Of a stretch of DNA of 64,000 nt, positions 1 through 64,000 are shown piece by piece (within the stretch, counting starts at the first letter, position 1; every line of letters starts with the position of its first letter). Both the position numbers and the translations under genes were made by a program. The notes under the pieces were generated by a model. The model was not told the DNA's origin and did no database searches. It saw nothing but the letters and a program-made list of their open reading frames with translations. This stretch comes from an uncultured Clostridia bacterium (GTDB taxonomy: Bacteria > Bacillota > Clostridia > Oscillospirales > Ruminococcaceae), in the NCBI GenBank assembly GCA_944385905.1, contig CALWZA010000017.1, positions 1 to 64,000 of the forward strand, read 5' to 3'.

Positions 1-88
1 GCAAAACAATTAATCTTGCAGCTCCCGTTTCCTCATCCGACTGAAGCCATCATTATCATTGTCAGCAATGCAGATACATTTTTTTCAT
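1..88 (-). pseudogene. Damaged 5' end of a lipoprotein gene (runs off the window)
   Basis: A clear ribosome site (GGAGG, 96-100) sits 7 nt before an ATG at 88-86, and a good promoter lies upstream, but the ATG frame reads only MKKMYLHC and stops. One extra A in the seven-A run (79-85) would instead give MKKNVSALLTMIMMASVG, then TGA, then GNGSCKINCF. With Cys in place of that TGA this is a standard lipoprotein signal and lipobox (S-V-G-C), matching the CG-start lipoproteins elsewhere in the window. So two lesions lie within about 60 nt. It may be a decayed solute-binding protein gene, or sequencing/assembly error. The identity of the product cannot be told because the rest is outside the window. 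Confidence 0.4.
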
Positions 89-107
89 TTCTATTCCTCC
101 AAACAAA

Positions 108-129
108 AATGCCGTCAGCTGACGGCATT
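108..129 (-). terminator. Perfect 22-bp palindrome with U-tract in the leader of the leftward gene
   Basis: The arms AATGCCGTCAG and CTGACGGCATT are exact reverse complements centred between 118 and 119. On the minus strand the hairpin is followed by ATTTTTGTTT and then the GGAGG ribosome site. It lies between the promoter (156-184) and the start codon (88), so it looks like an intrinsic terminator or attenuator in the leader. A protein operator is the alternative. Confidence 0.5.
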
Positions 130-155
130 ATCAAGCAAATACTTTTTATATATTT

Positions 156-184
156 ATTATATCTCCATAGTTTCTATATGTAAA
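156..184 (-). promoter_or_regulatory. Sigma-A-type promoter of the leftward gene at the window edge
   Basis: On the minus strand there is a -35 TTTACA (184-179), a 17-nt spacer and a -10 TATAAT (161-156). Transcription would start near 149 and run through the 108-129 palindrome into the damaged lipoprotein gene. Confidence 0.7.
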
Positions 185-269
185 CAAATTTTATATTTCA
201 CATATTCTAACAAACTATTCTGTCTGTTTTGGTCATAACAACAAATTAATTGATTGTTATCAAATATTT

Positions 270-298
270 AAAAAGCGCCTGTGTTGCAGACGCTTTTT
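270..298 (-). terminator. Terminator downstream of the beta-galactosidase gene
   Basis: The minus strand shows AAAAAGCG, inner CTG/CAG pairing around CAACA, then CGCTTTTT: a short GC stem with a T tract, 33 nt past the beta-galactosidase stop codon. A-rich and T-rich flanks would let it work on either strand. Confidence 0.65.
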
Positions 299-330
299 AT
301 TATGCTGATATATTTTGTTCTCAGCAGCGG

Positions 331-3300
331 TTATTCAAACCTGAACGACTCAAAATCAAAGTTGCTTCCGGGCAGGAATATGAACGCCAAATGCTTTTCT
401 CCTGTTATTCGCTCAATGTCAAAGGTTTTTTCAACATAATCAGCGCTCTTTTCAAACTCAACCGCCCTGACCTCGGTTCCCTGACCTTCAAGTCTTATAT
501 TTACTGTATTTATATCATTTGGAGTTTTTCCGCAAATTGTTATTTTACTCGCACCATCCGCGCCGAAATCAACATCGCCAAAGTCGATGATTACGTTATT
601 ACCGATACCTATTACTCTGCTGCCTTCAACTTTATAGCTGTCTCCGTAAATCTCGGCACACTCAGACGCATAAACCGTCGCTCCTAGTCTTACAGCCTTT
701 TTAAACTGAAAGCCCATGAATCTCATATGACCGGCTGTTACAAAATAAATACTGTGTACTCCTTTTATCTTTTCGCTTAACTCAAACGACGTTTTTATAA
801 ACTGTCCCCAGTTTGCCTTGGCATTTATTTTCCACTCGCCGAGCTTTACTGAACCGCTTTCATTCGGATTACCGTCCCAGAGTTCAAAATTCTGACCCTC
901 GCTGAAATCCGAAATCTCAATCTCAAAGCTATCCGAGCCTATTTTTCCGAAATCAACCCTATCAAATCCAAATGGGGTTCTCGGGCTGTAGCCTGTATCT
1001 ATTCCAAGCTTTCCGAAAAACTTTACATTTTCAGAAGAAGTATAGGTTGCGTAAACATAATCGTAAGGATTTACAGATGCTCTTCCCACGCCCTTTATTT
1101 CAAGCTCAAGCTCAGAAATAATCTCAACATTGTTCTTTCCGTTTCTGCACTGTGTCCTCAGCCTGACCTCACCGTCTCCGGCAGCTTTGATTGTTGCCTC
1201 AAGTCCGTCGCTTTCAACTTCCGCAAGGTGTGACACAACTCCCGAATCATTTACTATCATCCACTCAATATCGGAATATGTTGCGTTTTCGGGATAAATC
1301 CTTGCCTTTGCTTTAATTTCAGGAGCTTCCTTCGTCAGTATTTTTGAACTTACCGAAATATCAATTCGTCTTACCGGAACATCATCCGCCATATCATTGC
1401 TTACGGGAACTTTGTATGCACAGCAGATTTCATCATCTGCCTCGCACTCAATTGCTCTCAGCACAATTGTTTCATCAGGCATTGAGACAGAGCTTACGGT
1501 TACTTTTATTTCGCCGGCTGTTTTATCCGAAGCAAGCATTGCTAAAACTTTTCCTGAGAACATTTTTCTGTTATCGGTTTTATACTGTTCATAATCTGTG
1601 GAATCACCGTTATCCATTCCCATAAGACGGGCCGCTCCCGAAACCGAAACCTTTACTCTGTTTCTAGCGTTTGATACAGGATTTCCGTTTTCGTCAACAC
1701 ACCCTATTGTCAGGAAAATCATATCCTTGCCGTCTGCTTTCATAAGCGTTTTATCGGCTTCAACTGTCAGTTTAACAGGGTCGGTAAACGAATGAAGTCT
1801 GTCCTCGCAAAGGATCCTGCCGCTTTCGTCATATCCGACCGCAAGCAGCTCTCCCTTTTCATACGGAACACGCCATTTTCCCGTCAGCTCATGTCCGTTT
1901 ACATGATTATGCTCAAATGAGCCTATCAGTTTTCCGTTTAAATACACCTCTGACTTAGCGCAGTTTGTATACGCCTTGATGTCAATAAGCTGACCCTCGT
2001 TGAAATCCCAATAAGACGGCACAAGGTGAATCATTGGTTTCTTTTCGGGAGTCGTCCACTCTGCCTGATAAATATAAAATGAATCCTTTTCAAATCCCGC
2101 CGTGTCTATTTGTCCGAAATAGGAGTTCTTTGTGCTGTACGGAGTAGGCTCTCCGATATAATCCCAGCCTGTCCATATAAATGTTCCGGCAGAAAACTTC
2201 TTATCCCTGTCCATATATATGACATACTCTGTGATGTCAGCTCCCCATCCTGTAGAGCAGTTACCCATAGACGAACACTGAAGGTCGTCATATATTGTTG
2301 AATTTACGCTTTCAGGGAAATGGTATATTCCTCTTGACTGAATCGTTGAAGAGGTCTCACTGCCGTATATACACCAGTGAGGATATTTTTTATGGTGCTC
2401 GTCATAAACTCTTTCCGCATAGTTGTATCCTACAATGTCAAGATACTGCGACGCTCTCTGCGCTCCCTCCCAAGGCATAAAATTTGAGCCCTGCGTTACA
2501 TATCCGTTTTTCTTCGGATCATGCTTTCTCGCAAGCATCGCAAGCTCGCCCGCAAGCTCAGCTCCTCTGGGTCCTGCATGCTGGTCAAGTATTTCATTTC
2601 CAATACTCCACATTGCCACAGAAGGGTGGTTTCTGTCTCTTCTTATCCATGACGCAACATCTTTTTCATGCCACTCTTTGAAAAATCTCGAATAGTCGCA
2701 TGAGGTTTTCGGCATTTCCCACATATCGAAAGCTTCGCTGTCAACAATAAATCCCATCTCATCAGCAAGAGCCATGAATTCCTCGGAAGGCATATTATGA
2801 GACGTTCTTATTGCGTTTACTCCCATCTCCTTGAGCTTTGTAAACTGTCTTCTCAGCGCCGCTTCATTAACTGCCGAGCCCAAAGCGCCGAGGTCGTGAT
2901 GCATACAAGCTCCGTTGAGCTTTAAATGCCTGCCGTTTATTAAAAATCCCTCATTTGGGTCAAACTCAATTTCTCTGAACCCAACTTTACAGCTCTCGAA
3001 ATCAATTACATTTTCGCCGTCAACGTCAATAAGTTCAGTAACAAGCGTGTATGTATACGGGTTATCAATATCCCAAAGCCTCGGGTCGGTTATGGCAATT
3101 CCCACTCTCGCAAATCCGGTTAAAGGCTCAGCGGTATACTGTCCCTTTCCGATTTCTGTTCCGTTTGAGTCTAAAATCGTGTTTCTGACAAGTATCGGTT
3201 TATCGGTAACGACTTCGGTTTCAATATCAGCAATCCAGTTTCCGCGCTTTTTTTCAGCGTGGAAATACACTCCGTCCGAAACTATATGGTTTTGAGGATA

Positions 3301-3723
3301 TTCCTTAAACCACACGTTTCTGTATATTCCCGCTCCCGAATACCATCTTGTGTTGGGAGATCTGTGAGCCACGCTGACGGTTATATTGTTTTCGCCGTCT
3401 TTCAGAAAATCGGTAATGTCAAACTCAAATGTCGAATAGCCGTATTTCCATTCGCCTGCCGTTTCACCGTTTACAAATACAGTGCAGTCCATGTAAACTC
3501 CGTCAAATCGAACTGAATATCTCATTCCTCCTGCTTTTTTTACTGAAAAATCCTTTGAATACCAGCCCTTTGACGTGCGATAAAGGTTATGTGAATCGTA
3601 TATAAGCCAGTCGTGCGGCAAATCTACGTTTTGCCATTTATCGCTTTGAAGGGCTTTTGAATCTGAATCAATATCAGTAAGTTGAAACTGCCATCCTCTG
3701 TTAAATAAAGTTTTTATTGCCAT
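331..3723 (-). CDS. Glycoside hydrolase family 2 beta-galactosidase, multidomain
   Basis: Hydrolyses terminal beta-galactosides (or a related beta-linked sugar). The 1130-aa protein has an N-terminal jelly-roll sugar-binding domain (about 10-150), an Ig-like domain (about 155-250) and a TIM barrel (about 255-545). The acid/base is E377 in SIGNEIL and the likely nucleophile is E456 in YGSETS. C-terminal Ig-like/DUF4982-like domains and two beta-sandwich modules resembling carbohydrate-binding modules (about 885-1130) follow. No signal peptide is visible, so it is probably cytoplasmic, which is odd for a protein with such modules. The start at 3723 is set by GGAGG 7 nt upstream; an upstream ATG at 3810 lies within the promoter. 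Exact substrate cannot be read from sequence. Confidence 0.9.
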   Translation of the reverse strand: MAIKTLFNRGWQFQLTDIDSDSKALQSDKWQNVDLPHDWLIYDSHNLYRTSKGWYSKDFSVKKAGGMRYSVRFDGVYMDCTVFVNGETAGEWKYGYSTFEFDITDFLKDGENNITVSVAHRSPNTRWYSGAGIYRNVWFKEYPQNHIVSDGVYFHAEKKRGNWIADIETEVVTDKPILVRNTILDSNGTEIGKGQYTAEPLTGFARVGIAITDPRLWDIDNPYTYTLVTELIDVDGENVIDFESCKVGFREIEFDPNEGFLINGRHLKLNGACMHHDLGALGSAVNEAALRRQFTKLKEMGVNAIRTSHNMPSEEFMALADEMGFIVDSEAFDMWEMPKTSCDYSRFFKEWHEKDVASWIRRDRNHPSVAMWSIGNEILDQHAGPRGAELAGELAMLARKHDPKKNGYVTQGSNFMPWEGAQRASQYLDIVGYNYAERVYDEHHKKYPHWCIYGSETSSTIQSRGIYHFPESVNSTIYDDLQCSSMGNCSTGWGADITEYVIYMDRDKKFSAGTFIWTGWDYIGEPTPYSTKNSYFGQIDTAGFEKDSFYIYQAEWTTPEKKPMIHLVPSYWDFNEGQLIDIKAYTNCAKSEVYLNGKLIGSFEHNHVNGHELTGKWRVPYEKGELLAVGYDESGRILCEDRLHSFTDPVKLTVEADKTLMKADGKDMIFLTIGCVDENGNPVSNARNRVKVSVSGAARLMGMDNGDSTDYEQYKTDNRKMFSGKVLAMLASDKTAGEIKVTVSSVSMPDETIVLRAIECEADDEICCAYKVPVSNDMADDVPVRRIDISVSSKILTKEAPEIKAKARIYPENATYSDIEWMIVNDSGVVSHLAEVESDGLEATIKAAGDGEVRLRTQCRNGKNNVEIISELELEIKGVGRASVNPYDYVYATYTSSENVKFFGKLGIDTGYSPRTPFGFDRVDFGKIGSDSFEIEISDFSEGQNFELWDGNPNESGSVKLGEWKINAKANWGQFIKTSFELSEKIKGVHSIYFVTAGHMRFMGFQFKKAVRLGATVYASECAEIYGDSYKVEGSRVIGIGNNVIIDFGDVDFGADGASKITICGKTPNDINTVNIRLEGQGTEVRAVEFEKSADYVEKTFDIERITGEKHLAFIFLPGSNFDFESFRFE

Positions 3724-3780
3724 ATCCCAACCTCCGCTCATTCCTTTTTTTTGAAGTTCAAATATTAATATAATACCATT

Positions 3781-3810
3781 AGTATAGCCGTTCAAACCAA
3801 CCTTTGTCAA
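3781..3810 (-). promoter_or_regulatory. Promoter of the beta-galactosidase gene
   Basis: Minus-strand -35 TTGACA (3810-3805), 18-nt spacer, -10 TATACT (3786-3781). Predicted transcription start near 3774 leaves a leader of about 50 nt to the ATG at 3723. Confidence 0.7.
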
Positions 3811-3885
3811 TAATATTTTTTAATCTAAATAATAGTTTATATATTTATATTAACCGAATCTTAATTAAACCAGGCAGACCGTTTC

Positions 3886-3915
3886 TTGACTTGAAGCTTG
3901 ATTTTGTGATATACT
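3886..3915 (+). promoter_or_regulatory. Promoter of the tmk-popT operon
   Basis: -35 TTGACT (3886-3891), 18-nt spacer, -10 TATACT (3910-3915). It is back to back with the beta-galactosidase promoter. Confidence 0.7.
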
Positions 3916-3984
3916 ATTTCAGTACTTTTAATATTTAACCAGCATGCTTGTTTTTTGACTATCTTGACGAAAGGACTGAAATTT

Positions 3985-4635
3985 TTGACTTTCCCTTTTA
4001 ATGAGCAGCCTTTAAAAAAAGGAGCTTTTATAGTCTTTGAGGGACTTGACGGCTCAGGCAAAGGCACTCAGATTCAATTGCTCGCTTCAAGGCTCAGGCA
4101 AGAAAACATTAAAGTTTCATGCTCGGCAGAACCCACTCAGTCATCTACCGGAGGACTGATAAGAGATGTTCTTGCGGGCGATATAAAGCGCTCGCCGGCA
4201 GAGCTAGGCGCACTTTTTCTTACCGACAGAATTCATCACAACATTAACAGCTCAAACGGAATTAAAATGTGTCTTGAAAACGGAATAACCGTTATCTGCG
4301 ACAGATATTACTACTCATCCTTCGCCTATCAGGGAACTGAATGCGACCTTGAGTGGCTTATGGCGGCAAACTTAAACTGCCCGGATATAATTAAGCCTGA
4401 TTTATGTATTTTTCTCGACGTGCCACCGAATGAATGCAGCGACAGGATATCTAACAACAGATCAAGCAAAGAGATATTCGAAAAAAGCATTGACACTCTT
4501 AAGGCTGTGCGCAGCAAGTTTTTCGAGGTTTTCAGTCTTCTTGATAAAAGCGAAAATATTGCTGTTCTCAACGCCGACACTCCGGTTTCCGAACTTTCTG
4601 ACAAGATATATGAGGTTGTGAAAAAAATACTATGA
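3985..4635 (+). CDS. tmk: Thymidylate kinase (dTMP kinase)
   Basis: Phosphorylates dTMP to dTDP in dTTP synthesis, in the cytosol. The P-loop GLDGSGKGTQ follows a short N-terminal extension, and the thymidylate-kinase DR(Y/H) and YQG signatures appear as DRYYYSSFAYQG, with SAEPT earlier. The predicted length of 216 aa is normal for the family. The start is a TTG at 3985 with AAAGGA (3970-3975) 9 nt upstream; a further in-frame TTG at 3955 lacks a ribosome site, and the ATG at 4001 is out of frame. The 3' end overlaps the next gene by 4 nt (ATGA), so the two are translationally coupled. Confidence 0.88.
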   Translation: MTFPFNEQPLKKGAFIVFEGLDGSGKGTQIQLLASRLRQENIKVSCSAEPTQSSTGGLIRDVLAGDIKRSPAELGALFLTDRIHHNINSSNGIKMCLENGITVICDRYYYSSFAYQGTECDLEWLMAANLNCPDIIKPDLCIFLDVPPNECSDRISNNRSSKEIFEKSIDTLKAVRSKFFEVFSLLDKSENIAVLNADTPVSELSDKIYEVVKKIL

Positions 4636-5510
4636 TTATGAGGTTTATTCAGGGATTTTGCATGGCTCTCGCCGACAGCGTTCCAGGTGTTTCAGGCGGA
4701 ACGGTCGCGTTTTTAATGGGATTTTACGATGATTTTATCGGTTCGCTTGACGCTCTTTTCACAGGAAAAAAGGAAGATAAAAAGAAAGCAGTTATTTTCC
4801 TTTTAAAAATCGGTATCGGCTGGGTTGTAGGCTTCGCTATCGCCGCAATCGCTTTGGCAAGTATTTTTACCACACATATTTATGACATAAGCTCGGTTTT
4901 TATCGGGTTTATCATATTCGCTATACCTATTGTTATTTTTGCAGAAAAGCAGTGCTTTAAGCTTTCCGCATCAAACATAATCTCCCTGATAATCGGCATT
5001 GTCGTTGTCGTCGGTATCACATATTTCAGCAACTCTTTCGGCAATGCCGGGGTCAATATTGACAAGCTGAGCCTTCCTATAGCTATTTATGTATTTGTTG
5101 CCGGCATGATAGCTATATGCGCTATGGTTCTTCCCGGAATCTCAGGCTCCTCGCTTTTGCTTATTTTCGGGCTTTATATGCCTATCATGAGCAGAATCAA
5201 AGGCTTGCTAACCCTCGATTTTTCAGGTCTTCCGATTATAATAATATTTGGTCTGGGAATCGTTGCCGGTATACTTTGTACTATCAAGCTTGTCAAACGC
5301 TCGCTTCAAAACTATCGAAGCCAGACCTTAAATCTTGTTGTCGGTCTGATGTTAGGTTCGATTTACGCTATCATATACGGTCCGGCTTCTCTTGATATTC
5401 CTCAGGCTCCGATGACTTTGGATACTTTCAGTATCCTATGGTTTTTAATCGGCGGCGCTGTTATTATAGGAATGCAGTTTTTGCAGACGAAAAAAGCTGA
5501 TAAATTTTAG
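4632..5510 (+). CDS. popT: DUF368 membrane protein, PopT-type undecaprenyl-phosphate transporter
   Basis: DUF368 proteins are multi-spanning membrane proteins; characterised members (PopT) recycle undecaprenyl phosphate to the cytoplasmic face for wall synthesis. Here the family hallmark ADSVPGVSGGTVAFLMG lies at the N-terminus and a second PGISGSS motif lies at mid-protein, giving the two-fold repeated layout of the family. About eight hydrophobic segments fill the 292 aa. The ATG overlaps the tmk stop codon. The transport role is carried over from the family, not shown by this locus. No clear terminator follows before the next gene, 78 nt away. Confidence 0.8.
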   Translation: MIMRFIQGFCMALADSVPGVSGGTVAFLMGFYDDFIGSLDALFTGKKEDKKKAVIFLLKIGIGWVVGFAIAAIALASIFTTHIYDISSVFIGFIIFAIPIVIFAEKQCFKLSASNIISLIIGIVVVVGITYFSNSFGNAGVNIDKLSLPIAIYVFVAGMIAICAMVLPGISGSSLLLIFGLYMPIMSRIKGLLTLDFSGLPIIIIFGLGIVAGILCTIKLVKRSLQNYRSQTLNLVVGLMLGSIYAIIYGPASLDIPQAPMTLDTFSILWFLIGGAVIIGMQFLQTKKADKF

Positions 5511-5588
5511 CTCAAGCATTTTCTTTAGGTGTCAATTTTAAAACGCACAATACGGGCATAATAACAAAAACAGTCAAGGAGCCGTAAA

Positions 5589-6248
5589 ATGCTGACATTT
5601 CATGAAATTAAAAAAAACGAAGTAATAAACACATACATCAAAAGGGCTGACGAATCTCTTTCCGCTCTGGGATATACCGAACACAGCTTTGCTCATGTCA
5701 CCAGCGTTGCCGCAAAAGCCAACTATATTTTAAAAACTCTCGGCTACTCCCATCACGACTGCGAGCTTGCTCAAATTGCCGGATATCTTCACGACATCGG
5801 CAATCTCGTAAACCGTGTCGACCATTCTCAGAGCGGCGCTGTAATGGCGTTTCGTATACTTGATAATCTGAACATGGACGCTTCGGACATCGCCACCATA
5901 GTCACCGCTATCGGAAACCATGACGAGGGTACAGGAATTGCGGTTAATCCGGTTGCTGCCGCTTTGATTCTTGCCGATAAATCAGATGTCCGCAAAAGCA
6001 GGGTGAGAAATTCAGACCCGGCTACTTTTGACATTCACGACAGGGTAAATTACTCAGTTCAAGGCTCAGAGCTGACCATCAGCGAAGACAAGAAGTTTAT
6101 AAAGCTTTCTTTGGCGGTTGATACCGATTACAGCTCAGTTATGGATTATTTTGAAATTTTCTTAAACCGCATGATAATGTGCAGAAAAGCCGCCGAAAAG
6201 CTTGGCTTGAAGTTTAAGCTGGTCATGAACGGTCAGCAACTTATGTAG
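5589..6248 (+). CDS. HD-domain phosphohydrolase, substrate unknown
   Basis: Metal-dependent HD-superfamily hydrolase, 219 aa, cytosolic. The metal ligands can be followed as H36, H68-D69 (YLHDIG), H79, H111 (GNHDEG) and D130 (LADKSDV). The LADKSDVRKSRVR stretch closing the domain is typical of HD proteins acting on nucleotides or phosphoesters. The C-terminal part (about 145-219) has no motif I recognise. It has its own ribosome site (AAGGAG) and may be transcribed with tmk-popT. The strong hairpin at 6252 ends it. I do not assign a substrate. Confidence 0.75.
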   Translation: MLTFHEIKKNEVINTYIKRADESLSALGYTEHSFAHVTSVAAKANYILKTLGYSHHDCELAQIAGYLHDIGNLVNRVDHSQSGAVMAFRILDNLNMDASDIATIVTAIGNHDEGTGIAVNPVAAALILADKSDVRKSRVRNSDPATFDIHDRVNYSVQGSELTISEDKKFIKLSLAVDTDYSSVMDYFEIFLNRMIMCRKAAEKLGLKFKLVMNGQQLM

Positions 6249-6251
6249 TCA

Positions 6252-6288
6252 AAACGCCGCTTCCAAAAAGGAAGCGGCGTTTCTTTTT
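6252..6288. terminator. Bidirectional terminator between convergent genes
   Basis: AACGCCGCTTCC, loop AAAAA, GGAAGCGGCGTT, then TCTTTTT: a 12-13 bp GC-rich stem with T tracts on both strands. It serves both the HD-domain gene and the leftward ABC transporter operon. Confidence 0.9.
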
Positions 6289-7045
6289 AATTTGAAAAAT
6301 GCGACAAAAACGCTTTTGTTCGCGGGCTTGAGGGGTTATCAATAACTTCTTCGGGACGTCCCTGCTCTACAATTACCCCGCCGTCCATAAATACAACTCT
6401 GTCGGCAACGTTTCTCGCAAAGCTGATCTCATGAGTTACTATCACCATTGTCATTTTTTCAGCCGCAAGCTCTTTGATTACTTTCAGTATCTCCCCGGTA
6501 ATTTCAGGGTCAAGCGCTGAAGTAGGCTCGTCAAAATACAAGATATCCGGATTTAAAGCAAGCGCGCGGGCTATAGATACTCTCTGCTGCTGTCCTCCGG
6601 AAAGCTGGCAGGGATAACTTTCCGCTTTATCTCCGAGCCCCATTTTTATTAGAAGCTTCTGAGCTGTTTTTACAGCCTCGGCTTTCGGAACTTTTTTATT
6701 TACTGTCAATGCCTCGGTAACATTTCTCTGAACAGACATATGGGGAAACAGGTTAAAATTCTGAAATACAAGTCCGAAATATGAGCGGATTTTTTTCAAA
6801 GAGGCTTTATTTGCGTACCGTACAGCTCCGCCGACGGTTTCCGCCATTTTTTCGCCTTTGCAGTAAATTTCCCCTCCGGATATTTTTTCAAGCATTGTAG
6901 CGCATCTTAAAAGGGTTGATTTGCCGCTTCCCGACGGTCCGATAATAGCTACTACCTCTCCCTCGCTGACGTCAAACGTTATGTCTTTTAAGACTTGAAG
7001 CTCTCCGTAGCTTTTGCTGAGATTTTTTATTTCAAGCAGTTTCAA
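6287..7045 (-). CDS. Polar amino-acid ABC transporter, ATP-binding protein (GlnQ family)
   Basis: Energises amino-acid import with the permease and binding protein encoded just upstream. The 252-aa protein shows Walker A (GPSGSGKST), Q-loop (VFQNFNLFPH), signature (LSGGQQQR), Walker B ([12 protein letters not shown]) and the switch histidine (IVTHE). All are those of the PAAT importer family. A roughly 10-residue insertion before the Q-loop (KMAETVGGAVRYANKAS) lies where several Gram-positive cystine/glutamine ATPases also vary. Last gene of a three-gene operon, starting 15 nt after the permease. Confidence 0.9.
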   Translation of the reverse strand: MKLLEIKNLSKSYGELQVLKDITFDVSEGEVVAIIGPSGSGKSTLLRCATMLEKISGGEIYCKGEKMAETVGGAVRYANKASLKKIRSYFGLVFQNFNLFPHMSVQRNVTEALTVNKKVPKAEAVKTAQKLLIKMGLGDKAESYPCQLSGGQQQRVSIARALALNPDILYFDEPTSALDPEITGEILKVIKELAAEKMTMVIVTHEISFARNVADRVVFMDGGVIVEQGRPEEVIDNPSSPRTKAFLSHFSN

Positions 7046-7060
7046 AGCTGCTCCTCCTTC

Positions 7061-7747
7061 CTACTTTATCTCGTAATATGACAGGCTTTTCTCGACTCTT
7101 TCCATAACAAACGCAATGATATAGTTGAAAACATAATAGAACAAGCCGGCAAACAGATACGGCATAAATGAAGTCTGCGATGAAGCAATCTGCTTTGCAA
7201 GAGAAAACATTTCAAGCTCGGAAAGAACATAAGCAAGCGACGTGTCTTTTACAAGCGTTATAATTTCATTTGTTACCGACGGAAGGATTCTTTTTACAAC
7301 CTGCGGGAAAATGATACGCGTAAACGTGTCAAACCTGTTAAAGCCCAAAACCTTAGCGGCTTCATACTGCCCTATCGGCATAGATTCGATTCCGCTTCGG
7401 TATATCTCGGCAAAGTACGCCGCGTAATTTATTGTAAAAGCTATGATGACAGCGGGAAAATTATAATCTGATGTCAGCCGGATACCGAAAAGAAACCACG
7501 GACCGTATCTTACTACCAAAAGCTGAAGCATCAGCGGTGTTCCGCGCATTACCGATATGTATATCTTTGCTATCCATCGTATCACCGGGTTTTTTGACAT
7601 TCTTCCAAACGATACGAGCAGACCCAGCGGCAATGACAATACAAGCGTTATCCCGAAAATGGAAAGCGATTTTATCATTCCCTCCCCAAGCTGTTCAAGC
7701 ATTGTTGTCATAGACATTTTTTTCGCAAGCTCAATGAATATATCCAT
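7061..7747 (-). CDS. Polar amino-acid ABC transporter, permease (HisM/GlnP family)
   Basis: Membrane subunit of the importer, 228 aa with about five transmembrane segments. The cytoplasmic EAA-type loop that docks the ATPase is visible as YEAAKVLGFNRFDTFTRIIFPQ. The TPLMLQLLVVR and YFAEIYRSGIES motifs are typical of His/Glu/Gln permeases. It is the second gene of the operon; a stem-loop lies between it and the binding-protein gene. A single permease implies a homodimer in the transporter. Confidence 0.9.
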   Translation of the reverse strand: MDIFIELAKKMSMTTMLEQLGEGMIKSLSIFGITLVLSLPLGLLVSFGRMSKNPVIRWIAKIYISVMRGTPLMLQLLVVRYGPWFLFGIRLTSDYNFPAVIIAFTINYAAYFAEIYRSGIESMPIGQYEAAKVLGFNRFDTFTRIIFPQVVKRILPSVTNEIITLVKDTSLAYVLSELEMFSLAKQIASSQTSFMPYLFAGLFYYVFNYIIAFVMERVEKSLSYYEIK

Positions 7748-7772
7748 AGCCGGCCTCCGTTTTAAAAATTAA

Positions 7773-7797
7773 GGGCGGATAATTCGCTTACCCGCCC
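7773..7797 (-). terminator. Partial terminator / processing hairpin inside the amino-acid transporter operon
   Basis: Minus strand GGGCGG ... CCGCCC with a 13-nt loop, followed by TTAATTTTT. Located between the binding-protein and permease genes, it probably lowers downstream expression relative to the binding protein. Confidence 0.55.
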
Positions 7798-7822
7798 GAT
7801 TTTTCTCGCTTTTTGCTTAAGC

Positions 7823-8740
7823 TTACTTGACTATTACGCTGTCCTGAAGCCCCCAGGCAGTTGCGATTTCCATGAACTTTCCGTCTGCCATCATTTCATC
7901 AAGAGTTTCCTGAACAAGGTCGCGAAGCTCAGTGTTTTCAAGTGCGAATCCTATACCGTACTGCTCCGCCGCGAGCTGTTCTTCCAAAATTACAAACGCG
8001 TCGCCTCCGCGGCTTTCAATCTGATACTTAGCTACTCCGATATCCATTGCGATTGCGTCTGCAGCACCGGACTCAAGGTCAATAAAAGCGGTATTGTATT
8101 CTGGGACTGTCTTAAGCTCTTTGAATGTTGCGGCAAGGGCAAGCATTTCCTCATTGTCTTCTTCTGATGTCAAAACAGCAAGTGCCGATGAATCAGCCTG
8201 AACCTCCACAAGCTTGCCCTCAAGGTCTGCAAGTGTTTCGATTCCGCTGTCTTTCGCAACAACGATTACCTGGCTGTTATCTACATACGGGTCGCTCCAG
8301 AGGTAATCCTCCTCGCGTCCGTTAATGGTAAATCCATTCCATATACAGTCGATTGAACCTGATGAAAGCTCAAAATCCTTAGCGTCCCAGTCAATCGGAC
8401 GAAGCTCAAGAGTCCATCCTCTTCTTGCGCATACTTCCTTTGCGAGGTCAATGTCGAATCCTGTATACTCACCGTTCTCGTCCATATATCCGTACGGAGG
8501 GAATGAAGCGTCAAATCCGAGAACAAATGTCATTCCGTTAGTTGTATCGGGAGTGTCCTCAGCGCTTCCGAGGTCTGATGCGATTGTAGGCTCAGCTGTT
8601 GAATCAGCAGCCTTAGTTGTTGTAGATGTTGTTGTAGTTGTATCAGAGTCATTTTCTCCCTGCTCGGAACCGCATGCTGTGAACATTCCGAAGGACATCA
8701 CTGCCGCTGCCATTACTGCAAGAATTTTTTTCAATGCCAT
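7823..8740 (-). CDS. Amino-acid ABC transporter substrate-binding lipoprotein
   Basis: Surface lipoprotein that captures the substrate for the transporter; 305 aa. The signal peptide ends in a lipobox with Cys23 (F-T-A-C). A Thr/Ser-rich tether (about 33-50) follows, then the family-3 solute-binding fold with the signatures GFDIDLAKEVCARRG and IDCIWNGFTI. The cognate amino acid is not evident. First gene of the operon, with AAGGAAG ribosome site. It is divergent from asnB, and the promoter carries a perfect palindrome (8781-8797) that suggests repressor control. Confidence 0.9.
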   Translation of the reverse strand: MALKKILAVMAAAVMSFGMFTACGSEQGENDSDTTTTTSTTTKAADSTAEPTIASDLGSAEDTPDTTNGMTFVLGFDASFPPYGYMDENGEYTGFDIDLAKEVCARRGWTLELRPIDWDAKDFELSSGSIDCIWNGFTINGREEDYLWSDPYVDNSQVIVVAKDSGIETLADLEGKLVEVQADSSALAVLTSEEDNEEMLALAATFKELKTVPEYNTAFIDLESGAADAIAMDIGVAKYQIESRGGDAFVILEEQLAAEQYGIGFALENTELRDLVQETLDEMMADGKFMEIATAWGLQDSVIVK

Positions 8741-8761
8741 AATTAACTTCCTTTCAGTCTC

Positions 8762-8775
8762 ACGGTTTTAACCGT
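8762..8775 (-). promoter_or_regulatory. Inverted repeat in the leader of the amino-acid transporter operon
   Basis: ACGGTT-TT-AACCGT, between the predicted transcription start and the ribosome site. Too short for a convincing terminator; possibly a second operator. Weak evidence. Confidence 0.3.
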
Positions 8776-8780
8776 ATGTA

Positions 8781-8797
8781 AATATTACTGTAATATT
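8781..8797 (-). promoter_or_regulatory. Perfect 17-bp palindrome over the transcription start (candidate operator)
   Basis: AATATTAC-T-GTAATATT, with 8-bp arms and a 1-nt centre. It overlaps the -10 (8795-8800) and the predicted start of the transporter operon, the classic place for a repressor site. No regulator gene is adjacent. Confidence 0.55.
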
Positions 8798-8823
8798 CTA
8801 TCACACTATCATGCTGAAGTAAA
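8795..8823 (-). promoter_or_regulatory. Promoter of the amino-acid transporter operon
   Basis: Minus-strand -35 TTTACT (8823-8818), 17-nt spacer, -10 TAGAAT (8800-8795). Confidence 0.65.
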
Positions 8824-8934
8824 TAGAATTAAACCAACTTTGGCGAAATGGACAGTCTTATAAGGTTTTAAAGCGATTTTTATGTACTGATTTTAAGGCT
8901 TTAACTTGTTTTTCTATATGTTTACACTTTATTG

Positions 8935-8963
8935 TTGCGTTATCTGTATAAAAATGATATAAT
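8935..8963 (+). promoter_or_regulatory. Promoter of asnB
   Basis: -35 TTGCGT (8935-8940), 17-nt spacer, -10 TATAAT (8958-8963). It leaves a leader of about 130 nt before the ATG at 9103, in which I see no recognised riboswitch or T-box. Confidence 0.6.
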
Positions 8964-9102
8964 ATTTAAATTAGCGGACAAGCTTTAACTGAGCGAAAAG
9001 TATGCTTATCCCCTCATTTATCGGGCAAATTATCATTTTTTTGTTAATTTACATATAATAAAATCAGCTAACAGCAAAAAACTGAAAGGATGGTTATTAA
9101 CA

Positions 9103-10941
9103 ATGTGCGGTTATGTCGGATTTACAAGCTTAAAAACTTCAAACCGGACGAACGACGCTTCCTCCGTTATTGAGAATATGATGGATACAATCAAACACAG
9201 GGGGCCGGACTCTTCCGGAAAATATGTTGACGATGATATCGCTCTCGGATTCAGGAGACTTTCTATTATCGATTTGGCTCAGGGCAGTCAGCCGCTCTAT
9301 AATGAGGACAGCACGCTTGTACTTGTTTTTAACGGCGAAATCTACAACTATCGGGAGCTCAGGCAAGAGCTGATTGCACACGGTCACTCTTTTCGCACAG
9401 AGACAGACTCCGAGGTTCTTTTGCACGGTTTTGAGGAATGGTCGGAAAAAATGCTCGACCGGCTGAGAGGAATGTTTTCTTTCGTTATTTGGAACACCAA
9501 AACCAAGGAGTTGTTCGGAGCGAGAGATTTTTTCGGCATTAAACCGCTTTACTACGCAAAAATGGGCGATACTTTCATGTTCGGCTCTGAAATCAAAAGC
9601 TTTATTCCCCACCCCGCTTTTGTCATGGAGCTTAACGAAACCGCTCTTGAAAACTATCTTACCTTTCAATACTCGCCCACAAACGAGACTTTTTTCAAAA
9701 ACGTTTACAAGCTTCCCGCCGCTCACTGCTTCAGATACAAAAACGGCAAAATGACAGTCAAGCGCTACTGGGAAATAAAATTTGACGCTGATAACACTCC
9801 GGGACTTGACGATTGGGTAAACAAGATTACACAGACCTTTAACGACTCCGTTTCGGCGCACAAGATAGCCGACGTTGAGGTCGGAAGTTTCCTTTCAAGC
9901 GGAGTTGACTCAAGCTTCGTCGCCGCCGTCGCCAATGTTGACAAAACCTTTACGGTCGGATTCGGCGAGGACGAGAGATACAATGAAATAGGCTATGCAA
10001 AGGAATTTTCTAAATACATCGGAAAAGAAAACATTTCAAAGATTATTACTCCCGACGAGTACTGGTCCTGCTTCCCGAAAATCCAGTATCACATGGACGA
10101 GCCGCTTGCCGACCCTGCCGCTGTCGCTCTTTATTTCGTTTGCAGGCTTGCCTCGGAAAAAGTCAAAGTAGTTTTAAGCGGAGAGGGTGCAGACGAGATT
10201 TTCGGAGGCTACAATATTTACAAAGAGCCCGACGACATGGCCTTTTACAACAGGATTCCAAAGCCTATAAGAAAGGCTATAGGTCATTTCGCGCAGCAGT
10301 TTCCCGCTAAGCGTGGACTCAATTTCCTAATTCGCCGCAGCAAAGACCTTGAGGAACGGTTTATCGGAAACGCTTACATTTTTTCCGAAAAAGAGCGCAA
10401 AGAGCTTTTGAAAATTCACACATCCGCTCCCGACGCCGCTGAAATTACAAAGCCTTTTTATGAAAAAGTTAAAGACAAGGATTCGGTTACAAAAATGCAG
10501 TATCTTGACCTTCATCTTTGGATGACCGGCGATATCCTGCTGAAGGCTGACAAAATGAGCATGGCGAACTCACTTGAGCTGAGAGTGCCTTTCCTTGACA
10601 AAGAGGTTATGAAGCTTGCGGAGAGGATTCCCACAAAATACCGAGTTACCAAAGAAAACACGAAATACGCAATGAGAATCGCAGCTTTAAAAGCCTGCCC
10701 TCCTCAGACCGCAAACAAGAAAAAGCTCGGTTTCCCTGTTCCTATACGGGTTTGGCTCAGAGAAGAAAAATACTATTCGATTGTCAAAGCCGCTTTTACA
10801 TCTCAGACAGCACAAAAATATTTTAACACCGACAAGCTTGTTTCATTGCTTGACGATCACAGAGAAGGCAAATACGACTATTCACGCAAAATCTGGACAG
10901 TCTATTCGTTTCTCGTCTGGCACGCTCAGTATTTTAATTGA
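9103..10941 (+). CDS. asnB: Glutamine-hydrolysing asparagine synthetase B
   Basis: Makes asparagine from aspartate, ATP and glutamine. The 612-aa protein begins MCGYVGF, exposing Cys2 as the glutaminase nucleophile after Met removal. The N-terminal Ntn domain carries RRLSIIDL, FNGEIYNY and the RDFFGIKPLYY stretch. The synthetase domain has the PP-loop SGVDSS (about 266-271) and GEGADEIFGGY. Length is normal for the family. The ribosome site is AAAGGA about 14 nt before the ATG, a slightly long spacing. It is divergent from the amino-acid importer, so uptake and synthesis may be co-regulated, but no shared operator was seen. Confidence 0.93.
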   Translation: MCGYVGFTSLKTSNRTNDASSVIENMMDTIKHRGPDSSGKYVDDDIALGFRRLSIIDLAQGSQPLYNEDSTLVLVFNGEIYNYRELRQELIAHGHSFRTETDSEVLLHGFEEWSEKMLDRLRGMFSFVIWNTKTKELFGARDFFGIKPLYYAKMGDTFMFGSEIKSFIPHPAFVMELNETALENYLTFQYSPTNETFFKNVYKLPAAHCFRYKNGKMTVKRYWEIKFDADNTPGLDDWVNKITQTFNDSVSAHKIADVEVGSFLSSGVDSSFVAAVANVDKTFTVGFGEDERYNEIGYAKEFSKYIGKENISKIITPDEYWSCFPKIQYHMDEPLADPAAVALYFVCRLASEKVKVVLSGEGADEIFGGYNIYKEPDDMAFYNRIPKPIRKAIGHFAQQFPAKRGLNFLIRRSKDLEERFIGNAYIFSEKERKELLKIHTSAPDAAEITKPFYEKVKDKDSVTKMQYLDLHLWMTGDILLKADKMSMANSLELRVPFLDKEVMKLAERIPTKYRVTKENTKYAMRIAALKACPPQTANKKKLGFPVPIRVWLREEKYYSIVKAAFTSQTAQKYFNTDKLVSLLDDHREGKYDYSRKIWTVYSFLVWHAQYFN

Positions 10942-10954
10942 AGATATACAAAAA

Positions 10955-10982
10955 CAGTCTCAACAATAAAAAGTTGAGACTG
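10955..10982. terminator. Bidirectional terminator after asnB
   Basis: CAGTCTCAAC, 8-nt loop, GTTGAGACTG, then CTTTATTTAT. It lies between the convergent stops of asnB and the activase-associated gene. Confidence 0.8.
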
Positions 10983-10988
10983 CTTTAT

Positions 10989-12290
10989 TTATACTGTCTG
11001 AAGTTCCTTTTCGGCTGAGATTTCCGTGTTTTGCTTGTCAAGCTGTTCCTTTGCGATTGAAAGCATGAGCTTTATGCGGTTTTCCTGATTGACTCTTGAA
11101 GCTCCGGGATCGTAGTCTATCGGAACAATATTAGCGTTTGGATGAGTTTCAGATATTTTTCTTATCATTCCCTTTCCGCAAACATGGTTAGGAAGACATC
11201 CGAACGGCTGGGCGCAGATTATATTGTTGTAGCCTTTTTCACAAAGCTCAACCATTTCGCTTGTCAAAAGCCAGCCCTCTCCCATTTTGCAGCCGTGTCC
11301 GATTATGCCGTTTGACATATCTTTCATTTCATGGAACGGCGACGGCGCTGTAAACTCAGGGTGAGCCGAAACCGCGTCTATCATAGCCATGTCAATTTTG
11401 GCAAGGTACTTATCGACTATTTTATAAATTTGATAAGTAAGTTTGCTTCCCCCGTATAATTCATATGTAATTATCGAGTTTTCCACACAGTACATCATAA
11501 ATCCCAGAAGACCCGGCATCATGACTTCGCAGTCCTGAGTGGCGAGAAAGTCTTCAAGATTGTTGTTCCCGAGAGGACAGAATTTTACATATATTTCGCC
11601 GACTATTCCCACCTTTACCTTAGGAACACGATTTACCTTGATTTTCGCAAATTCGTCAGCAATGATTTTAAAGTTTGAGCGGATTTCTTTCATTGAGTAT
11701 CCCTTATCGGCGTAAAACATTTTCTGAAGACGCTTAACCCATGAATCCAAAAGCTTATCGCTCTCTCCTTTTTGAATTTCATAGGGACGTATTTGATTTC
11801 TCAAAAGAACAAGCAAATCGCCGTAACATGTAGCTATAAGTCCTTTTCTGTATTCAAAAAGAGAAACCTTTGCTCCTTCTCCGCCCAGAATATCGGCAAA
11901 ATTCAGAGGCATCACCGGGATATTTGGATATCCCGCTTTTACAAGGGCTTTCTTAAGCAGATACAAATAGTTTGAGGCTCTGCATCCTCCGCCAGTCTGA
12001 GATATCATAAGAGCGGTTTTTTTGAGATCATACTTGCCGCTGTTAAGCGCGTCTATCATCTGACCGATAACCAGCAAAGCCGGATAACAGGTATCGTTAT
12101 GGACATATTTAAGTCCGGTATCCGCAACCTGCTTTCCTCCGTTGTGAAGCACCTCGACGTTAAACCCGGCTTTGTTCAAAACGGTTGTAAGAAGCTTAAA
12201 CTGCACTGTCGCCATATTAGGTATAAGGAGTTTATAATCCTTTTTCATTTCTTTTGTAAACACAAAGGGGTCAGTTTGTTTTTTCGCCAT
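10989..12290 (-). CDS. 2-Hydroxyacyl-CoA dehydratase-related protein (COG3581 type)
   Basis: Cytosolic protein of 433 aa, of the family that accompanies or is fused to large BadF/BadG ATPases; the reaction is not established. Conserved cysteines that could hold an iron-sulfur cluster occur in NDTCYP, TGGGCRASNY, KFCPLGNN and the CAQPFGCLPNHVCGKG segment. Its ATG overlaps the stop of the upstream activase gene by 1 nt (TAATG), so the two are coupled. In many Clostridia the two parts form one polypeptide of roughly 1400 aa; here they are separate. No dedicated dehydratase substrate pathway is encoded nearby. Confidence 0.75.
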   Translation of the reverse strand: MAKKQTDPFVFTKEMKKDYKLLIPNMATVQFKLLTTVLNKAGFNVEVLHNGGKQVADTGLKYVHNDTCYPALLVIGQMIDALNSGKYDLKKTALMISQTGGGCRASNYLYLLKKALVKAGYPNIPVMPLNFADILGGEGAKVSLFEYRKGLIATCYGDLLVLLRNQIRPYEIQKGESDKLLDSWVKRLQKMFYADKGYSMKEIRSNFKIIADEFAKIKVNRVPKVKVGIVGEIYVKFCPLGNNNLEDFLATQDCEVMMPGLLGFMMYCVENSIITYELYGGSKLTYQIYKIVDKYLAKIDMAMIDAVSAHPEFTAPSPFHEMKDMSNGIIGHGCKMGEGWLLTSEMVELCEKGYNNIICAQPFGCLPNHVCGKGMIRKISETHPNANIVPIDYDPGASRVNQENRIKLMLSIAKEQLDKQNTEISAEKELQTV

Positions 12291-15220
12291 TATTTATCAC
12301 CCTTTTCTTCATCCAAAACCGCAAAAAGACTTCTCATTCTTATTTTTACAGCTCCCAAATTATTTATTTCATCTATTTTCAGCTGTGTATATATTTTACC
12401 ATTGCTTTCGAGTATTCTTCTTACCTCATCGGTTGTAATCGCGTCAACTCCGCATCCGAACGACACAAGCTGTACAAGGTTATAATTTTTTCTTTCGGCT
12501 ACAAACTCAGCCGCATTATACAGCCTTGAGTGATAAGTCCACTGATTAAGAACATGAACCTCAGGCGGAGATGTCAGATATGAAACCGACTCCTCGGACA
12601 ATACAACAGCCCCGAATCCGGCAACAAGTCCGTCGATTCCGTGATTTACCTCAGGATCAAGGTGATACGGTCTTCCGCAGAGAACTATAACCGGAAGATT
12701 TTTTTCTTCCGCCAGCATCATAAGTCTCAGTCCCTCGGCACGGATTTTCTCAATATGCTCGTGGTACGCCTTATACGCCTTGTCTGCGGCGGTTTTAACC
12801 TCCGAAAGCGATATGCCGTCAAAATATTTCTCAAGGATTTTAGTCATTTTCTCAGGGAAAAATTTCGGCATATCTATCCCGACATAGTCGTATATGTATC
12901 TTATTTTCTTAACAGACGGCATATTTGCTCCGATAACCTCGGGATAGTATGCTACGACAGGACAGTTATAGTGATTTACTCCCAAGCCGTCGTCAAGATT
13001 ATATGACATGCACGGATAAAAAATCGTGTCTATACCGTCTTCGATAAGCTGCTGAACATGACCGTGTATAAGCTTTGCGGGGTAACAAACCGTATCGGAC
13101 GGAATCGTCTGCTGAGCGTGAACAAACATTTTTCTGCTCGACGGATTTGAAAATACAACCTCAAAGCCGAGCGACGTGAAAAACTCGTTCCAGAAAGGCC
13201 GAAGTTCATACATATTGAGTCCGAAAGGCATTCCGATTTTTCCTCTTACGCCCTTTGGAGATATATATGACGCCAAAAGTTCCCGCTTAAATGCCCAGAG
13301 ATTATTCTCCTGAGACGAGGATTTATTTGTTATCGGTTTTTCGCATCTATTGCCGCCGATGAATCTTCTTCCTCCGTCAAAGGTGTTTACAGTGAGCCTG
13401 CAATGGTTTTCGCAGCCCTGGCACACTACGGTTTTCGCCTCATGGGAAAAGGTCTTAAGTCCGTCTAAGGTAAGTGTAGTACTCGAATTTAACGCCCTGC
13501 TCTTAGAGTAAAGCGCAGCGCCGTAAGCTCCCATAAGTCCGGCGATTGACGGACGTTCTACATTTCTGCCTATTTCATTCTCAAACGCTCTTAAAACAGC
13601 GTCGTTTAAAAATGTTCCGCCCTGAACTACTATATGCTCGCCTAGCTGTGAAGCGTCCGCACAGCGTATAACCTTATAAAGAGCGTTTTTTACAACGCTT
13701 ACAGCCAGTCCGGCCGAGATATTCTCAACGGTAGCCCCGTCTTTCTGAGCCTGCTTTACGGATGAATTCATAAATACTGTACAGCGGCTTCCGAGATCGA
13801 CCGGATTGTCAGCCTTCAACGCCATTTTAGCGAACTCTTCGGCTGTATACCCGAGGGCGCTCGCGAATGTCTGGAGAAACGAGCCGCATCCGGACGAGCA
13901 AGCCTCGTTGAGAAAGATATTGTCTATCGCTCCGTTTCTGATTTTAAAGCACTTTATATCCTGACCGCCGATATCAATTATAAAATCAACTTTCGGGTCA
14001 AACTTTTTTGCCGCCGTGAAATGCGCAATGGTTTCTACTATTCCGAAATCAAGATTAAACGCGTTTTTAACAAGCTCTTCGCCGTATCCGGTTGCGGTTG
14101 AACCATATATCTTCGACGTTGGATAACGGTTATAAAGCTTTTCAAGAAAATTCTTTACCGCCGTGACCGGATTGCCCTTATTTGTAAGATATTCAGAAAA
14201 TACAATGTTCTCGTTTTCGTCTATCGCTACTGCTTTGACTGTTGTTGAACCGGAATCTACGCCGAGATAAAGCTTTTCCGGATCTTCCTTTGGGTCTATA
14301 GTATCAACCACAGTTTTGCCGTGTCTTTCCGAAAACTCCTTATAGTCATCCTCTGATTTGAAAAGCGGAGGACATGAAGCATAGTTGCCTCTTGCCGAAT
14401 ATCCCGATATATCGTCTATGACATCTGCAATTATTACAGGCTTTGAGCTGTCAGCGGAAAACGCCGCTCCCATCGCTACGAAATAAAGTGAATTTTCAGG
14501 GCATATTCCGGTCGTTTTAAGCCTGTGGTCGAACCTTTTTCTCAGCTCGCTGAAAAACGTCATCGGTCCGCCGAGATAAACCACATTTCCCTCAATAGGC
14601 CTGCCCTGAGCAAGTCCTCCGATTGTCTGGTTTACAACGGCGTCGAATATGCTTATTGAAATATCACTCTTTTTCGCCCCCTGATTTATAAGAGGCTGAA
14701 TATCCGTTTTAGCGAAAACTCCGCAGCGCGAGGCTATTGTATAAATTTTTTCATAATTTTTCGCGCACTCGTTCATCTCGTCCGGAGAAATATTCAGCAA
14801 AGTTGCCATCTGGTCAATAAACGCTCCGGTACCTCCGGCGCAGGTGCCGTTCATTCTGACTTCAAGACCGCCGGAAGATTCTTTATCTATAAAAAGAATT
14901 TTTGCGTCTTCGCCGCCGAGCTCAATTACTACATCCGTCTGCGGAAGAAGTCTCTTTACGGCGAGACGTGTAGCGTAAACCTCCTGTACAAAGGTTATTC
15001 CGAGATTTTCGGCAAGCCCCATTCCGGCAGACCCAGATATACACAGCGCGCACGGATCTGACAATTTCAGCTCCTCGTCCATTTCGGAAAGCACTTTTGC
15101 AGCCTTTTCTGCTATCCTCGAAAAATGACGTTCATACTTTGAATAAATTAAATTGTTGTTTTCATCTAAAACAGCGCACTTAAGCGTTGTTGAACCTATA
15201 TCCAATCCGATTTTTATCAT
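12290..15220 (-). CDS. Acyl-CoA dehydratase activase-like protein with two BadF/BadG ATPase domains and DUF2229
   Basis: 976 aa. Two ASKHA-fold ATPase domains are in tandem: domain 1 starts IGLDIGSTTLK (residue 3) and has GTCAGGTGAF; domain 2 starts YLGVDSGSTTVK (about 315) and has NEACSSGCGSF, the cysteine pattern used by 2-hydroxyacyl-CoA dehydratase activases to hold a [4Fe-4S] cluster between subunits. A CQGCENHCRL knuckle precedes the C-terminal DUF2229 region. Family activases use ATP to drive low-potential electron transfer, but the partner enzyme of this double-domain group is unknown to me. The start has GGAG 11 nt upstream. Confidence 0.8.
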   Translation of the reverse strand: MIKIGLDIGSTTLKCAVLDENNNLIYSKYERHFSRIAEKAAKVLSEMDEELKLSDPCALCISGSAGMGLAENLGITFVQEVYATRLAVKRLLPQTDVVIELGGEDAKILFIDKESSGGLEVRMNGTCAGGTGAFIDQMATLLNISPDEMNECAKNYEKIYTIASRCGVFAKTDIQPLINQGAKKSDISISIFDAVVNQTIGGLAQGRPIEGNVVYLGGPMTFFSELRKRFDHRLKTTGICPENSLYFVAMGAAFSADSSKPVIIADVIDDISGYSARGNYASCPPLFKSEDDYKEFSERHGKTVVDTIDPKEDPEKLYLGVDSGSTTVKAVAIDENENIVFSEYLTNKGNPVTAVKNFLEKLYNRYPTSKIYGSTATGYGEELVKNAFNLDFGIVETIAHFTAAKKFDPKVDFIIDIGGQDIKCFKIRNGAIDNIFLNEACSSGCGSFLQTFASALGYTAEEFAKMALKADNPVDLGSRCTVFMNSSVKQAQKDGATVENISAGLAVSVVKNALYKVIRCADASQLGEHIVVQGGTFLNDAVLRAFENEIGRNVERPSIAGLMGAYGAALYSKSRALNSSTTLTLDGLKTFSHEAKTVVCQGCENHCRLTVNTFDGGRRFIGGNRCEKPITNKSSSQENNLWAFKRELLASYISPKGVRGKIGMPFGLNMYELRPFWNEFFTSLGFEVVFSNPSSRKMFVHAQQTIPSDTVCYPAKLIHGHVQQLIEDGIDTIFYPCMSYNLDDGLGVNHYNCPVVAYYPEVIGANMPSVKKIRYIYDYVGIDMPKFFPEKMTKILEKYFDGISLSEVKTAADKAYKAYHEHIEKIRAEGLRLMMLAEEKNLPVIVLCGRPYHLDPEVNHGIDGLVAGFGAVVLSEESVSYLTSPPEVHVLNQWTYHSRLYNAAEFVAERKNYNLVQLVSFGCGVDAITTDEVRRILESNGKIYTQLKIDEINNLGAVKIRMRSLFAVLDEEKGDK

Positions 15221-15303
15221 AAGTTAGCCTGCTCCTCAGAGCGCACCTCCTAACCGCACATCTATTACTATGCCTTTTGCACAGTCATAATGCGTACCCA
15301 TTA

Positions 15304-15332
15304 ATTATATACTTTTTTTCGGCGCAAGTCAA
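15304..15332 (-). promoter_or_regulatory. Promoter of the activase operon
   Basis: Minus-strand -35 TTGACT (15332-15327), 17-nt spacer, -10 TATAAT (15309-15304). It lies just past the addA stop with no terminator hairpin between, so some read-through from addBA is possible. Confidence 0.75.
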
Positions 15333-15376
15333 CCAACTGCGACGTTTTACACACATTTGGCACTTCTTTCGACAGG

Positions 15377-18300
15377 CTATAAATCCAATACTGCGGCATT
15401 TCCCAGAGAAAACGAGTAGATCACACACTCCTTTACCGGCTTTTCAAGAAGTAGATTTAAAGCTGCTTTATACATTTCAAGCTGAGCAAAATAGCGTTCT
15501 TTTAAAGTCTCAATGGATTTTACCCTGTCGGTTTTATAATCAACAAGTACATATCCGTCATGTTCCTCAAAAACGCAGTCGGCTATTCCCTGAAGCATTC
15601 CGTCTGTATTCTCATATACTTTCAGCTCTTCGGTTTTTATTTCGATTTCTGATATTCTGACAATAAACTTTTTTTCACGAAAAACTTTTGGAGACTTTTC
15701 AATTCTTTTATAAAGCACGCTTGAGAAAAACGCGCTGAGCTTTTGCGTATCTATAGACTCCGCCTGCTTTTGAGAAAACACTCCTCTTTCCATAAGTCTT
15801 TTTAGCTCCTCTTTAACATCACGGGCAGCCAAAGAGTAATCCGCTCTCTCCATAAACCTATGCAGTGCGGTTCCCTTTTCCTCAGCCGTCAGCTCGTCAA
15901 ATTCGGTTGTAAACCTCGGAAGCGCAGGATAAAACTTTGCGGAATCATTATTTTTAACGAGCTCGGTTACCGTCAGCTTTGAGTCGGCTTTTACAAGAGA
16001 ATCGTCATACTTGTATCCGATTATCATTTTAATATCGTTTTTGACGGCTGAACTTTGCTTTGTGTCCTCACTCTTTAATGTTTCCGCACGTTTTTGCTCA
16101 TTTTTTTCCGCTGAGCATATTTTTATATCGGATTCGGTTTTATATATCGGATATCTCAAGTCGTTTTCCGCTAAATTCCTGAAAAAATCCCCGCCAGGAT
16201 GTACTAACAAGCACATTGAGATCCAATCCTGCATTGACGATGCCGATTTTACTATTTCCGCGGAAATCCCGTTTTCATTGCAGATTGACACCGCTAAACC
16301 GGTCAGCCTTTTTATACAGTCCGCCGATATTCTGTAAGTTATGAACAGCCTTTCTCTTGCTCTTGTGAGAGCTACATACAAAAGTCTCATTTCTTCGCTC
16401 AAAAGCTCATTTTTAATTTTCATCCTTATCACATCATAAGGCAGTGTTGTATACTTCATAAGCAGACCCGGTTCATAAAGTGAAAAGCCTATACCTGCTT
16501 TTTCCGATATAAGCATTCTTCCGTTCAGTTCTTTCAAATTAAACTTTTTCGAAAATCCGCATAGAAAAACAAACGGATATTCAAGTCCCTTTGAACGGTG
16601 AATAGTTTTCACACTCACTGAATCTTCACCGCCGAACGACGTTAACGCCTGCTTAAAATCTTCTCCGTTTTCGCCGATAAATTTTATATACCTTAAAAAA
16701 CCGGTTATTCCTCCTCTGACCCCGTTTTCATATGACGCGGCGTATTCTCGAAACAGCATTAGGTTTGCTCTTTTTTGTTTGCTGTCACGATAAACCGACG
16801 TGAGCGACAATATATCCGTGGCATCGTAAATTTTCTCGATAAGCTTTCCCAAAGGAAGGCTTGCAGCGTAAAGTCTTAGCTTTTTTATCATCCGTTCGGC
16901 AAAATCACATTTTTCAGACAGCTGAGTACTTATGATTTTTCTTTCATTTTGAGCACCTGCCAGTATATTCTGATAAAGCTTTGATTCGGTATTAATAAGT
17001 TTTATTTGCGCAAGTTCGTCGTCTGTAAACATAAACACGGGAGACAATAAAACGGCAGCCATAGATATATCATGCATGGGGTTGTCTATTACTGATAATA
17101 TGCTGAGCATTAATGATATTTCCTTTGACTTTAAATAGCCGTCTAGTCCTTCGGCGGCAGCGTTAAGTCCATATCTCTCAAAAGCGTCCGAAAGCATTTT
17201 TCGGGATAAATTGTTTCTTGCCAGTACGCAAAAATCGCTTTGGCGGCATTTCCTTTCAGCACCGTTTTCGGTAACTGTTACCCCGCTGTCTATCATAGAT
17301 CTGATTTTCATTGCCGTCTGAACGTATTCTGCACTGCATTCGCTGTCGCCGTCATCGTCATTTTCACTGCTGTCAGTATTATCGTCATAAATGAGTATCT
17401 CTGTAGGAATATCCACATCAGGATAAGAAGCGCCTTTAACAAGTCTTTCATCATCGTTATATTCTGTTTCGCCTATTTCGGCAGACATAAGATTTTCAAA
17501 AACGAAGTTTGTAAAGTCTATTACATTCTTTCGGCTTCTGAAATTGCTTTTTAAAATAACTTCGGTAAGCTTATCTTTATTCTCATCTCTTGACGCCTCA
17601 TATCTTGATGTTACAAATATCTGTGGGTTTGCCAATCGAAAGCGGTATATCGACTGCTTTGCGTCTCCAACTATAAACATGTTGCTTCCCATCTCGGCAG
17701 GACTCTCGCTGTCGGACAAGGCTTTGAATATCAGATTCTGCAGATTGTTTACATCCTGAAACTCATCAATCACTATTAACCTATAGGCTTTGCTTTTTAT
17801 GATTTCCTCTGCAAGCTCAGTTCTTTTCAGTTCGCCGGATTTTCCGTCGACAAGAAGATTTATGCTCATTATTTCAACGTCAGCAAAATCTACGGCGTTT
17901 TTATCCTTTTTAATTCTCAAGACTTCCCCGGCAAATTCCTTTTCTATTTCATAAAGCTCAACAAGTACTTTTTTTGATTTGCGCAAATCATAATCTATCT
18001 GGCTTTGAGTATATGAAAACATTGCCGCGCAGGCTGCAACAGACGATTTGAAGGTTTCTCTCTGCTTTTTTATGTATTCGATTGCCGCCTGCTCAAGCTC
18101 ACAGTAGGGAGAACTTAAAAACTCAGCCTGATTCTTTGCAGCGAGAGCAGTCCGCATTGTACCGAATTTCACCTCTGAAAAAGCTTGGACCGCGGCATCC
18201 CATTCGCCCCGCTCAAGTGTGTCTACAAGGCTTTTGCAGAGCTTAAGATTCGCTTCTACCGTTTCATTTACCGACGGGTGATACAATACGGCTTTCAAGC

Positions 18301-18994
18301 TGAGTTTAGCCTCATTTAGGGCTTTTTCGGCAGCTTTCATCTTCGCTTTCGCTGCAGCTGTCACATCGTTTTGAAGTCTTTGTCTCCGTTGCGGACTGTC
18401 GTAGCTTTTTATAACATTGTCAATCCACTGTTCGGGAAACGGCTGAGACCTTAAAAATTCATAAAGGTTTTTTATGTTTTCACCGACCGGATCTGCACCC
18501 GATGTGCTCATGCTGTCAATTAAAAGACGCATTCTGTCCGGACTCTGCTCATAGTTTTTTTCCAATACGGTATCAAGCGCCTTTTTTTCTATTAATTTTA
18601 GCTCAGCTTCATCGAGTATTCTAAGCCCGCTTTGAAAATCAAATCTGTTTAGATTGCTTTTGACAAGGTCTAAGCAAAAAGCGTTTATGGTGGTTATCTT
18701 TGCCAAAGAAAGCTTTTGTCTCTGAGATGTCAGCCATTCATTTTCAGGGTTCTCCGCTATTTTTTTCTCAAACGCAGAGTTAAGCTTATTTCTCATCTGA
18801 GCTGCCGCATCATTGGTGAAAGTTACCGCAAGCAGTGTATCAGCAGTTACTCCGAGGCTCTCATCGGAAAGAATTCTTATTGTGCGTTCAATTAATACGG
18901 CTGTTTTTCCGCTTCCTGCCGCAGCTGATACTACTGTTCCCTTTCCGACAGACTCGATTGCTTTCTTCTGGTCCGCTGTCCATTCAGGCATCAT
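15377..18994 (-). CDS. addA: AddA subunit of the AddAB helicase-nuclease
   Basis: UvrD-like ATP-dependent helicase and RecB-family nuclease that processes double-strand breaks for recombination, working with AddB; 1205 aa, typical size. Walker A is AAAGSGKT (24-31) and the helicase Walker B is VIDEFQDVN. VALTRARERL is motif VI, and the C-terminal nuclease shows VDYKTDRV. The ribosome site GGAGG is 6 nt before the ATG and lies within the end of addB; the two genes overlap by 11 nt. Order of transcription is spoIIR, addB, addA. Confidence 0.93.
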   Translation of the reverse strand: MMPEWTADQKKAIESVGKGTVVSAAAGSGKTAVLIERTIRILSDESLGVTADTLLAVTFTNDAAAQMRNKLNSAFEKKIAENPENEWLTSQRQKLSLAKITTINAFCLDLVKSNLNRFDFQSGLRILDEAELKLIEKKALDTVLEKNYEQSPDRMRLLIDSMSTSGADPVGENIKNLYEFLRSQPFPEQWIDNVIKSYDSPQRRQRLQNDVTAAAKAKMKAAEKALNEAKLSLKAVLYHPSVNETVEANLKLCKSLVDTLERGEWDAAVQAFSEVKFGTMRTALAAKNQAEFLSSPYCELEQAAIEYIKKQRETFKSSVAACAAMFSYTQSQIDYDLRKSKKVLVELYEIEKEFAGEVLRIKKDKNAVDFADVEIMSINLLVDGKSGELKRTELAEEIIKSKAYRLIVIDEFQDVNNLQNLIFKALSDSESPAEMGSNMFIVGDAKQSIYRFRLANPQIFVTSRYEASRDENKDKLTEVILKSNFRSRKNVIDFTNFVFENLMSAEIGETEYNDDERLVKGASYPDVDIPTEILIYDDNTDSSENDDDGDSECSAEYVQTAMKIRSMIDSGVTVTENGAERKCRQSDFCVLARNNLSRKMLSDAFERYGLNAAAEGLDGYLKSKEISLMLSILSVIDNPMHDISMAAVLLSPVFMFTDDELAQIKLINTESKLYQNILAGAQNERKIISTQLSEKCDFAERMIKKLRLYAASLPLGKLIEKIYDATDILSLTSVYRDSKQKRANLMLFREYAASYENGVRGGITGFLRYIKFIGENGEDFKQALTSFGGEDSVSVKTIHRSKGLEYPFVFLCGFSKKFNLKELNGRMLISEKAGIGFSLYEPGLLMKYTTLPYDVIRMKIKNELLSEEMRLLYVALTRARERLFITYRISADCIKRLTGLAVSICNENGISAEIVKSASSMQDWISMCLLVHPGGDFFRNLAENDLRYPIYKTESDIKICSAEKNEQKRAETLKSEDTKQSSAVKNDIKMIIGYKYDDSLVKADSKLTVTELVKNNDSAKFYPALPRFTTEFDELTAEEKGTALHRFMERADYSLAARDVKEELKRLMERGVFSQKQAESIDTQKLSAFFSSVLYKRIEKSPKVFREKKFIVRISEIEIKTEELKVYENTDGMLQGIADCVFEEHDGYVLVDYKTDRVKSIETLKERYFAQLEMYKAALNLLLEKPVKECVIYSFSLGNAAVLDL

Positions 18995-21900
18995 CTTTTT
19001 CCTCCTTTAATCCTATCAGCTTTCGCATTTTTTCCTTGTCTTCGGCGGATATCAGCTTTGTCTTATCCGGCTCGGGGTCAGGACACACCGACCGGTACTC
19101 GCAGTACCGACACGGTATTTTTTTCGCGTATCCCGCCGGTACAGCATCAATTTTTCCGCCAAGCAAACATTTTCCCATTTCCGTAATCTTATCTGCCGCA
19201 AATTGCTCGAGTTTTTTGAATGCGTCTTCCGGTATTACTTCTGAGCCCGCGGCCAGTTCTCCGCTTTTTTTACGCGCAGCAGGAGCGTAATAGCCGCTGA
19301 AGGTATCGTCCATAGCCTCCAAAGAGATTTCGTCGTCCAAAATAACGCCGCTCCTTTTATACTGCTTTCTTTTACTGTCGTGAATTTTTTCCCTGAGTAT
19401 CTCCTCACTGCCAAACGCTGCTCTTCTTTCGATATTATTATCAAGCCACCCTGCCGGCATATATAATATTCCGGCAGGCTTAAATCCTTTATAAGGAGAG
19501 CCGGCTCCTTCGGTTAAGGCGAGCAGATAAAGTATCATCTGCAAATTAAGGCCATATAAAAGCTCGGCATAGGAAAACTTTTTGATTCCTGTCTTATAGT
19601 CGATTATCCTTATATATTTTTCTCCTCCGGGCGAAGTGTATATGTCAGCTCTGTCAATGCTTCCTCTGACATTTATACATCTTTCGTCATCAATTTTAAC
19701 ACTGAGAAGACTTTTTCCGTTTTCCGCTGACAAGCTGTACTCATAAGCGTCGGGAACAAATTTTGAATGTGAAAACTCTTCGATTATGTTTTCCGCAACA
19801 TTTTCCAACAGTCCCTTCAGTCTGTTAAAATCATCTTTGAATTTAGCGCTTTTTCCGAAATTTCCGCAAAGCTCTTCTTCTGAATATTTGTTCAAAAGTT
19901 CTGCGATACGGTTTATAAGCTGATATTTTAAATTGTTTCCATCGCCTTTTTTATACTCGGCTTTCCAAATCTCAAGCTCTTTAAGAATGTTTGAAAGAAC
20001 ATAGTGCACGATTGTTCCCCTATTTGCCGGATCTATCTCAAGAGGTCTTATTTCGGATATTTTCAGGCCGTATTTTAGAAAATAGCTGTAAGGGCACCTG
20101 TTATAACTTTCCAGACGGCTTGCGGACAGACTGAGACCATGCTGTGCAAAAAGTCTTTCTCCCGTTTGGGGACGAATACTGCGGTTTGACGACTGAAAAC
20201 TATTGTCAAGACGCTTTATTTTTTCCGCATACTCGGGTATTTCCATCAAAACGCTTTTTATTGCTTCCGCATCTTTACCTCCGTCTTTGTAATGCTCAGC
20301 CAGCTTGTAATACGCCGACCGAGGAGTGACGGCGTAATAGCTCAGGCCAAACGACGATGCTTTCTCAGCCTCTTTCACGCCTGTTATGCTCAAAGCCTGT
20401 CTGATAACTTGAGACTCCCTCATCAAATTTCCTTTAAGATCAGTCTGAGCGTACGTGCAGTATAAATACCGCTCCGCACTCGCAAAGGCTTTATACACCG
20501 CTGTACGCTCGGAGCTGAGTTTATATTCAAACGAATTGCTAAGCTCTGCTCCCGCAGTTTGCAGAGCATGTCTCTCCCTTTCTGAGAATAATCCTCCGTC
20601 AAACATTTCCGACGGGAAAATCCCATCGTTAAGACCTATTACAAATACCGCTTTTTTTGACGGTACTCTTGAACGTCCGGCAAACGCAAGAGTAACCGCG
20701 TCAAGAGTCTGCGGCGGAGATGCTACAGTTGATTCTGACAATATAAGGTCTAAAAGCCCAGCGTACTGTCTAAGCGTCATTTTATCTTCACCGGCGTACG
20801 CGTTTATAGATTTTATCGCCTCAATTACGGTCTTCCATATTTGTTTAAAGCGCCTGCCGGCCTCAATTGACGTTTCGTCCTCGGATTTCAGCGAACTCTC
20901 AATCACACTGTAAGTCTTTTCGGAAAGCTTTATTTCATCAAAAAGCTTTTTCAAACCAACGGATATTTCAGCTCCTGTCGCCGAACCGGCTTCGGATTTA
21001 AACCTTTCGAGAGGATCAATTATACGTTTTCTTATTTCGTTCATTCTGTCAAGACTCATTTTTGCAGGCTCGGCCTCAAAGTCTTTCAGCCACATATCTC
21101 CGTCGACATTCCATTTTACGCAATAATCATCAACAGCACTGCTCTCAAACTCCTGTATATCGGAAAGAGGAGAGCGAACAAACCTCATTATTGTTTCGGT
21201 ACTGTACTGTCTTGTCATGGCAGCCTCAAGCACTGATTTTATGTACATAACAAGAGCTGACTGTGATGAATTTATTCTGCTGTCGGTAAATAATGGTATG
21301 CCATACCTGTCAAAAACTCCGTCCGCTATGCCGCCGTATGACGTTTCTCCTCCTGCTATCACCGCGAAATCAGAGTATCGCATTTTTGCCTGAGCAGTCA
21401 ACCTTCTTATTGTCGCCGCAGCATATTCCAACTCCTCATACATGCTATCAGCAGATATTATCTTCACCGACCCGTCATTTTTGACCTTACTCGGGCGTAT
21501 CATGAAAAGTCTGCCGCTCAACTCAGATATAGTGCCTGTTCTGATATCCGTCACATTTTCAAATTTTATTGGTCTGTTATATAATGACGCAAGCCCTGTC
21601 AGGCGTTTTTCTGTTTGCTTCGGTATTTCAAACGGAGACATTATACCGGCGGCATTAGGAGTGTCTGCGGCTGTCAGCGAAACGGTAACCTTTTTCGCCT
21701 GCTTCATTATTATGCTGAGCATTTTATATTCATCTGACGAAAATCCGTCAAATTCATCAAGATAAACCGATGAGCCTTTAAACCATCCGCTTTTTTCAGC
21801 ACTTTCAGATGCGGCATTCACTGCTGTCGCTTCTTCACACAAGCCGTTTTTTTCAAGCTCCGTATTATACAGCAAAAACAGAGAAGCAAGTTCAGAAACC

Positions 21901-22355
21901 TTTTCCTTTATTGTACCGCTCAGCTTTTCCGACGCTTCAGACAACATATTCGGAGTTATTCCAGACGAATTAAACTCAGATATCTGCCTTACGGCTGTTT
22001 TTATAAAAAACGGCTTTTCCGACAAACGCTTAAAGTATTTTAACTGCTTTTCCTTAGCCAGCGCTTTTATAGCCTTAAACATCAAAATGATTCTCGCGTT
22101 TTCGTCAATCGTCGGGAGGCACGGCTCGTTTCCGTTTTGAAGTATGGCTTCGGAAAGCCTTTTAAAGCCGGTTGTTTCAATCAAATTAAAATCCTTAGCC
22201 CCTAAAAAGCCGTAAAGCTCTTTATCAAATTCAAACGAATACTGATCGGGTATTATTGCAATAACCCTATTGCCTTCGGACACATCCTGCCTTATTAGCT
22301 CTTTAAATATTTTGCTTTTGCCGCTGTCTGTTCCTCCGCTGATTATGGTAAGCAT
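18984..22355 (-). CDS. addB: AddB subunit of the AddAB helicase-nuclease
   Basis: Partner of AddA, with a degenerate helicase and a second RecB-type nuclease; 1123 aa. An N-terminal P-loop reads GGTDSGKS. The iron-sulfur cysteines that pin the nuclease domain are present: one in YNRCPYSYF and three in CRYCEYRSVC near the C-terminus. Nuclease residues are in IIDYKTG. The start at 22355 (MLTIISGG) has AAGGAG about 8 nt upstream; an in-frame ATG 39 nt further up lacks a site. It starts 64 nt after the spoIIR stop, with no terminator seen. Confidence 0.92.
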   Translation of the reverse strand: MLTIISGGTDSGKSKIFKELIRQDVSEGNRVIAIIPDQYSFEFDKELYGFLGAKDFNLIETTGFKRLSEAILQNGNEPCLPTIDENARIILMFKAIKALAKEKQLKYFKRLSEKPFFIKTAVRQISEFNSSGITPNMLSEASEKLSGTIKEKVSELASLFLLYNTELEKNGLCEEATAVNAASESAEKSGWFKGSSVYLDEFDGFSSDEYKMLSIIMKQAKKVTVSLTAADTPNAAGIMSPFEIPKQTEKRLTGLASLYNRPIKFENVTDIRTGTISELSGRLFMIRPSKVKNDGSVKIISADSMYEELEYAAATIRRLTAQAKMRYSDFAVIAGGETSYGGIADGVFDRYGIPLFTDSRINSSQSALVMYIKSVLEAAMTRQYSTETIMRFVRSPLSDIQEFESSAVDDYCVKWNVDGDMWLKDFEAEPAKMSLDRMNEIRKRIIDPLERFKSEAGSATGAEISVGLKKLFDEIKLSEKTYSVIESSLKSEDETSIEAGRRFKQIWKTVIEAIKSINAYAGEDKMTLRQYAGLLDLILSESTVASPPQTLDAVTLAFAGRSRVPSKKAVFVIGLNDGIFPSEMFDGGLFSERERHALQTAGAELSNSFEYKLSSERTAVYKAFASAERYLYCTYAQTDLKGNLMRESQVIRQALSITGVKEAEKASSFGLSYYAVTPRSAYYKLAEHYKDGGKDAEAIKSVLMEIPEYAEKIKRLDNSFQSSNRSIRPQTGERLFAQHGLSLSASRLESYNRCPYSYFLKYGLKISEIRPLEIDPANRGTIVHYVLSNILKELEIWKAEYKKGDGNNLKYQLINRIAELLNKYSEEELCGNFGKSAKFKDDFNRLKGLLENVAENIIEEFSHSKFVPDAYEYSLSAENGKSLLSVKIDDERCINVRGSIDRADIYTSPGGEKYIRIIDYKTGIKKFSYAELLYGLNLQMILYLLALTEGAGSPYKGFKPAGILYMPAGWLDNNIERRAAFGSEEILREKIHDSKRKQYKRSGVILDDEISLEAMDDTFSGYYAPAARKKSGELAAGSEVIPEDAFKKLEQFAADKITEMGKCLLGGKIDAVPAGYAKKIPCRYCEYRSVCPDPEPDKTKLISAEDKEKMRKLIGLKEEKDDA

Positions 22356-22418
22356 TTTTCGGCTCCTTTTCGCTTTATTTATTGTATTATACAACGAATA
22401 GCCGCTAAGGTCAAACGC

Positions 22419-23015
22419 TTACTGTCCAAAAAATTTCTCCAGTTTCAAAAAAAGCTCATATATTTTCAGCTTGAATTTAAATTTTTCGGGATATTGCATT
22501 ATAGCTATTTCCTCATCCGTAAAATACCCGCTTTCCGCCGCTACAGACGGCGCTATACAAAGACTCGGAAAGCATACGCACCACCAGTTATGTCCTTTTG
22601 CTTCGCCTATTTTAACTCTGAGAGCGTCATATTTTCCTGCTGGCAACGAAAAAATTCCGTAATCTCGGCGCTCAAAATACATACTTACAAGTTCACATGA
22701 AACACTGTCATTTGAGCCGTTTTCACGGAGTATTCTTTCTGACACCTGCTCTGTTTCATCTAAAAGCGAAGATATTATCTGTTTTGCCTCATTCTGAGAC
22801 TCGCAGTCTTTCAGCTTTTCACCGATAAACTCAACAACCCCATCCCTGACCAAAAGCTTTAGCCTTTGGTCTCTTTCACTGTCCGAATCAGCAAGAATAT
22901 GAACGCGCACAACTTTATTTTCAATACCTTCCACATTTGCCTTTACAGATGCCGCCGCTGAAACAGCAAACGTAAACGCAAAACCTACAGCCATAGCCGC
23001 TATCAATTTTTTCAT
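22419..23015 (-). CDS. spoIIR: Stage II sporulation protein R
   Basis: Secreted signalling protein that, in Bacillus and relatives, is made in the forespore and triggers SpoIIGA to activate sigma-E in the mother cell. The 198-aa sequence begins with a signal peptide (MKKLIAAMAVGFAFTF, ending near AAAS). It carries the family motifs VRVHILADSDSERDQ, LKLLVRDGV and WWCVCFPSLC. Its presence argues that the organism can sporulate. The gene comes first in a possible spoIIR-addB-addA transcription unit. A sigma-F-like promoter candidate lies just upstream. Confidence 0.9.
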   Translation of the reverse strand: MKKLIAAMAVGFAFTFAVSAAASVKANVEGIENKVVRVHILADSDSERDQRLKLLVRDGVVEFIGEKLKDCESQNEAKQIISSLLDETEQVSERILRENGSNDSVSCELVSMYFERRDYGIFSLPAGKYDALRVKIGEAKGHNWWCVCFPSLCIAPSVAAESGYFTDEEIAIMQYPEKFKFKLKIYELFLKLEKFFGQ

Positions 23016-23047
23016 CGAATTATCCTCTCTTTTTCAGTTATCGTGAA

Positions 23048-23076
23048 AATTATTGACGCTTTTTTTAAACTTATAC
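23048..23076 (-). promoter_or_regulatory. spoIIR: Candidate sigma-F promoter of spoIIR
   Basis: On the minus strand GTATA (23076-23072), 14 nt, then GTCAATAATT (23057-23048). Compared with the Bacillus sigma-F pattern (GYATA, about 15 nt, GGNNANAHTR) it has one -10 mismatch at the second G, one at the last base, and a spacer one short. No good sigma-A promoter was seen here. Inference from the known control of spoIIR. Confidence 0.4.
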
Positions 23077-23078
23077 AA

Positions 23079-23112
23079 AACCGGTACAGCCGAAAAATCA
23101 GCCGTACCGGTT
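23079..23112 (-). terminator. Terminator after trkA
   Basis: AACCGGTAC ... GTACCGGTT stem (9 bp plus weaker inner pairs), followed on the minus strand by TTTTGTATAAG. Confidence 0.8.
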
Positions 23113-23149
23113 TAAAACTGTTATGCAATTTCTTATTTGCCGTGACCTG

Positions 23150-23794
23150 CTATTTTGTCAGGGGAAGGATATCGTCGCTATGACCCATGACTATAAGGGT
23201 TTCGTCAGATTGAAATACATGCTCTGGACTGGGGACAGGATTCATTACGCCGTCTTTTTTTGTAGCGATAATATTAATTCTGTGCTTTTGACGCACTGCC
23301 TTTTCGATAATGGTTTTTCCGACCCAAGAGTCAGGAACTGAAATTTCATATATACTGTATCCGTTTGAAAGAGTAAAGTAATCAAAAATTTTATCGGAAC
23401 CGTACTTAACGGCAAGGCGTTCAGCCATTTCCCTTTCCGCATACACGACCTCGTCCGCTCCTGCCATCAGTAAGAATTTTTTATGCACGTCCCGGTTCGC
23501 TCTCGCGAGAATATGCCTTGCTCCGTGCTCCTTGAGCAGCGCTGTCGTTTCAAGAGAACTTTGAAAATTATCCCCAATCGCTACTACGCACATATCAAAA
23601 TTATTTACTCCCAGCGATTCGATAAAGCTGCCTTTTGTTGAATCACCTATCTGTATATCATTTACATATTTCAATGACTCGTTTGCCCTGTCCTCATTAA
23701 TTTCAACTGCCAGCACCTCGTTCTTCTGCTCAACAAGCTTTCTCGCCATAAATCTCCCGAACCTACCGAGACCGATTATCAAAAAGGACTTCAT
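23150..23794 (-). CDS. trkA: Potassium uptake regulatory subunit, TrkA/KtrA family
   Basis: Cytosolic RCK protein that binds nucleotides and gates the TrkH/KtrB channel-like transporter. The 214-aa protein has an N-terminal Rossmann fold (IIGLGRFGRFMA, with an acidic VEIN end to the second strand) and a C-terminal TrkA-C domain (about 135-214). The single N+C unit of about 220 aa is the Ktr-type layout; E. coli TrkA is twice as long. It lies 49 nt downstream of the membrane subunit gene, in the same operon. Confidence 0.9.
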   Translation of the reverse strand: MKSFLIIGLGRFGRFMARKLVEQKNEVLAVEINEDRANESLKYVNDIQIGDSTKGSFIESLGVNNFDMCVVAIGDNFQSSLETTALLKEHGARHILARANRDVHKKFLLMAGADEVVYAEREMAERLAVKYGSDKIFDYFTLSNGYSIYEISVPDSWVGKTIIEKAVRQKHRINIIATKKDGVMNPVPSPEHVFQSDETLIVMGHSDDILPLTK

Positions 23795-23843
23795 TTTTTT
23801 CTCCTCCGATTATTTTTGTATTTATACATTATTGTACATCAGT

Positions 23844-25229
23844 TCAGCCTATAGCTATTTTTTCCGCCGGAAGTGTGGATACATTATTTCCCTGGCTGCC
23901 GCTGAACGCAAGCAGAACCGATATTCCGCCTATTCTTCCGACAATCATCAGCATTATCAGTATTACATGTGAGACCGCTCCGAGAGCCGGCGTTATGCCA
24001 AGCGACAAGCCCACGGTTCCGAGTGCTGAAACCGTTTCAAAAAGCGCTGATATAAAACTTACCGAGTCTAAAACGCTCACCATTATCGCTCCTAAGCATG
24101 CTAAAATCAGATAAAGCATCAGAACACAGCACGCATTGTGCAGTGCCTCTTCCTCAATGCGTCTCTTATAGCACTCAAGCGACTTTCTCTTTTTAAAAAC
24201 ACCAAGTATACTTAACAGCAGTACGGCAAATGTCGTGGTCTTTAATCCGCCGGCTGTAGATCCAGGAGATCCGCCTATCATCATAAGCATTATCATTATA
24301 AACTGAGTCGATTCATGAAGAGCAGTAAGGTCAACTGTATTAAATCCGGCCGTGCGGCATGTCACGGACTGGAAAAGAGATATCAAAAGCTTTTCAAAAA
24401 AGTTCTTTCCCTCCATCGCTTCGCTGCCGTATTCGATACTCATAATCGCAACCGTTCCCAAAATTATCAGCAAAGCGGTAGTTGTCAATACAATTTTGGT
24501 GTGCAGACGGTAGCTCTTGAAATTAAACTTATGCTCCCTTATGTCGGACCATACAAAAAAACCGAGCCCTCCGAACACTATGAGGAATATTATTGTTAAA
24601 TTGATTATAATATCTACATCGGCTGTCGTAAAAGACGAGTACTCTGAAAAATTGCCCATCAAATCTATTCCGGCATTGCAAAACGCCGATACTGAGTGAA
24701 ACAGTCCGAAATAAATTCCTTTCGCCAATCCGAGCTTCGGTACAAACCTTATTGAAAGCATTACCGTTCCGAAAAGCTCTGTAAGCAGTGATCCGCTGAC
24801 TATGAATTTTGTCATCCTTACTATTCCGCCAACATGAGGAGCCGCGACCGAGTCAGAAAGCGCCATACGCTGTTTTAATCCAATTCGCTTTTTTGTCAGT
24901 GATATGAGAGATATAGTGATCGTCATGAATCCTAAACCGCCGAGCTGAATAAGCAAAAGTATTACTATCTGGCCGAAAAGAGACCAGTATGTATATGTAT
25001 CATGCACAACAAGACCTGTCACGCAGGTCGCCGATGTCGCTGTAAACAGAGCATCCAGAAAATGAGCTCCGCCCTCCCCTTTTGTCGCAAACGGAAGCAT
25101 TAACAACAATGCCCCCGCCAATATAATTAAGCAATATCCGGAAAGAATCAGCTGCGTTGTTGACATATTATGCAGTTTATTTTTCATTTTCTGCCTCTTT
25201 TCGTTCGGCTTTATTTTTATATTCCGCAT
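23844..25229 (-). CDS. trkH: Potassium uptake membrane subunit, TrkH/KtrB family
   Basis: Ion-conducting subunit for K+ uptake, 461 aa with four M1-P-M2 repeats. The four filter loops with their glycines are visible as CVTGLVV, FCNAGID, CRTAGFN and LGTVGLS. Ktr-type members are often Na+-coupled; this is family knowledge only. The start is uncertain: ATG 25229 has AAGGG 9 nt upstream, while ATG 25187 (MKNKLHNM) has AGAGG 6 nt upstream and is equally plausible. It is the first gene of the operon with trkA and diverges from the ABC transporter at 25584. Confidence 0.9.
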   Translation of the reverse strand: MRNIKIKPNEKRQKMKNKLHNMSTTQLILSGYCLIILAGALLLMLPFATKGEGGAHFLDALFTATSATCVTGLVVHDTYTYWSLFGQIVILLLIQLGGLGFMTITISLISLTKKRIGLKQRMALSDSVAAPHVGGIVRMTKFIVSGSLLTELFGTVMLSIRFVPKLGLAKGIYFGLFHSVSAFCNAGIDLMGNFSEYSSFTTADVDIIINLTIIFLIVFGGLGFFVWSDIREHKFNFKSYRLHTKIVLTTTALLIILGTVAIMSIEYGSEAMEGKNFFEKLLISLFQSVTCRTAGFNTVDLTALHESTQFIMIMLMMIGGSPGSTAGGLKTTTFAVLLLSILGVFKKRKSLECYKRRIEEEALHNACCVLMLYLILACLGAIMVSVLDSVSFISALFETVSALGTVGLSLGITPALGAVSHVILIMLMIVGRIGGISVLLAFSGSQGNNVSTLPAEKIAIG

Positions 25230-25457
25230 TTGAATATCCCTTTAATGCCGAATCAAGCTTAGTTTACATGCTAATTGTAACTCTGATATAACTAATTCAT
25301 GACGGTTTTATTAACATCTATTCAGCTCAGACTGTCTTTTATTTAATAATATTTGCTTAATCAGCTTTATGCTTTACCAAACGGCAGCATGCATCTTTTT
25401 ACTTTATGATAATTGTGAAACAATGATGAAACCTATGTGAAATAAAAGGGTAATCCC
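25230..25457. other. Intergenic region between trkH and the ABC transporter gene
   Basis: An AT-rich stretch with no credible reading frame, hairpin or RNA family that I recognise. A weak leftward -10-like TTATAT with TTAATA 17 nt upstream could drive trkH, but I do not call it. Confidence 0.4.
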
Positions 25458-25486
25458 TTGACTTATATTGCCGCCAGGTTTACAAT
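25458..25486 (+). promoter_or_regulatory. Promoter of the fused ABC transporter gene
   Basis: -35 TTGACT (25458-25463), 17-nt spacer, -10 TACAAT (25481-25486). The leader is about 90 nt. Confidence 0.7.
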
Positions 25487-25583
25487 ATATTTGGAAAGTT
25501 AATTACATTTTTATATCTAAATATGATCTTCTACAATGTTGATTAATGTCAGTACTTACATTGCACGGAAAGGATGGATTTGT

Positions 25584-28500
25584 ATGTTGGAATTAAAATG
25601 TATCAAAAAGGACTATCCTGCCGGTGACGGAACCGTTCATGCCCTTAAAGGAATTGATCTTACCTTCCGCAAAAGTGAGTATGTTTCTGTTTTGGGACCT
25701 TCAGGATGCGGAAAAACCACTATGCTGAATATTATCGGCGGCTTGGATCAATATACCGACGGCGACCTTATTATCAACGGAGTATCTACCAAAGACTTTT
25801 CCGACAGAGACTGGGATTCCTACCGCAACCATTCGGTCGGATTCGTTTTTCAAAGCTATAATCTTATTTCTCATCAGACAATTCTCAAGAATGTCGAGCT
25901 TGCGCTCAGTTTATCGGGTGTTCCTAAATCCGAAAGACGGGCAAGGGCCGTTAAGGCTTTGGAGGATGTCGGGCTTAAAGATCAAATCAGAAAGAAGCCC
26001 AGTGAGCTTTCGGGCGGACAGATGCAGCGTGTCGCAATTGCCAGGGCTTTGGTTAATAATCCTGATATTATTCTTGCCGATGAGCCGACAGGCGCTCTTG
26101 ACACCGAAACGAGCATTCAGGTTCTAGATATTCTCAAGGAAGTTGCCAAAGACAGGCTCGTGATTATGGTCACTCATAATCCAGAACTCGCAGTTAAATA
26201 CTCGACCCGAATCATCAAGATGCTTGACGGAAAGATTATTGATGATTCTGCTCCCCTCTCTGACGAAGAAAAAGCTCAGGAAAGAGCCGCTGAAGCAGAC
26301 AAAAACGCTCAATCCGCAAAAAAAGTCAAAAAGTCCTCAATGTCACTTTTGACCTCTTTCGGTCTTTCAATAAACAATCTTTTTACTAAAAAAGGCCGAA
26401 CGGCTTTGACTTCTTTCGCAGGAAGCATCGGAATTATCGGCATCGCGCTCATTTTTGCCGTTTCAAACGGCACCACCATGTATATAAACGCCATTCAGGA
26501 AGACACGCTGTCTTCTTACCCTCTTACAATCGAAGCAACGCACATGGATATGGGCTCGTTTCTTGAAACGTTTATCAGTTCCGCTCAGTCGTCGCATCAG
26601 CATGAGCTTGACGCGGTTTACACAAAGCCCGCAGTTTATAACATGATTAACGCGCTCAATAACATGAAAACAACTGAAAACGACCTCGAGTCGTTCAAAA
26701 AATATATTGAGCATCAAAGATCAGACCCGAATTCGGCCAGCGGTCTGTCAGATGCGGTAAGCGGCGTCCAATACTCCTACAATCTTGATTTGCTAATATA
26801 CACAAAAAGCATTGACGGGAAAATTATTCGTTCCGATACTCAGTCGCTTATGCAGGAAATCATTATGAACAATATCGGTCTTGATCTTTCAGCTTTGATG
26901 GACATCGGAAGTGACTCCTCAACGGGAAGCAACTCGGTAATGAATATGATGTTCTCTGGAAGCGGTTTATCAATGAGCCTATGGCAGGAAATGCTTCCCG
27001 GCGACAACGGCATGCTTATTAACCCTCTTCTTGAAAAGCAGTACGACCTTGTATACGGCTCATGGCCCAATCAGTACAACGAAATAGTGCTTGTTTTGGA
27101 TGAAAATAATGAGCTTGATGATATTACTCTGTACGCTCTCGGCCTTAAGTCGGAAGAAAGCATTAACGCTATTATGGAAGCTGCTATAAATAAAACAGAG
27201 CTTCCTGTCGACACGCAAAAATGGTCGTATGAAGAAATATGCGGCATGGAATTTAGAACAGTTTTAAATTCCGACTGTTTTTCCTATGACCAAAGCACAG
27301 GTCTGTACAACGATTTGAGAGAAACCGACGCCGGACTGCAATATCTTTATGACAACGCTATTCCTCTCAAGGTTTCCGGAATTATCCGTCCTAATGAAGA
27401 CGCGATTTCCTCTATGCTTTACGGTTCAATCGGTTACACCTCAGCTCTTACCGAATATATCATTGAACATTCTAAAAACTCTCAGGCTGTAAACGCTCAG
27501 CTTGAAAATCCGTCTACGGATATTTTCTCGGGTCTGCCTTTTAAATCAAGCACGGGCAGTTTGACCGATCAGCAAAAGGAATCTGACTTCCGCAGCTATA
27601 TCGCGGACCTCGACGAAAAAGGCAAAGCGGATGCTTATGTGAAAATAATGAGCATTCCTACCGATGAACAGCTCTCAGCGGCGGTTTCTCAGGCAATGGA
27701 AAACATGACACGTGAGGATATGGAAGCTTTAATGATCCAGGAACTTACTCAGCAGATGGGTATGAGTGAAGAACAGGTTGCCGATTATACCGCATCTATG
27801 AGCGATGAGGAGCTGACTTCCTTGTTTACTGATATTATCGCTCAACAGGTAAGAATTCAGTTTGCCTCTCAGGTTCAGCAGCAGCTGAGCTCAATGAGCG
27901 TCTCCCAGCTTGCTCAGGCTCTTGATATGTCCGCCCCCGCTTATACCACAGAGCAGTGCGCAGCATATTATGATGAGGTTTTGGAGTTTTCTGAATCCAA
28001 TTACGACTCAAACCTGCTGGCGCTTGGCTACATTAATCTTGAACAGCCTTCAGCAATAAATCTGTACGCCTCGTCATTTGAAAGCAAGGATGTCATTGAA
28101 GACGCGATTGAAGATTACAACAACAGTCTTGACGATGAACTTTCTCAAATTAAATACACTGACTATGTGGGGCTTATGATGTCATCAATCACATCTGTTA
28201 TTAACGCTATCACTTATGTACTGATCGCATTTGTAGCGATTTCGCTTGTAGTATCCTCTATTATGATTGGAGTCATCACTCTCATTTCGGTTCAGGAACG
28301 AACAAAAGAAATCGGTATACTGAGGGCTATCGGAGCCTCGAAACGAAATGTCTCAAGCATGTTTAACGCTGAAACAGTTATTATAGGCTTTTCTTCGGGA
28401 ATACTCGGTATCGTTGTAACATATATTTTGTGCATACCTATAAACGCGATTATTCACAGCATTACGGGTATTTCCGGACTATCGGCTTATCTTCCCCCCG

Positions 28501-28613
28501 CTGTTGCGGCAGTTTTGGTTTTAATCAGCGTTGCTCTTACGCTGTTTGCTGGAATTATTCCTTCAAGAAGCGCCGCCAAAAAAGACCCTGTTGTCGCTCT
28601 CAGAACTGAATAA
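25584..28613 (+). CDS. MacB/FtsX-type ABC transporter, ATPase fused to permease, with a very large ectodomain
   Basis: 1009 aa. The N-terminal ATPase (about 1-225) has [17 protein letters not shown] and ADEPTGALD of the LolD/MacB family. The permease has one transmembrane segment near 275-294, then an extracellular region of about 570 residues. Three more segments (about 870 to the end) sit in an FtsX-type domain with [17 protein letters not shown]. Proteins of this type act as mechanotransmitters in peptide resistance, efflux or lipoprotein handling rather than as simple importers. The ectodomain includes a Met/Gln-rich, probably helical part (about 690-775). The start at 25584 has AAAGGATGG upstream. 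No sensor kinase is adjacent, so its role is open. Confidence 0.85.
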
Positions 28614-28623
28614 CCGTTACTTT

Positions 28624-28657
28624 AAGCGGGATAAAGCGTTTGTTCTTTATCCCGCTT
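28624..28657 (+). terminator. Hairpin after the ABC transporter gene
   Basis: AAGCGGGATAAAG, 8-nt loop, CTTTATCCCGCTT: a 13-bp stem directly after the stop codon. The T tract is poor (ATTGATTG), so termination may be incomplete. Confidence 0.6.
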
Positions 28658-28690
28658 ATTGATTGCTAAAATATGTTTGGTCCTTTCTTG

Positions 28691-28719
28691 TTGCAACCGG
28701 TTTAAAAATATGATATAAT
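28691..28719 (+). promoter_or_regulatory. Promoter of the PHP / malic enzyme / TSCPD cluster
   Basis: -35 TTGCAA (28691-28696), 17-nt spacer, -10 TATAAT (28714-28719). Confidence 0.7.
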
Positions 28720-28746
28720 TAATTAGCTTATTTTTGGAGGTGCTGT

Positions 28747-29580
28747 ATGACAGCCGATTTACACTGCCACTCAACTTTTTCAGACGGTTCTCTCGGAATT
28801 GAGGAAATTATCGTTCAGGCAAAACGAACTCAGGTTGATTTTTTATCAATTACAGATCACGACTCGCTTTCTTCTTCAAGCCGGGCGAAAGTTCTTGGCG
28901 AGAGGCACGGCGTTCATATTATCCCAGGAGTTGAGCTTTCGGCTTGGGATAAAAAAAGAAACGCTAAGGTTCATATCCTCTGCTACGCTCCTCAAAAGCC
29001 GGAGCGTCTTGAAGGGCTTTGCCTTAAATCCTGCGCTATCAGAAAAGAGAGCGCTAAGGAAATGATTGAAAAGATAACAAGTCTCTACCCTATACCTATT
29101 CAGGCAATCCTCAAGTACTCGACAAGCTCCAAAAGTATTTTTAAACAGCACATAATGCGTGCGCTTGTTGATTACGGATACACGACCGAACTCTACGGTG
29201 AGCTTAACAATCAGCTTTTTAACCACACTGACGGCACATGCTATGTTGAGCATGAGTATCCGGATGTCAATTTCGTTTTGGATCTTATTCACTCTTCAAA
29301 AGGTATTGCAGTTATGGCTCATCCTAATTACTACAACAGCATTGAGCTTTTGGAAGAGCTTGCCGCCGCAAAAAAACTTGACGGAGTGGAAGCCGCTCAC
29401 TGGTCCAATTCAGAAGCGCAGGAGAATGAAATCAAGAATATTGCTGATAAATACGGTCTTATTGTTACCGGCGGCTCTGATTTTCACGGTCTTTACAATG
29501 AACAGCCTGCGCACATAGGATGCAAATCTACCGACAAGGAAAACATTGACAAGCTGTTTGCAAAAATCAAATCATTATAA
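28747..29580 (+). CDS. PHP-domain phosphoesterase (RNase AM / nucleoside bisphosphatase-like)
   Basis: Metal-dependent phosphoesterase of 277 aa, cytosolic. Metal-binding motifs appear in the usual order: DLHCHSTFSDGS (4-15), SITDHDS, GVELS, MAHPNYY and GGSDFHG. An inserted domain between GVELS and MAHP matches the YciV/TrpH layout, whose members act on 3',5'-nucleoside bisphosphates or short 5' RNA ends. Which of these applies cannot be decided here. The ribosome site is GGAGGT, 6 nt before the ATG. The malic enzyme gene follows 49 nt later. Confidence 0.8.
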   Translation: MTADLHCHSTFSDGSLGIEEIIVQAKRTQVDFLSITDHDSLSSSSRAKVLGERHGVHIIPGVELSAWDKKRNAKVHILCYAPQKPERLEGLCLKSCAIRKESAKEMIEKITSLYPIPIQAILKYSTSSKSIFKQHIMRALVDYGYTTELYGELNNQLFNHTDGTCYVEHEYPDVNFVLDLIHSSKGIAVMAHPNYYNSIELLEELAAAKKLDGVEAAHWSNSEAQENEIKNIADKYGLIVTGGSDFHGLYNEQPAHIGCKSTDKENIDKLFAKIKSL

Positions 29581-29629
29581 GGTTACTCTGCCAATTAGGC
29601 AAATTTTATCATAAAGGAACATATATAAT

Positions 29630-30802
29630 ATGGACATCATGCAATCCGCACTTAAAAAGCACTATGAATGGAAAGGAAAAATTGAGGTTATTTCCCGTGT
29701 CACAATCGATAGCCGTGAAATGCTCTCAAACGCGTATACTCCGGGAGTTGCAAAGCCGTGTCTTGAAATTCAGGCTGACCCTTCGCTCTCCTATGAGCTT
29801 ACCAGACGCGCTAACCTTGTAGCCGTTATTACCGACGGAACTGCTGTTCTCGGTCTCGGCGATATCGGCGGACTTGCCGGAATGCCGGTTATGGAAGGCA
29901 AATGCGCTTTGTTTAAGGAGTTTGCCGGAGTTGACGCTTTTCCTCTCTGCATTAAATCAAAGGATGTTGACGAAATCGTAAATACCATAGCTCTTATCGC
30001 TGACAGCTTCGGTGGCATTAATCTTGAGGACATATCGGCTCCGAGATGCTTTGAAATTGAACGAAAGCTTAAAGAGCGCCTCGATATTCCCGTTTTTCAC
30101 GACGACCAGCACGGTACGGCTATTGTTGTTGCCGCTGCGCTGACAAACGCCTGCAAAGTCGCAGAAAAGAAAATTTCTGACCTGACTGTCACAATAAACG
30201 GAGCAGGCTCAGCCGGTATTGCCATAGCGAAGCTTCTTCTTTCCTTGGGCGTGAAGGATATCATTCTCAACGACAAAAACGGCATTATCTGCGACGGAGA
30301 CAGCTCGCTGACTGACGCTCACGCCGAAACGGCGAAAATCACGAACAAGACTCACCGAACGGGCGGACTTGCTGAGGCTATAAGAGGCGCAGATGTTTTC
30401 ATCGGAGTTTCAAAGCCGAATCTCGTAACCGAAGACATGATAAAATCTATGAACGATAAGCCGATTGTTTTCGCCATGGCTAACCCGACCCCTGAAATCA
30501 TGCCTGACGTTGCATTAAAAGCCGGCGCTTTCATTGTCGGCACGGGACGAAGCGACTTCCCCAATCAGATTAACAACGTTGTCGCTTTCCCGGGAATTTT
30601 CAAAGGCGCTCTTGCGGTCAGAGCATCAGACATCAACGAAGAAATGAAGCTTGCCGCCGCAAAGGCTATTGCAGAATGCGTTTCAGACGACAAGCTTTGC
30701 GCTGAGTTTATTCTTCCGAACGCATTTGACAAATCTGTCGCCAATGCTGTTGCAGAAGCCGTCGCCGAAGCAGCAAGAAAATCAGGAGTAGCAAGAATTT
30801 AA
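29630..30802 (+). CDS. Malic enzyme (malate to pyruvate, NAD(P)-dependent)
   Basis: Oxidative decarboxylation of malate to pyruvate. The 390-aa size is that of the short bacterial form without a phosphotransacetylase-like tail. Visible active-site parts are Y36 in [11 protein letters not shown]91 in MEGKCALFK, the metal-binding [13 protein letters not shown] and [11 protein letters not shown], and the Rossmann loop [11 protein letters not shown]. It feeds pyruvate and reduced cofactor into a fermentative metabolism. The TSCPD gene follows after 15 nt, apparently in the same transcript. Cofactor preference is not judged. Confidence 0.92.
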
Positions 30803-30817
30803 AAGGAGATTACTAAA

Positions 30818-31060
30818 ATGACCATAAACTACAAAACTCAGGGCACCTGCTCGAGACAAATTAATATTGAGGTTGAGAACGGAATTGTAAAATCTGTTCA
30901 GTTTATCGGAGGCTGCAACGGGAACACAAAAGGTATTTCACAGCTTGTCGCCGGAATGAAGGTTGAGGACGTAATTGCTAAACTCGAAGGCACAACGTGC
31001 GGATTTAAGGGCACCTCTTGTCCAGACCAACTTGCGAAAGCTCTTAAACAGGCTCTTTAA
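30818..31060 (+). CDS. TSCPD-domain small protein (TIGR03905 type)
   Basis: 80-aa protein with the pattern GTCSRQI, FIGGCNGNTKGI, LEGTTCGFKGTSCPDQLAKAL. The four conserved cysteines and the C-terminal TSCPDQ stretch define the TSCPD family; the domain also occurs at the end of some ribonucleotide reductases and may bind metal or nucleic acid. The function of stand-alone members is unknown to me. Good ribosome site AAGGAG. Last gene before a strong terminator. Confidence 0.8.
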   Translation: MTINYKTQGTCSRQINIEVENGIVKSVQFIGGCNGNTKGISQLVAGMKVEDVIAKLEGTTCGFKGTSCPDQLAKALKQAL

Positions 31061-31077
31061 TTGCTCAAACAAATAAT

Positions 31078-31115
31078 AAAAGCGATACACCGCGATTGCG
31101 GCTGTATCGCTTTTT
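31078..31115. terminator. Bidirectional terminator between the TSCPD gene and phoR
   Basis: AAAAGCGATACA, loop, TGTATCGCTTTTT: a stem of about 12 bp with A/T tracts on both sides, serving convergent genes. Confidence 0.85.
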
Positions 31116-31130
31116 ATATGCTTTCTAAAA

Positions 31131-32786
31131 CTATTTAGTAAATTTTACTGTTACAGTCGTTCCCTCACCCACAGCGCTTTTAAGCTCTACCCTTGCGTTG
31201 TGAATTTTCGCCGCATGTTTTACGATTGAAAGTCCGAGACCTGTTCCTCCGACCTCTTTTGACCTGCTTTTGTCAACACGGTAAAATCTCTCGAAAATCC
31301 TGCTTTGATGCTCGGGAGCGATTCCTATACCTGTATCGCTTACCGACAAAACCACATCGCCGCCGTCCTGCGCTACGGACACGGCAACTTTTCCTCCTTT
31401 GCGGTTATACTTAATCGCATTATCGCAAAGATTGTAAACAATGCCGTAGATAAGCTGATAGATACCGCTGACGACTGACGGCTCACCTGATAATTCCAGT
31501 GTTACGTTTTTCTGCTCTGCCTGTGATTTAAGACTTTCAACCACGCTGTTCGCAACCGCAAAGACATCTACAGGTTCTTTCTTTGAATAATCGGATGTTT
31601 CATCAAGGCGCGAAAGATTTATAATATCCTCGACGAGCTGAATCATACGCTGGGCTTCGGTGTGAATTTTTTTGGCAAACGGAATATAGTCCTCCTTCTT
31701 GACCATGCCGTTTGCCATCAGCTCAGCATATCCGGATATTGACTGCAGAGGCGTTTTAAGCTCATGCGATACATTTGCTGTAAACTCACGCCTTATTTGC
31801 TCGGCGTTTTCTCTTTCTGTAACGTCAAACAGCAAAAGCGCCGCGCCGGACACGGTGTTATCCGAAATAATAGGACTGGCGTCCACCTGATAGCTTCTGC
31901 CCTGCAAAACTATTATTTTTTCGGCGCTGACTCCTGTCATCGCTTTTTCCAAGACCACGTTTACCGAAAGATTTCGGCAAACCGTAACCATATCCTTGCC
32001 CAAGCAGTCGGACGGAGCTTCAAGAAGCTTTTTCGCAGTGCGGTTTATACTGAGTATCTGACTTTTTTGATTTAACAGCACTATTCCCTCGTTCATGCTT
32101 TCTATAACCGCGTTCAGCTCGTCCTTTTTGCTCTGAAGCTGCTCTGATTGTTTTTTAAGCTCTTTCTGCTGTGCGTCGATGCGTCTTAAAAGAGGAGACA
32201 GCTCATCATAGCCCTCGTTTTCAAGCGGTTCGTCAAGATTAAGCTTGTTGAGCGGATTGACTATTGACCTTGACAGACGGACTGCCAAAAATACCGAAAG
32301 AGCTACCGCGGCAAGTATTATTACGCATATCGGCTGAGACATTCCAAGCAAAAGCGCGAATACCGAGTTTTGCGATATTGACAGTCTTACTACAGTTCCG
32401 TCGCTGAGCCTTTCTGCACAGTACAGCAAATGCTGCATAAGCGTTGAGGAATAACGTCTGCTTTCGCCGTAGCCGTCTTTAAATGCGTCCTGAATTTCCT
32501 CTCGCTCAAGATGATTTTCCATTGAACCTGCGTCTGAGTCGCTGTCATAAAGCACTGTTCCGTCGGCGTTTATCCATGTAATTCTGTATTTTGATGTGTC
32601 AAGTCCTTCAAAATAGGTTTTGCCGACCAAGTCAACTCCTTGCGATACCAAATCAGTCTGAATCCTTAACTGTGCTTGCTGAGTATCGGAAAAGTAGTCG
32701 TATAACGCATACAAAAACAAAATTACCGAGGCGGCAAGCACTGAAACTGCGGCTAAACATACAGACCTGAAAATACGTTTCGTCAT
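31131..32786 (-). CDS. phoR: Phosphate sensor histidine kinase PhoR
   Basis: 551-aa membrane sensor kinase, partner of the PhoB next to it. Two transmembrane segments (about 7-30 and 145-167) enclose an extracytoplasmic domain. A HAMP-like linker and a PAS domain follow, then the H-box FTANVSHELKTPLQS and the ATPase motifs LCDNAIKYN, DTGIGIAPEHQSRIFERFYRVDKSR and GTGLGLSIVKH. The start at 32786 overlaps the phoB stop (ATGA) and has GGAGG upstream; the in-frame ATG at 32843 is inside phoB. Assignment to phosphate rests on the pst-phoU neighbours. Confidence 0.9.
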   Translation of the reverse strand: MTKRIFRSVCLAAVSVLAASVILFLYALYDYFSDTQQAQLRIQTDLVSQGVDLVGKTYFEGLDTSKYRITWINADGTVLYDSDSDAGSMENHLEREEIQDAFKDGYGESRRYSSTLMQHLLYCAERLSDGTVVRLSISQNSVFALLLGMSQPICVIILAAVALSVFLAVRLSRSIVNPLNKLNLDEPLENEGYDELSPLLRRIDAQQKELKKQSEQLQSKKDELNAVIESMNEGIVLLNQKSQILSINRTAKKLLEAPSDCLGKDMVTVCRNLSVNVVLEKAMTGVSAEKIIVLQGRSYQVDASPIISDNTVSGAALLLFDVTERENAEQIRREFTANVSHELKTPLQSISGYAELMANGMVKKEDYIPFAKKIHTEAQRMIQLVEDIINLSRLDETSDYSKKEPVDVFAVANSVVESLKSQAEQKNVTLELSGEPSVVSGIYQLIYGIVYNLCDNAIKYNRKGGKVAVSVAQDGGDVVLSVSDTGIGIAPEHQSRIFERFYRVDKSRSKEVGGTGLGLSIVKHAAKIHNARVELKSAVGEGTTVTVKFTK

Positions 32787-33457
32787 TGATCGCCCTCCAT
32801 CCTGTATCCGACTCCGCGAACGGTTTCTATGTATTCCCCGCACGCTCCGAGCTTTGTTCTGAGGGTTCCTATATGAACGTCAATTGTTCTTGTTTCGCCT
32901 ACATAATCAGAATCCCAAACCTTTTCAAGAAGCTGGTCACGGGTAAAAACTCTGCCCTGATTTTCCATGAACAGCCTCAGAAGCTCATACTCCTTGAGGG
33001 TAAGCTGTACCTTTTCACCGCCTACTGTTACGGTATGCTTTTGAGGATTCAGCTCAAGCCCTCCTATACAAAGCGTTTTTCCGCTGTCTTTAGATGTTGT
33101 TCGCCTTAAAACGGCTTTGATTCTCGATATCATTTCCATCATTCCGAAAGGCTTGGCAAGATAGTCGTCCGCTCCCAAATCAAGACCTATTACCTTATCA
33201 TACTCCGCGCCCTTCGCCGTTGACATTATGACGGGAATATCGGAAGTTGAGCTTTTTTGCCTGAGTTTCTTGAGAATTGTCAGTCCGTCTTCACCGGGCA
33301 GCATGATGTCAAGCATTATAAGCTGAGGCTTTTGCTCCTCAAGAGCCTGCCAAAGCTCTTCGCCGTTTGTAAATCCGGAAGCCTCAAAGCCGGAAGAATT
33401 AAGCGCGTATATCATTAAGTCACGGATACTTGAATCGTCTTCTACACAAAAAATCAT
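32783..33457 (-). CDS. phoB: Phosphate response regulator PhoB/PhoP (OmpR family)
   Basis: 224-aa two-domain regulator. The receiver has the acidic pocket EDD near the start, the phosphorylated Asp in MLDIMLPGEDG, then STAKG and KPFG. The C-terminal winged helix includes LTLKEYELLRLFMENQGRVFTR (in part) and RTIDVHIGTLRTKLG. Such regulators bind direct repeats about 11 bp apart; repeats of that kind occur at the pstS promoter and before the last gene of the window. phoB and phoR are the last genes of the pst transcript order. Confidence 0.9.
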   Translation of the reverse strand: MIFCVEDDSSIRDLMIYALNSSGFEASGFTNGEELWQALEEQKPQLIMLDIMLPGEDGLTILKKLRQKSSTSDIPVIMSTAKGAEYDKVIGLDLGADDYLAKPFGMMEMISRIKAVLRRTTSKDSGKTLCIGGLELNPQKHTVTVGGEKVQLTLKEYELLRLFMENQGRVFTRDQLLEKVWDSDYVGETRTIDVHIGTLRTKLGACGEYIETVRGVGYRMEGDQ

Positions 33458-33524
33458 ATTATTATGCGCCCTGCACCTGCAATGGCTCTCCCTTCGTCAA
33501 ATTTCAATTGCAATACAGTGAAAA

Positions 33525-34169
33525 TTACTCGCTTTCTCTGCTTCCCGTAATGGAAAAGAGAACCCAGTTCGCTATATTTACCGCATGGTCGCCTATTCGC
33601 TCAAAATACTTCGCTATCATCAGAAGGTCAAGCGCGTGTTCGCCGTCCGCTTCCGGCTTTGTAAGACTTTTGATAAGCATTTTTTTGACTTTATTAAAAT
33701 AGTCGTCCACAATATCGTCGTATGCGATTACCTCTCTTGCCAAAGTTTCGTCCTTTTTTACAAACGCATCGATACTGTCGGTGACCATTTTTATAACAGA
33801 CACTGCCATGTCATGAATATAAAGCGAATCGTCTGACGCAAATATATTCTCCATTGAGATAATTTCGGCTATATCGGCGGACTGATCCCCTATCCGCTCC
33901 ATATCCGTTACCATTTTCAGAGCTGAGGATACCACCCTCAAATCCCTTGCCACAGGCTGCTGCTGAAGCAAAAGCTTAAGACAAAGCCCCTCGATCTCTC
34001 TTTCCTTTTCATCTATCTGCACTGAAATTTCAGGCACATTGGCGGCAATTTCAAGGTCGCTGTTTACAAGGGCTTTTGCTGACAGAGCTATTGCGTTTTC
34101 GCAAAGCGCACCCATTTTTATCATTTCACTGTTTAACAACTCAAGCTGCTCGTCGAACTTTGAACGCAT
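33525..34169 (-). CDS. phoU: Phosphate signalling protein PhoU
   Basis: 214-aa all-helical protein with two PhoU three-helix repeats. It links the Pst transporter to PhoR and dampens phosphate uptake. The metal-binding E/D signatures of each repeat show as MERIGDQSADIAE and FERIGDHAVNIANW. Its ATG overlaps the pstB stop by 1 nt. Position between pstB and phoB is the common arrangement. Confidence 0.92.
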   Translation of the reverse strand: MRSKFDEQLELLNSEMIKMGALCENAIALSAKALVNSDLEIAANVPEISVQIDEKEREIEGLCLKLLLQQQPVARDLRVVSSALKMVTDMERIGDQSADIAEIISMENIFASDDSLYIHDMAVSVIKMVTDSIDAFVKKDETLAREVIAYDDIVDDYFNKVKKMLIKSLTKPEADGEHALDLLMIAKYFERIGDHAVNIANWVLFSITGSRESE

Positions 34170-34918
34170 TATCCGAACCTCCCCGTTATATAATCCTCTG
34201 TTCTCTTGTCCTTTGGCATTGAAAACATTTTTTCTGTATCATTAAATTCTACCATTTCTCCGAGAAGGAAAAACGCTGTTTTATCCGATATCCGCACCGC
34301 CTGCTGCATATTATGAGTAACTATGACAATAGTATACTGCTTTTTAAGTTCCATTGCAAGGTCTTCAACCTTCGCGGTGGAAATCGGGTCAAGAGCGCTT
34401 GTCGGCTCATCCATGAGCAAAACCTCAGGCTCAACCGCAAGCGCTCTTGCTATACAAAGCCTCTGCTGCTGTCCGCCTGACATTCCGAGAGCCGATTTTT
34501 TTAAACGGTCTTTTACCTCGTCCCATATTGCCGCATTTCTGAGCGAACGCTCAACAATATCGTCAAGCTTTGCTTTTGAACGTATTCCATGAGTTTTAGG
34601 ACCGTACGCAATGTTATCGTAAATGCTCATCGGAAACGGATTCGGTTTTTGAAATACCATACCCACCCTTTTTCTCAGCAGGTTTACGTCCATATCGCCG
34701 TATATATCCTCGTCGCCGAGCTTTATGCTTCCGACTATTTTGCACCCTTCAACCAAATCGTTCATTCTGTTGAGGCTTTTAAGCAGAGTCGATTTTCCGC
34801 ATCCGGACGGTCCTATGAGCGCCGTTATTTCATTTTCCGGTATATTCAAGCTGACCGATTTCAGAGCCTGAAAGCTGCCGTAGTATAAATCAAGATTTGA
34901 AACTGTCATTTTATCCAT
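34169..34918 (-). CDS. pstB: Phosphate ABC transporter ATP-binding protein
   Basis: 249 aa. Walker [11 protein letters not shown]-loop [14 protein letters not shown] (typical of PstB), signature MSGGQQQR, Walker [12 protein letters not shown] and switch VTHNMQQ. The ATG at 34918 overlaps the pstA end by 8 nt, with GGGGG about 11 nt upstream. A second ATG at 34909 is less likely. Confidence 0.95.
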
Positions 34919-35789
34919 TTTGAGCTTTTCCCCCTAACTTTCTTGCCAACAATTCCGAAATGGCGTTGATGATTATAACAAAAACAAGCAGTACAACAGC
35001 AGTCGCGTATGTTTGGTTTAGATAAATACCTTCGTCAGACAGCGCATACATATGAACGGCGAGAGTTCTGCTTGAGTTAAACACGCTTTTTACAATTGAG
35101 GGCACAGTTCCCGCGGTATAAATCAGCGCCGCCGACTCTCCAACTACTCTGCCTATTCCCAATATAATTCCTGACAGTATTCCGGGGACTGCTGTCGGAA
35201 GCACCACCTTAAACACAGTTCTGAGTCTGCCGGCGCCGAGACCAAAACTTCCCTCTCGGTAACTGTCCGGAACGGCAATTAAGGCTTCCTCTGTTGTTCT
35301 CATAATAAGCGGAAGTATCATTATCGCAAGAGTCAGAGAACCTGAAAGCAGCGACAGCCCAAATCCCAGAAATTTAACGAAAAACAACGAGCCGAACAAT
35401 CCGTATACAATTGAAGGTATTCCTGAAAGAGTTTCCGCAGTAACCCTAACCGCTCCTACAATTTTATTTCCCCTTTTAGCGTATTCGGTAAGGTATATTG
35501 CAGCCCCTATTCCTATCGGCACTGAGAAAAGCAGCGAGAGGAATATCATAAATAGAGTGTTTATTAAAGCCGGAAGCAGAGAAACATTATCAGTATTATA
35601 TTCCAAAGAAAACAAATCAAGCTTTATATACGGTATACCCTTAATAAGTATATAAGCGATTATGAATATAAGAGCTGTGACTGTTATAACAGCCGCAAGC
35701 ACAACAACTGAAAACAAAATGAGCGAAACGGGGTCTCGCTTAAACTCCTTCATCCTTCTTCTGATATCAGAAAGCTTAAAGCTTATCAC
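34911..35789 (-). CDS. pstA: Phosphate ABC transporter permease PstA
   Basis: 292-aa inner membrane permease with about six transmembrane segments. Its ATPase-docking loop reads [25 protein letters not shown]. The [15 protein letters not shown] stretch is a PstA/PstC hallmark. The start overlaps the pstC stop (ATGA), as expected for translational coupling of the two permease halves. Confidence 0.94.
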
Positions 35790-36643
35790 TTACTGCTCCT
35801 CCTTTTCATCATTGAGAATGACAAATTGATGATAAGTATAAACACAAAAAGCACAACCGCCGTCGCAATCAGCGCTTCTCTGTGCATATCCGTCGCATAA
35901 CCCATTTCAAGAACTATATTTGTAGTCAGAGTTCTTACTCCTGAGGTTATGCTTTCGGGAAGCATAGGCTGATTTCCCGCAACCATCAATACCGCCATTG
36001 TTTCCCCTATCGCTCTGCCTATCCCAAGAACTACTCCTGCGAAAATTCCGCTTTTTGCCGCCGGCAAAACTGTGAAGAATACACTTCTTTCGTGCGATGC
36101 TCCGAGCGCAAGTCCTCCCTCGTAATAGCTCTGAGGAACCGCCCTTATTGACGCCTCAGAAACGCTTATTATTGTCGGAAGAATCATCAATCCCAAAAGC
36201 ACCGACGCTGTCAGCACACCCATACCTCTTCCGCTTCCGCCTATATTTTCCCGTACAAACGGAACCAGCACTACCAATCCGAAAAAGCCGTATACCACTG
36301 ACGGTATTCCTGCCATTAGATTTACAGCGGGCTTTATTACGGCATACAAAGGCTTTGGGCAAAACTTAGCCATGAATACCGCGCAGAGTATACCTATCGG
36401 TACTCCCAAAATCAAGGCGCCTGCCGTTACATATATCGACCCTACTATCATCGGAAAAATTCCGTAAAGGTTATTCGCCGGCTTCCATGTTGTTCCGAAC
36501 AAAAATTTAAGCGGACCGATTTCAGCTATCGCCGGTATTCCGCTTGTAAACAAGAACAAGCATATCAGTACAACCGCAGCAATTGAAACGCATGCTGTCA
36601 GCAGAAAAACAAATTTCATTATTATTTCTTTTAAGTTTTTCAT
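35786..36643 (-). CDS. pstC: Phosphate ABC transporter permease PstC
   Basis: 285 aa, six transmembrane segments. AGIPSVVYGFFGL and the docking loop PQSYYEGGLALGASHERSVFFTVLP match the family. The ribosome site GGAGAG is 7 nt before the ATG. It pairs with PstA to form the phosphate channel; a hairpin between pstS and pstC probably reduces its expression relative to the binding protein. Confidence 0.94.
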   Translation of the reverse strand: MKNLKEIIMKFVFLLTACVSIAAVVLICLFLFTSGIPAIAEIGPLKFLFGTTWKPANNLYGIFPMIVGSIYVTAGALILGVPIGILCAVFMAKFCPKPLYAVIKPAVNLMAGIPSVVYGFFGLVVLVPFVRENIGGSGRGMGVLTASVLLGLMILPTIISVSEASIRAVPQSYYEGGLALGASHERSVFFTVLPAAKSGIFAGVVLGIGRAIGETMAVLMVAGNQPMLPESITSGVRTLTTNIVLEMGYATDMHREALIATAVVLFVFILIINLSFSMMKRRSSK

Positions 36644-36663
36644 TATTTCTCTCCATATGCCGC

Positions 36664-36690
36664 AAAAGGCTGCGACCTCTAGTCACAGCC
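36664..36690 (-). terminator. Attenuating hairpin between pstS and pstC
   Basis: Minus strand GGCTGTGAC, 5-nt loop, GTCGCAGCC, TTTT: a 9-bp stem (one mismatch) with a short T tract. It would set higher pstS than pstCAB output. Confidence 0.6.
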
Positions 36691-36707
36691 CCACTGCGGT
36701 GATATCT

Positions 36708-37592
36708 TTATTCTCCGGTGACGTCGCTCCAAACTGTGCTTGCTCCGGTATATATGTTCATAACCTGCTCGCTTGTAAGATTGTCAATCGGATTTTCCTT
36801 GTTGACTATTACCGCTATGCCGTCCGTAGCAATTTGAGTTGGTATAAGCCCTTTTTCAAGCTCCGAATCCTTGACTGCTCTTGACGCCATTCCTATATCG
36901 CATGTTCCGTCAGCGGCGTCAGCCATTCCGGTTGAAGAATCGCTCTGCTGAACCTCAATTGTAACGTCAGGATTCTTGGCTATATACGCTTCTTTAAGCT
37001 TTTCCATTACGGGAGTTACTGAGCTGGAACCCGATACAACTATCTTTCCGCTCTTTCCAGAAGGCGTATAAGCTCCCGCGTCGGACACCTTGATATATCC
37101 GCTTTCTTCAATTACCGCCTGACCGTCGGCGCTGAGAATAAAATCTACAAAGTCCTGAGCGACTTCACTCAAGCCCTCCTTGACAGCTATATTGAACGGA
37201 CGGGCGATTTTATATGTTCCGTTGTTTATGTTTTCAACCGTCGGCTCTGCTCCGTCAATTTTCAATGCCTTAACCGTATCCTTCAGTGAGCCGAGCGATG
37301 TATATCCGATCGCGTAAAGGTCGCCAGACACTGTTGTTGTCATAACTGAGGTTGACTTTGTAACAATCGCGGACATTATAGTCATGTCTTCTTTCTCACC
37401 GCTTGCATTTTCCTGCTCAATTCCGAAAAGCTCTATAAACGCTCCGCGGGTTCCCGAACCATCTTCACGAGTTACTACTCCGATTGCTTCCGAATTTTTA
37501 AATCCTTCATCGCTTTCACCCGAACAGCCTGCAAATGCTGTCAAAACCATTGCCGCCGCCATTGCGGATACCATTAATTTTCTTACTTTCAT
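36708..37592 (-). CDS. pstS: Phosphate-binding lipoprotein PstS, apparently circularly permuted
   Basis: 294-aa surface lipoprotein (lipobox F-A-G-C, Cys23) that captures phosphate for PstCAB. The two halves are in reversed order compared with ordinary PstS. The REDGSGTR phosphate loop, normally mid-protein, is at 42-49 and is followed by the usual C-terminal half (AIGYTSLGSL, DFVDFILSADGQ). The usual N-terminal half then follows, starting GKIVVSGSSSVTP (182-194) and ending at VWSDVTGE. All phosphate-binding loops are present, so it should work. The start at 37592 has AAGGAG 9 nt upstream. First gene of the pst operon. Confidence 0.92.
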   Translation of the reverse strand: MKVRKLMVSAMAAAMVLTAFAGCSGESDEGFKNSEAIGVVTREDGSGTRGAFIELFGIEQENASGEKEDMTIMSAIVTKSTSVMTTTVSGDLYAIGYTSLGSLKDTVKALKIDGAEPTVENINNGTYKIARPFNIAVKEGLSEVAQDFVDFILSADGQAVIEESGYIKVSDAGAYTPSGKSGKIVVSGSSSVTPVMEKLKEAYIAKNPDVTIEVQQSDSSTGMADAADGTCDIGMASRAVKDSELEKGLIPTQIATDGIAVIVNKENPIDNLTSEQVMNIYTGASTVWSDVTGE

Positions 37593-37645
37593 ATGCAATT
37601 TCTCCTTTTGCATCTCTTACTATAATCTTTCTTGATTACATGTTA

Positions 37646-37675
37646 ATAATACATTCCAATAATCAATTTTGTTAT
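37646..37675 (-). promoter_or_regulatory. Promoter of the pst-pho operon
   Basis: Minus-strand weak -35 ATAACA (37675-37670), 18-nt spacer, -10 TATTAT (37651-37646). A poor -35 is usual for promoters activated by a PhoB-type regulator. Confidence 0.5.
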
Positions 37676-37683
37676 CGTATTAT

Positions 37684-37700
37684 TGTAAAATCCGTGTAAA
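37684..37700 (-). promoter_or_regulatory. Pho-box-like direct repeats upstream of pstS
   Basis: Minus strand TTTACA-CGGAT-TTTACA: two TTTACA units exactly 11 bp apart, just upstream of the -35. The spacing and sequence agree with Firmicute PhoP/PhoB sites (TTNACA, N5 repeats). Likely bound by the PhoB of this locus. Confidence 0.6.
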
Positions 37701-37759
37701 GTTGAATATTAAGCGGTTTTTCGGGCATTGCAACGATTAACTTAATAATTTTACAAAAG

Positions 37760-37807
37760 AAATACCGCTGTCTGCCTTTTTAAATCAAAGGATAAACAGC
37801 GGCATTT
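37760..37807 (-). terminator. Terminator of the ATP synthase operon
   Basis: Minus strand AAATGCCGCTGT, long loop, ACAGCGGTATTT then CTTTTG, 17 nt after the epsilon-subunit stop codon. Confidence 0.7.
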
Positions 37808-37823
37808 GAGTATTGCCTTATAT

Positions 37824-38225
37824 TTATTTTTCAGCTACGTTAATTCTGTTTAACGCTCGGCTTAACTTGAGCTTAACAATCTGCTCATCTCGTTCGCTTA
37901 GCTTTTCAGCAAGAAGCTTTCTTGCCTCAGCTTCAGCTCTTTTTGCACGCTCGACGTCAATTTCATCAGACCACTCAATTGCTGAGCAAAGCACCGACAC
38001 CTCGGTTTTTGACACCTTTAAAAGACCGTCCGCAATTGCGGCAGCCCTGAATCCTCCGCCTTTTTGTTTTATTTTCATCGCTCCTGACGGAAGATTTGAA
38101 ACATAATCAACATGTCCAGCCAAAATTCCGATATCACCCTCGGTAGTTCTCGCTATTAATCTTTCAGCCATGCCGTCGAAAAAAACTTTTTCTGGAGTTG
38201 TTATTTTAAGTCTGAATTCAGCCAT
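37824..38225 (-). CDS. atpC: ATP synthase epsilon subunit
   Basis: Rotor-stalk subunit of F1, 133 aa. N-terminal beta-sandwich with LKITTPEKVFFDG and EGDIGILAGHVDYVS; the C-terminal helical hairpin (about 88-133) can inhibit ATP hydrolysis in the family. Last gene of the operon, 9 nt after atpD. Confidence 0.93.
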   Translation of the reverse strand: MAEFRLKITTPEKVFFDGMAERLIARTTEGDIGILAGHVDYVSNLPSGAMKIKQKGGGFRAAAIADGLLKVSKTEVSVLCSAIEWSDEIDVERAKRAEAEARKLLAEKLSERDEQIVKLKLSRALNRINVAEK

Positions 38226-38234
38226 AAAATCACC

Positions 38235-39656
<1,422 letters not shown>

Positions 39657-40523
39657 TTATTTGCCGCCGAACATTGAACCGGCGACTATTTCATTTATTT
39701 CCTGTGTTATCTGTGCCTGCCTTGCTCTGTTATAAAGCAGAGACAGCTTATCTATCATTTCGCTTGCGTTATCACTTGCAGACTCCATTGCGGTACGCCT
39801 TGCAGCCTGCTCGGACACAAAAGAATTAACAATCGCGCAATAAATAAGTCCTGTAACATATTTTGGCACGATGCCGTCAAAAACAGCCTCGGCTGAAGGT
39901 TCATAAATTGTCAGCGGACAGTTTGATTTCGCCTCTGTTTGACCTTCGACAGGCAAAACGGCTATGCTTTCGGGAGTCTGCATAAGCGCTGACACAAAAT
40001 GTGTATACAACAGTTCCACAGTTCCGTATTTGTTGAATTCAAAGCCTTTAACTATTTCCGCCGAAATGCTTTCCGCGTCTTCAAAAGAAAGCTCCTCAGC
40101 GACATTCTGATATGAAGAATAAACTTCATATCCCCTTTTTGAAAAATACTCGACCGCTTTTTTTCCGACGGGAAGTATTTTAAAAGTTTCGCCCTTTTTG
40201 TTCAGTTCATCAATTCTCTGCTGAGCCATTTTCAGAACATTGTGATTAAAGCCTCCGGCAAGCCCCCTGTCTCCGGCAATGACAACAATAAGCGAAGCTT
40301 TTAAATGCCTTTTGCTCATAAATTCTGATTTAAAGTCTTTAGCGCTTAATATATCGCACATTGTCTCGTACATTTGAGCAAAATAAGGCTGACAGGCTTC
40401 CGCACGTTCCTTTGCTTTGCGAAGCTTTGACGACGCTACAAGCTCCATCGCTTTTGTTATCTGCATTGTGCTTTCAACGCTTTTCATACGTCGCTTGACG
40501 TCTTTTATATTAGCGGTAGCCAT
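39657..40523 (-). CDS. atpG: ATP synthase gamma subunit
   Basis: Central shaft of F1, 288 aa. N-terminal helix IKDVKRRMKSVESTMQITKAM and C-terminal helix ASDNASEMIDKLSLLYNRARQAQITQEI form the coiled coil. The start at ATG 40523 has GGAG 10 nt upstream; a GTG at 40529 is too close to the ribosome site. Confidence 0.95.
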   Translation of the reverse strand: MATANIKDVKRRMKSVESTMQITKAMELVASSKLRKAKERAEACQPYFAQMYETMCDILSAKDFKSEFMSKRHLKASLIVVIAGDRGLAGGFNHNVLKMAQQRIDELNKKGETFKILPVGKKAVEYFSKRGYEVYSSYQNVAEELSFEDAESISAEIVKGFEFNKYGTVELLYTHFVSALMQTPESIAVLPVEGQTEAKSNCPLTIYEPSAEAVFDGIVPKYVTGLIYCAIVNSFVSEQAARRTAMESASDNASEMIDKLSLLYNRARQAQITQEINEIVAGSMFGGK

Positions 40524-40537
40524 TAGCACTAGCTCCT

Positions 40538-42064
40538 TTACTTAGTCTGCAAAAATTTTTCGCCGAACTCAACGAGAGTTGTTTTGATAAGTTCTTCATT
40601 TTCAGCCGTGAGGTCTTTGGTTTCCTTTATTGAAGCAATTATCTCCGGACGGGTTGTATCCACATAATCAAAAAGCTCTTTTTCAAATTCCGAAATATCT
40701 GCTACGGCAATATTTTTAAGATAGTTATTTACAACGGCATAGATAATGATAACCTGATGCTCGACAGTCATGGGTGAATTTCGGTTCTGCTTTAAAACCT
40801 CAACTATTCTCTCGCCCTGTTCAAGTCTGTCTTTCGTGTCCTTATCAAGGTCTGAACCGAACTGAGAAAACGCCTGAAGCTCGCGATACTGCGAATACAG
40901 AAGCTTAAGCGAACCCGAAACCTTTTTCATCGCCTTTATCTGGGCTGATCCGCCGACTCGCGAAACAGATATTCCGGGGTTTACGGCAGGTCTTACTCCC
41001 GAAAAGAAAAGCTCTGTTTCAAGAAAAATCTGACCGTCGGTTATTGAAATAACGTTTGTCGGTATATAAGCCGAAACGTCGCCAGCCTGGGTTTCGATAA
41101 TCGGCAGTGCTGTTATCGAACCGCCGCCGTAGTCTTTGTTAAGGCAGCAGGCTCTTTCAAGAAGACGGGAATGAAGATAGAATACGTCTCCCGGATACGC
41201 TTCTCTTCCCGTCGGTCTTTTTAAAAGCAGCGACATTGTTCTGTACGCAACAGCGTGCTTTGAAAGGTCGTCGTAAACGCACAGGACGTCCATGCCTTTA
41301 AGCATGAAATACTCAGCCATGGTAACTCCTGAATAAGGAGCTATATACTGCAGCGGGGCGGTTTCGGAAGCTGTCGCGGAAACAACTATCGTATATTCCA
41401 TAGCTCCGTTTTTCTCAAGAGTATCAACTACGTTTGCTACAGTTGAACTCTTTTGACCTATCGCCACGTATATGCAGATTACATCCTTGCCTTTTTGGTT
41501 GATAATTGTATCAAGGGCGATTGCGGTTTTTCCTGTTTGTCTGTCGCCGATGATAAGCTCTCTTTGACCTCTTCCGATTGGAATCATAGAATCTATCGCT
41601 TTTATTCCTGTTTGCAGGGGTCTGTTTACAGGCTGACGGGTGATTATTCCGAAAGCCGGCTGCTCAACCGCTCTTGTCTCTGTTGTTAAAACAGGACCCT
41701 TGCCGTCAATCGGCTCCCCGAGAGCGTTGACGACTCTGCCTAAAAGCTCTTCGCCGACAGGCACTGATACGATTTTTCCTGTACGCTTAACAGTGCTTCC
41801 CTCTTTTATTCCTTCCTCATTTCCGAGCAAAACCGTTCCGACCGCGTTCTGCTCAAGGTTGAGCGCCATTCCGTATACTCCGCCGTCAAACTCCAGCAGC
41901 TCTCCTGACATACACTTTTCAAGTCCGTGAACCCATGATATTCCGTCGCCCACGGTCACTACTGTACCTGTGTCGGACAGCTCAAGTTTTGAGCTGTAGT
42001 TTCTTATCTGCTCTTTTATTATTCCTGTTATCTCATCAGGACGCAAGTTCATGTTATTATTCAT
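40538..42064 (-). CDS. atpA: ATP synthase alpha subunit
   Basis: Non-catalytic nucleotide-binding F1 subunit, 508 aa from this start. P-loop [24 protein letters not shown] and PGRE-type loop [21 protein letters not shown]. The start is near [16 protein letters not shown] 42064 follows GGCGGGAAAGGA directly, and ATG 42052 is an alternative. An ATG at 42136 would overlap atpH and lacks family similarity. Confidence 0.96.
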
Positions 42065-42095
42065 TCCTTTCCCGCCGCTAAAAACCAGCTGTGCT

Positions 42096-42638
42096 TTATG
42101 CCATGACAGAATCAATTTGCGCTCTGATTTTCTCAAGTCTTGTCTTTAAGCTCGAATCCATCTGCACATTGCCGTAATTTACTACTATTCCGCCCAGAAT
42201 TGACGGCGACAGCTTTTCTGTCAGAATAACTTTTTTATTCAAAACGCTCTCAAGCTTGGCTACAAGCTTTTCTTTAAGCCATGTTTTTAAAGGAGCCGCG
42301 GTTGTTACAGTAATTTCAGCTATATTAAAGGCTTCGTTATATAAGTTTCTGAATTCTTCGCATATCCCGTCAAAATAAGTCAGTCGTGATTTGTCCGTCA
42401 GCAAACTGATAAAATTATAAACCGTGTCAGAAACTCTTCCTTTGAAAACGGATGAAATTATCCCGTGCTTTTCATCGTTTGACAAAGTCGGAGCGGAAAG
42501 CAGCTTTACTATATCTTTGTTTTCGTCAAGCACCGCTCTTATGCCGCACAGCTCTTCGTTAACCGATTCAAGCGAACCGTCCTCGCTGCACAGCTCAAAC
42601 AGCGCCTCGGCATAGACTTTTTCCACGCTTTGAGCCAT
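42096..42638 (-). CDS. atpH: ATP synthase delta subunit
   Basis: Peripheral stalk connector, 180 aa. N-terminal helical OSCP domain begins [13 protein letters not shown]; the C-terminal signature [21 protein letters not shown] is present. Located between b and alpha genes as in most bacteria. Confidence 0.94.
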
Positions 42639-42657
42639 AAGTCACTTTCCTCCAAAC

Positions 42658-43164
42658 TTATTTGCCGACGTTGTCAATAAATTCTTCAATCAACCGGTCG
42701 CTGTCAGCCTCGCTTACCTCACGTCCGACAACTTTAGACGCCATATTATAAGCTATATCGGTAATCTCATCCTTAACCTGATTAAGAGCTCTTTTCTTTT
42801 CTCTTTCAATTTCCGAGCCGGCTTTTGCCATTATCGCCGACGCTTCCGATTTTGCTTCGTCAATAATCTCATCTGAACGCTGCTGAGCTTTTTTGGCTGC
42901 GTTTTTCAAAATTTCAGCCGATTCTTCCTTTGCCTTTTCAAGCTTTTGCGAATATTCAGTCTCTAGCTTCTGCGCGTTTTCCAAAGCGGCGTCCGCGTCG
43001 CCATATGTTTTAGCGACAGCGTTTTTTCTGTCTTCAAGCACCTTGTTCACTCTTCCGAACAAAAAATGCTTTAAAATCAGAAACAGGATTATTGTATTTA
43101 ACAGTGTCGGGATTATTGTGCCGAGGTCGATTGAGAAGAAATCGGTTATCCTCGCGTTTAACAT
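42658..43164 (-). CDS. atpF: ATP synthase b subunit
   Basis: Peripheral stalk, 168 aa: one N-terminal transmembrane segment (about 13-32, TIIPTLLNTIILFLILKHFL) and then a long charged coiled coil (about 40-150). A single b gene implies a homodimeric stalk. Confidence 0.94.
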   Translation of the reverse strand: MLNARITDFFSIDLGTIIPTLLNTIILFLILKHFLFGRVNKVLEDRKNAVAKTYGDADAALENAQKLETEYSQKLEKAKEESAEILKNAAKKAQQRSDEIIDEAKSEASAIMAKAGSEIEREKKRALNQVKDEITDIAYNMASKVVGREVSEADSDRLIEEFIDNVGK

Positions 43165-43187
43165 CGTTTCTCCAGCCTTCCGTTATA

Positions 43188-43481
<294 letters not shown>

Positions 43482-44246
43482 TTATTCAGCGGCTGAGCTG
43501 ACATAAACCATTGTTAAAGTTGAGAATATATACGCCTGAATACATGCTGAGAACAAATCAAAATAGACCGATAAAACCGCAGGTATTCCTACCGCTGCAA
43601 CATCAAGCGTAAACGGACCTAACACAAACTCAAGGTGCAGAAGATTTGAAAGCGCACCGAGCGCCATATAAAGCAGTGTTGTTATTACCATTCCTCCCGC
43701 TATGTTTCCGAAATGACGGAAAGCCATTGACGCCGGAGTTGCGACTTCACTTAGAATATTTATAGGAGCAAGCAGAAATATCGGCTTTGTAAAGGATTTG
43801 AGATAGCCTAAGGCTCCGTTTGCTCTAAATTTGTTATATGTTATCAGAGCGAATGTCATAAGCGCCCATGTTGCCGTTACGTTTATATCAGCAGTCATCG
43901 AGCGCAGTCCGAGCAGGCCGACAAGGCTTCCGCTTGCCGAAAACACGATAAGCGCCGCTATATAAGGCGCATAGCCCATGAACTTTTCGCCCATTGACGT
44001 CTTAACCATATTGTTGACAAATTCAACAGCCATTTCGGCAATAACCTGACGCTTTTTTTCAGGCACTTTTTTTAAATCGTGCGTAAGCCACAGGCACAAA
44101 AAGAAAATAACAGCTATTAAAACCCATCCGATTACGGTTGTTTCGGTTATGGATATCCCTCCGAAAAGCGGTATTTCAAAAACGACCTTAGGTCCGTGAA
44201 CTATCTCGCTTGAAGCCTCCGCGGCGACGTTTGCGGCACAAAACAT
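43482..44246 (-). CDS. atpB: ATP synthase a subunit
   Basis: Stator channel subunit, 254 aa, about five to six transmembrane helices. The essential Arg is R177 in SMAFRHFGN, beside IAGGMV. Ribosome site AAAGGG 8 nt before the ATG. Together with the c subunit it forms the ion path. Confidence 0.95.
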   Translation of the reverse strand: MFCAANVAAEASSEIVHGPKVVFEIPLFGGISITETTVIGWVLIAVIFFLCLWLTHDLKKVPEKKRQVIAEMAVEFVNNMVKTSMGEKFMGYAPYIAALIVFSASGSLVGLLGLRSMTADINVTATWALMTFALITYNKFRANGALGYLKSFTKPIFLLAPINILSEVATPASMAFRHFGNIAGGMVITTLLYMALGALSNLLHLEFVLGPFTLDVAAVGIPAVLSVYFDLFSACIQAYIFSTLTMVYVSSAAE

Positions 44247-44251
44247 TTTTT

Positions 44252-44641
44252 TCAGCCCTTTCCTAACATTTTATTTATTATCAGCGCGAATCTTGCGTAA
44301 AACTGCGGAATCAAAACGCCTATCGGATTTATAAAATCAAGCTCAAATGAAATCCAGCACAGCAAAAAAAGCAGAGCGTACCTCAGCGCATAGCTTGTAA
44401 ACATCATTCTCTTTGCCTTTGACGGATTTTCAAAAACCGCTCTCTCAACTGTTTTTCCCAAAAGCCAGAGGCTGAAATAAGCGTAAAGCAAGCCTATTAT
44501 CAAACCAATAAGCGTTGACAGGTCAAAACCCCAAATCAAGGTTATAATATACACGCCTATATTCATCAAAAACATTATCGGAAAGATGCTTTCAAGAGTT
44601 TTTCTTATCGGAGTCTTTTTCTTTATTTTCTTTGGCTCCAA
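44252..44641 (-). CDS. atpI: ATP synthase subunit I (AtpI), possible non-ATG start
   Basis: 129-aa protein with a basic N-terminus and four predicted transmembrane segments, in the usual atpI position before atpB; members assist c-ring assembly or Mg2+ handling. The reading frame overlaps the previous gene by 50 nt and opens with TTG at 44641, which lacks a good ribosome site. GGAG lies inside the frame (44639-44636) and would fit a start a few codons later, where only ATA is in frame. The first in-frame ATG lies within the first transmembrane segment. The start is therefore uncertain. Confidence 0.75.
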   Translation of the reverse strand: MEPKKIKKKTPIRKTLESIFPIMFLMNIGVYIITLIWGFDLSTLIGLIIGLLYAYFSLWLLGKTVERAVFENPSKAKRMMFTSYALRYALLFLLCWISFELDFINPIGVLIPQFYARFALIINKMLGKG

Positions 44642-44900
44642 GCTTTTTCACCACTCCGTCCTTGCTTTTTCCGGAAATGCTCATCGCTGATTTCGCAAAA
44701 TAATACAGGTTGCTTATCATCATAATTCCCGCAAGCGCAACCGCCGCAAGCATTACCCAATCTCCGAGCGAATATTTTTTCTGAATATAAAGTCCTGCGA
44801 ATATGCACACAACGGTAGGTACTGTCATCATCGATGTAAACTGAAGCCCCAAGACAAGTCCTGAAAAATTCTTATCCTTATTTTTACCGTGGCTGTTCAA
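44592..44900 (-). CDS. atpZ: AtpZ/AtpI-family small membrane protein
   Basis: 102 aa with two transmembrane segments (about 14-37 and 47-68) and a long charged, Lys/Glu-rich C-terminal tail. AtpZ-type proteins open many Firmicute and other atp operons and are linked with AtpI in cation handling and assembly. The start is TTG at 44900 with GGCGG 8 nt upstream. First gene of the ATP synthase operon. No strong promoter was seen in the 97 nt before it, so the upstream leftward genes may contribute transcription. Confidence 0.7.
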   Translation of the reverse strand: MNSHGKNKDKNFSGLVLGLQFTSMMTVPTVVCIFAGLYIQKKYSLGDWVMLAAVALAGIMMISNLYYFAKSAMSISGKSKDGVVKKLGAKENKEKDSDKKNS

Positions 44901-44997
44901 TTTATCTACCGCCGTCTCTATATTTTTTATAATGGTTCTTCCGATAATTTATTATTCTACCATGTATTTATTAATATTTTATGAACCGATAATTAAT

Positions 44998-45492
44998 TTA
45001 CAATAATTTTTCAATGCTTTCCGCCACTAAAGCTTTTGCTATGCTGCTGTTTTCAAGTGCTTTCAAAGCTAAGGCAGGCGTCATCCACTCGGCTTCCATG
45101 ACCTCGCCTGAAAGAGTAAACTTTTCCTCAATCGCTCTTGCGGCAAACCCGAGCATAAGATTATCGGACTTGTGGTGATAACAGCTTTTAATATATTTAA
45201 TTCCGCATATGTTTACACCGATTTCTTCAAGGACTTCTCTTTTGACCGCTTCTTCCGCAGTCTCACCTTCCTTTACATAGCCTGCAACACATACAAATCT
45301 TTCGTCATCTCCGTATGACTGCCTAATCAGAGCGATTTTTCCGCTTTCGCTGAACACCGCGGCTATTACGCATATATTAGATGACGGAAACCAAGGCTTT
45401 TGGCACCATGAGCAATAAGGCACCTTTCCTTCATCGCCGATAATTTTTTCCGAAAGTTTTTCTCCGCAAACTGGGCAGTATGTATATCTCAA
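44998..45492 (-). CDS. NudC-like NUDIX hydrolase with zinc ribbon
   Basis: 164 aa. A zinc ribbon (C6, C9, C27, C30) precedes a perfect NUDIX box (71-93: G-x5-E-x7-REVLEE-x-GV), the layout of NADH pyrophosphatase NudC. After the box, however, NudC proteins carry SQPWPFP. Here the equivalent place reads SCYHHKSDNLMLGF, so NAD recognition may differ and the substrate is uncertain. It starts 12 nt after the helix-hairpin-helix gene stop, in the same direction. Confidence 0.82.
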   Translation of the reverse strand: MRYTYCPVCGEKLSEKIIGDEGKVPYCSWCQKPWFPSSNICVIAAVFSESGKIALIRQSYGDDERFVCVAGYVKEGETAEEAVKREVLEEIGVNICGIKYIKSCYHHKSDNLMLGFAARAIEEKFTLSGEVMEAEWMTPALALKALENSSIAKALVAESIEKLL

Positions 45493-45503
45493 ATTCAGTC
45501 ACC

Positions 45504-46337
45504 TCAAAATTCAATATAGTCCACAATCTGATAATATATCTCTGGAGTTATTTCGTCAATATAAACCAGCTCATATGTGCTTGAAAAATATGACATCCGA
45601 TTTCTAAGGCTGACTATTTTTTCGGCAAGCTCCCGGCTTATGAGCAGTGCGTCGCTTATTTCCGCGGCGTCTGCGGTATTTATATTGACTTTTCGCCTTG
45701 ACGCGGGCTCTGAAATAACCACGGTTTCCGGCTCCTCTTCTTCCGCGATAATATGTTCGGTAAGCTCTGAGGTTTCTGCTGCTTCTTCCTGTAAGACTGT
45801 TTGTTCGGTTTTCTCAGTAGTCACGGTAGTCCCGCGAACCGAGACGGACACCTCTGATGAGCTTGTCACTGAAAAAGTTTGCGAAGGCATTGAGGTTTCT
45901 GTACTGTTGACGGATACGGCGCTGTCTGCAGGTTTAACAGGCTCGGCAATTAAATATTTTTTAAGATTTTCAATTGTCTTTTCGCCGAAGCCGCTTATGT
46001 TTTTCAGCTCTTCAATTGTATTTATGTGCCCGGCGCTTTCACGATACTCAATAATTTGCTCAGCCTTGGCTTCTCCTATTCCCGGTATTGACATCAGCTC
46101 TTCTTTGCCGGCTCGGTTAATTTCCACCGGAAACTTAATATCAGCTTCCTCTGATTCTGTCACTGTTTCTGTATCATTCTCATTTTCTTTTGATTCATCA
46201 AGTGTAACCACAGCTGTTGCTGATTTATAAACAAAAGCGTCTTCATCGGGAATGCTGCTTCGGATATTAAAAGATACTACAGCCGCAAAAACAAGAATTC
46301 CTACAACTGCTAAATAAAACATCTTCTCGCTGTTCAT
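45504..46337 (-). CDS. ComEA-like membrane-anchored protein with two helix-hairpin-helix domains
   Basis: 277 aa. One N-terminal transmembrane segment (about 7-24), an acidic spacer, then a first ComEA-type HhH domain (about 72-129) with INRAGKEELMSIPGIG and ISGFGEKTIENLKKYL. A long Ser/Thr/Glu-rich linker (about 130-212) and a second, degenerate HhH domain (about 214-277, VNINTADAAEI) follow. ComEA binds incoming DNA outside the membrane in competent bacteria. Two domains on a long tether are unusual, and no comEC is adjacent. DNA binding is likely; a role in uptake is inference. Confidence 0.75.
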   Translation of the reverse strand: MNSEKMFYLAVVGILVFAAVVSFNIRSSIPDEDAFVYKSATAVVTLDESKENENDTETVTESEEADIKFPVEINRAGKEELMSIPGIGEAKAEQIIEYRESAGHINTIEELKNISGFGEKTIENLKKYLIAEPVKPADSAVSVNSTETSMPSQTFSVTSSSEVSVSVRGTTVTTEKTEQTVLQEEAAETSELTEHIIAEEEEPETVVISEPASRRKVNINTADAAEISDALLISRELAEKIVSLRNRMSYFSSTYELVYIDEITPEIYYQIVDYIEF

Positions 46338-46376
46338 TTCGTCACTGCTTCTCTTTTATATTCCCCATTTGAAAAA

Positions 46377-46407
46377 CTTGCCCCATATATTTTCAACATG
46401 AGGCAAG
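46377..46407 (-). terminator. Terminator of metK
   Basis: Minus strand CTTGCCTCAT, 11-nt loop, ATGGGGCAAG, then TTTTTC, directly after the metK stop. Confidence 0.8.
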
Positions 46408-46414
46408 CATATCT

Positions 46415-47590
46415 TTATTTATTTAACGCGCTGAGAATATCCGAAACCCTGTCAGTCTCTTCCCATTTAACCCCGAGCTCTTCCCTTCCCATATGTCCGT
46501 ATGCGGAAAGCTCCCTGTACTGAGGCTTTCTGAGCTGCAAATCGCTTATAATGGCTGCCGGTCTGAAATCAAACACTTTGCTTATAGCCGCGGCAATCTC
46601 ATTATCGGACACTTTTCCTGTTCCGAACGTGTCAACCATTACAGAAACCGGATGAGCGACACCGATTGCGTATGCAAGCTGAACCTCGCACTTTGACGCC
46701 AGTCCTGACGCGACTACATTCTTCGCAGCGTATCTCGCCGCATACGCCGCAGAACGGTCAACCTTTGTCGGGTCCTTTCCCGAAAAAGCTCCGCCGCCGT
46801 GACGTGAATATCCGCCGTATGTATCGACGATTATTTTTCTTCCCGTAAGTCCGCTGTCGCCCTGCGGTCCGCCGACAAAAAATCTTCCTGTCGGGTTTAC
46901 ATAATAAATTGTCTTATCGTCAAGCAGATTCGCCGGAATTACAGGCTTTATTACATACTCTATAATATCCTTTCTTATCTGCTCCAGAGTCGTGTTGCTG
47001 TCATGCTGAGAGGATACTACTACTGTATCAACTCTTACAGGCTTTCCGTCATCATACTCAACAGTTACCTGTGTTTTTCCGTCAGGACGCAGATAAGGAA
47101 GAGTGCCGTTTTTCCTGACTTCGGTAAGCCTCTTCGCAAGTTTGTGAGCAAGAGATATAGGCATAGGCATCAGCTCAGGAGTTTCGTCGCAGGCATAACC
47201 AAACATCATTCCCTGATCTCCGGCGCCTATATCAAAGGCGTTTTTGTCCCTGCCCTCAAGGGCATTGTCAACTCCCTGCGCAATATCCGGCGACTGTTTG
47301 TCTATCGTCGTCAAGACAGAGCAGGTATGTCCGTCAAAGCCGTATTTTGCTCTGTCATAGCCGATTGAAATTACAACGTCTCTCACTATTGAAGGTATGT
47401 CAACCACAGCGGAAGTTGTAATTTCTCCCATGCAAAGCACCATTCCGGTTGTACAGCAGGTCTCACATGCGACTCTTGCCATCGGGTCCTGCTTTAATAT
47501 TTCGTCAAGCACCGCGTCTGAAATTCTGTCGCATATCTTATCGGGGTGACCCTCGGTAACCGACTCGGATGTGAACAGCTTCTTTATCAT
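46415..47590 (-). CDS. metK: S-adenosylmethionine synthetase
   Basis: Makes SAM from methionine and ATP, 391 aa. Signatures: [16 protein letters not shown] at the N-terminus, [12 protein letters not shown] (the ATP-binding hexapeptide region) and [19 protein letters not shown]. The preferred start is ATG 47590 ([10 protein letters not shown]); the in-frame ATG at 47602 directly abuts AAAGGA, leaving no spacing. A SAM-I riboswitch with its own terminator lies upstream and should shut the gene down when SAM is plentiful. Confidence 0.96.
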
Positions 47591-47692
47591 CTTTATAATC
47601 ATTCCTTTTTCAAAATATGAGACAAGTTGGTAATTTCAAAAATTCACGTCATTCAAGCCGCAAAGGAACAAGCTTTTCTGGCTTTTGCCAAT

Positions 47693-47826
47693 AAAAAAGC
47701 GCCCCTTTCCGAAGCGCATGAGTTTTATTCTCCTCATCTTTCGGAACACTCCGCAGGATTTAGCACCTTGTCTTGACAGGTTGCCGGGCTTCACAGGACC
47801 TGATTCCTCCGCCGCTCTTGATAAGG
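47693..47826 (-). ncRNA. SAM-I (S-box) riboswitch controlling metK
   Basis: The minus-strand leader matches the S-box core: CTTATCAAGAGCGGCGGAGG, then CCTGTGAAGCCCGGCAACC, AAGGTGCTAAATCC and a closing GATGAGGAG. P1 pairs CTTATC (47825-47820) with GATGAG (47738-47733). An expression platform follows: a terminator hairpin GCGCTTC/GGGGCGC (47717-47699) with a TTTTTT tract (47698-47693). This is a standard SAM-off transcriptional switch. Confidence 0.95.
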
Positions 47827-47843
47827 CTTGTTTGATTATTTTT

Positions 47844-47872
47844 ATAATAACACATTATTCTACTCGTGTCAA
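47844..47872 (-). promoter_or_regulatory. Promoter of the SAM riboswitch-metK transcript
   Basis: Minus-strand -35 TTGACA (47872-47867), 17-nt spacer, -10 TATTAT (47849-47844). Transcription starts just before the aptamer. Confidence 0.8.
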
Positions 47873-47995
47873 CATTTTATCACAACTTTATTGAAATTAT
47901 TTAATTCAATTTTCTTACACAATGAATTATACTATAGCGGATATACACATAATATATCAGTTATAACAATTTAAAACGGAGGAACGATTGATATT

Positions 47996-49318
47996 ATGAA
48001 ATTAAAGTCGTTTAGAGGAGGTATTCATCCCTTTGACGGAAAAGCGCTTTCCATGGACAGCAGTATTACTGCTCTAAAACCGAAAGATGAGCTTGTTTTT
48101 CCTGTTTTGCAGCATATCGGGGCGTTCGCAAATCCAATAGTTGCTGCGGGAGAACATGTTCTTGCCGGTCAGATTATCGCGAAAGCGGGCTCACTTATTT
48201 CATCGGATATTATAAGCTCGGTTTCAGGTACTGTTAAAGCAGTTGAGACTCGTTTGACGTCTTCCGGTGATAAAATAATGTCAGTTGTTATTTCAAACGA
48301 CGGAAATGATACTCTTGCCGAAGGAATAGGCAAGCAGAGGGATTACTCAAAGCTTTCAAAGGATGAAATAAGAAACATAATCAAGGAATCAGGTATTGTA
48401 GGTCTCGGAGGAGCCGGATTCCCGACAAGCGTTAAGCTTACGCCGAAAGACGATAACTCAATTGATTATCTTATAATAAACGGCGCCGAATGCGAGCCGT
48501 ATATTACATCAGATTACAGAATGATGCTTGAGCGCCCTGAAAAGCTTATCGGAGGAATCAGGATTGCTTTAAGCCTTTTCCCAAACGCAAAATGCGTTAT
48601 CGGAATTGAGGACAACAAACCGAAAGCGATTGAACTGCTCTCGGAGCTATGCTTATCCGAAGAAAAAATTGAAGTCTGCCCTTTGAAAGCAAAATATCCT
48701 CAGGGCGGCGAACGCTGCCTTATCAGGGCAATTGCAAATCGTGATATTGATTCAAAAAAGCTTCCGTTTGACGTAGGGTGTATAGTCATCAACGTCGCTT
48801 CATGCATTGCAGTTTACGACGCCGTGTGCTTGTCAACTCCGCTGATGAAAAGAATTGTCACGGTTACAGGAGACTGCGTTTCCAAGCCCTCAAATTTCGA
48901 GGCGTTTATAGGCACGTCAGTGTCGGAGCTTATTGACGCCGCAGGAGGGTTCAGCGCAACACCGGAAAAAATTATCGCGGGCGGTCCTATGATGGGCTCT
49001 GCCCTGTTTTCCACAGACGTACCCGTTATTAAAACAACCTCGTCGATACTCGCTCTTTCATCAAAAGAGGCTGCTCGCATTGAAGGAACAGAGTGTATAA
49101 GGTGCGGCAGATGCTCGGAAGTTTGTCCTGAAAGGCTTGCGCCTGCGAGAATCGCAAAGCTTGCTGAGAAAAAACGCTTTGACATGTTTGAGGAGTACCG
49201 TGGAATGGAGTGCATAGAATGCGGATGCTGTTCTTATATATGCCCTGCGAAAAGGCTTCTTACAGAAAATATAAGATTCGGCAAGCGCTCGGTTTCGGCA
49301 AAGCGGGCAAAGGCTTGA
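47996..49318 (+). CDS. rnfC: Rnf complex subunit RnfC
   Basis: NADH-interacting peripheral subunit of the ferredoxin:NAD+ oxidoreductase, 440 aa. A barrel-sandwich N-terminus, the Rossmann-like GLGGAGFPTSVK (about 138-149), GAECEPYITSD and an SLBB domain are followed by two [4Fe-4S] motifs: CIRCGRCSEVCP (about 367-378) and CIECGCCSYICP (about 405-416). GGAGG lies 13 nt before the ATG, a long spacing; an ATT three codons earlier would fit better but is rare. A TATACT (47928-47933) is the best -10, with no good -35. First of six rnf genes. Confidence 0.95.
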   Translation: MKLKSFRGGIHPFDGKALSMDSSITALKPKDELVFPVLQHIGAFANPIVAAGEHVLAGQIIAKAGSLISSDIISSVSGTVKAVETRLTSSGDKIMSVVISNDGNDTLAEGIGKQRDYSKLSKDEIRNIIKESGIVGLGGAGFPTSVKLTPKDDNSIDYLIINGAECEPYITSDYRMMLERPEKLIGGIRIALSLFPNAKCVIGIEDNKPKAIELLSELCLSEEKIEVCPLKAKYPQGGERCLIRAIANRDIDSKKLPFDVGCIVINVASCIAVYDAVCLSTPLMKRIVTVTGDCVSKPSNFEAFIGTSVSELIDAAGGFSATPEKIIAGGPMMGSALFSTDVPVIKTTSSILALSSKEAARIEGTECIRCGRCSEVCPERLAPARIAKLAEKKRFDMFEEYRGMECIECGCCSYICPAKRLLTENIRFGKRSVSAKRAKA

Positions 49319-49345
49319 TTTAATTAACGAAAGGTTAGATTTTTT

Positions 49346-50296
49346 ATGTCGGATAATCTTTACACAGTTTCAATGGCTCCTCATATTCGTTCAAACGCAT
49401 CAACGGCTTCAATCATGCTAGATGTCGCAATAGCTCTTATACCTTCGCTTGTCTTCGGAATTTATAATTTCGGCTTGCGGGCGCTTGCAATCATACTTAT
49501 TTGTGTGGTTTCATGTATTGCTTCTGAATATCTTTACGAAAAGCTGATGAAAAAGCCTGTTACAGTCGGGGACTGTTCCGCACTTGTAACCGGACTTATT
49601 CTTGCTGTTAATCTTCCGTCAACAGTACCCTTTTGGCTTCCCGTAATCGGCGGAGCATTCGCGATTATAGTTGTTAAAATGCTTTTCGGCGGACTCGGTC
49701 AAAACTTCATGAACCCTGCTCTTGCGGCAAGGTGCTTTCTTTTGATTTCTTTCGCGTCCCTTATGACAAATTTTCCTGTTGTGGACGGCGTTTCCTCAGC
49801 TACTCCCCTCACCTCTCTTAAGTCCGGCGGGTCGGCGGATTTGCTCAAAATGTTTCTCGGAACCCACTCGGGATGTATCGGCGAAACCTCCGCTGCCGCA
49901 ATTTTAATAGGTGCAGGCTATTTGCTTTTTAGAAAAGTTATTTCAATTAAAATTCCTCTTTCTGTTGTATTATCATCAGCCGCATTTATCGCCTTGTTCT
50001 CCGCTTTAAACGGCAGCACGGTCACCGTACCGCATCTGCTGGCTCAAATTTGCGGAGGAGGACTCCTTTCGGGTGCGGTTTTCATGGCGACCGACTATGT
50101 AAGCTCGCCGGCGACCGCCCCAGGAAAAATAATATTCGGAATACTTATCGGATTTTTAACCGCTCTTTTCCGAATATACGGAGGTTCAGCCGAGGGAGTT
50201 TCCTACGCGATTATCTTAGCGAACCTTACAACGCCTTTGATCGAAAAACTAACCCTTAAAAAAATTCCCGTTAAAAAGGAGGCTTTGGAGTCATGA
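49346..50296 (+). CDS. rnfD: Rnf complex subunit RnfD
   Basis: Integral membrane flavoprotein, 316 aa with about nine transmembrane helices. The covalent FMN site is T153 in VSSATPLT. It forms the ion-channel part together with RnfA and RnfE. Ends by overlapping rnfG by 4 nt. The ApbE gene downstream would attach its FMN. Confidence 0.95.
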   Translation: MSDNLYTVSMAPHIRSNASTASIMLDVAIALIPSLVFGIYNFGLRALAIILICVVSCIASEYLYEKLMKKPVTVGDCSALVTGLILAVNLPSTVPFWLPVIGGAFAIIVVKMLFGGLGQNFMNPALAARCFLLISFASLMTNFPVVDGVSSATPLTSLKSGGSADLLKMFLGTHSGCIGETSAAAILIGAGYLLFRKVISIKIPLSVVLSSAAFIALFSALNGSTVTVPHLLAQICGGGLLSGAVFMATDYVSSPATAPGKIIFGILIGFLTALFRIYGGSAEGVSYAIILANLTTPLIEKLTLKKIPVKKEALES

Positions 50297-50880
50297 ACGG
50301 CATTTTAAAGGACACTTTAAAGCTTTTTTTGATAACTCTTGTTTCGGGAGTGTGTCTGTCATTTGTTTATGAAATGACAAAAAAGCCTATTGCCGACGCT
50401 GAACTTGAAGAAAAAGCCGCCGCTTATAAAGACGTTTATCCTCAGGCAACAGGATTTTCGGAAATTGACGGCATTGATCAAAAGCTGTCATCATCAGCCG
50501 ATGAGCTTGAAGCTGCGGGAATCTCAGGCACTCAGATAAGCGATATTCTTGCTGTCAGCGACGGAGGATATGTTTTAACATCTTCTTCCTTTAACGGCTA
50601 CGGCGGTGAAATAAAAATCGCTATGGGCGTTGACCAAAACGGCGTCATAACCGGCGTAATCATACTTTCCATGAGCGAAACGCCCGGTCTCGGCGCAAAA
50701 TGCACCGAAGAAAGCTTTTACGGACAGTTCACCGGTATCAAGGCGGACACTGTCAAGTATTCAAAAACAGGAAAATCCGCTTCGGATGAAATCGACGCCA
50801 TCAGCGGAGCTACCAAAACCACTCAGGCGGTTACCGACGCTGTCAACGCAGGACTTTGGTTTGTCAGAAGCTTGAAATAA
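50293..50880 (+). CDS. rnfG: Rnf complex subunit RnfG
   Basis: Membrane-anchored FMN-binding subunit, 195 aa: one N-terminal transmembrane segment and an extracytoplasmic FMN_bind domain. The flavin-carrying threonine is T174 in ISGATKTTQAV. MSETPGLGAK matches the conserved loop before it. GGAGGC lies 10 nt before the ATG within the end of rnfD. Confidence 0.94.
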   Translation: MNGILKDTLKLFLITLVSGVCLSFVYEMTKKPIADAELEEKAAAYKDVYPQATGFSEIDGIDQKLSSSADELEAAGISGTQISDILAVSDGGYVLTSSSFNGYGGEIKIAMGVDQNGVITGVIILSMSETPGLGAKCTEESFYGQFTGIKADTVKYSKTGKSASDEIDAISGATKTTQAVTDAVNAGLWFVRSLK

Positions 50881-50921
50881 GTCAGGCTTTTATCAGTATG
50901 AATAAAGGAATGGTCAACGCT

Positions 50922-51638
50922 ATGAAAAATATTACCGAACGTCTTTACAACGGTCTTTTTAAGGAAAACCCGACTTTCGTTCTGATGCTTGGAATGTGTC
51001 CGACCCTTGCGGTTACGTCAAGCGCTTTAAACGGTATCGGAATGGGACTTTCAACGACTGCTGTTCTTATAATGTCAAATTTAATGATATCTCTGCTCAG
51101 AAATTTCATTCCTCAGAAGGTGCGCATGCCGGCTTATATAGTCATTGTCGCTTCGTTTGTCACTGTTGTTCAGCTTTTAATGCAGGCTTATGTACGCTCT
51201 TTATATGACACACTGGGAATATATATTCCCCTGATAGTTGTAAACTGCATAATACTCGGACGAGCGGAAAGCTACGCCTCTAAAAATCCTCCCCTTTCCT
51301 CGCTTTTCGACGGTCTCGGAATGGGACTCGGCTTTACAATCGGACTTACTCTCATCGGTATTTTCAGAGAGCTTCTCGGCTCAGGCACATTTTTAGGCAT
51401 GAATATCCCTGTGTTTACCGATAACTTCACTACGGTTTCTATTATGGTTCTCGCTCCCGGCGCTTTTTTTGTTCTAGCCTGCTTAACCGCTTTGCAAAGC
51501 AAGTTTAAAGCTCCGAGCGCCACCAACAGGAAAAATGGCTTTGCTTGCAGCGGAAACTGTCACTCATGCAAGGATTCCGGCTGCTCAATCCAAAAAAGCT
51601 TTCAGTCTGATTTAACCGAAAAGGAGGCGGCTAAATGA
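50922..51638 (+). CDS. rnfE: Rnf complex subunit RnfE with a Cys-rich C-terminal tail
   Basis: Integral membrane subunit, 238 aa, six transmembrane helices. The cysteines LGMCPTLAV and VVNCIILGRAE are those that share the membrane [2Fe-2S] cluster with RnfA. Unlike the usual roughly 200-residue protein, it has a cytosol-side or tail extension with C209, C213, C216 and C221 (ACSGNCHSCKDSGC), a pattern that could hold a metal or an extra cluster. The start at 50922 is chosen by homology (MKNITERL); AAAGGA is 12 nt upstream, directly before an ATG at 50910. Overlaps rnfA by 4 nt. Confidence 0.92.
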   Translation: MKNITERLYNGLFKENPTFVLMLGMCPTLAVTSSALNGIGMGLSTTAVLIMSNLMISLLRNFIPQKVRMPAYIVIVASFVTVVQLLMQAYVRSLYDTLGIYIPLIVVNCIILGRAESYASKNPPLSSLFDGLGMGLGFTIGLTLIGIFRELLGSGTFLGMNIPVFTDNFTTVSIMVLAPGAFFVLACLTALQSKFKAPSATNRKNGFACSGNCHSCKDSGCSIQKSFQSDLTEKEAAK

Positions 51639-52219
51639 ATTACTTTACAGAGCTTCTTCTTACCGCTGCCGCCGCCGCTCTTGTAAATAACGTTGTGCTT
51701 AGCAGATTTTTAGGACTTTGCCCGTTTCTCGGCGTATCTAAAAAGACTGAAACCGCATTAGGCATGAGCGCCGCCGTGTTATTTGTTATGACAATCGCTT
51801 CCGCCGCAACTTGGGTTATTGATAAGATGATTCTCCGAACTCTTAGCCTCACATATCTGCGTACAATTGTTTTTATAATCGTCATTGCGGCGCTTGTTCA
51901 AATTGTCGAGATGATTCTGAAAAAGAAGATTCCCTCTCTTTATTCCTCTCTCGGAGTTTATCTTCCGCTTATAACGACAAACTGCGCCGTTTTGGGAATA
52001 GCAATTGACAATGTTCAGAAAGGCCTCGGTTTTGCTGTGAGCATGGCGTCTTCGATAGGTACGTCAGTCGGATTTGGAGTTGCTATTGTATTGATGGCGG
52101 GTATCCGGGAACGAATAGACGGCAACAATGTTCCCGATTCATTTAAAGGAATGCCCATTGTGCTGATAACGGCAGGGCTTATGGCGATTGCGTTTATGGG
52201 TTTTCAGGGCGTATTATAA
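51635..52219 (+). CDS. rnfA: Rnf complex subunit RnfA
   Basis: Integral membrane subunit, 194 aa, six transmembrane helices, inverted-topology homologue of RnfE. The conserved cysteines are in FLGLCPFLGVS and TTNCAVLGIA. GGAGG is 8 nt upstream of the ATG, inside the end of rnfE. Confidence 0.95.
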   Translation: MNYFTELLLTAAAAALVNNVVLSRFLGLCPFLGVSKKTETALGMSAAVLFVMTIASAATWVIDKMILRTLSLTYLRTIVFIIVIAALVQIVEMILKKKIPSLYSSLGVYLPLITTNCAVLGIAIDNVQKGLGFAVSMASSIGTSVGFGVAIVLMAGIRERIDGNNVPDSFKGMPIVLITAGLMAIAFMGFQGVL

Positions 52220-52255
52220 CAATCAGCGGCTTTTCGGAAAGGAACGGTTTTTGAT

Positions 52256-53059
52256 ATGAATTTTACTGACATTATTATTGCCTCCGCTGTTGTCGGAGGT
52301 GTCGGTCTGCTTGTCGGTCTGATTCTCGGAATTGCGGGTGATAAGTTCAAGGTCACTGTAGATGAAAGAGTAGAAAAACTACGAATCGCTTTGCCAGGAA
52401 ACAACTGCGGCGGATGCGGATATCCGGGCTGCGACGGATTTGCCCGTGCTGTTGCCGAGGGAAAAGCTCCTGTGAACGGCTGTCCTGTCGGAGGAGCGAA
52501 AACCGCTGAAAAAATAGCGGAAATCATGGGAGTTAAAAGCGATTCACCAACCGAAAAAAAAGTCGCATTTGTGCGGTGTGCAGGAGACCGAAGCAACACA
52601 AGGCAAAATTACGTCTATGACGGACCTATGGACTGTCAGGCGGCATACTTGTCTCCCGGTCACGGCTCTAAAATGTGCTCATACGGCTGTATGGGACTTG
52701 CTACATGCGCTAAGGCATGCCCTTTTGACGCTATCAGAATGGTTGACGGTCTTGCGGTTGTTGATAAGGAAAAATGCACAGCATGCGGAATTTGCGTCGC
52801 GGCTTGCCCCAAAAACCTAATTGAGCTAATTCCCTATGATTCAAAATACGCTGTAAGATGCTCCTCGCATGAAAAAGGCAAAAAAGTCAAAGAAGCCTGC
52901 GACGTCGGATGTATCGGATGCGGCATTTGCGCCAAGGTTTGCCCGACCGAAGCTATTACCGTTTCTGACAATCTCGCTCACATAGACCAGCAAAAATGCA
53001 TCAGATGCGGAAAATGCGCTGAAAAATGCCCGACAAAAATTATCAGAACGCTCAGGTAG
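52256..53059 (+). CDS. rnfB: Rnf complex subunit RnfB
   Basis: Electron-entry subunit that accepts electrons from ferredoxin, 267 aa. One N-terminal transmembrane helix, then the NCGGCGYPGCDGFA cluster motif and four ferredoxin-type [4Fe-4S] motifs: CMGLATCAKACPFDAI, CTACGICVAACPKNLI, CIGCGICAKVCPTEAI and CIRCGKCAEKCPTKII. Cluster number suits a long electron wire. Last of the core rnf genes; the lipoprotein gene follows closely. Confidence 0.95.
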   Translation: MNFTDIIIASAVVGGVGLLVGLILGIAGDKFKVTVDERVEKLRIALPGNNCGGCGYPGCDGFARAVAEGKAPVNGCPVGGAKTAEKIAEIMGVKSDSPTEKKVAFVRCAGDRSNTRQNYVYDGPMDCQAAYLSPGHGSKMCSYGCMGLATCAKACPFDAIRMVDGLAVVDKEKCTACGICVAACPKNLIELIPYDSKYAVRCSSHEKGKKVKEACDVGCIGCGICAKVCPTEAITVSDNLAHIDQQKCIRCGKCAEKCPTKIIRTLR

Positions 53060-53126
53060 CGTTATAATGTATAAACCGCCTCCCTTTGTAAAAACTAAAA
53101 CAAAAAGTTTATTGGGAGGCATTTTT

Positions 53127-54206
53127 ATGAAAAAAATTATTGCCCTGCTTATATGCGCCGCAATGACCCTGTCGCTTTCCGCTTGCGGAAACAACGATGA
53201 GGATAATTATACCGGAACAACCGCTAAAACAACTCAAAGCACTACGCTGAACACTTCGGACAATGAAGAAGATAATGCGGTTCCTCTTAAAACAGGGATG
53301 TGCGTGATTAACTCTTTAGCGTCTTCAAAAAGCGCATCTGAAGATTCAGACGGCAAAATAAAGGCTGAATCCACCTTTGCCGCTGTTTTGGTTGATTCGG
53401 ACGGAAAAGTTGTTCAGGCTCAGCTCGACTGTGCGGAAAGCGAGACGGCTATTTCAATAACCGGAGAAATTGACGTTGAGGGCGGCACCGAATTTAAATC
53501 CAAAGGAGAGCTCGGAGACAATTACGGAATGAAAGACGCATCCGGTATTGACAAGGAATGGTATGAGCAGGCGGAAGCTTTCTGCAATTTTATTATCGGA
53601 AAAACCCAAAACGAAATTGCGGATATATCGCTTGACGAAAGCGGCAGGCCTGCCGACGCAGATTTGGCTTCGGGATGCACAATTAAAGTCGGAGCAATCA
53701 AAGAGGCGTTTGTAAAAGCGTGCGAATCAGCCTCAGACATGGGCGCAAAACAGGGCGACGAGCTGAAAATTGCAATCACCACGGTTGCTTCGGCAAGCTC
53801 AAAAAGCGCTTCGGAGGACGGAAACGGAAGCGTTGAAATAGACTCTGAATTCTGCGCTCTTACTTTAGACAAAAGCGGCATAATCTCAAGTATTCTGGTC
53901 GACTCTTCTCAGGGAGAGGTTGAATTCGACCTCGGCGGCATTATTGTTACCGACGTAACAAAGCCTTATCCCACAAAAAAGGAAGAAGGCGACGAGTACG
54001 GAATGAAAGCCGCATCGGCTATCGGAAAGGAATGGTATGAACAGGCAAAGGCTATTGAGCAATACGCAAAAGGTCTTACCGTTCAAAAGCTTTCCGATAC
54101 TCCCTTTGAAAACCAAAAGCCCGCTCCCGATTCGGATCTTTCCGCAGGCTGCACTATGAAAGCAGAGGGAATAATTGAAAACGCAGTTAAAGCGGCAAAT
54201 TCATAA
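53127..54206 (+). CDS. Rnf-linked lipoprotein made of two tandem repeats
   Basis: 359-aa surface lipoprotein (lipobox L-S-A-C, Cys20) with a Thr-rich tether. The mature part is a tandem duplication of about 150 residues. Each copy runs from ASSKSASED through GDxYGMKxAS, IxKEWYEQA and PxxDxDLxxGCT to a final helix, with one Cys per copy (GCTI and GCTM). I do not recognise a family with a known function. It lies between rnfB and apbE in the same direction, so a redox or assembly role at the outer face is plausible but unproven. The start has GGGAGG 8 nt upstream. Confidence 0.8.
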   Translation: MKKIIALLICAAMTLSLSACGNNDEDNYTGTTAKTTQSTTLNTSDNEEDNAVPLKTGMCVINSLASSKSASEDSDGKIKAESTFAAVLVDSDGKVVQAQLDCAESETAISITGEIDVEGGTEFKSKGELGDNYGMKDASGIDKEWYEQAEAFCNFIIGKTQNEIADISLDESGRPADADLASGCTIKVGAIKEAFVKACESASDMGAKQGDELKIAITTVASASSKSASEDGNGSVEIDSEFCALTLDKSGIISSILVDSSQGEVEFDLGGIIVTDVTKPYPTKKEEGDEYGMKAASAIGKEWYEQAKAIEQYAKGLTVQKLSDTPFENQKPAPDSDLSAGCTMKAEGIIENAVKAANS

Positions 54207-54237
54207 CATTTAAAAATATTGTGTAGGCGGTGACGGT

Positions 54238-55317
54238 TTGAAATCTAAAGCATTATTTTTTAATTCGCTGATATCCTCGGTTTTAATGTGCACAGTATTT
54301 CTTTCGGGATGCGGTGCTGAGCCGGCTGAGATTCAGCAAACCGGCAAAGAACGCTTTACTAAAACCTACCTTGATGTTTTTGACACTGTCACCACTGTTA
54401 TCGGATACGCTGAAAGCAGTGAGGAATTTGAAAATCAGGTTTCACTGCTTTATGAAGATTTAAAATACTACCACAAGCTGTTTGATATCTACAACAGCTA
54501 TGACGGTTTAACAAATTTAAAAACTGTAAACGATAACGCAGGCTTATCCCCTGTTGAGTGCGACCCTGAAATTATAAGTCTTTTAACCCTTTGCAAAGAT
54601 TTATATACCAAAACAAGCGGCATGACTAACGTTGCGATGGGCTCAGTGCTGTCCGTTTGGCACAGCTATCGGGAGCAGGGACTGGCTGACCCGGAAAACG
54701 CGAAGCTTCCGCCTTATGAGGAGCTTTCTTCTTCGGCGGCTCACACAAATATTGAAAATGTGACTTTAGACAGCGAGCTGAATACGGTTTTTCTCAAAGA
54801 CCCAGAAATGTCGCTTGACGTCGGCGCTGTCGCAAAAGGATACGCCGCGCAAAAGGCCGCCGATTCAGCCGCAAACCGTGGATTTGAGAATTTTCTTTTA
54901 AGCGTCGGAGGAAACGTGTGCGCTGTCGGATTTAAAGGTGACGGAACTTCTTTGTGGTCTGTCGGAATTGAAAACCCATTTGAAGACAGCAGAGATAGAA
55001 ATTTATTTGTTACGGAAATTTCGGGACTTTCGGTTGTTACAAGCGGCGATTATCAGCGCTACTATGAAGTTGATTCAAAAAGATACTGCCACATTATATC
55101 GCCGCTGACGCTTATGCCGAACGAGGAATTTAAGTCTGTTACAGTTATCGGAACTGATTCGGGAATATGCGACGGCCTTTCTACAGCGCTTTTCAATATG
55201 AGCTATGACGAGGGCAAAGATTTGATTGATAACACAAAAGGATATAACGCCATATGGGTTTATCCTGACGGAGAAGTTAAATACACGCCGGGCTTTCAAC
55301 GGCTGATTAAAAAATAA
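54238..55317 (+). CDS. apbE: ApbE FAD:protein FMN transferase, lipoprotein
   Basis: Attaches FMN through a phosphoester bond to Thr/Ser of exported flavoproteins; 359 aa, anchored by a lipobox (L-S-G-C, Cys25). Family motifs: DVGAVAKGYAAQKAAD, LLSVGGNVCAVG and YCHIISPLT followed by SVTVIGTDSGICDGLSTALFNM. Start TTG at 54238 with GGCGGTGA upstream. Its obvious targets are RnfD, RnfG and the FMN-binding protein encoded right after it. Confidence 0.93.
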   Translation: MKSKALFFNSLISSVLMCTVFLSGCGAEPAEIQQTGKERFTKTYLDVFDTVTTVIGYAESSEEFENQVSLLYEDLKYYHKLFDIYNSYDGLTNLKTVNDNAGLSPVECDPEIISLLTLCKDLYTKTSGMTNVAMGSVLSVWHSYREQGLADPENAKLPPYEELSSSAAHTNIENVTLDSELNTVFLKDPEMSLDVGAVAKGYAAQKAADSAANRGFENFLLSVGGNVCAVGFKGDGTSLWSVGIENPFEDSRDRNLFVTEISGLSVVTSGDYQRYYEVDSKRYCHIISPLTLMPNEEFKSVTVIGTDSGICDGLSTALFNMSYDEGKDLIDNTKGYNAIWVYPDGEVKYTPGFQRLIKK

Positions 55318-55358
55318 TCGGCGGTTTAGGGCAAAATTATCAAAGGAGGAATATTTTT

Positions 55359-55937
55359 ATGAGCTATCCGAACGAGGATTTCAGAGCAGACGGAAAAAAC
55401 AAGTTCGGCTGGCTGATTTCTGCCGCTTTGATGCTTATATTAGCCGCCGCATTAATCATATTTTCAAGATTTATTCTTTCCGCACGGGAAAACAAATATT
55501 CGCAGAGGCTCTCGCCCATTCCGGAAATTATATCTTATGAGGAAATTGATATTGAAGGCTTTGACAAGGAATTGTACAATCTCAGGGGAATTAAAAAGGG
55601 CTTTGATGCCGACGGAAATCTTGCCGCTTATATAGTTAAAACCTTTTCGGAGGGATATCACGGAAAGGTTGTGGTTGAAACTGCTGTGACGCCTGACGCA
55701 AAATATGCTTTATACATGAAAGTTACAAGTCAGGACGAGACCGAAGGACTCGGAGAGCTTATTATCGAAGAGCCGTTTGCTTCACAGTTTGACGGAATTC
55801 AGCTTCCAGTTCATTTAAGTATGGACGGAATGAGCGGCGCTCAGATTGACGGCGTTTCAAGAGCGACCTATTCTTCAAGAGCTGTTGTAGAGGCTGTAAA
55901 TCTTGCTCAAAGTTTAGTCAAAGATTTCTTTAAATGA
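55359..55937 (+). CDS. RnfG-like membrane-anchored FMN-binding protein
   Basis: 192 aa: one N-terminal transmembrane segment (about 19-39), then an FMN_bind-type domain facing outward. The loop QDETEGLGELI corresponds to the ETPGLGAK loop of RnfG, and the flavin site appears as VSRATYSSRAVVEAV with T170 as probable acceptor; the usual Gly of SGAT is Arg here. It is a second, divergent RnfG paralogue, following apbE by 41 nt with GGAGG ribosome site. It probably carries FMN and could pass electrons beyond the core complex. Confidence 0.85.
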   Translation: MSYPNEDFRADGKNKFGWLISAALMLILAAALIIFSRFILSARENKYSQRLSPIPEIISYEEIDIEGFDKELYNLRGIKKGFDADGNLAAYIVKTFSEGYHGKVVVETAVTPDAKYALYMKVTSQDETEGLGELIIEEPFASQFDGIQLPVHLSMDGMSGAQIDGVSRATYSSRAVVEAVNLAQSLVKDFFK

Positions 55938-55984
55938 TTTAATGATTTCGCAAAGCCGAAACTGAGGTTTCACCAAACAAAAAG

Positions 55985-56011
55985 AGAGGTATGAGTTTTC
56001 TCATACCTCTT
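55985..56011 (+). terminator. Terminator of the rnf locus
   Basis: AGAGGTATGAG, TTTT loop, CTCATACCTCT then TTGCTGTTTA: an 11-bp perfect stem. It also faces the convergent acidic-peptide gene. Confidence 0.8.
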
Positions 56012-56040
56012 TGCTGTTTAGCGATGCTATTAACCAAAAA

Positions 56041-56274
56041 TTAGTTTCTCTTCTTCGCAACTACTGCAGCAGCGCCTGCAAGAACGATAGGCATTGCGGC
56101 GAGAACAGCACCTGTTGTCGGGTTTGTATCCTCGTCGTCAACGTCAACCTCAACGTCGTCTCCAACGGTTACTTCTTCTTCTTCATCGGGCTTTTCCTCA
56201 GCGAAAGCTGTTACTGCCATTGCGGAAAATGCCATAGCACCTGCAGCCAAAAGAGCAAGCAACTTCTTTGTCAT
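56041..56274 (-). CDS. Tiny secreted acidic peptide with an NPxTG sorting-like signal
   Basis: 77 aa in three parts: a signal peptide (1-25, ending AFA), a mature segment with 15 Asp/Glu among residues 26-50, and a sorting-type tail NPTTG (51-55), a hydrophobic stretch and KKRN. This is the layout of sortase-anchored proteins, with a peptide of only about 29 residues left after both cleavages. GGAGGAG ribosome site 6-8 nt before the ATG. A TATAAT lies upstream on its strand without a good -35. It is divergent from feoAB, so cation or iron binding at the wall is conceivable; function unknown. Confidence 0.75.
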   Translation of the reverse strand: MTKKLLALLAAGAMAFSAMAVTAFAEEKPDEEEEVTVGDDVEVDVDDEDTNPTTGAVLAAMPIVLAGAAAVVAKKRN

Positions 56275-56493
56275 TTACAATCTCCTCCTTTTTGTTATCA
56301 GCGATCATTCTCGCCTTAATGTAAACATTATAACTTATTGTAAATCATATTTCTATTGGCACTTTGCACAATTATCCTCATTCAGTATTATGCTTTAATA
56401 TCAAATTTGACTCTGAATTCATCTTGCCGTAACAAAAATACTGTTCTGTCATAAAATAAAGAAAAAGTATATCACACATTTGCGAGGTATTGC

Positions 56494-56742
56494 ATGAAAA
56501 AGCACAACCTACGGTTTTTATGCGAAAAGAACCTGTCTGATCTTTGTTTAAACGAATCCGCATCAGTGAAACATATAAAATCCGGTACAGATATGTGCAA
56601 AAGATTCTGGGATATGGGGATTATTGAAGGTACGCCGGTAAAATGCGTTTTATGCGGCTCATGCGGATTAAAGGCTTTTCTTATTCGAGGCGCAGTTTAC
56701 GCTCTCAGAAAAGAGGATGCCGAAAACATAATTATTGAATAA
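56494..56742 (+). CDS. feoA: Ferrous iron transport protein A
   Basis: 82-aa SH3-like FeoA domain: LCLNESASVKHI, RFWDMGIIEGTPVKCV and AVYALRKEDAENIIIE match the family fold. It carries four extra cysteines, including CVLCGSCG in the strand region. GAGG ribosome site 7 nt upstream. It precedes feoB by 21 nt, in one operon. A TTGACT with a weak TAACAA 17 nt later is the only promoter candidate upstream. Confidence 0.88.
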   Translation: MKKHNLRFLCEKNLSDLCLNESASVKHIKSGTDMCKRFWDMGIIEGTPVKCVLCGSCGLKAFLIRGAVYALRKEDAENIIIE

Positions 56743-56763
56743 CTGCGAAAGGGCTTGTACATA

Positions 56764-58914
56764 ATGGGACTTACGGTTAGATCTGTCGGAAAAAACGCCG
56801 TCGGCACCGGCATAAAAATAAACAAGAATGATGAAAACTATGTGATCGCTATCGCCGGAAACCCGAATGTCGGCAAAAGCACGGTTTTTAACGCTTTGAC
56901 AGGCTTGAGACAGCACACGGGAAACTGGTCGGGCAAGACAGTTGAAAACGCAAGCGGACGTTTAAATTTCGACAAAACAGAAATATCCGTTATAGACATA
57001 CCCGGAACTTATTCCCTGCTTGCCCACTCGCCCGAAGAAGAAATCGCAAGAGATTTTATCTGTTTTGATCAGCCTGACGCTGTAATTATAGTCTGCGACG
57101 CAACCTGTCTTGAAAAAAATCTAAATCTTGTTTTGCAGATACTTGAAATCACCGGCAATGCCGTGGTTTGCGTAAATCTTATGGACGAAGCTGAAAAGCT
57201 CGGAATTAATCTGAACCTGACTGCCCTGTCAAAACGTCTGGGCGTTCCGGTACTCCCTGCCTGCGCGAGAAACGGAAAAGGTCTTTCAAAACTCATAAAA
57301 CAAACTTTATCTGTATGCAGACAAAAAATCTCATACAATCCGTTTACAGTCAAATATCTTCCATCGATTGAAGAAGCGGTAAGCATGGTTGAACCTGCTG
57401 TATCGGATATCGCAAAGAGTAACAATATTTCATCACGCTGGCTTGCGCTAAGGCTTATTGAAAATGACTCGTCGCTTATAAAGTCTCTCAACAGAGCTTT
57501 AAATATTGATATTCTTTCAATCAGCGACGTATCTGAAAGTATCCGCAAAGCAGTTTCATTTCTTGAAAGCAACGGTGTACCTCAGGATAAAATCAGAGAA
57601 AAAATCGTTTCCTGCATTTTTCTTAACGCTGAGGATATTTGCCTTGAGGCTATTCCTTCAAAAAGCTCGGATCACTGGAATAAATATATAAAAATTGACA
57701 GATTTTTAACAGGAAAACTGACCGGCATTCCCATTATGGTGATTTTGCTAGGCGCCATACTTTGGCTTACAATTGTAGGAGCAAACTATCCTTCCGAGAT
57801 AATTTCGTCGTTTTTATTTTTCATCGGAGATAAGCTGCGGTCGTTATTTGAATATATACATATTCCCGATTTGATAACAAGCGCTATAATCGACGGCGTT
57901 TACAAGGTTCTTGCATGGGTTACATCGGTTATGCTGCCTCCGATGGCAATTTTTTTCCCGTTGTTTACAATCTTAGAGGACTTGGGATATTTGCCGAGAG
58001 TAGCTTTCAACCTTGACGGAGCGTTTAAAAAATGTTCGGCGTGCGGCAAACAGAGTCTGACAATGGCGATGGGATTCGGCTGCAACGCCGCAGGAGTAGT
58101 AGGGTGCAGAATTATTGACTCTCCCCGTGAACGCCTGGCGGCTGTTATTACAAACAGTTTTGTTCCGTGCAACGGGCGGTTTCCTACTCTTATTTCAATT
58201 ATATCCATGTTTTTTATTGCAGGTGTTTCGGGACTGAGCGGCTCATTACTTTCAGCGCTCATGCTTACAGCGATAATAGTGTTTTCTGTCTTGATGACTC
58301 TTGCCGCAACGAAATTCCTGTCCTTAACGATACTTAAAGGTATTCCGTCGTCATTTTCGCTTGAGCTTCCTCCCTACCGCAGGCCGCAGGTCGCTAAAGT
58401 TATTGTACGATCAATACTTGACCGCACTGTATTTGTTTTAGCAAGAGCGGTTGCTGTTGCGGCTCCGGCAGGTCTTGTCATTTGGCTTATGGCAAACATA
58501 TCAATTTCAGGAAACACAATTCTCAATATCTGCTCGGATTTTCTCGACCCTTTGGGCAGGGCTCTCGGTATGGACGGTGTGATACTTCTTGCCTTCATAC
58601 TCGGATTTCCAGCCAACGAAATTGTTATTCCTCTTATTATCATGGCGTATATGTCGGGCGGAACTCTGACTGAGCTCGGAAGCCTTTCACAGCTTAAAGA
58701 ATTACTGGTTGCAAACGGGTGGACCTGGGTTACCGCTTTATGCACAATGCTGTTTTCGCTTATGCACTGGCCTTGCTCAACGACTTGTCTTACAATAAAA
58801 AAAGAAACGGGCGGAATCAAATGGACAGCTCTCGCAATCCTGCTCCCGACCGTTTGCGGAATGATAATTTGCTTTATTGTGGCTACGGCATCAAAAATTT
58901 TTCCATTCTCATAA
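56764..58914 (+). CDS. feoB: Ferrous iron transporter FeoB
   Basis: 716-aa GTPase-coupled Fe2+ importer. G1 GNPNVGKST (32-40), G3 DIPGT, G4 NLMDE. A helical GDI region follows, then about eight or more transmembrane helices. The pore motif reads GFGCNAAGVVGCRI (about 434-447) and, further on, FVPCNGRFPTL, so both cysteines of the Fe path are kept although the first motif differs from the classic GCNVPAIMATR. The start ATG 56764 has AAAGGG 10 nt upstream. The 3' end overlaps the convergent DUF4190 gene by 32 nt. Confidence 0.94.
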   Translation: MGLTVRSVGKNAVGTGIKINKNDENYVIAIAGNPNVGKSTVFNALTGLRQHTGNWSGKTVENASGRLNFDKTEISVIDIPGTYSLLAHSPEEEIARDFICFDQPDAVIIVCDATCLEKNLNLVLQILEITGNAVVCVNLMDEAEKLGINLNLTALSKRLGVPVLPACARNGKGLSKLIKQTLSVCRQKISYNPFTVKYLPSIEEAVSMVEPAVSDIAKSNNISSRWLALRLIENDSSLIKSLNRALNIDILSISDVSESIRKAVSFLESNGVPQDKIREKIVSCIFLNAEDICLEAIPSKSSDHWNKYIKIDRFLTGKLTGIPIMVILLGAILWLTIVGANYPSEIISSFLFFIGDKLRSLFEYIHIPDLITSAIIDGVYKVLAWVTSVMLPPMAIFFPLFTILEDLGYLPRVAFNLDGAFKKCSACGKQSLTMAMGFGCNAAGVVGCRIIDSPRERLAAVITNSFVPCNGRFPTLISIISMFFIAGVSGLSGSLLSALMLTAIIVFSVLMTLAATKFLSLTILKGIPSSFSLELPPYRRPQVAKVIVRSILDRTVFVLARAVAVAAPAGLVIWLMANISISGNTILNICSDFLDPLGRALGMDGVILLAFILGFPANEIVIPLIIMAYMSGGTLTELGSLSQLKELLVANGWTWVTALCTMLFSLMHWPCSTTCLTIKKETGGIKWTALAILLPTVCGMIICFIVATASKIFPFS

Positions 58915-59347
58915 ATTCGTGCATATATCTCATACCTGCATCAGAAAAAAAGTAAAACAATCCGCTGGCGGCAATATAAATCAAAAATATAAATAACACA
59001 GATAATACGATTCCGATTATGCCGAAAACAAGTCCTGTTGTCGCGACTCCTTTGGGGAACCCGAACTTTGACGCATAGGATCTTGCCGAAGCGCCCAAAA
59101 CAATAGCTACGATTCCCAAAACTATACCGAATATAATAGTTTCACACAGAACAAATGACATTATTCCGAGCACTAAAGAAGCTATAGCTGTACCGTCCTT
59201 AGGCTGAGGATAAGGCTGAAACTGCTGGTATTGCTGATATTGGTTATACTGCTGAGGCTGCTGATAATACTGGTTCTGCCCGTTATTGGCTGCTCCGTTA
59301 TTATTTTGATATGTATTCTCTGACGCTGTTGTTTGATAATTGTCCAT
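58883..59347 (-). CDS. DUF4190-type membrane protein with Gln/Tyr/Asn-rich N-terminus
   Basis: 154 aa. The N-terminal third (about 1-48) is low-complexity, rich in Gln, Tyr and Asn with QQPQQY/NQYQQY repeats. Then PKDGTAIASLVLGIMSFVLC opens two or three transmembrane segments typical of DUF4190. The function is unknown; such proteins are common in Firmicutes. The start at 59347 has AAAGGGG upstream. The 3' end lies antisense to the last codons of feoB, with no terminator between. Confidence 0.75.
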   Translation of the reverse strand: MDNYQTTASENTYQNNNGAANNGQNQYYQQPQQYNQYQQYQQFQPYPQPKDGTAIASLVLGIMSFVLCETIIFGIVLGIVAIVLGASARSYASKFGFPKGVATTGLVFGIIGIVLSVLFIFLIYIAASGLFYFFSDAGMRYMHEFMRMEKFLMP

Positions 59348-59387
59348 ATTAATCCCCTTTCTTTCAAAAAAAGATATTTGCATTTAT

Positions 59388-59416
59388 ATTTTATCATTCA
59401 AATGTCTGTTTGTCAA
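59388..59416 (-). promoter_or_regulatory. Promoter of the DUF4190 gene
   Basis: Minus-strand -35 TTGACA (59416-59411), 17-nt spacer, -10 TAAAAT (59393-59388). The -35 directly follows the T tract of the valS terminator. Confidence 0.8.
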
Positions 59417-59420
59417 CAAA

Positions 59421-59449
59421 AAGCCCTGTACGTTCATCGCACAGGGCTT
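59421..59449 (-). terminator. Terminator of valS
   Basis: Minus strand AAGCCCTGT, 11-nt loop, ACAGGGCTTTTTGTT, a few nucleotides after the valS stop. Confidence 0.85.
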
Positions 59450-59452
59450 AAC

Positions 59453-62080
59453 TTATTTTTTGCTGAAAGCCGCTATTGATTCGTCGATTTTCGACATTTT
59501 CTCGAGTGCTTTCGCAAGCTTTGCTTTTTCGGTTTCGATGAGCTGAGCCGGAGCTTTTGAAACAAAGCCCTGATTATTAAGCTTGCCGCTTAAGAAATCT
59601 ATGTCCTTTTGAACCGACGCCTTTTCCTTCGCTAGCCTTTCAAGCTCTTTCTTTGTATCAACTATCTCTGACAAGGGTATGAAAATTCTCGCGCAGTCGG
59701 TAACCACCGTGAGCGCGTCGTCAACATTTACCTTATCCGCAATTTCAACCTCGGAAGCTGACGCAAGCCTCTCAAAGAACATTACGCCCTTTTCGAAAAC
59801 TTCCTTTTCGGCGGTTTCAATATGAACCGTCGCTTTTACAGACGGTGCGACGTTCATTTCAGCTCTTCGGTTTCTGATTGCCTTAATAGCTGTGATAATT
59901 TTTTCAAAGTCAGCTTCTTCAGATGTGAACCTAAGTGACTCGTCAAATGTCGGGAACTTCTCAAGCATAAGCGGCTTTCCGCTGTTTACGAGAGCCTGCC
60001 ATATTTCCTCGGTAATAAACGGCATAAAAGGATGCAGAAGCTTTAACATTCCCTGCATAACCCATACTAAAACATGCTGTGCTGTGAGAGCGGTTTCCCC
60101 TCCTGCGGCGATTCTAGGCTTTGTAAGCTCAATATACCAATCGCAGTAAACGTCCCAGATAAAGTCATAAAGCTTTGCGACAGCTACGCCGAGCTCAAAC
60201 TTGTCGAGGTTTTCGTTTACTTCCTTTGCGAGCGTGTTGAACTTGCTGACCACCCATTTATCCTCGATATTGAGATTTTCAGGGAGCTTGCCCGTAATCT
60301 CAAAGTCCTCGGGAAGATTCATCATAATAAACCTTGAGGCGTTCCAGAGCTTGTTTGCGAAATTCCTCGAAGCTTTGACCTTGTCGTCGGAATATCTCAT
60401 ATCGTTTCCAGGCGAGTTTCCTGTCGCAAGCATAAATCTGAGGGCGTCCGCTCCGTAGCGATCTATTACCTCGAGAGGGTCTATTCCGTTGCCCAAAGAC
60501 TTTGACATCTTTCTGCCCTGCGAATCCCTTACGAGTCCGTGGATAAATACCGTGTCAAACGGGGCCTTTCCTGTATACTCAATTCCGCTGAACATCATTC
60601 TCATAACCCAGAACGGAATGATATCGTAGCCGGTGACAAGCGTGTTTGTAGGATAGAAATAGTCGAAATCTTCGGTTTTGTCAGGCCAGCCGAGAGTTGA
60701 AAACGGCCACAACGCCGATGAAAACCATGTGTCCAGGGTATCAGGGTCCTGTCTCATAGGCTTTCCGCACTTAGGACAGGTTACGCTGTTTTCCTTTGAT
60801 ACAACCATTTCGCCGCAGTCGTCGCAGTAAAACGCCGGTATCTGATGTCCCCACCAAATCTGACGTGAAATACACCAGTCTCTGATATTCTCAAGCCAGT
60901 GGAAATATGTCTTTTCAAATCTTTCGGGAACAAAGCGTGTTTCTCCGGACTTAACAGCTTCGATTGCGGGCTTAGCGAGCGGCTCCATTTTTACGAACCA
61001 CTGTGTTGAAACCTTAGGCTCAACCGTTGTTCCGCAGCGGTAGCATGTGCCTACGTTATGGTCATGCTCCTCAACTCTAACAAGGAATCCCTCAGCCTCA
61101 AGGTCGGCAACGATAGCCTTTCTCGCTTCATATCTGTCCATTCCTGCGTATTTCGGATAATCGTCAACGATTTTCGCGTCGTCCGTCATTACGTTTATAA
61201 TCGGGAGATTGTGCCTTTTTCCGACCTCAAAGTCGTTAGGGTCGTGGGCAGGCGTGATTTTTACCACTCCCGTTCCGAAATCGACCTCTACATAATCGTC
61301 CGCAATTACCGGGATTTCTCGTCCGACAAGAGGAAGAATAACAGTTTTTCCGACAATGTCCTTATACCTTTCATCATTTGGATTGACCGCAATCGCAGTA
61401 TCGCCCAAAAGGGTTTCAGGACGGGTTGTCGCAAGCTCAACATAGCCTGAGCCGTCCGAAAGAGGGTATCTGAGATGCCAGAAATGTCCTGCCTGATCCT
61501 GATACTCAACCTCCGCGTCGGAAAGAGACGTTTTGCATTTAGGGCACCAGTTGATTATTCTTTCTCCTCTGTATATAAGCCCTTTGTTATAATAATTTAC
61601 GAAAGCTTCTTTAACAGCCTTTGAGCAGCCCTCGTCCATTGTAAAACGCTCTCTTGACCAATCGCATGATGATCCGAGCTTTTTAAGCTGCTCAATGATT
61701 CGCCCGCCGTACTGTTCTTTCCATTTCCAAGCTCTTTCAAGAAATGCCTCTCTGCCGATTTCCTCTTTGGTTATTCCCTCCTCACGCATTTTCGCGACAA
61801 TCTTTGCCTCTGTCGCAATCGCCGCGTGGTCGGTTCCTGGGAGCCACAAAGCACAGTATCCCGACATTCTCTTGTATCTTATTAAAATATCCTGAAGCGT
61901 GTTGTCAAGGGCGTGTCCCATGTGGAGCTGACCCGTTATGTTCGGAGGCGGAATTACTATTGTATACGGCTTTTTCTTGCTGTCAGGAACAGCCTTAAAG
62001 CAGTCGTTTTTAAGCCAATACGCATATATTTTATCCTCGACCTCTTTGGGCTCATAGAGCTTGCTGAGTTCTTTTCTCAT
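59453..62080 (-). CDS. valS: Valyl-tRNA synthetase
   Basis: Class I synthetase charging tRNA-Val, 875 aa. HIGH motif as HMGHA (in ITGQLHMGHALDN), the CP1 editing domain with TTRPETLLGDTA, two zinc knuckles (NWCPKCKTSL; CYRCG and CDDCGE...CPKCG), KMSKS as RKMSKSLGNG, and the C-terminal coiled coil (about 805-875). No T-box leader is present: only 33 nt separate it from ackA, so the two are probably co-transcribed. Confidence 0.96.
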   Translation of the reverse strand: MRKELSKLYEPKEVEDKIYAYWLKNDCFKAVPDSKKKPYTIVIPPPNITGQLHMGHALDNTLQDILIRYKRMSGYCALWLPGTDHAAIATEAKIVAKMREEGITKEEIGREAFLERAWKWKEQYGGRIIEQLKKLGSSCDWSRERFTMDEGCSKAVKEAFVNYYNKGLIYRGERIINWCPKCKTSLSDAEVEYQDQAGHFWHLRYPLSDGSGYVELATTRPETLLGDTAIAVNPNDERYKDIVGKTVILPLVGREIPVIADDYVEVDFGTGVVKITPAHDPNDFEVGKRHNLPIINVMTDDAKIVDDYPKYAGMDRYEARKAIVADLEAEGFLVRVEEHDHNVGTCYRCGTTVEPKVSTQWFVKMEPLAKPAIEAVKSGETRFVPERFEKTYFHWLENIRDWCISRQIWWGHQIPAFYCDDCGEMVVSKENSVTCPKCGKPMRQDPDTLDTWFSSALWPFSTLGWPDKTEDFDYFYPTNTLVTGYDIIPFWVMRMMFSGIEYTGKAPFDTVFIHGLVRDSQGRKMSKSLGNGIDPLEVIDRYGADALRFMLATGNSPGNDMRYSDDKVKASRNFANKLWNASRFIMMNLPEDFEITGKLPENLNIEDKWVVSKFNTLAKEVNENLDKFELGVAVAKLYDFIWDVYCDWYIELTKPRIAAGGETALTAQHVLVWVMQGMLKLLHPFMPFITEEIWQALVNSGKPLMLEKFPTFDESLRFTSEEADFEKIITAIKAIRNRRAEMNVAPSVKATVHIETAEKEVFEKGVMFFERLASASEVEIADKVNVDDALTVVTDCARIFIPLSEIVDTKKELERLAKEKASVQKDIDFLSGKLNNQGFVSKAPAQLIETEKAKLAKALEKMSKIDESIAAFSKK

Positions 62081-62113
62081 ATTAAAGTTTCCTTTCAGTT
62101 ATATTGCTTTTGT

Positions 62114-63319
62114 TTATTTATGCTCGACAAGCTCGAGGGTATCTCTTGCGATAAGAAGCTCTTCGTTTGTCGGAACAACCCAGACCTCAACCTTTGAATC
62201 GGCTGTTGAGATCTTTTTAAGAGTCCCCTTAACCTCCTTGTTAAGCTCCTCGTCTATTTTAATTCCGAAAAAGTCCATGTCCTTGCATACAGCGCCTCTG
62301 ACTTCCCATGAATTCTCTCCGATTCCGCCTGTAAACAGCACTGCGTCAAGTCCGTTCATAACGGCCGCATATGAACCGATGAATTTTTTAATATCATACT
62401 GTAGAATATCGCTTGTAATGATTGCTCTCTTATCTCCCTTTTCAACCGCCGCGCATATATCTCTGTTGTCGCTTGAAACTCCCGAAAGTCCCAAAAATCC
62501 TGATTTTTTATTCATATACTCACTCATCTGGGACGGAGTAAAGCCGTGCTTATCCATTACATAAGTAACTGCCGAGGGGTCTACAGAGCCGCATCGAGTA
62601 CCCATTACAAGACCGTCGAGAGGAGTGAAGCCCATTGATGTATCCACTGACTTTCCGCCGTCAACCGCGGTTATAGACGAGCCGTTTCCCAAGTGACACG
62701 ATACAATCTTCAAATCCTTAGGGTCTTTTCCCATTGCCCTTGCGATCGCCGCAGATACAAAACGGTGAGATGTTCCGTGGAATCCGTACTTTCTTACATG
62801 ATATTTTTTATAGTCCTCATAAGGAAGGCCGTAAAGATAAGCCTTTGGCGGCATGGTCTGATGAAACGCCGTATCGAAAACAACAACCATCGGTGTAGTT
62901 TCCGGAAGCACCTTTTTGCAGGCTCTGAGAGCAAGAGCGTGAGCGTGATTGTGGACAGGCGCAAGCTCACGAAGCTCGTCGATTTTATCTATAATCTCAT
63001 CGGTTACGAGACAAGCCTTGTCAAAAAACTCCGCTCCCTGAACGATTCTGTGTCCGACAGCTCCGATTTCAGCCATACTTTTAATTACCGCGTTTTCTCC
63101 TGTTGTCAAAACCTCAACAAGCTTTTCAAAAGCCTCGGTATGGGTTGGGAAAGAACACTCCTGCTCGATTTTTATTCCCTTTGCGGGGACCTTGTGCGAA
63201 AGATGTCCGTCGATACCTATTCTGTCACAGTTTCCCTTTGCGATAACAGACTCGTCCTTCATATCGAGAAGCTGGTACTTAAGCGATGAGCTTCCGGCGT
63301 TTACTACCAAAATCAGCAT
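62114..63319 (-). CDS. ackA: Acetate kinase
   Basis: Interconverts acetyl phosphate and acetate with ATP gain, a main fermentative ATP source; 401 aa. Motifs: VVNAGSSSLKYQLLD at the N-terminus, GHRIVQGAEFF with the catalytic Arg, DTAFHQTMP, HLGNGSSITAVDGGKSVDTSMGF (in parts) and FTGGIGENS. The start at ATG 63319 has AAGGAG 8 nt upstream; longer in-frame readings run into the promoter. No pta gene is adjacent; valS follows instead. Confidence 0.96.
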   Translation of the reverse strand: MLILVVNAGSSSLKYQLLDMKDESVIAKGNCDRIGIDGHLSHKVPAKGIKIEQECSFPTHTEAFEKLVEVLTTGENAVIKSMAEIGAVGHRIVQGAEFFDKACLVTDEIIDKIDELRELAPVHNHAHALALRACKKVLPETTPMVVVFDTAFHQTMPPKAYLYGLPYEDYKKYHVRKYGFHGTSHRFVSAAIARAMGKDPKDLKIVSCHLGNGSSITAVDGGKSVDTSMGFTPLDGLVMGTRCGSVDPSAVTYVMDKHGFTPSQMSEYMNKKSGFLGLSGVSSDNRDICAAVEKGDKRAIITSDILQYDIKKFIGSYAAVMNGLDAVLFTGGIGENSWEVRGAVCKDMDFFGIKIDEELNKEVKGTLKKISTADSKVEVWVVPTNEELLIARDTLELVEHK

Positions 63320-63388
63320 TTTAACTACTCCTTTTAAAATCAGATATAATAACAAAAAGCTATAATGTTTTGTTATACAAGCATTTTT

Positions 63389-63417
63389 ATAATACAATAT
63401 TTATTAAAAAAAATCAA
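63389..63417 (-). promoter_or_regulatory. Promoter of ackA-valS
   Basis: Minus-strand -35 TTGATT (63417-63412), 17-nt spacer, -10 TATTAT (63394-63389). The leader contains an AT-only hairpin (ATAACAAAA ... TTTTTGTTAT), too weak to call as a terminator. Confidence 0.65.
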
Positions 63418-63592
63418 GTTTTTTGCATTAATCGCAGGCACTTTTTTCATTATATCAGCATTATCAGCATTTTCTTTTAGATGATGCCGATTAAGCATTT
63501 AATTTATGCATTTTTCACAGTTTCAATCTCCCGAAATAGCCAAAACAACAAAATCAAAAGCGTTCTGCAATAATTAACCATTGTAATTTGTG

Positions 63593-63625
63593 TTACAGTC
63601 AGATTACAATCATATTACAATTTGC
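63593..63625 (+). promoter_or_regulatory. Three 11-bp direct repeats of TTACA (candidate PhoB-type site)
   Basis: TTACA occurs at 63593, 63604 and 63615, exactly 11 bp apart; the last two units read ATTACAATCAT and ATTACAATTTG. The array ends 10 bp before a -35. The same TTACA, 11-bp pattern stands before pstS, so the same OmpR-type regulator may bind here. Confidence 0.55.
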
Positions 63626-63634
63626 CGCAATGAA

Positions 63635-63663
63635 TTGATTCTTCGGTGAAAGCATGGTATATT
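63635..63663 (+). promoter_or_regulatory. Promoter of the DUF4349 lipoprotein gene
   Basis: -35 TTGATT (63635-63640), 17-nt spacer, -10 TATATT (63658-63663), about 30 nt before the ATG. Confidence 0.7.
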
Positions 63664-63692
63664 GTTTACAACATACTGAAAGGACTGATTTT

Positions 63693-64000
63693 ATGAAAGC
63701 TAAAAGGATTTCTTTGGTTCTTGCGTTTATGTGCGCTGTTTGTCTCGTGTTTTCCTCCTGCGGTTCCGAGTCTAAATCATACGATGTTTCTTTCAATGAT
63801 AACAGTATGTCTGACTCAGCCGGTCAGACATCTCCGGAATATTATCCCGAAGAACCGGTTGAAGAGGAAATCGCCGTTGAAAGTCCGAGCATCGACACAG
63901 CGACTGACAGCGATTTGGACGAGAGCATTACTGAATCTCAGACAAGCGACGTCGCTTCACGAAAGCTTATAAAAAATGTTCACATTGATTTGGAAACCAA
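63693..64000 (+). CDS. DUF4349-type lipoprotein, N-terminal part (cut by window end)
   Basis: 102 codons are visible. The signal peptide ends in a lipobox F-S-S-C (Cys23). A long acidic Ser/Glu/Asp-rich tether (about 45-88) follows, then SRKLIKNVHIDLET, the typical opening of a DUF4349 domain. AAAGGA ribosome site 9 nt upstream. Such proteins are predicted to be membrane-linked and coiled-coil, function unknown. The three upstream TTACA repeats suggest regulation by a PhoB-type protein. The rest lies beyond the window. Confidence 0.75.
   Translation, partial: MKAKRISLVLAFMCAVCLVFSSCGSESKSYDVSFNDNSMSDSAGQTSPEYYPEEPVEEEIAVESPSIDTATDSDLDESITESQTSDVASRKLIKNVHIDLET

Follow-up and report, generated by a model that had tools for sequence, protein, structure and literature searches.

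A predicted headless NPxTG-sorted peptide beside feoAB whose acidic stalk recurs in larger sorted proteins of the same Ruminococcaceae genome

What would an acidic open reading frame of 77 codons be for, next to the genes of an iron importer? The frame lies on the minus strand (56041..56274, ATG to TAA) of the window, i.e., the whole stretch of 64,000 nucleotides from an uncultured member of the Ruminococcaceae that was analysed here, and it runs from 56274 to 56041 exactly as first read. It is divergent from feoA (56494..56742, plus strand; PF04023) and feoB (56755..58914, plus strand; PF02421, PF07670, and PF07664), which are both confirmed by Pfam and neither of which is judged to be part of the system described below. 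The initial annotation had taken the product for a sorted acidic micro-peptide that, anchored in the wall beside an iron importer, could gather cations; the sorted micro-peptide, its sortases, and its counterparts have stood, whereas the iron link has not.

The translation falls into three parts, MTKKLLALLAAGAMAFSAMAVTAFA, EEKPDEEEEVTVGDDVEVDVDDEDTNPTT, and GAVLAAMPIVLAGAAAVVAKKRN, with the cuts placed by eye. The first is a predicted signal peptide (residues 1–25, MTKK...TAFA; 56200..56274, minus strand), for which cleavage is put after A25, between AFA and EE. The second is the putative mature part (residues 26–54; 56113..56199, minus strand), an acidic stalk followed by NPTT, which comprises the 29 residues, 15 of them D or E, that had been counted at the outset. 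The third is the NPTTG sorting signal with a hydrophobic helix and a KKRN tail (56044..56124, minus strand; 18.7 bits and E 0.0057 against NF033846), which shares NPTT with the mature part, the sorting cut being placed at T54. These elements bear out the prediction of a wall-sorted acidic micro-peptide.

The micro-ORF looks like more than a chance frame and like a real, if tiny, gene. A Shine–Dalgarno sequence, AAAAAGGAGG, stands 5' of the ATG in the region AAAAAGGAGGAGA (56281..56293, minus strand), and a promoter-like site, TAGAAA-17-TATAAT (56327..56355, minus strand; 10 of 12 bases), has its TATAAT 58 nt before the ATG; since three such sites were found in the region and 2.0 are expected by chance, the promoter scan is weak evidence. 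Downstream, there is a hairpin resembling an intrinsic terminator (55985..56010, minus strand), with 11 pairs followed by CTTTTTGTTT, the only one in the region against 0.4 expected. Near the 5' end of the predicted leader, a small hairpin, GGCGA...TCGCT (56300..56315, minus strand), folds at −6.1 kcal/mol as a single sequence, and many leaders show a small 5' hairpin in such single-sequence folds. No pairing emerged when 22 leaders were folded to a consensus, so no structure is claimed for the leader RNA.

Where, then, does the stalk come from? The genome (1.63 Mb in 40 contigs, 91% complete) has nine matches to NF033846 at E up to 10, of which six exceed the cut-off; at the same loose E, matches also occur, all below the cut-off, in 12 of 14 control genomes. 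Five of the nine combine an acidic stalk with NPxTG, namely the window ORF, a 453-aa protein, one in a 472-aa frame, a 108-aa protein, and a fragment at a contig edge. The other four end in a PETGA tail and, like one LPQTG protein of this genome, are without this stalk. A motif like EEKPDxEEEVTVDD precedes NPxTG in the complete stalk-sharing members; the micro-gene therefore amounts to a signal peptide plus this shared tail. The signal peptide, too, has a likeness, being 69% identical over 26 residues to that of a long paralogue. No family scored above its cut-off when four longer NPxTG proteins and the 108-aa protein were scanned with Pfam. The last of these is a second short acidic sorted protein, whose neighbours resemble ABC transporters (by eye). 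As to the second tail type of the genome, PAPETGA tails are near-identical in three neighbouring proteins (L032, G000:C8:2275-3971).

The window peptide, used alone as a query, finds three of the same-genome tails (E 2.7e-11 to 8.2e-9) and, with E 8.3e-5, the fourth at the contig edge; when the query is a profile of the five own tails, E is 5.2e-20 or lower for the other four, all five being rows of the profile. Its stalk scores 0.55, 0.47, 0.44, and 0.34 against the four others of its genome, values reached by 0, 5, 17, and 614 of 2000 composition shuffles, respectively, so that the score of the contig-edge stalk (contig C29) is not above what composition gives. Against 55 long stalks of the related genus g68 (see below), the mean is 0.29 and the maximum is 0.45. 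Between the own tails, the third codon position varies most (e.g., over 54 codons, positions 1, 2, and 3 differ 13, 15, and 32 times), which suggests that the protein sequence is held by selection and that the copies are not recent; a recent duplication of the tail was considered and rejected in view of the many third-position changes in the nucleotide alignments. By its sequence, the window peptide is a headless member of the NPxTG-sorted proteins of its genome, with a mature part that corresponds to the stalk of its larger paralogues. The acidic part is, thus, a stalk common to larger sorted proteins and no special iron tag.

An important question is whether other species keep such a gene. 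The window genus is represented by one genome in the comparison set, and no orthologue at the same position is known. A first contig scan with the window peptide gave 594 pattern matches and no confirmed relative. A profile of five tails reaches at least 43 of 396 family genomes at E 0.001, and a profile of nine short peptides reaches at least 18 of the 396 at E 1e-9, with the own genome and long proteins included in both counts. Headless acidic peptides of 74–119 aa occur in the genera g68, g3 (five genomes), g116 (two), g22 (two), and g63 (one), and a less acidic one occurs in g16. Outside the family, an order-wide draw of 394 genomes yielded, among the matches listed, no full-length short hit at E 1e-7; the listed hits in other families cover part of the model only and lie in longer frames.

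The richest sample is g68, where 30 of 31 species genomes have a full-length headless match (7 of the 30 were in the query profile) and where the exception, G421, is 84% complete. Among the matches listed, there is one per genome, beside longer proteins with similar tails. All 30 peptides have a mature part of 28–50 residues, a net charge of −9 to −18, and GGAGG before the start (all 30 entered these counts and the stalk parsing, and 28 entered the summary table). A signal peptide, a stalk, and an anchor with no head are, thus, kept together in related species, and the counterparts with NPxTG tails that the initial annotation asked for do exist, in g68 as in other genera. Sorted peptides of 75–120 codons in Clostridia can, it appears, be real genes.

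Neighbours were compared in seven larger g68 loci, taken from nine fetched regions (L203 gave no ORF by pattern, and L205 had no start). All seven have a sugar-epimerase-like gene, which we take to be galE, upstream on the same strand (a further gene intervenes in a single locus), and in five the next gene downstream is formate-THF ligase; these identities come from Pfam for one pair (PF16363/PF01370 and PF01268) and from sequence likeness for the rest. In the short flanks of the 30 loci, the epimerase appears in 17 and the ligase in 13. No headless gene is present at the epimerase locus of the window genome. Two further observations concern the counterparts: TGTATAAT is found within 110 nt before the start in 28 of the 30 headless genes of g68, mostly 50–55 nt off, and G159 has two apparent headless acidic sorted peptides in tandem (L299, 1011-1361 and 1489-1827).

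Comparison of the parts within and between g68 genomes separates stalk from anchor. In 28 genomes, the stalk of the headless peptide scores 0.554 with the sampled long proteins of its own genome, 0.280 with those of other genomes, and 0.312 with headless orthologues; the own-genome score is above the mean for other genomes in all 28 and above that for orthologues in 27, and none of 10,000 label permutations, which ignore relatedness, reached the observed own-genome mean. Against the single best stalk from another genome, it is higher in only 17 of the 28, and against the best orthologue in only 13, partly because near-identical orthologues exist in several species. The anchor, which holds the sorting motif, has no genome-specific match in the same 28 genomes (0.769 with own long proteins, 0.792 with orthologues, and 0.713 with other long proteins; own over orthologue in 14 of 28). 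The stalk match goes beyond composition, as all 100 shuffles score lower in 49 of 54 pairs. In 48 of the 54, it starts at the first mature residue; the alignment was given the mature part alone, so this reveals a shared start of the mature peptide with a boundary that could lie further out. The same pattern appears in small in the window's own genome, in the four paralogue stalk scores given above against the g68 long mean of 0.29. The sample behind these figures consists of long tails hand-picked from the listed high scorers, a choice that favours likeness to headless peptides in general, and it covers these sampled tails rather than every long sorted protein of the genomes. From 58 long-tail regions fetched, 55 were parsed (L289, L292, and L294 were lost to the pattern N[PA]xTG); G240 and G422, which had no parsed long tail, were left out of the score comparison, and the G421 tail, which had no headless partner, was used only as an other-genome tail. 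One long sorted protein on a 3-kb contig, L251 (G442:C138:990-2069), has a stalk like that of species G067 and not like its own, and may be a foreign gene or part of a misbinned contig.

How could stalks come to match within a genome? Recent homogenisation of DNA in g68 was considered and rejected, the 3' flanks not being shared (mean score 16.6 within genomes and 16.1 between). The longest exact run has a median of 14.5 nt and a maximum of 32. Amino acid identity of the aligned stalks is 0.70 within a genome, 0.47 for orthologues, and 0.46 across genomes; where residues are identical, their codons agree in 61.6%, 59.4%, and 53.3% of cases, respectively, with 52.5% expected for independent codons. 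At an amino acid identity of 0.6–0.7, the fraction of same codons comes to 0.597 for 20 within-genome pairs and to 0.713 for 23 orthologue pairs; fewer shared codons at equal identity favour protein constraint over recent DNA homogenisation. Conversion nevertheless keeps a place in the explanation, because some pairs look recent (e.g., G410 L257 at 0.90 and G338 L240 at 0.81), because the shared-codon fraction is 0.708 in 28 long–long pairs from single genomes, and because the within-genome mean (0.616) is above the expected 0.525. The matching could reflect either old gene conversion combined with constraint or co-evolution with a partner.

The genome also has enzymes that could act on such a peptide. 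Three sortases are present, one on contig C19 and a tandem pair on C8, and the best family of all three is TIGR03064 (SrtB), with a score of 165.8 for the C19 enzyme, the only one above the cut-off of 153.75, and scores of 128.1 and 113.5 for the C8 pair. For the two that were searched against PDB sequences, the hits were mainly sortase B chains. The sortases of matching class that the initial reading depended on are, thus, at hand as three class-B-like candidates. Downstream of the C19 sortase, the second gene encodes an LPQTG protein, with a LytR_cpsA_psr protein between; the C8 pair is therefore the likelier NPxTG partner and most likely the one that would act on the window peptide. In g68, all 31 genomes have SrtB hits, with one of the 31 having a hit over the TIGR03064 cut-off, and 30 of 31 have a tandem pair, as read from coordinates, like the own genome. 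In B. anthracis, SrtB acts on NPKTG and also depends on the residues that surround the motif (PMC11987632); in the gut bacterium M. gnavus, SPXTG proteins require SrtB3 to be localised to the wall (PMC13121745). Besides this, the second sortase of the tandem pair (L033, 6379-7275) starts with a lipobox-like LSGC (by eye) and may be a lipoprotein, and a sortase-like match in a 105-aa frame (G422:C12:88581-89129) lies about 140 bases from a headless gene.

Taken with the peptide's anatomy, the shared stalk, the conserved counterparts, and the matching of sampled g68 stalks, the presence of these sortases suggests the following scheme. If expressed, the peptide would be exported by means of its signal peptide; a class-B-like sortase, the C8 tandem pair being the likeliest, would cleave it between T54 and G55, and it would be joined to the cell wall. 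The product would be a polyanionic wall stub of 29 residues, consisting of the stalk on which larger proteins bear their heads. That the gene encodes a headless NPxTG-sorted peptide that is exported and class B sorted to leave such a stub is, on balance, probable. As to its role, the preference is for a polyanionic filler made of the standard stalk, which is a guess: buried in the wall and sharing its route of export and sorting with the headed proteins, the filler would let head density and fixed wall charge be set independently.

A bolder and unlikely idea is that, in each genome of this lineage, a private stalk tags a set of the sorted proteins and that one headless gene makes the tag alone, as a blank or filler that tunes the density at which heads are displayed; stalks would then co-evolve within a genome because the tandem SrtB pair, or a stalk brush, reads them. 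Stalks of sorted surface proteins are usually regarded as passive spacers. The sampled stalks match within a genome and differ between species, and the anchors are alike; if selection is responsible, stalks carry information, and a conserved gene that makes only a stalk and an anchor is a natural handle for testing this. Judged by titles and opening abstract lines, none of the papers listed in literature searches deals with headless NPxTG peptides or stalk matching.

The main rival to the filler, though itself unlikely, is that the peptide is a blank competitor, which, by having the same stalk and anchor, would compete for a sortase or partner and so thin the big surface proteins. A rival of this kind must copy the parts that are recognised, and the stalk match is indeed genome-specific and runs from the first mature residue offered to the alignment in 48 of 54 pairs; so, too, the single full-length headless gene listed for each of 30 of 31 g68 genomes sits beside longer proteins with similar tails. 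However, it is the anchor that holds the sorting motif, and the anchor has no genome-specific match, the reading of the stalk by a sortase is only putative, and the window genome has its second short sorted protein of 108 aa.

The proposal made initially, that the peptide gathers iron or another metal in connection with feoAB, now seems improbable. Position and charge alone speak for it, the gene being divergent from feoAB and its product strongly acidic, and SrtB of S. aureus and B. anthracis acts on the haem protein IsdC (PMC11987632). Against it, a search of 56275-56493 for a Fur or DtxR consensus (with up to 3 mismatches) gave no match, so that the promoter region is without the box expected of an iron-regulated wall protein, and a search for operators between the micro-gene and feoA gave no inverted repeat. 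Moreover, a pattern search of the fetched flanks of 80 named FeoB relatives (46 of the 80 loci were of 12 kb or longer, contig ends cutting the view in the rest) found no short acidic NPxTG gene; one locus (L123) has a 67-aa frame with an SPETG tail that is not acidic and lacks an ATG, and another (L156) has a 585-aa frame with an LPQTG tail. The headless genes of other genera have other neighbours, and, in the loci compared, the linkage to feoAB is seen in the window genome only. The iron reading is, thus, not supported; generic cation binding by the peptide is possible. Elsewhere in the window, a relaxed Fur-box pattern has 13 matches against 5.1 expected, as many as in none of 100 shuffles, and none of the 13 lies between the ORF and feoA. 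Beside the ORF, 51635-55937 is occupied by an electron-transport cluster with an Rnf-Nqr subunit (PF02508), a ferredoxin with an FeS domain, presumably RnfB, ApbE, and an FMN_bind protein.

It is equally improbable that the gene is a remnant, i.e., a larger surface protein that lost its head by deletion and left a drifting stub: the lack of a head and the likeness of its signal peptide to that of the long paralogue would fit, but the third-position bias between tails, the gene signals in place, and the keeping of headless genes in 30 of 31 g68 species argue against drift. Least credible is that a sensor reads the C-terminal fragment left after cleavage as a signal, with sorting as its release route, as is reportedly proposed for sortase-released C-terminal peptides in an oral streptococcus, on which a literature search found no paper; the anchor is well conserved, but the sampled long-protein anchors are about as similar (0.769 for own long proteins and 0.792 for orthologues) and would release much the same piece.

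The headless stub, to return to the preferred reading, can be compared with four known systems. The first is NF033846 (Rumino_NPXTG, NCBIfam), with which the window peptide has in common a C terminus of NPxTG, hydrophobic helix, and basic tail, and which two of its stalk-sharing paralogues match at the cut-off in the genome search, although one of the two scores only 17.0 when scanned as a whole protein. The tail of the window peptide, by contrast, scores 17.8 bits (18.7 in the genome search) against a curated cut-off of 23.5, and most of the family matches listed sit in frames of 200 aa or more. The second is the EF2685/EF0750 group of sortase-dependent surface proteins (NF053819), which are likewise small and sorted; at a threshold of E 0.01, four of the nine members of set A2 have a match to it, the strongest at 2e-4, whereas the window peptide is not among the matches listed at that threshold. 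The third consists of SrtB substrates such as IsdC (NPQTN and NPKTG), which share Asn-Pro-x-Thr, a class B sortase, and a disordered linker before the anchor (PMC11987632); the window peptide differs in having no head domain, and no haem locus was found here. Finally, by way of analogy only, wall-linked polyanions such as teichoic acids and polyglutamate suggest a possible job, that of providing fixed negative charge in the wall, with the difference that the product here would be a ribosomal peptide joined to the wall by a sortase.
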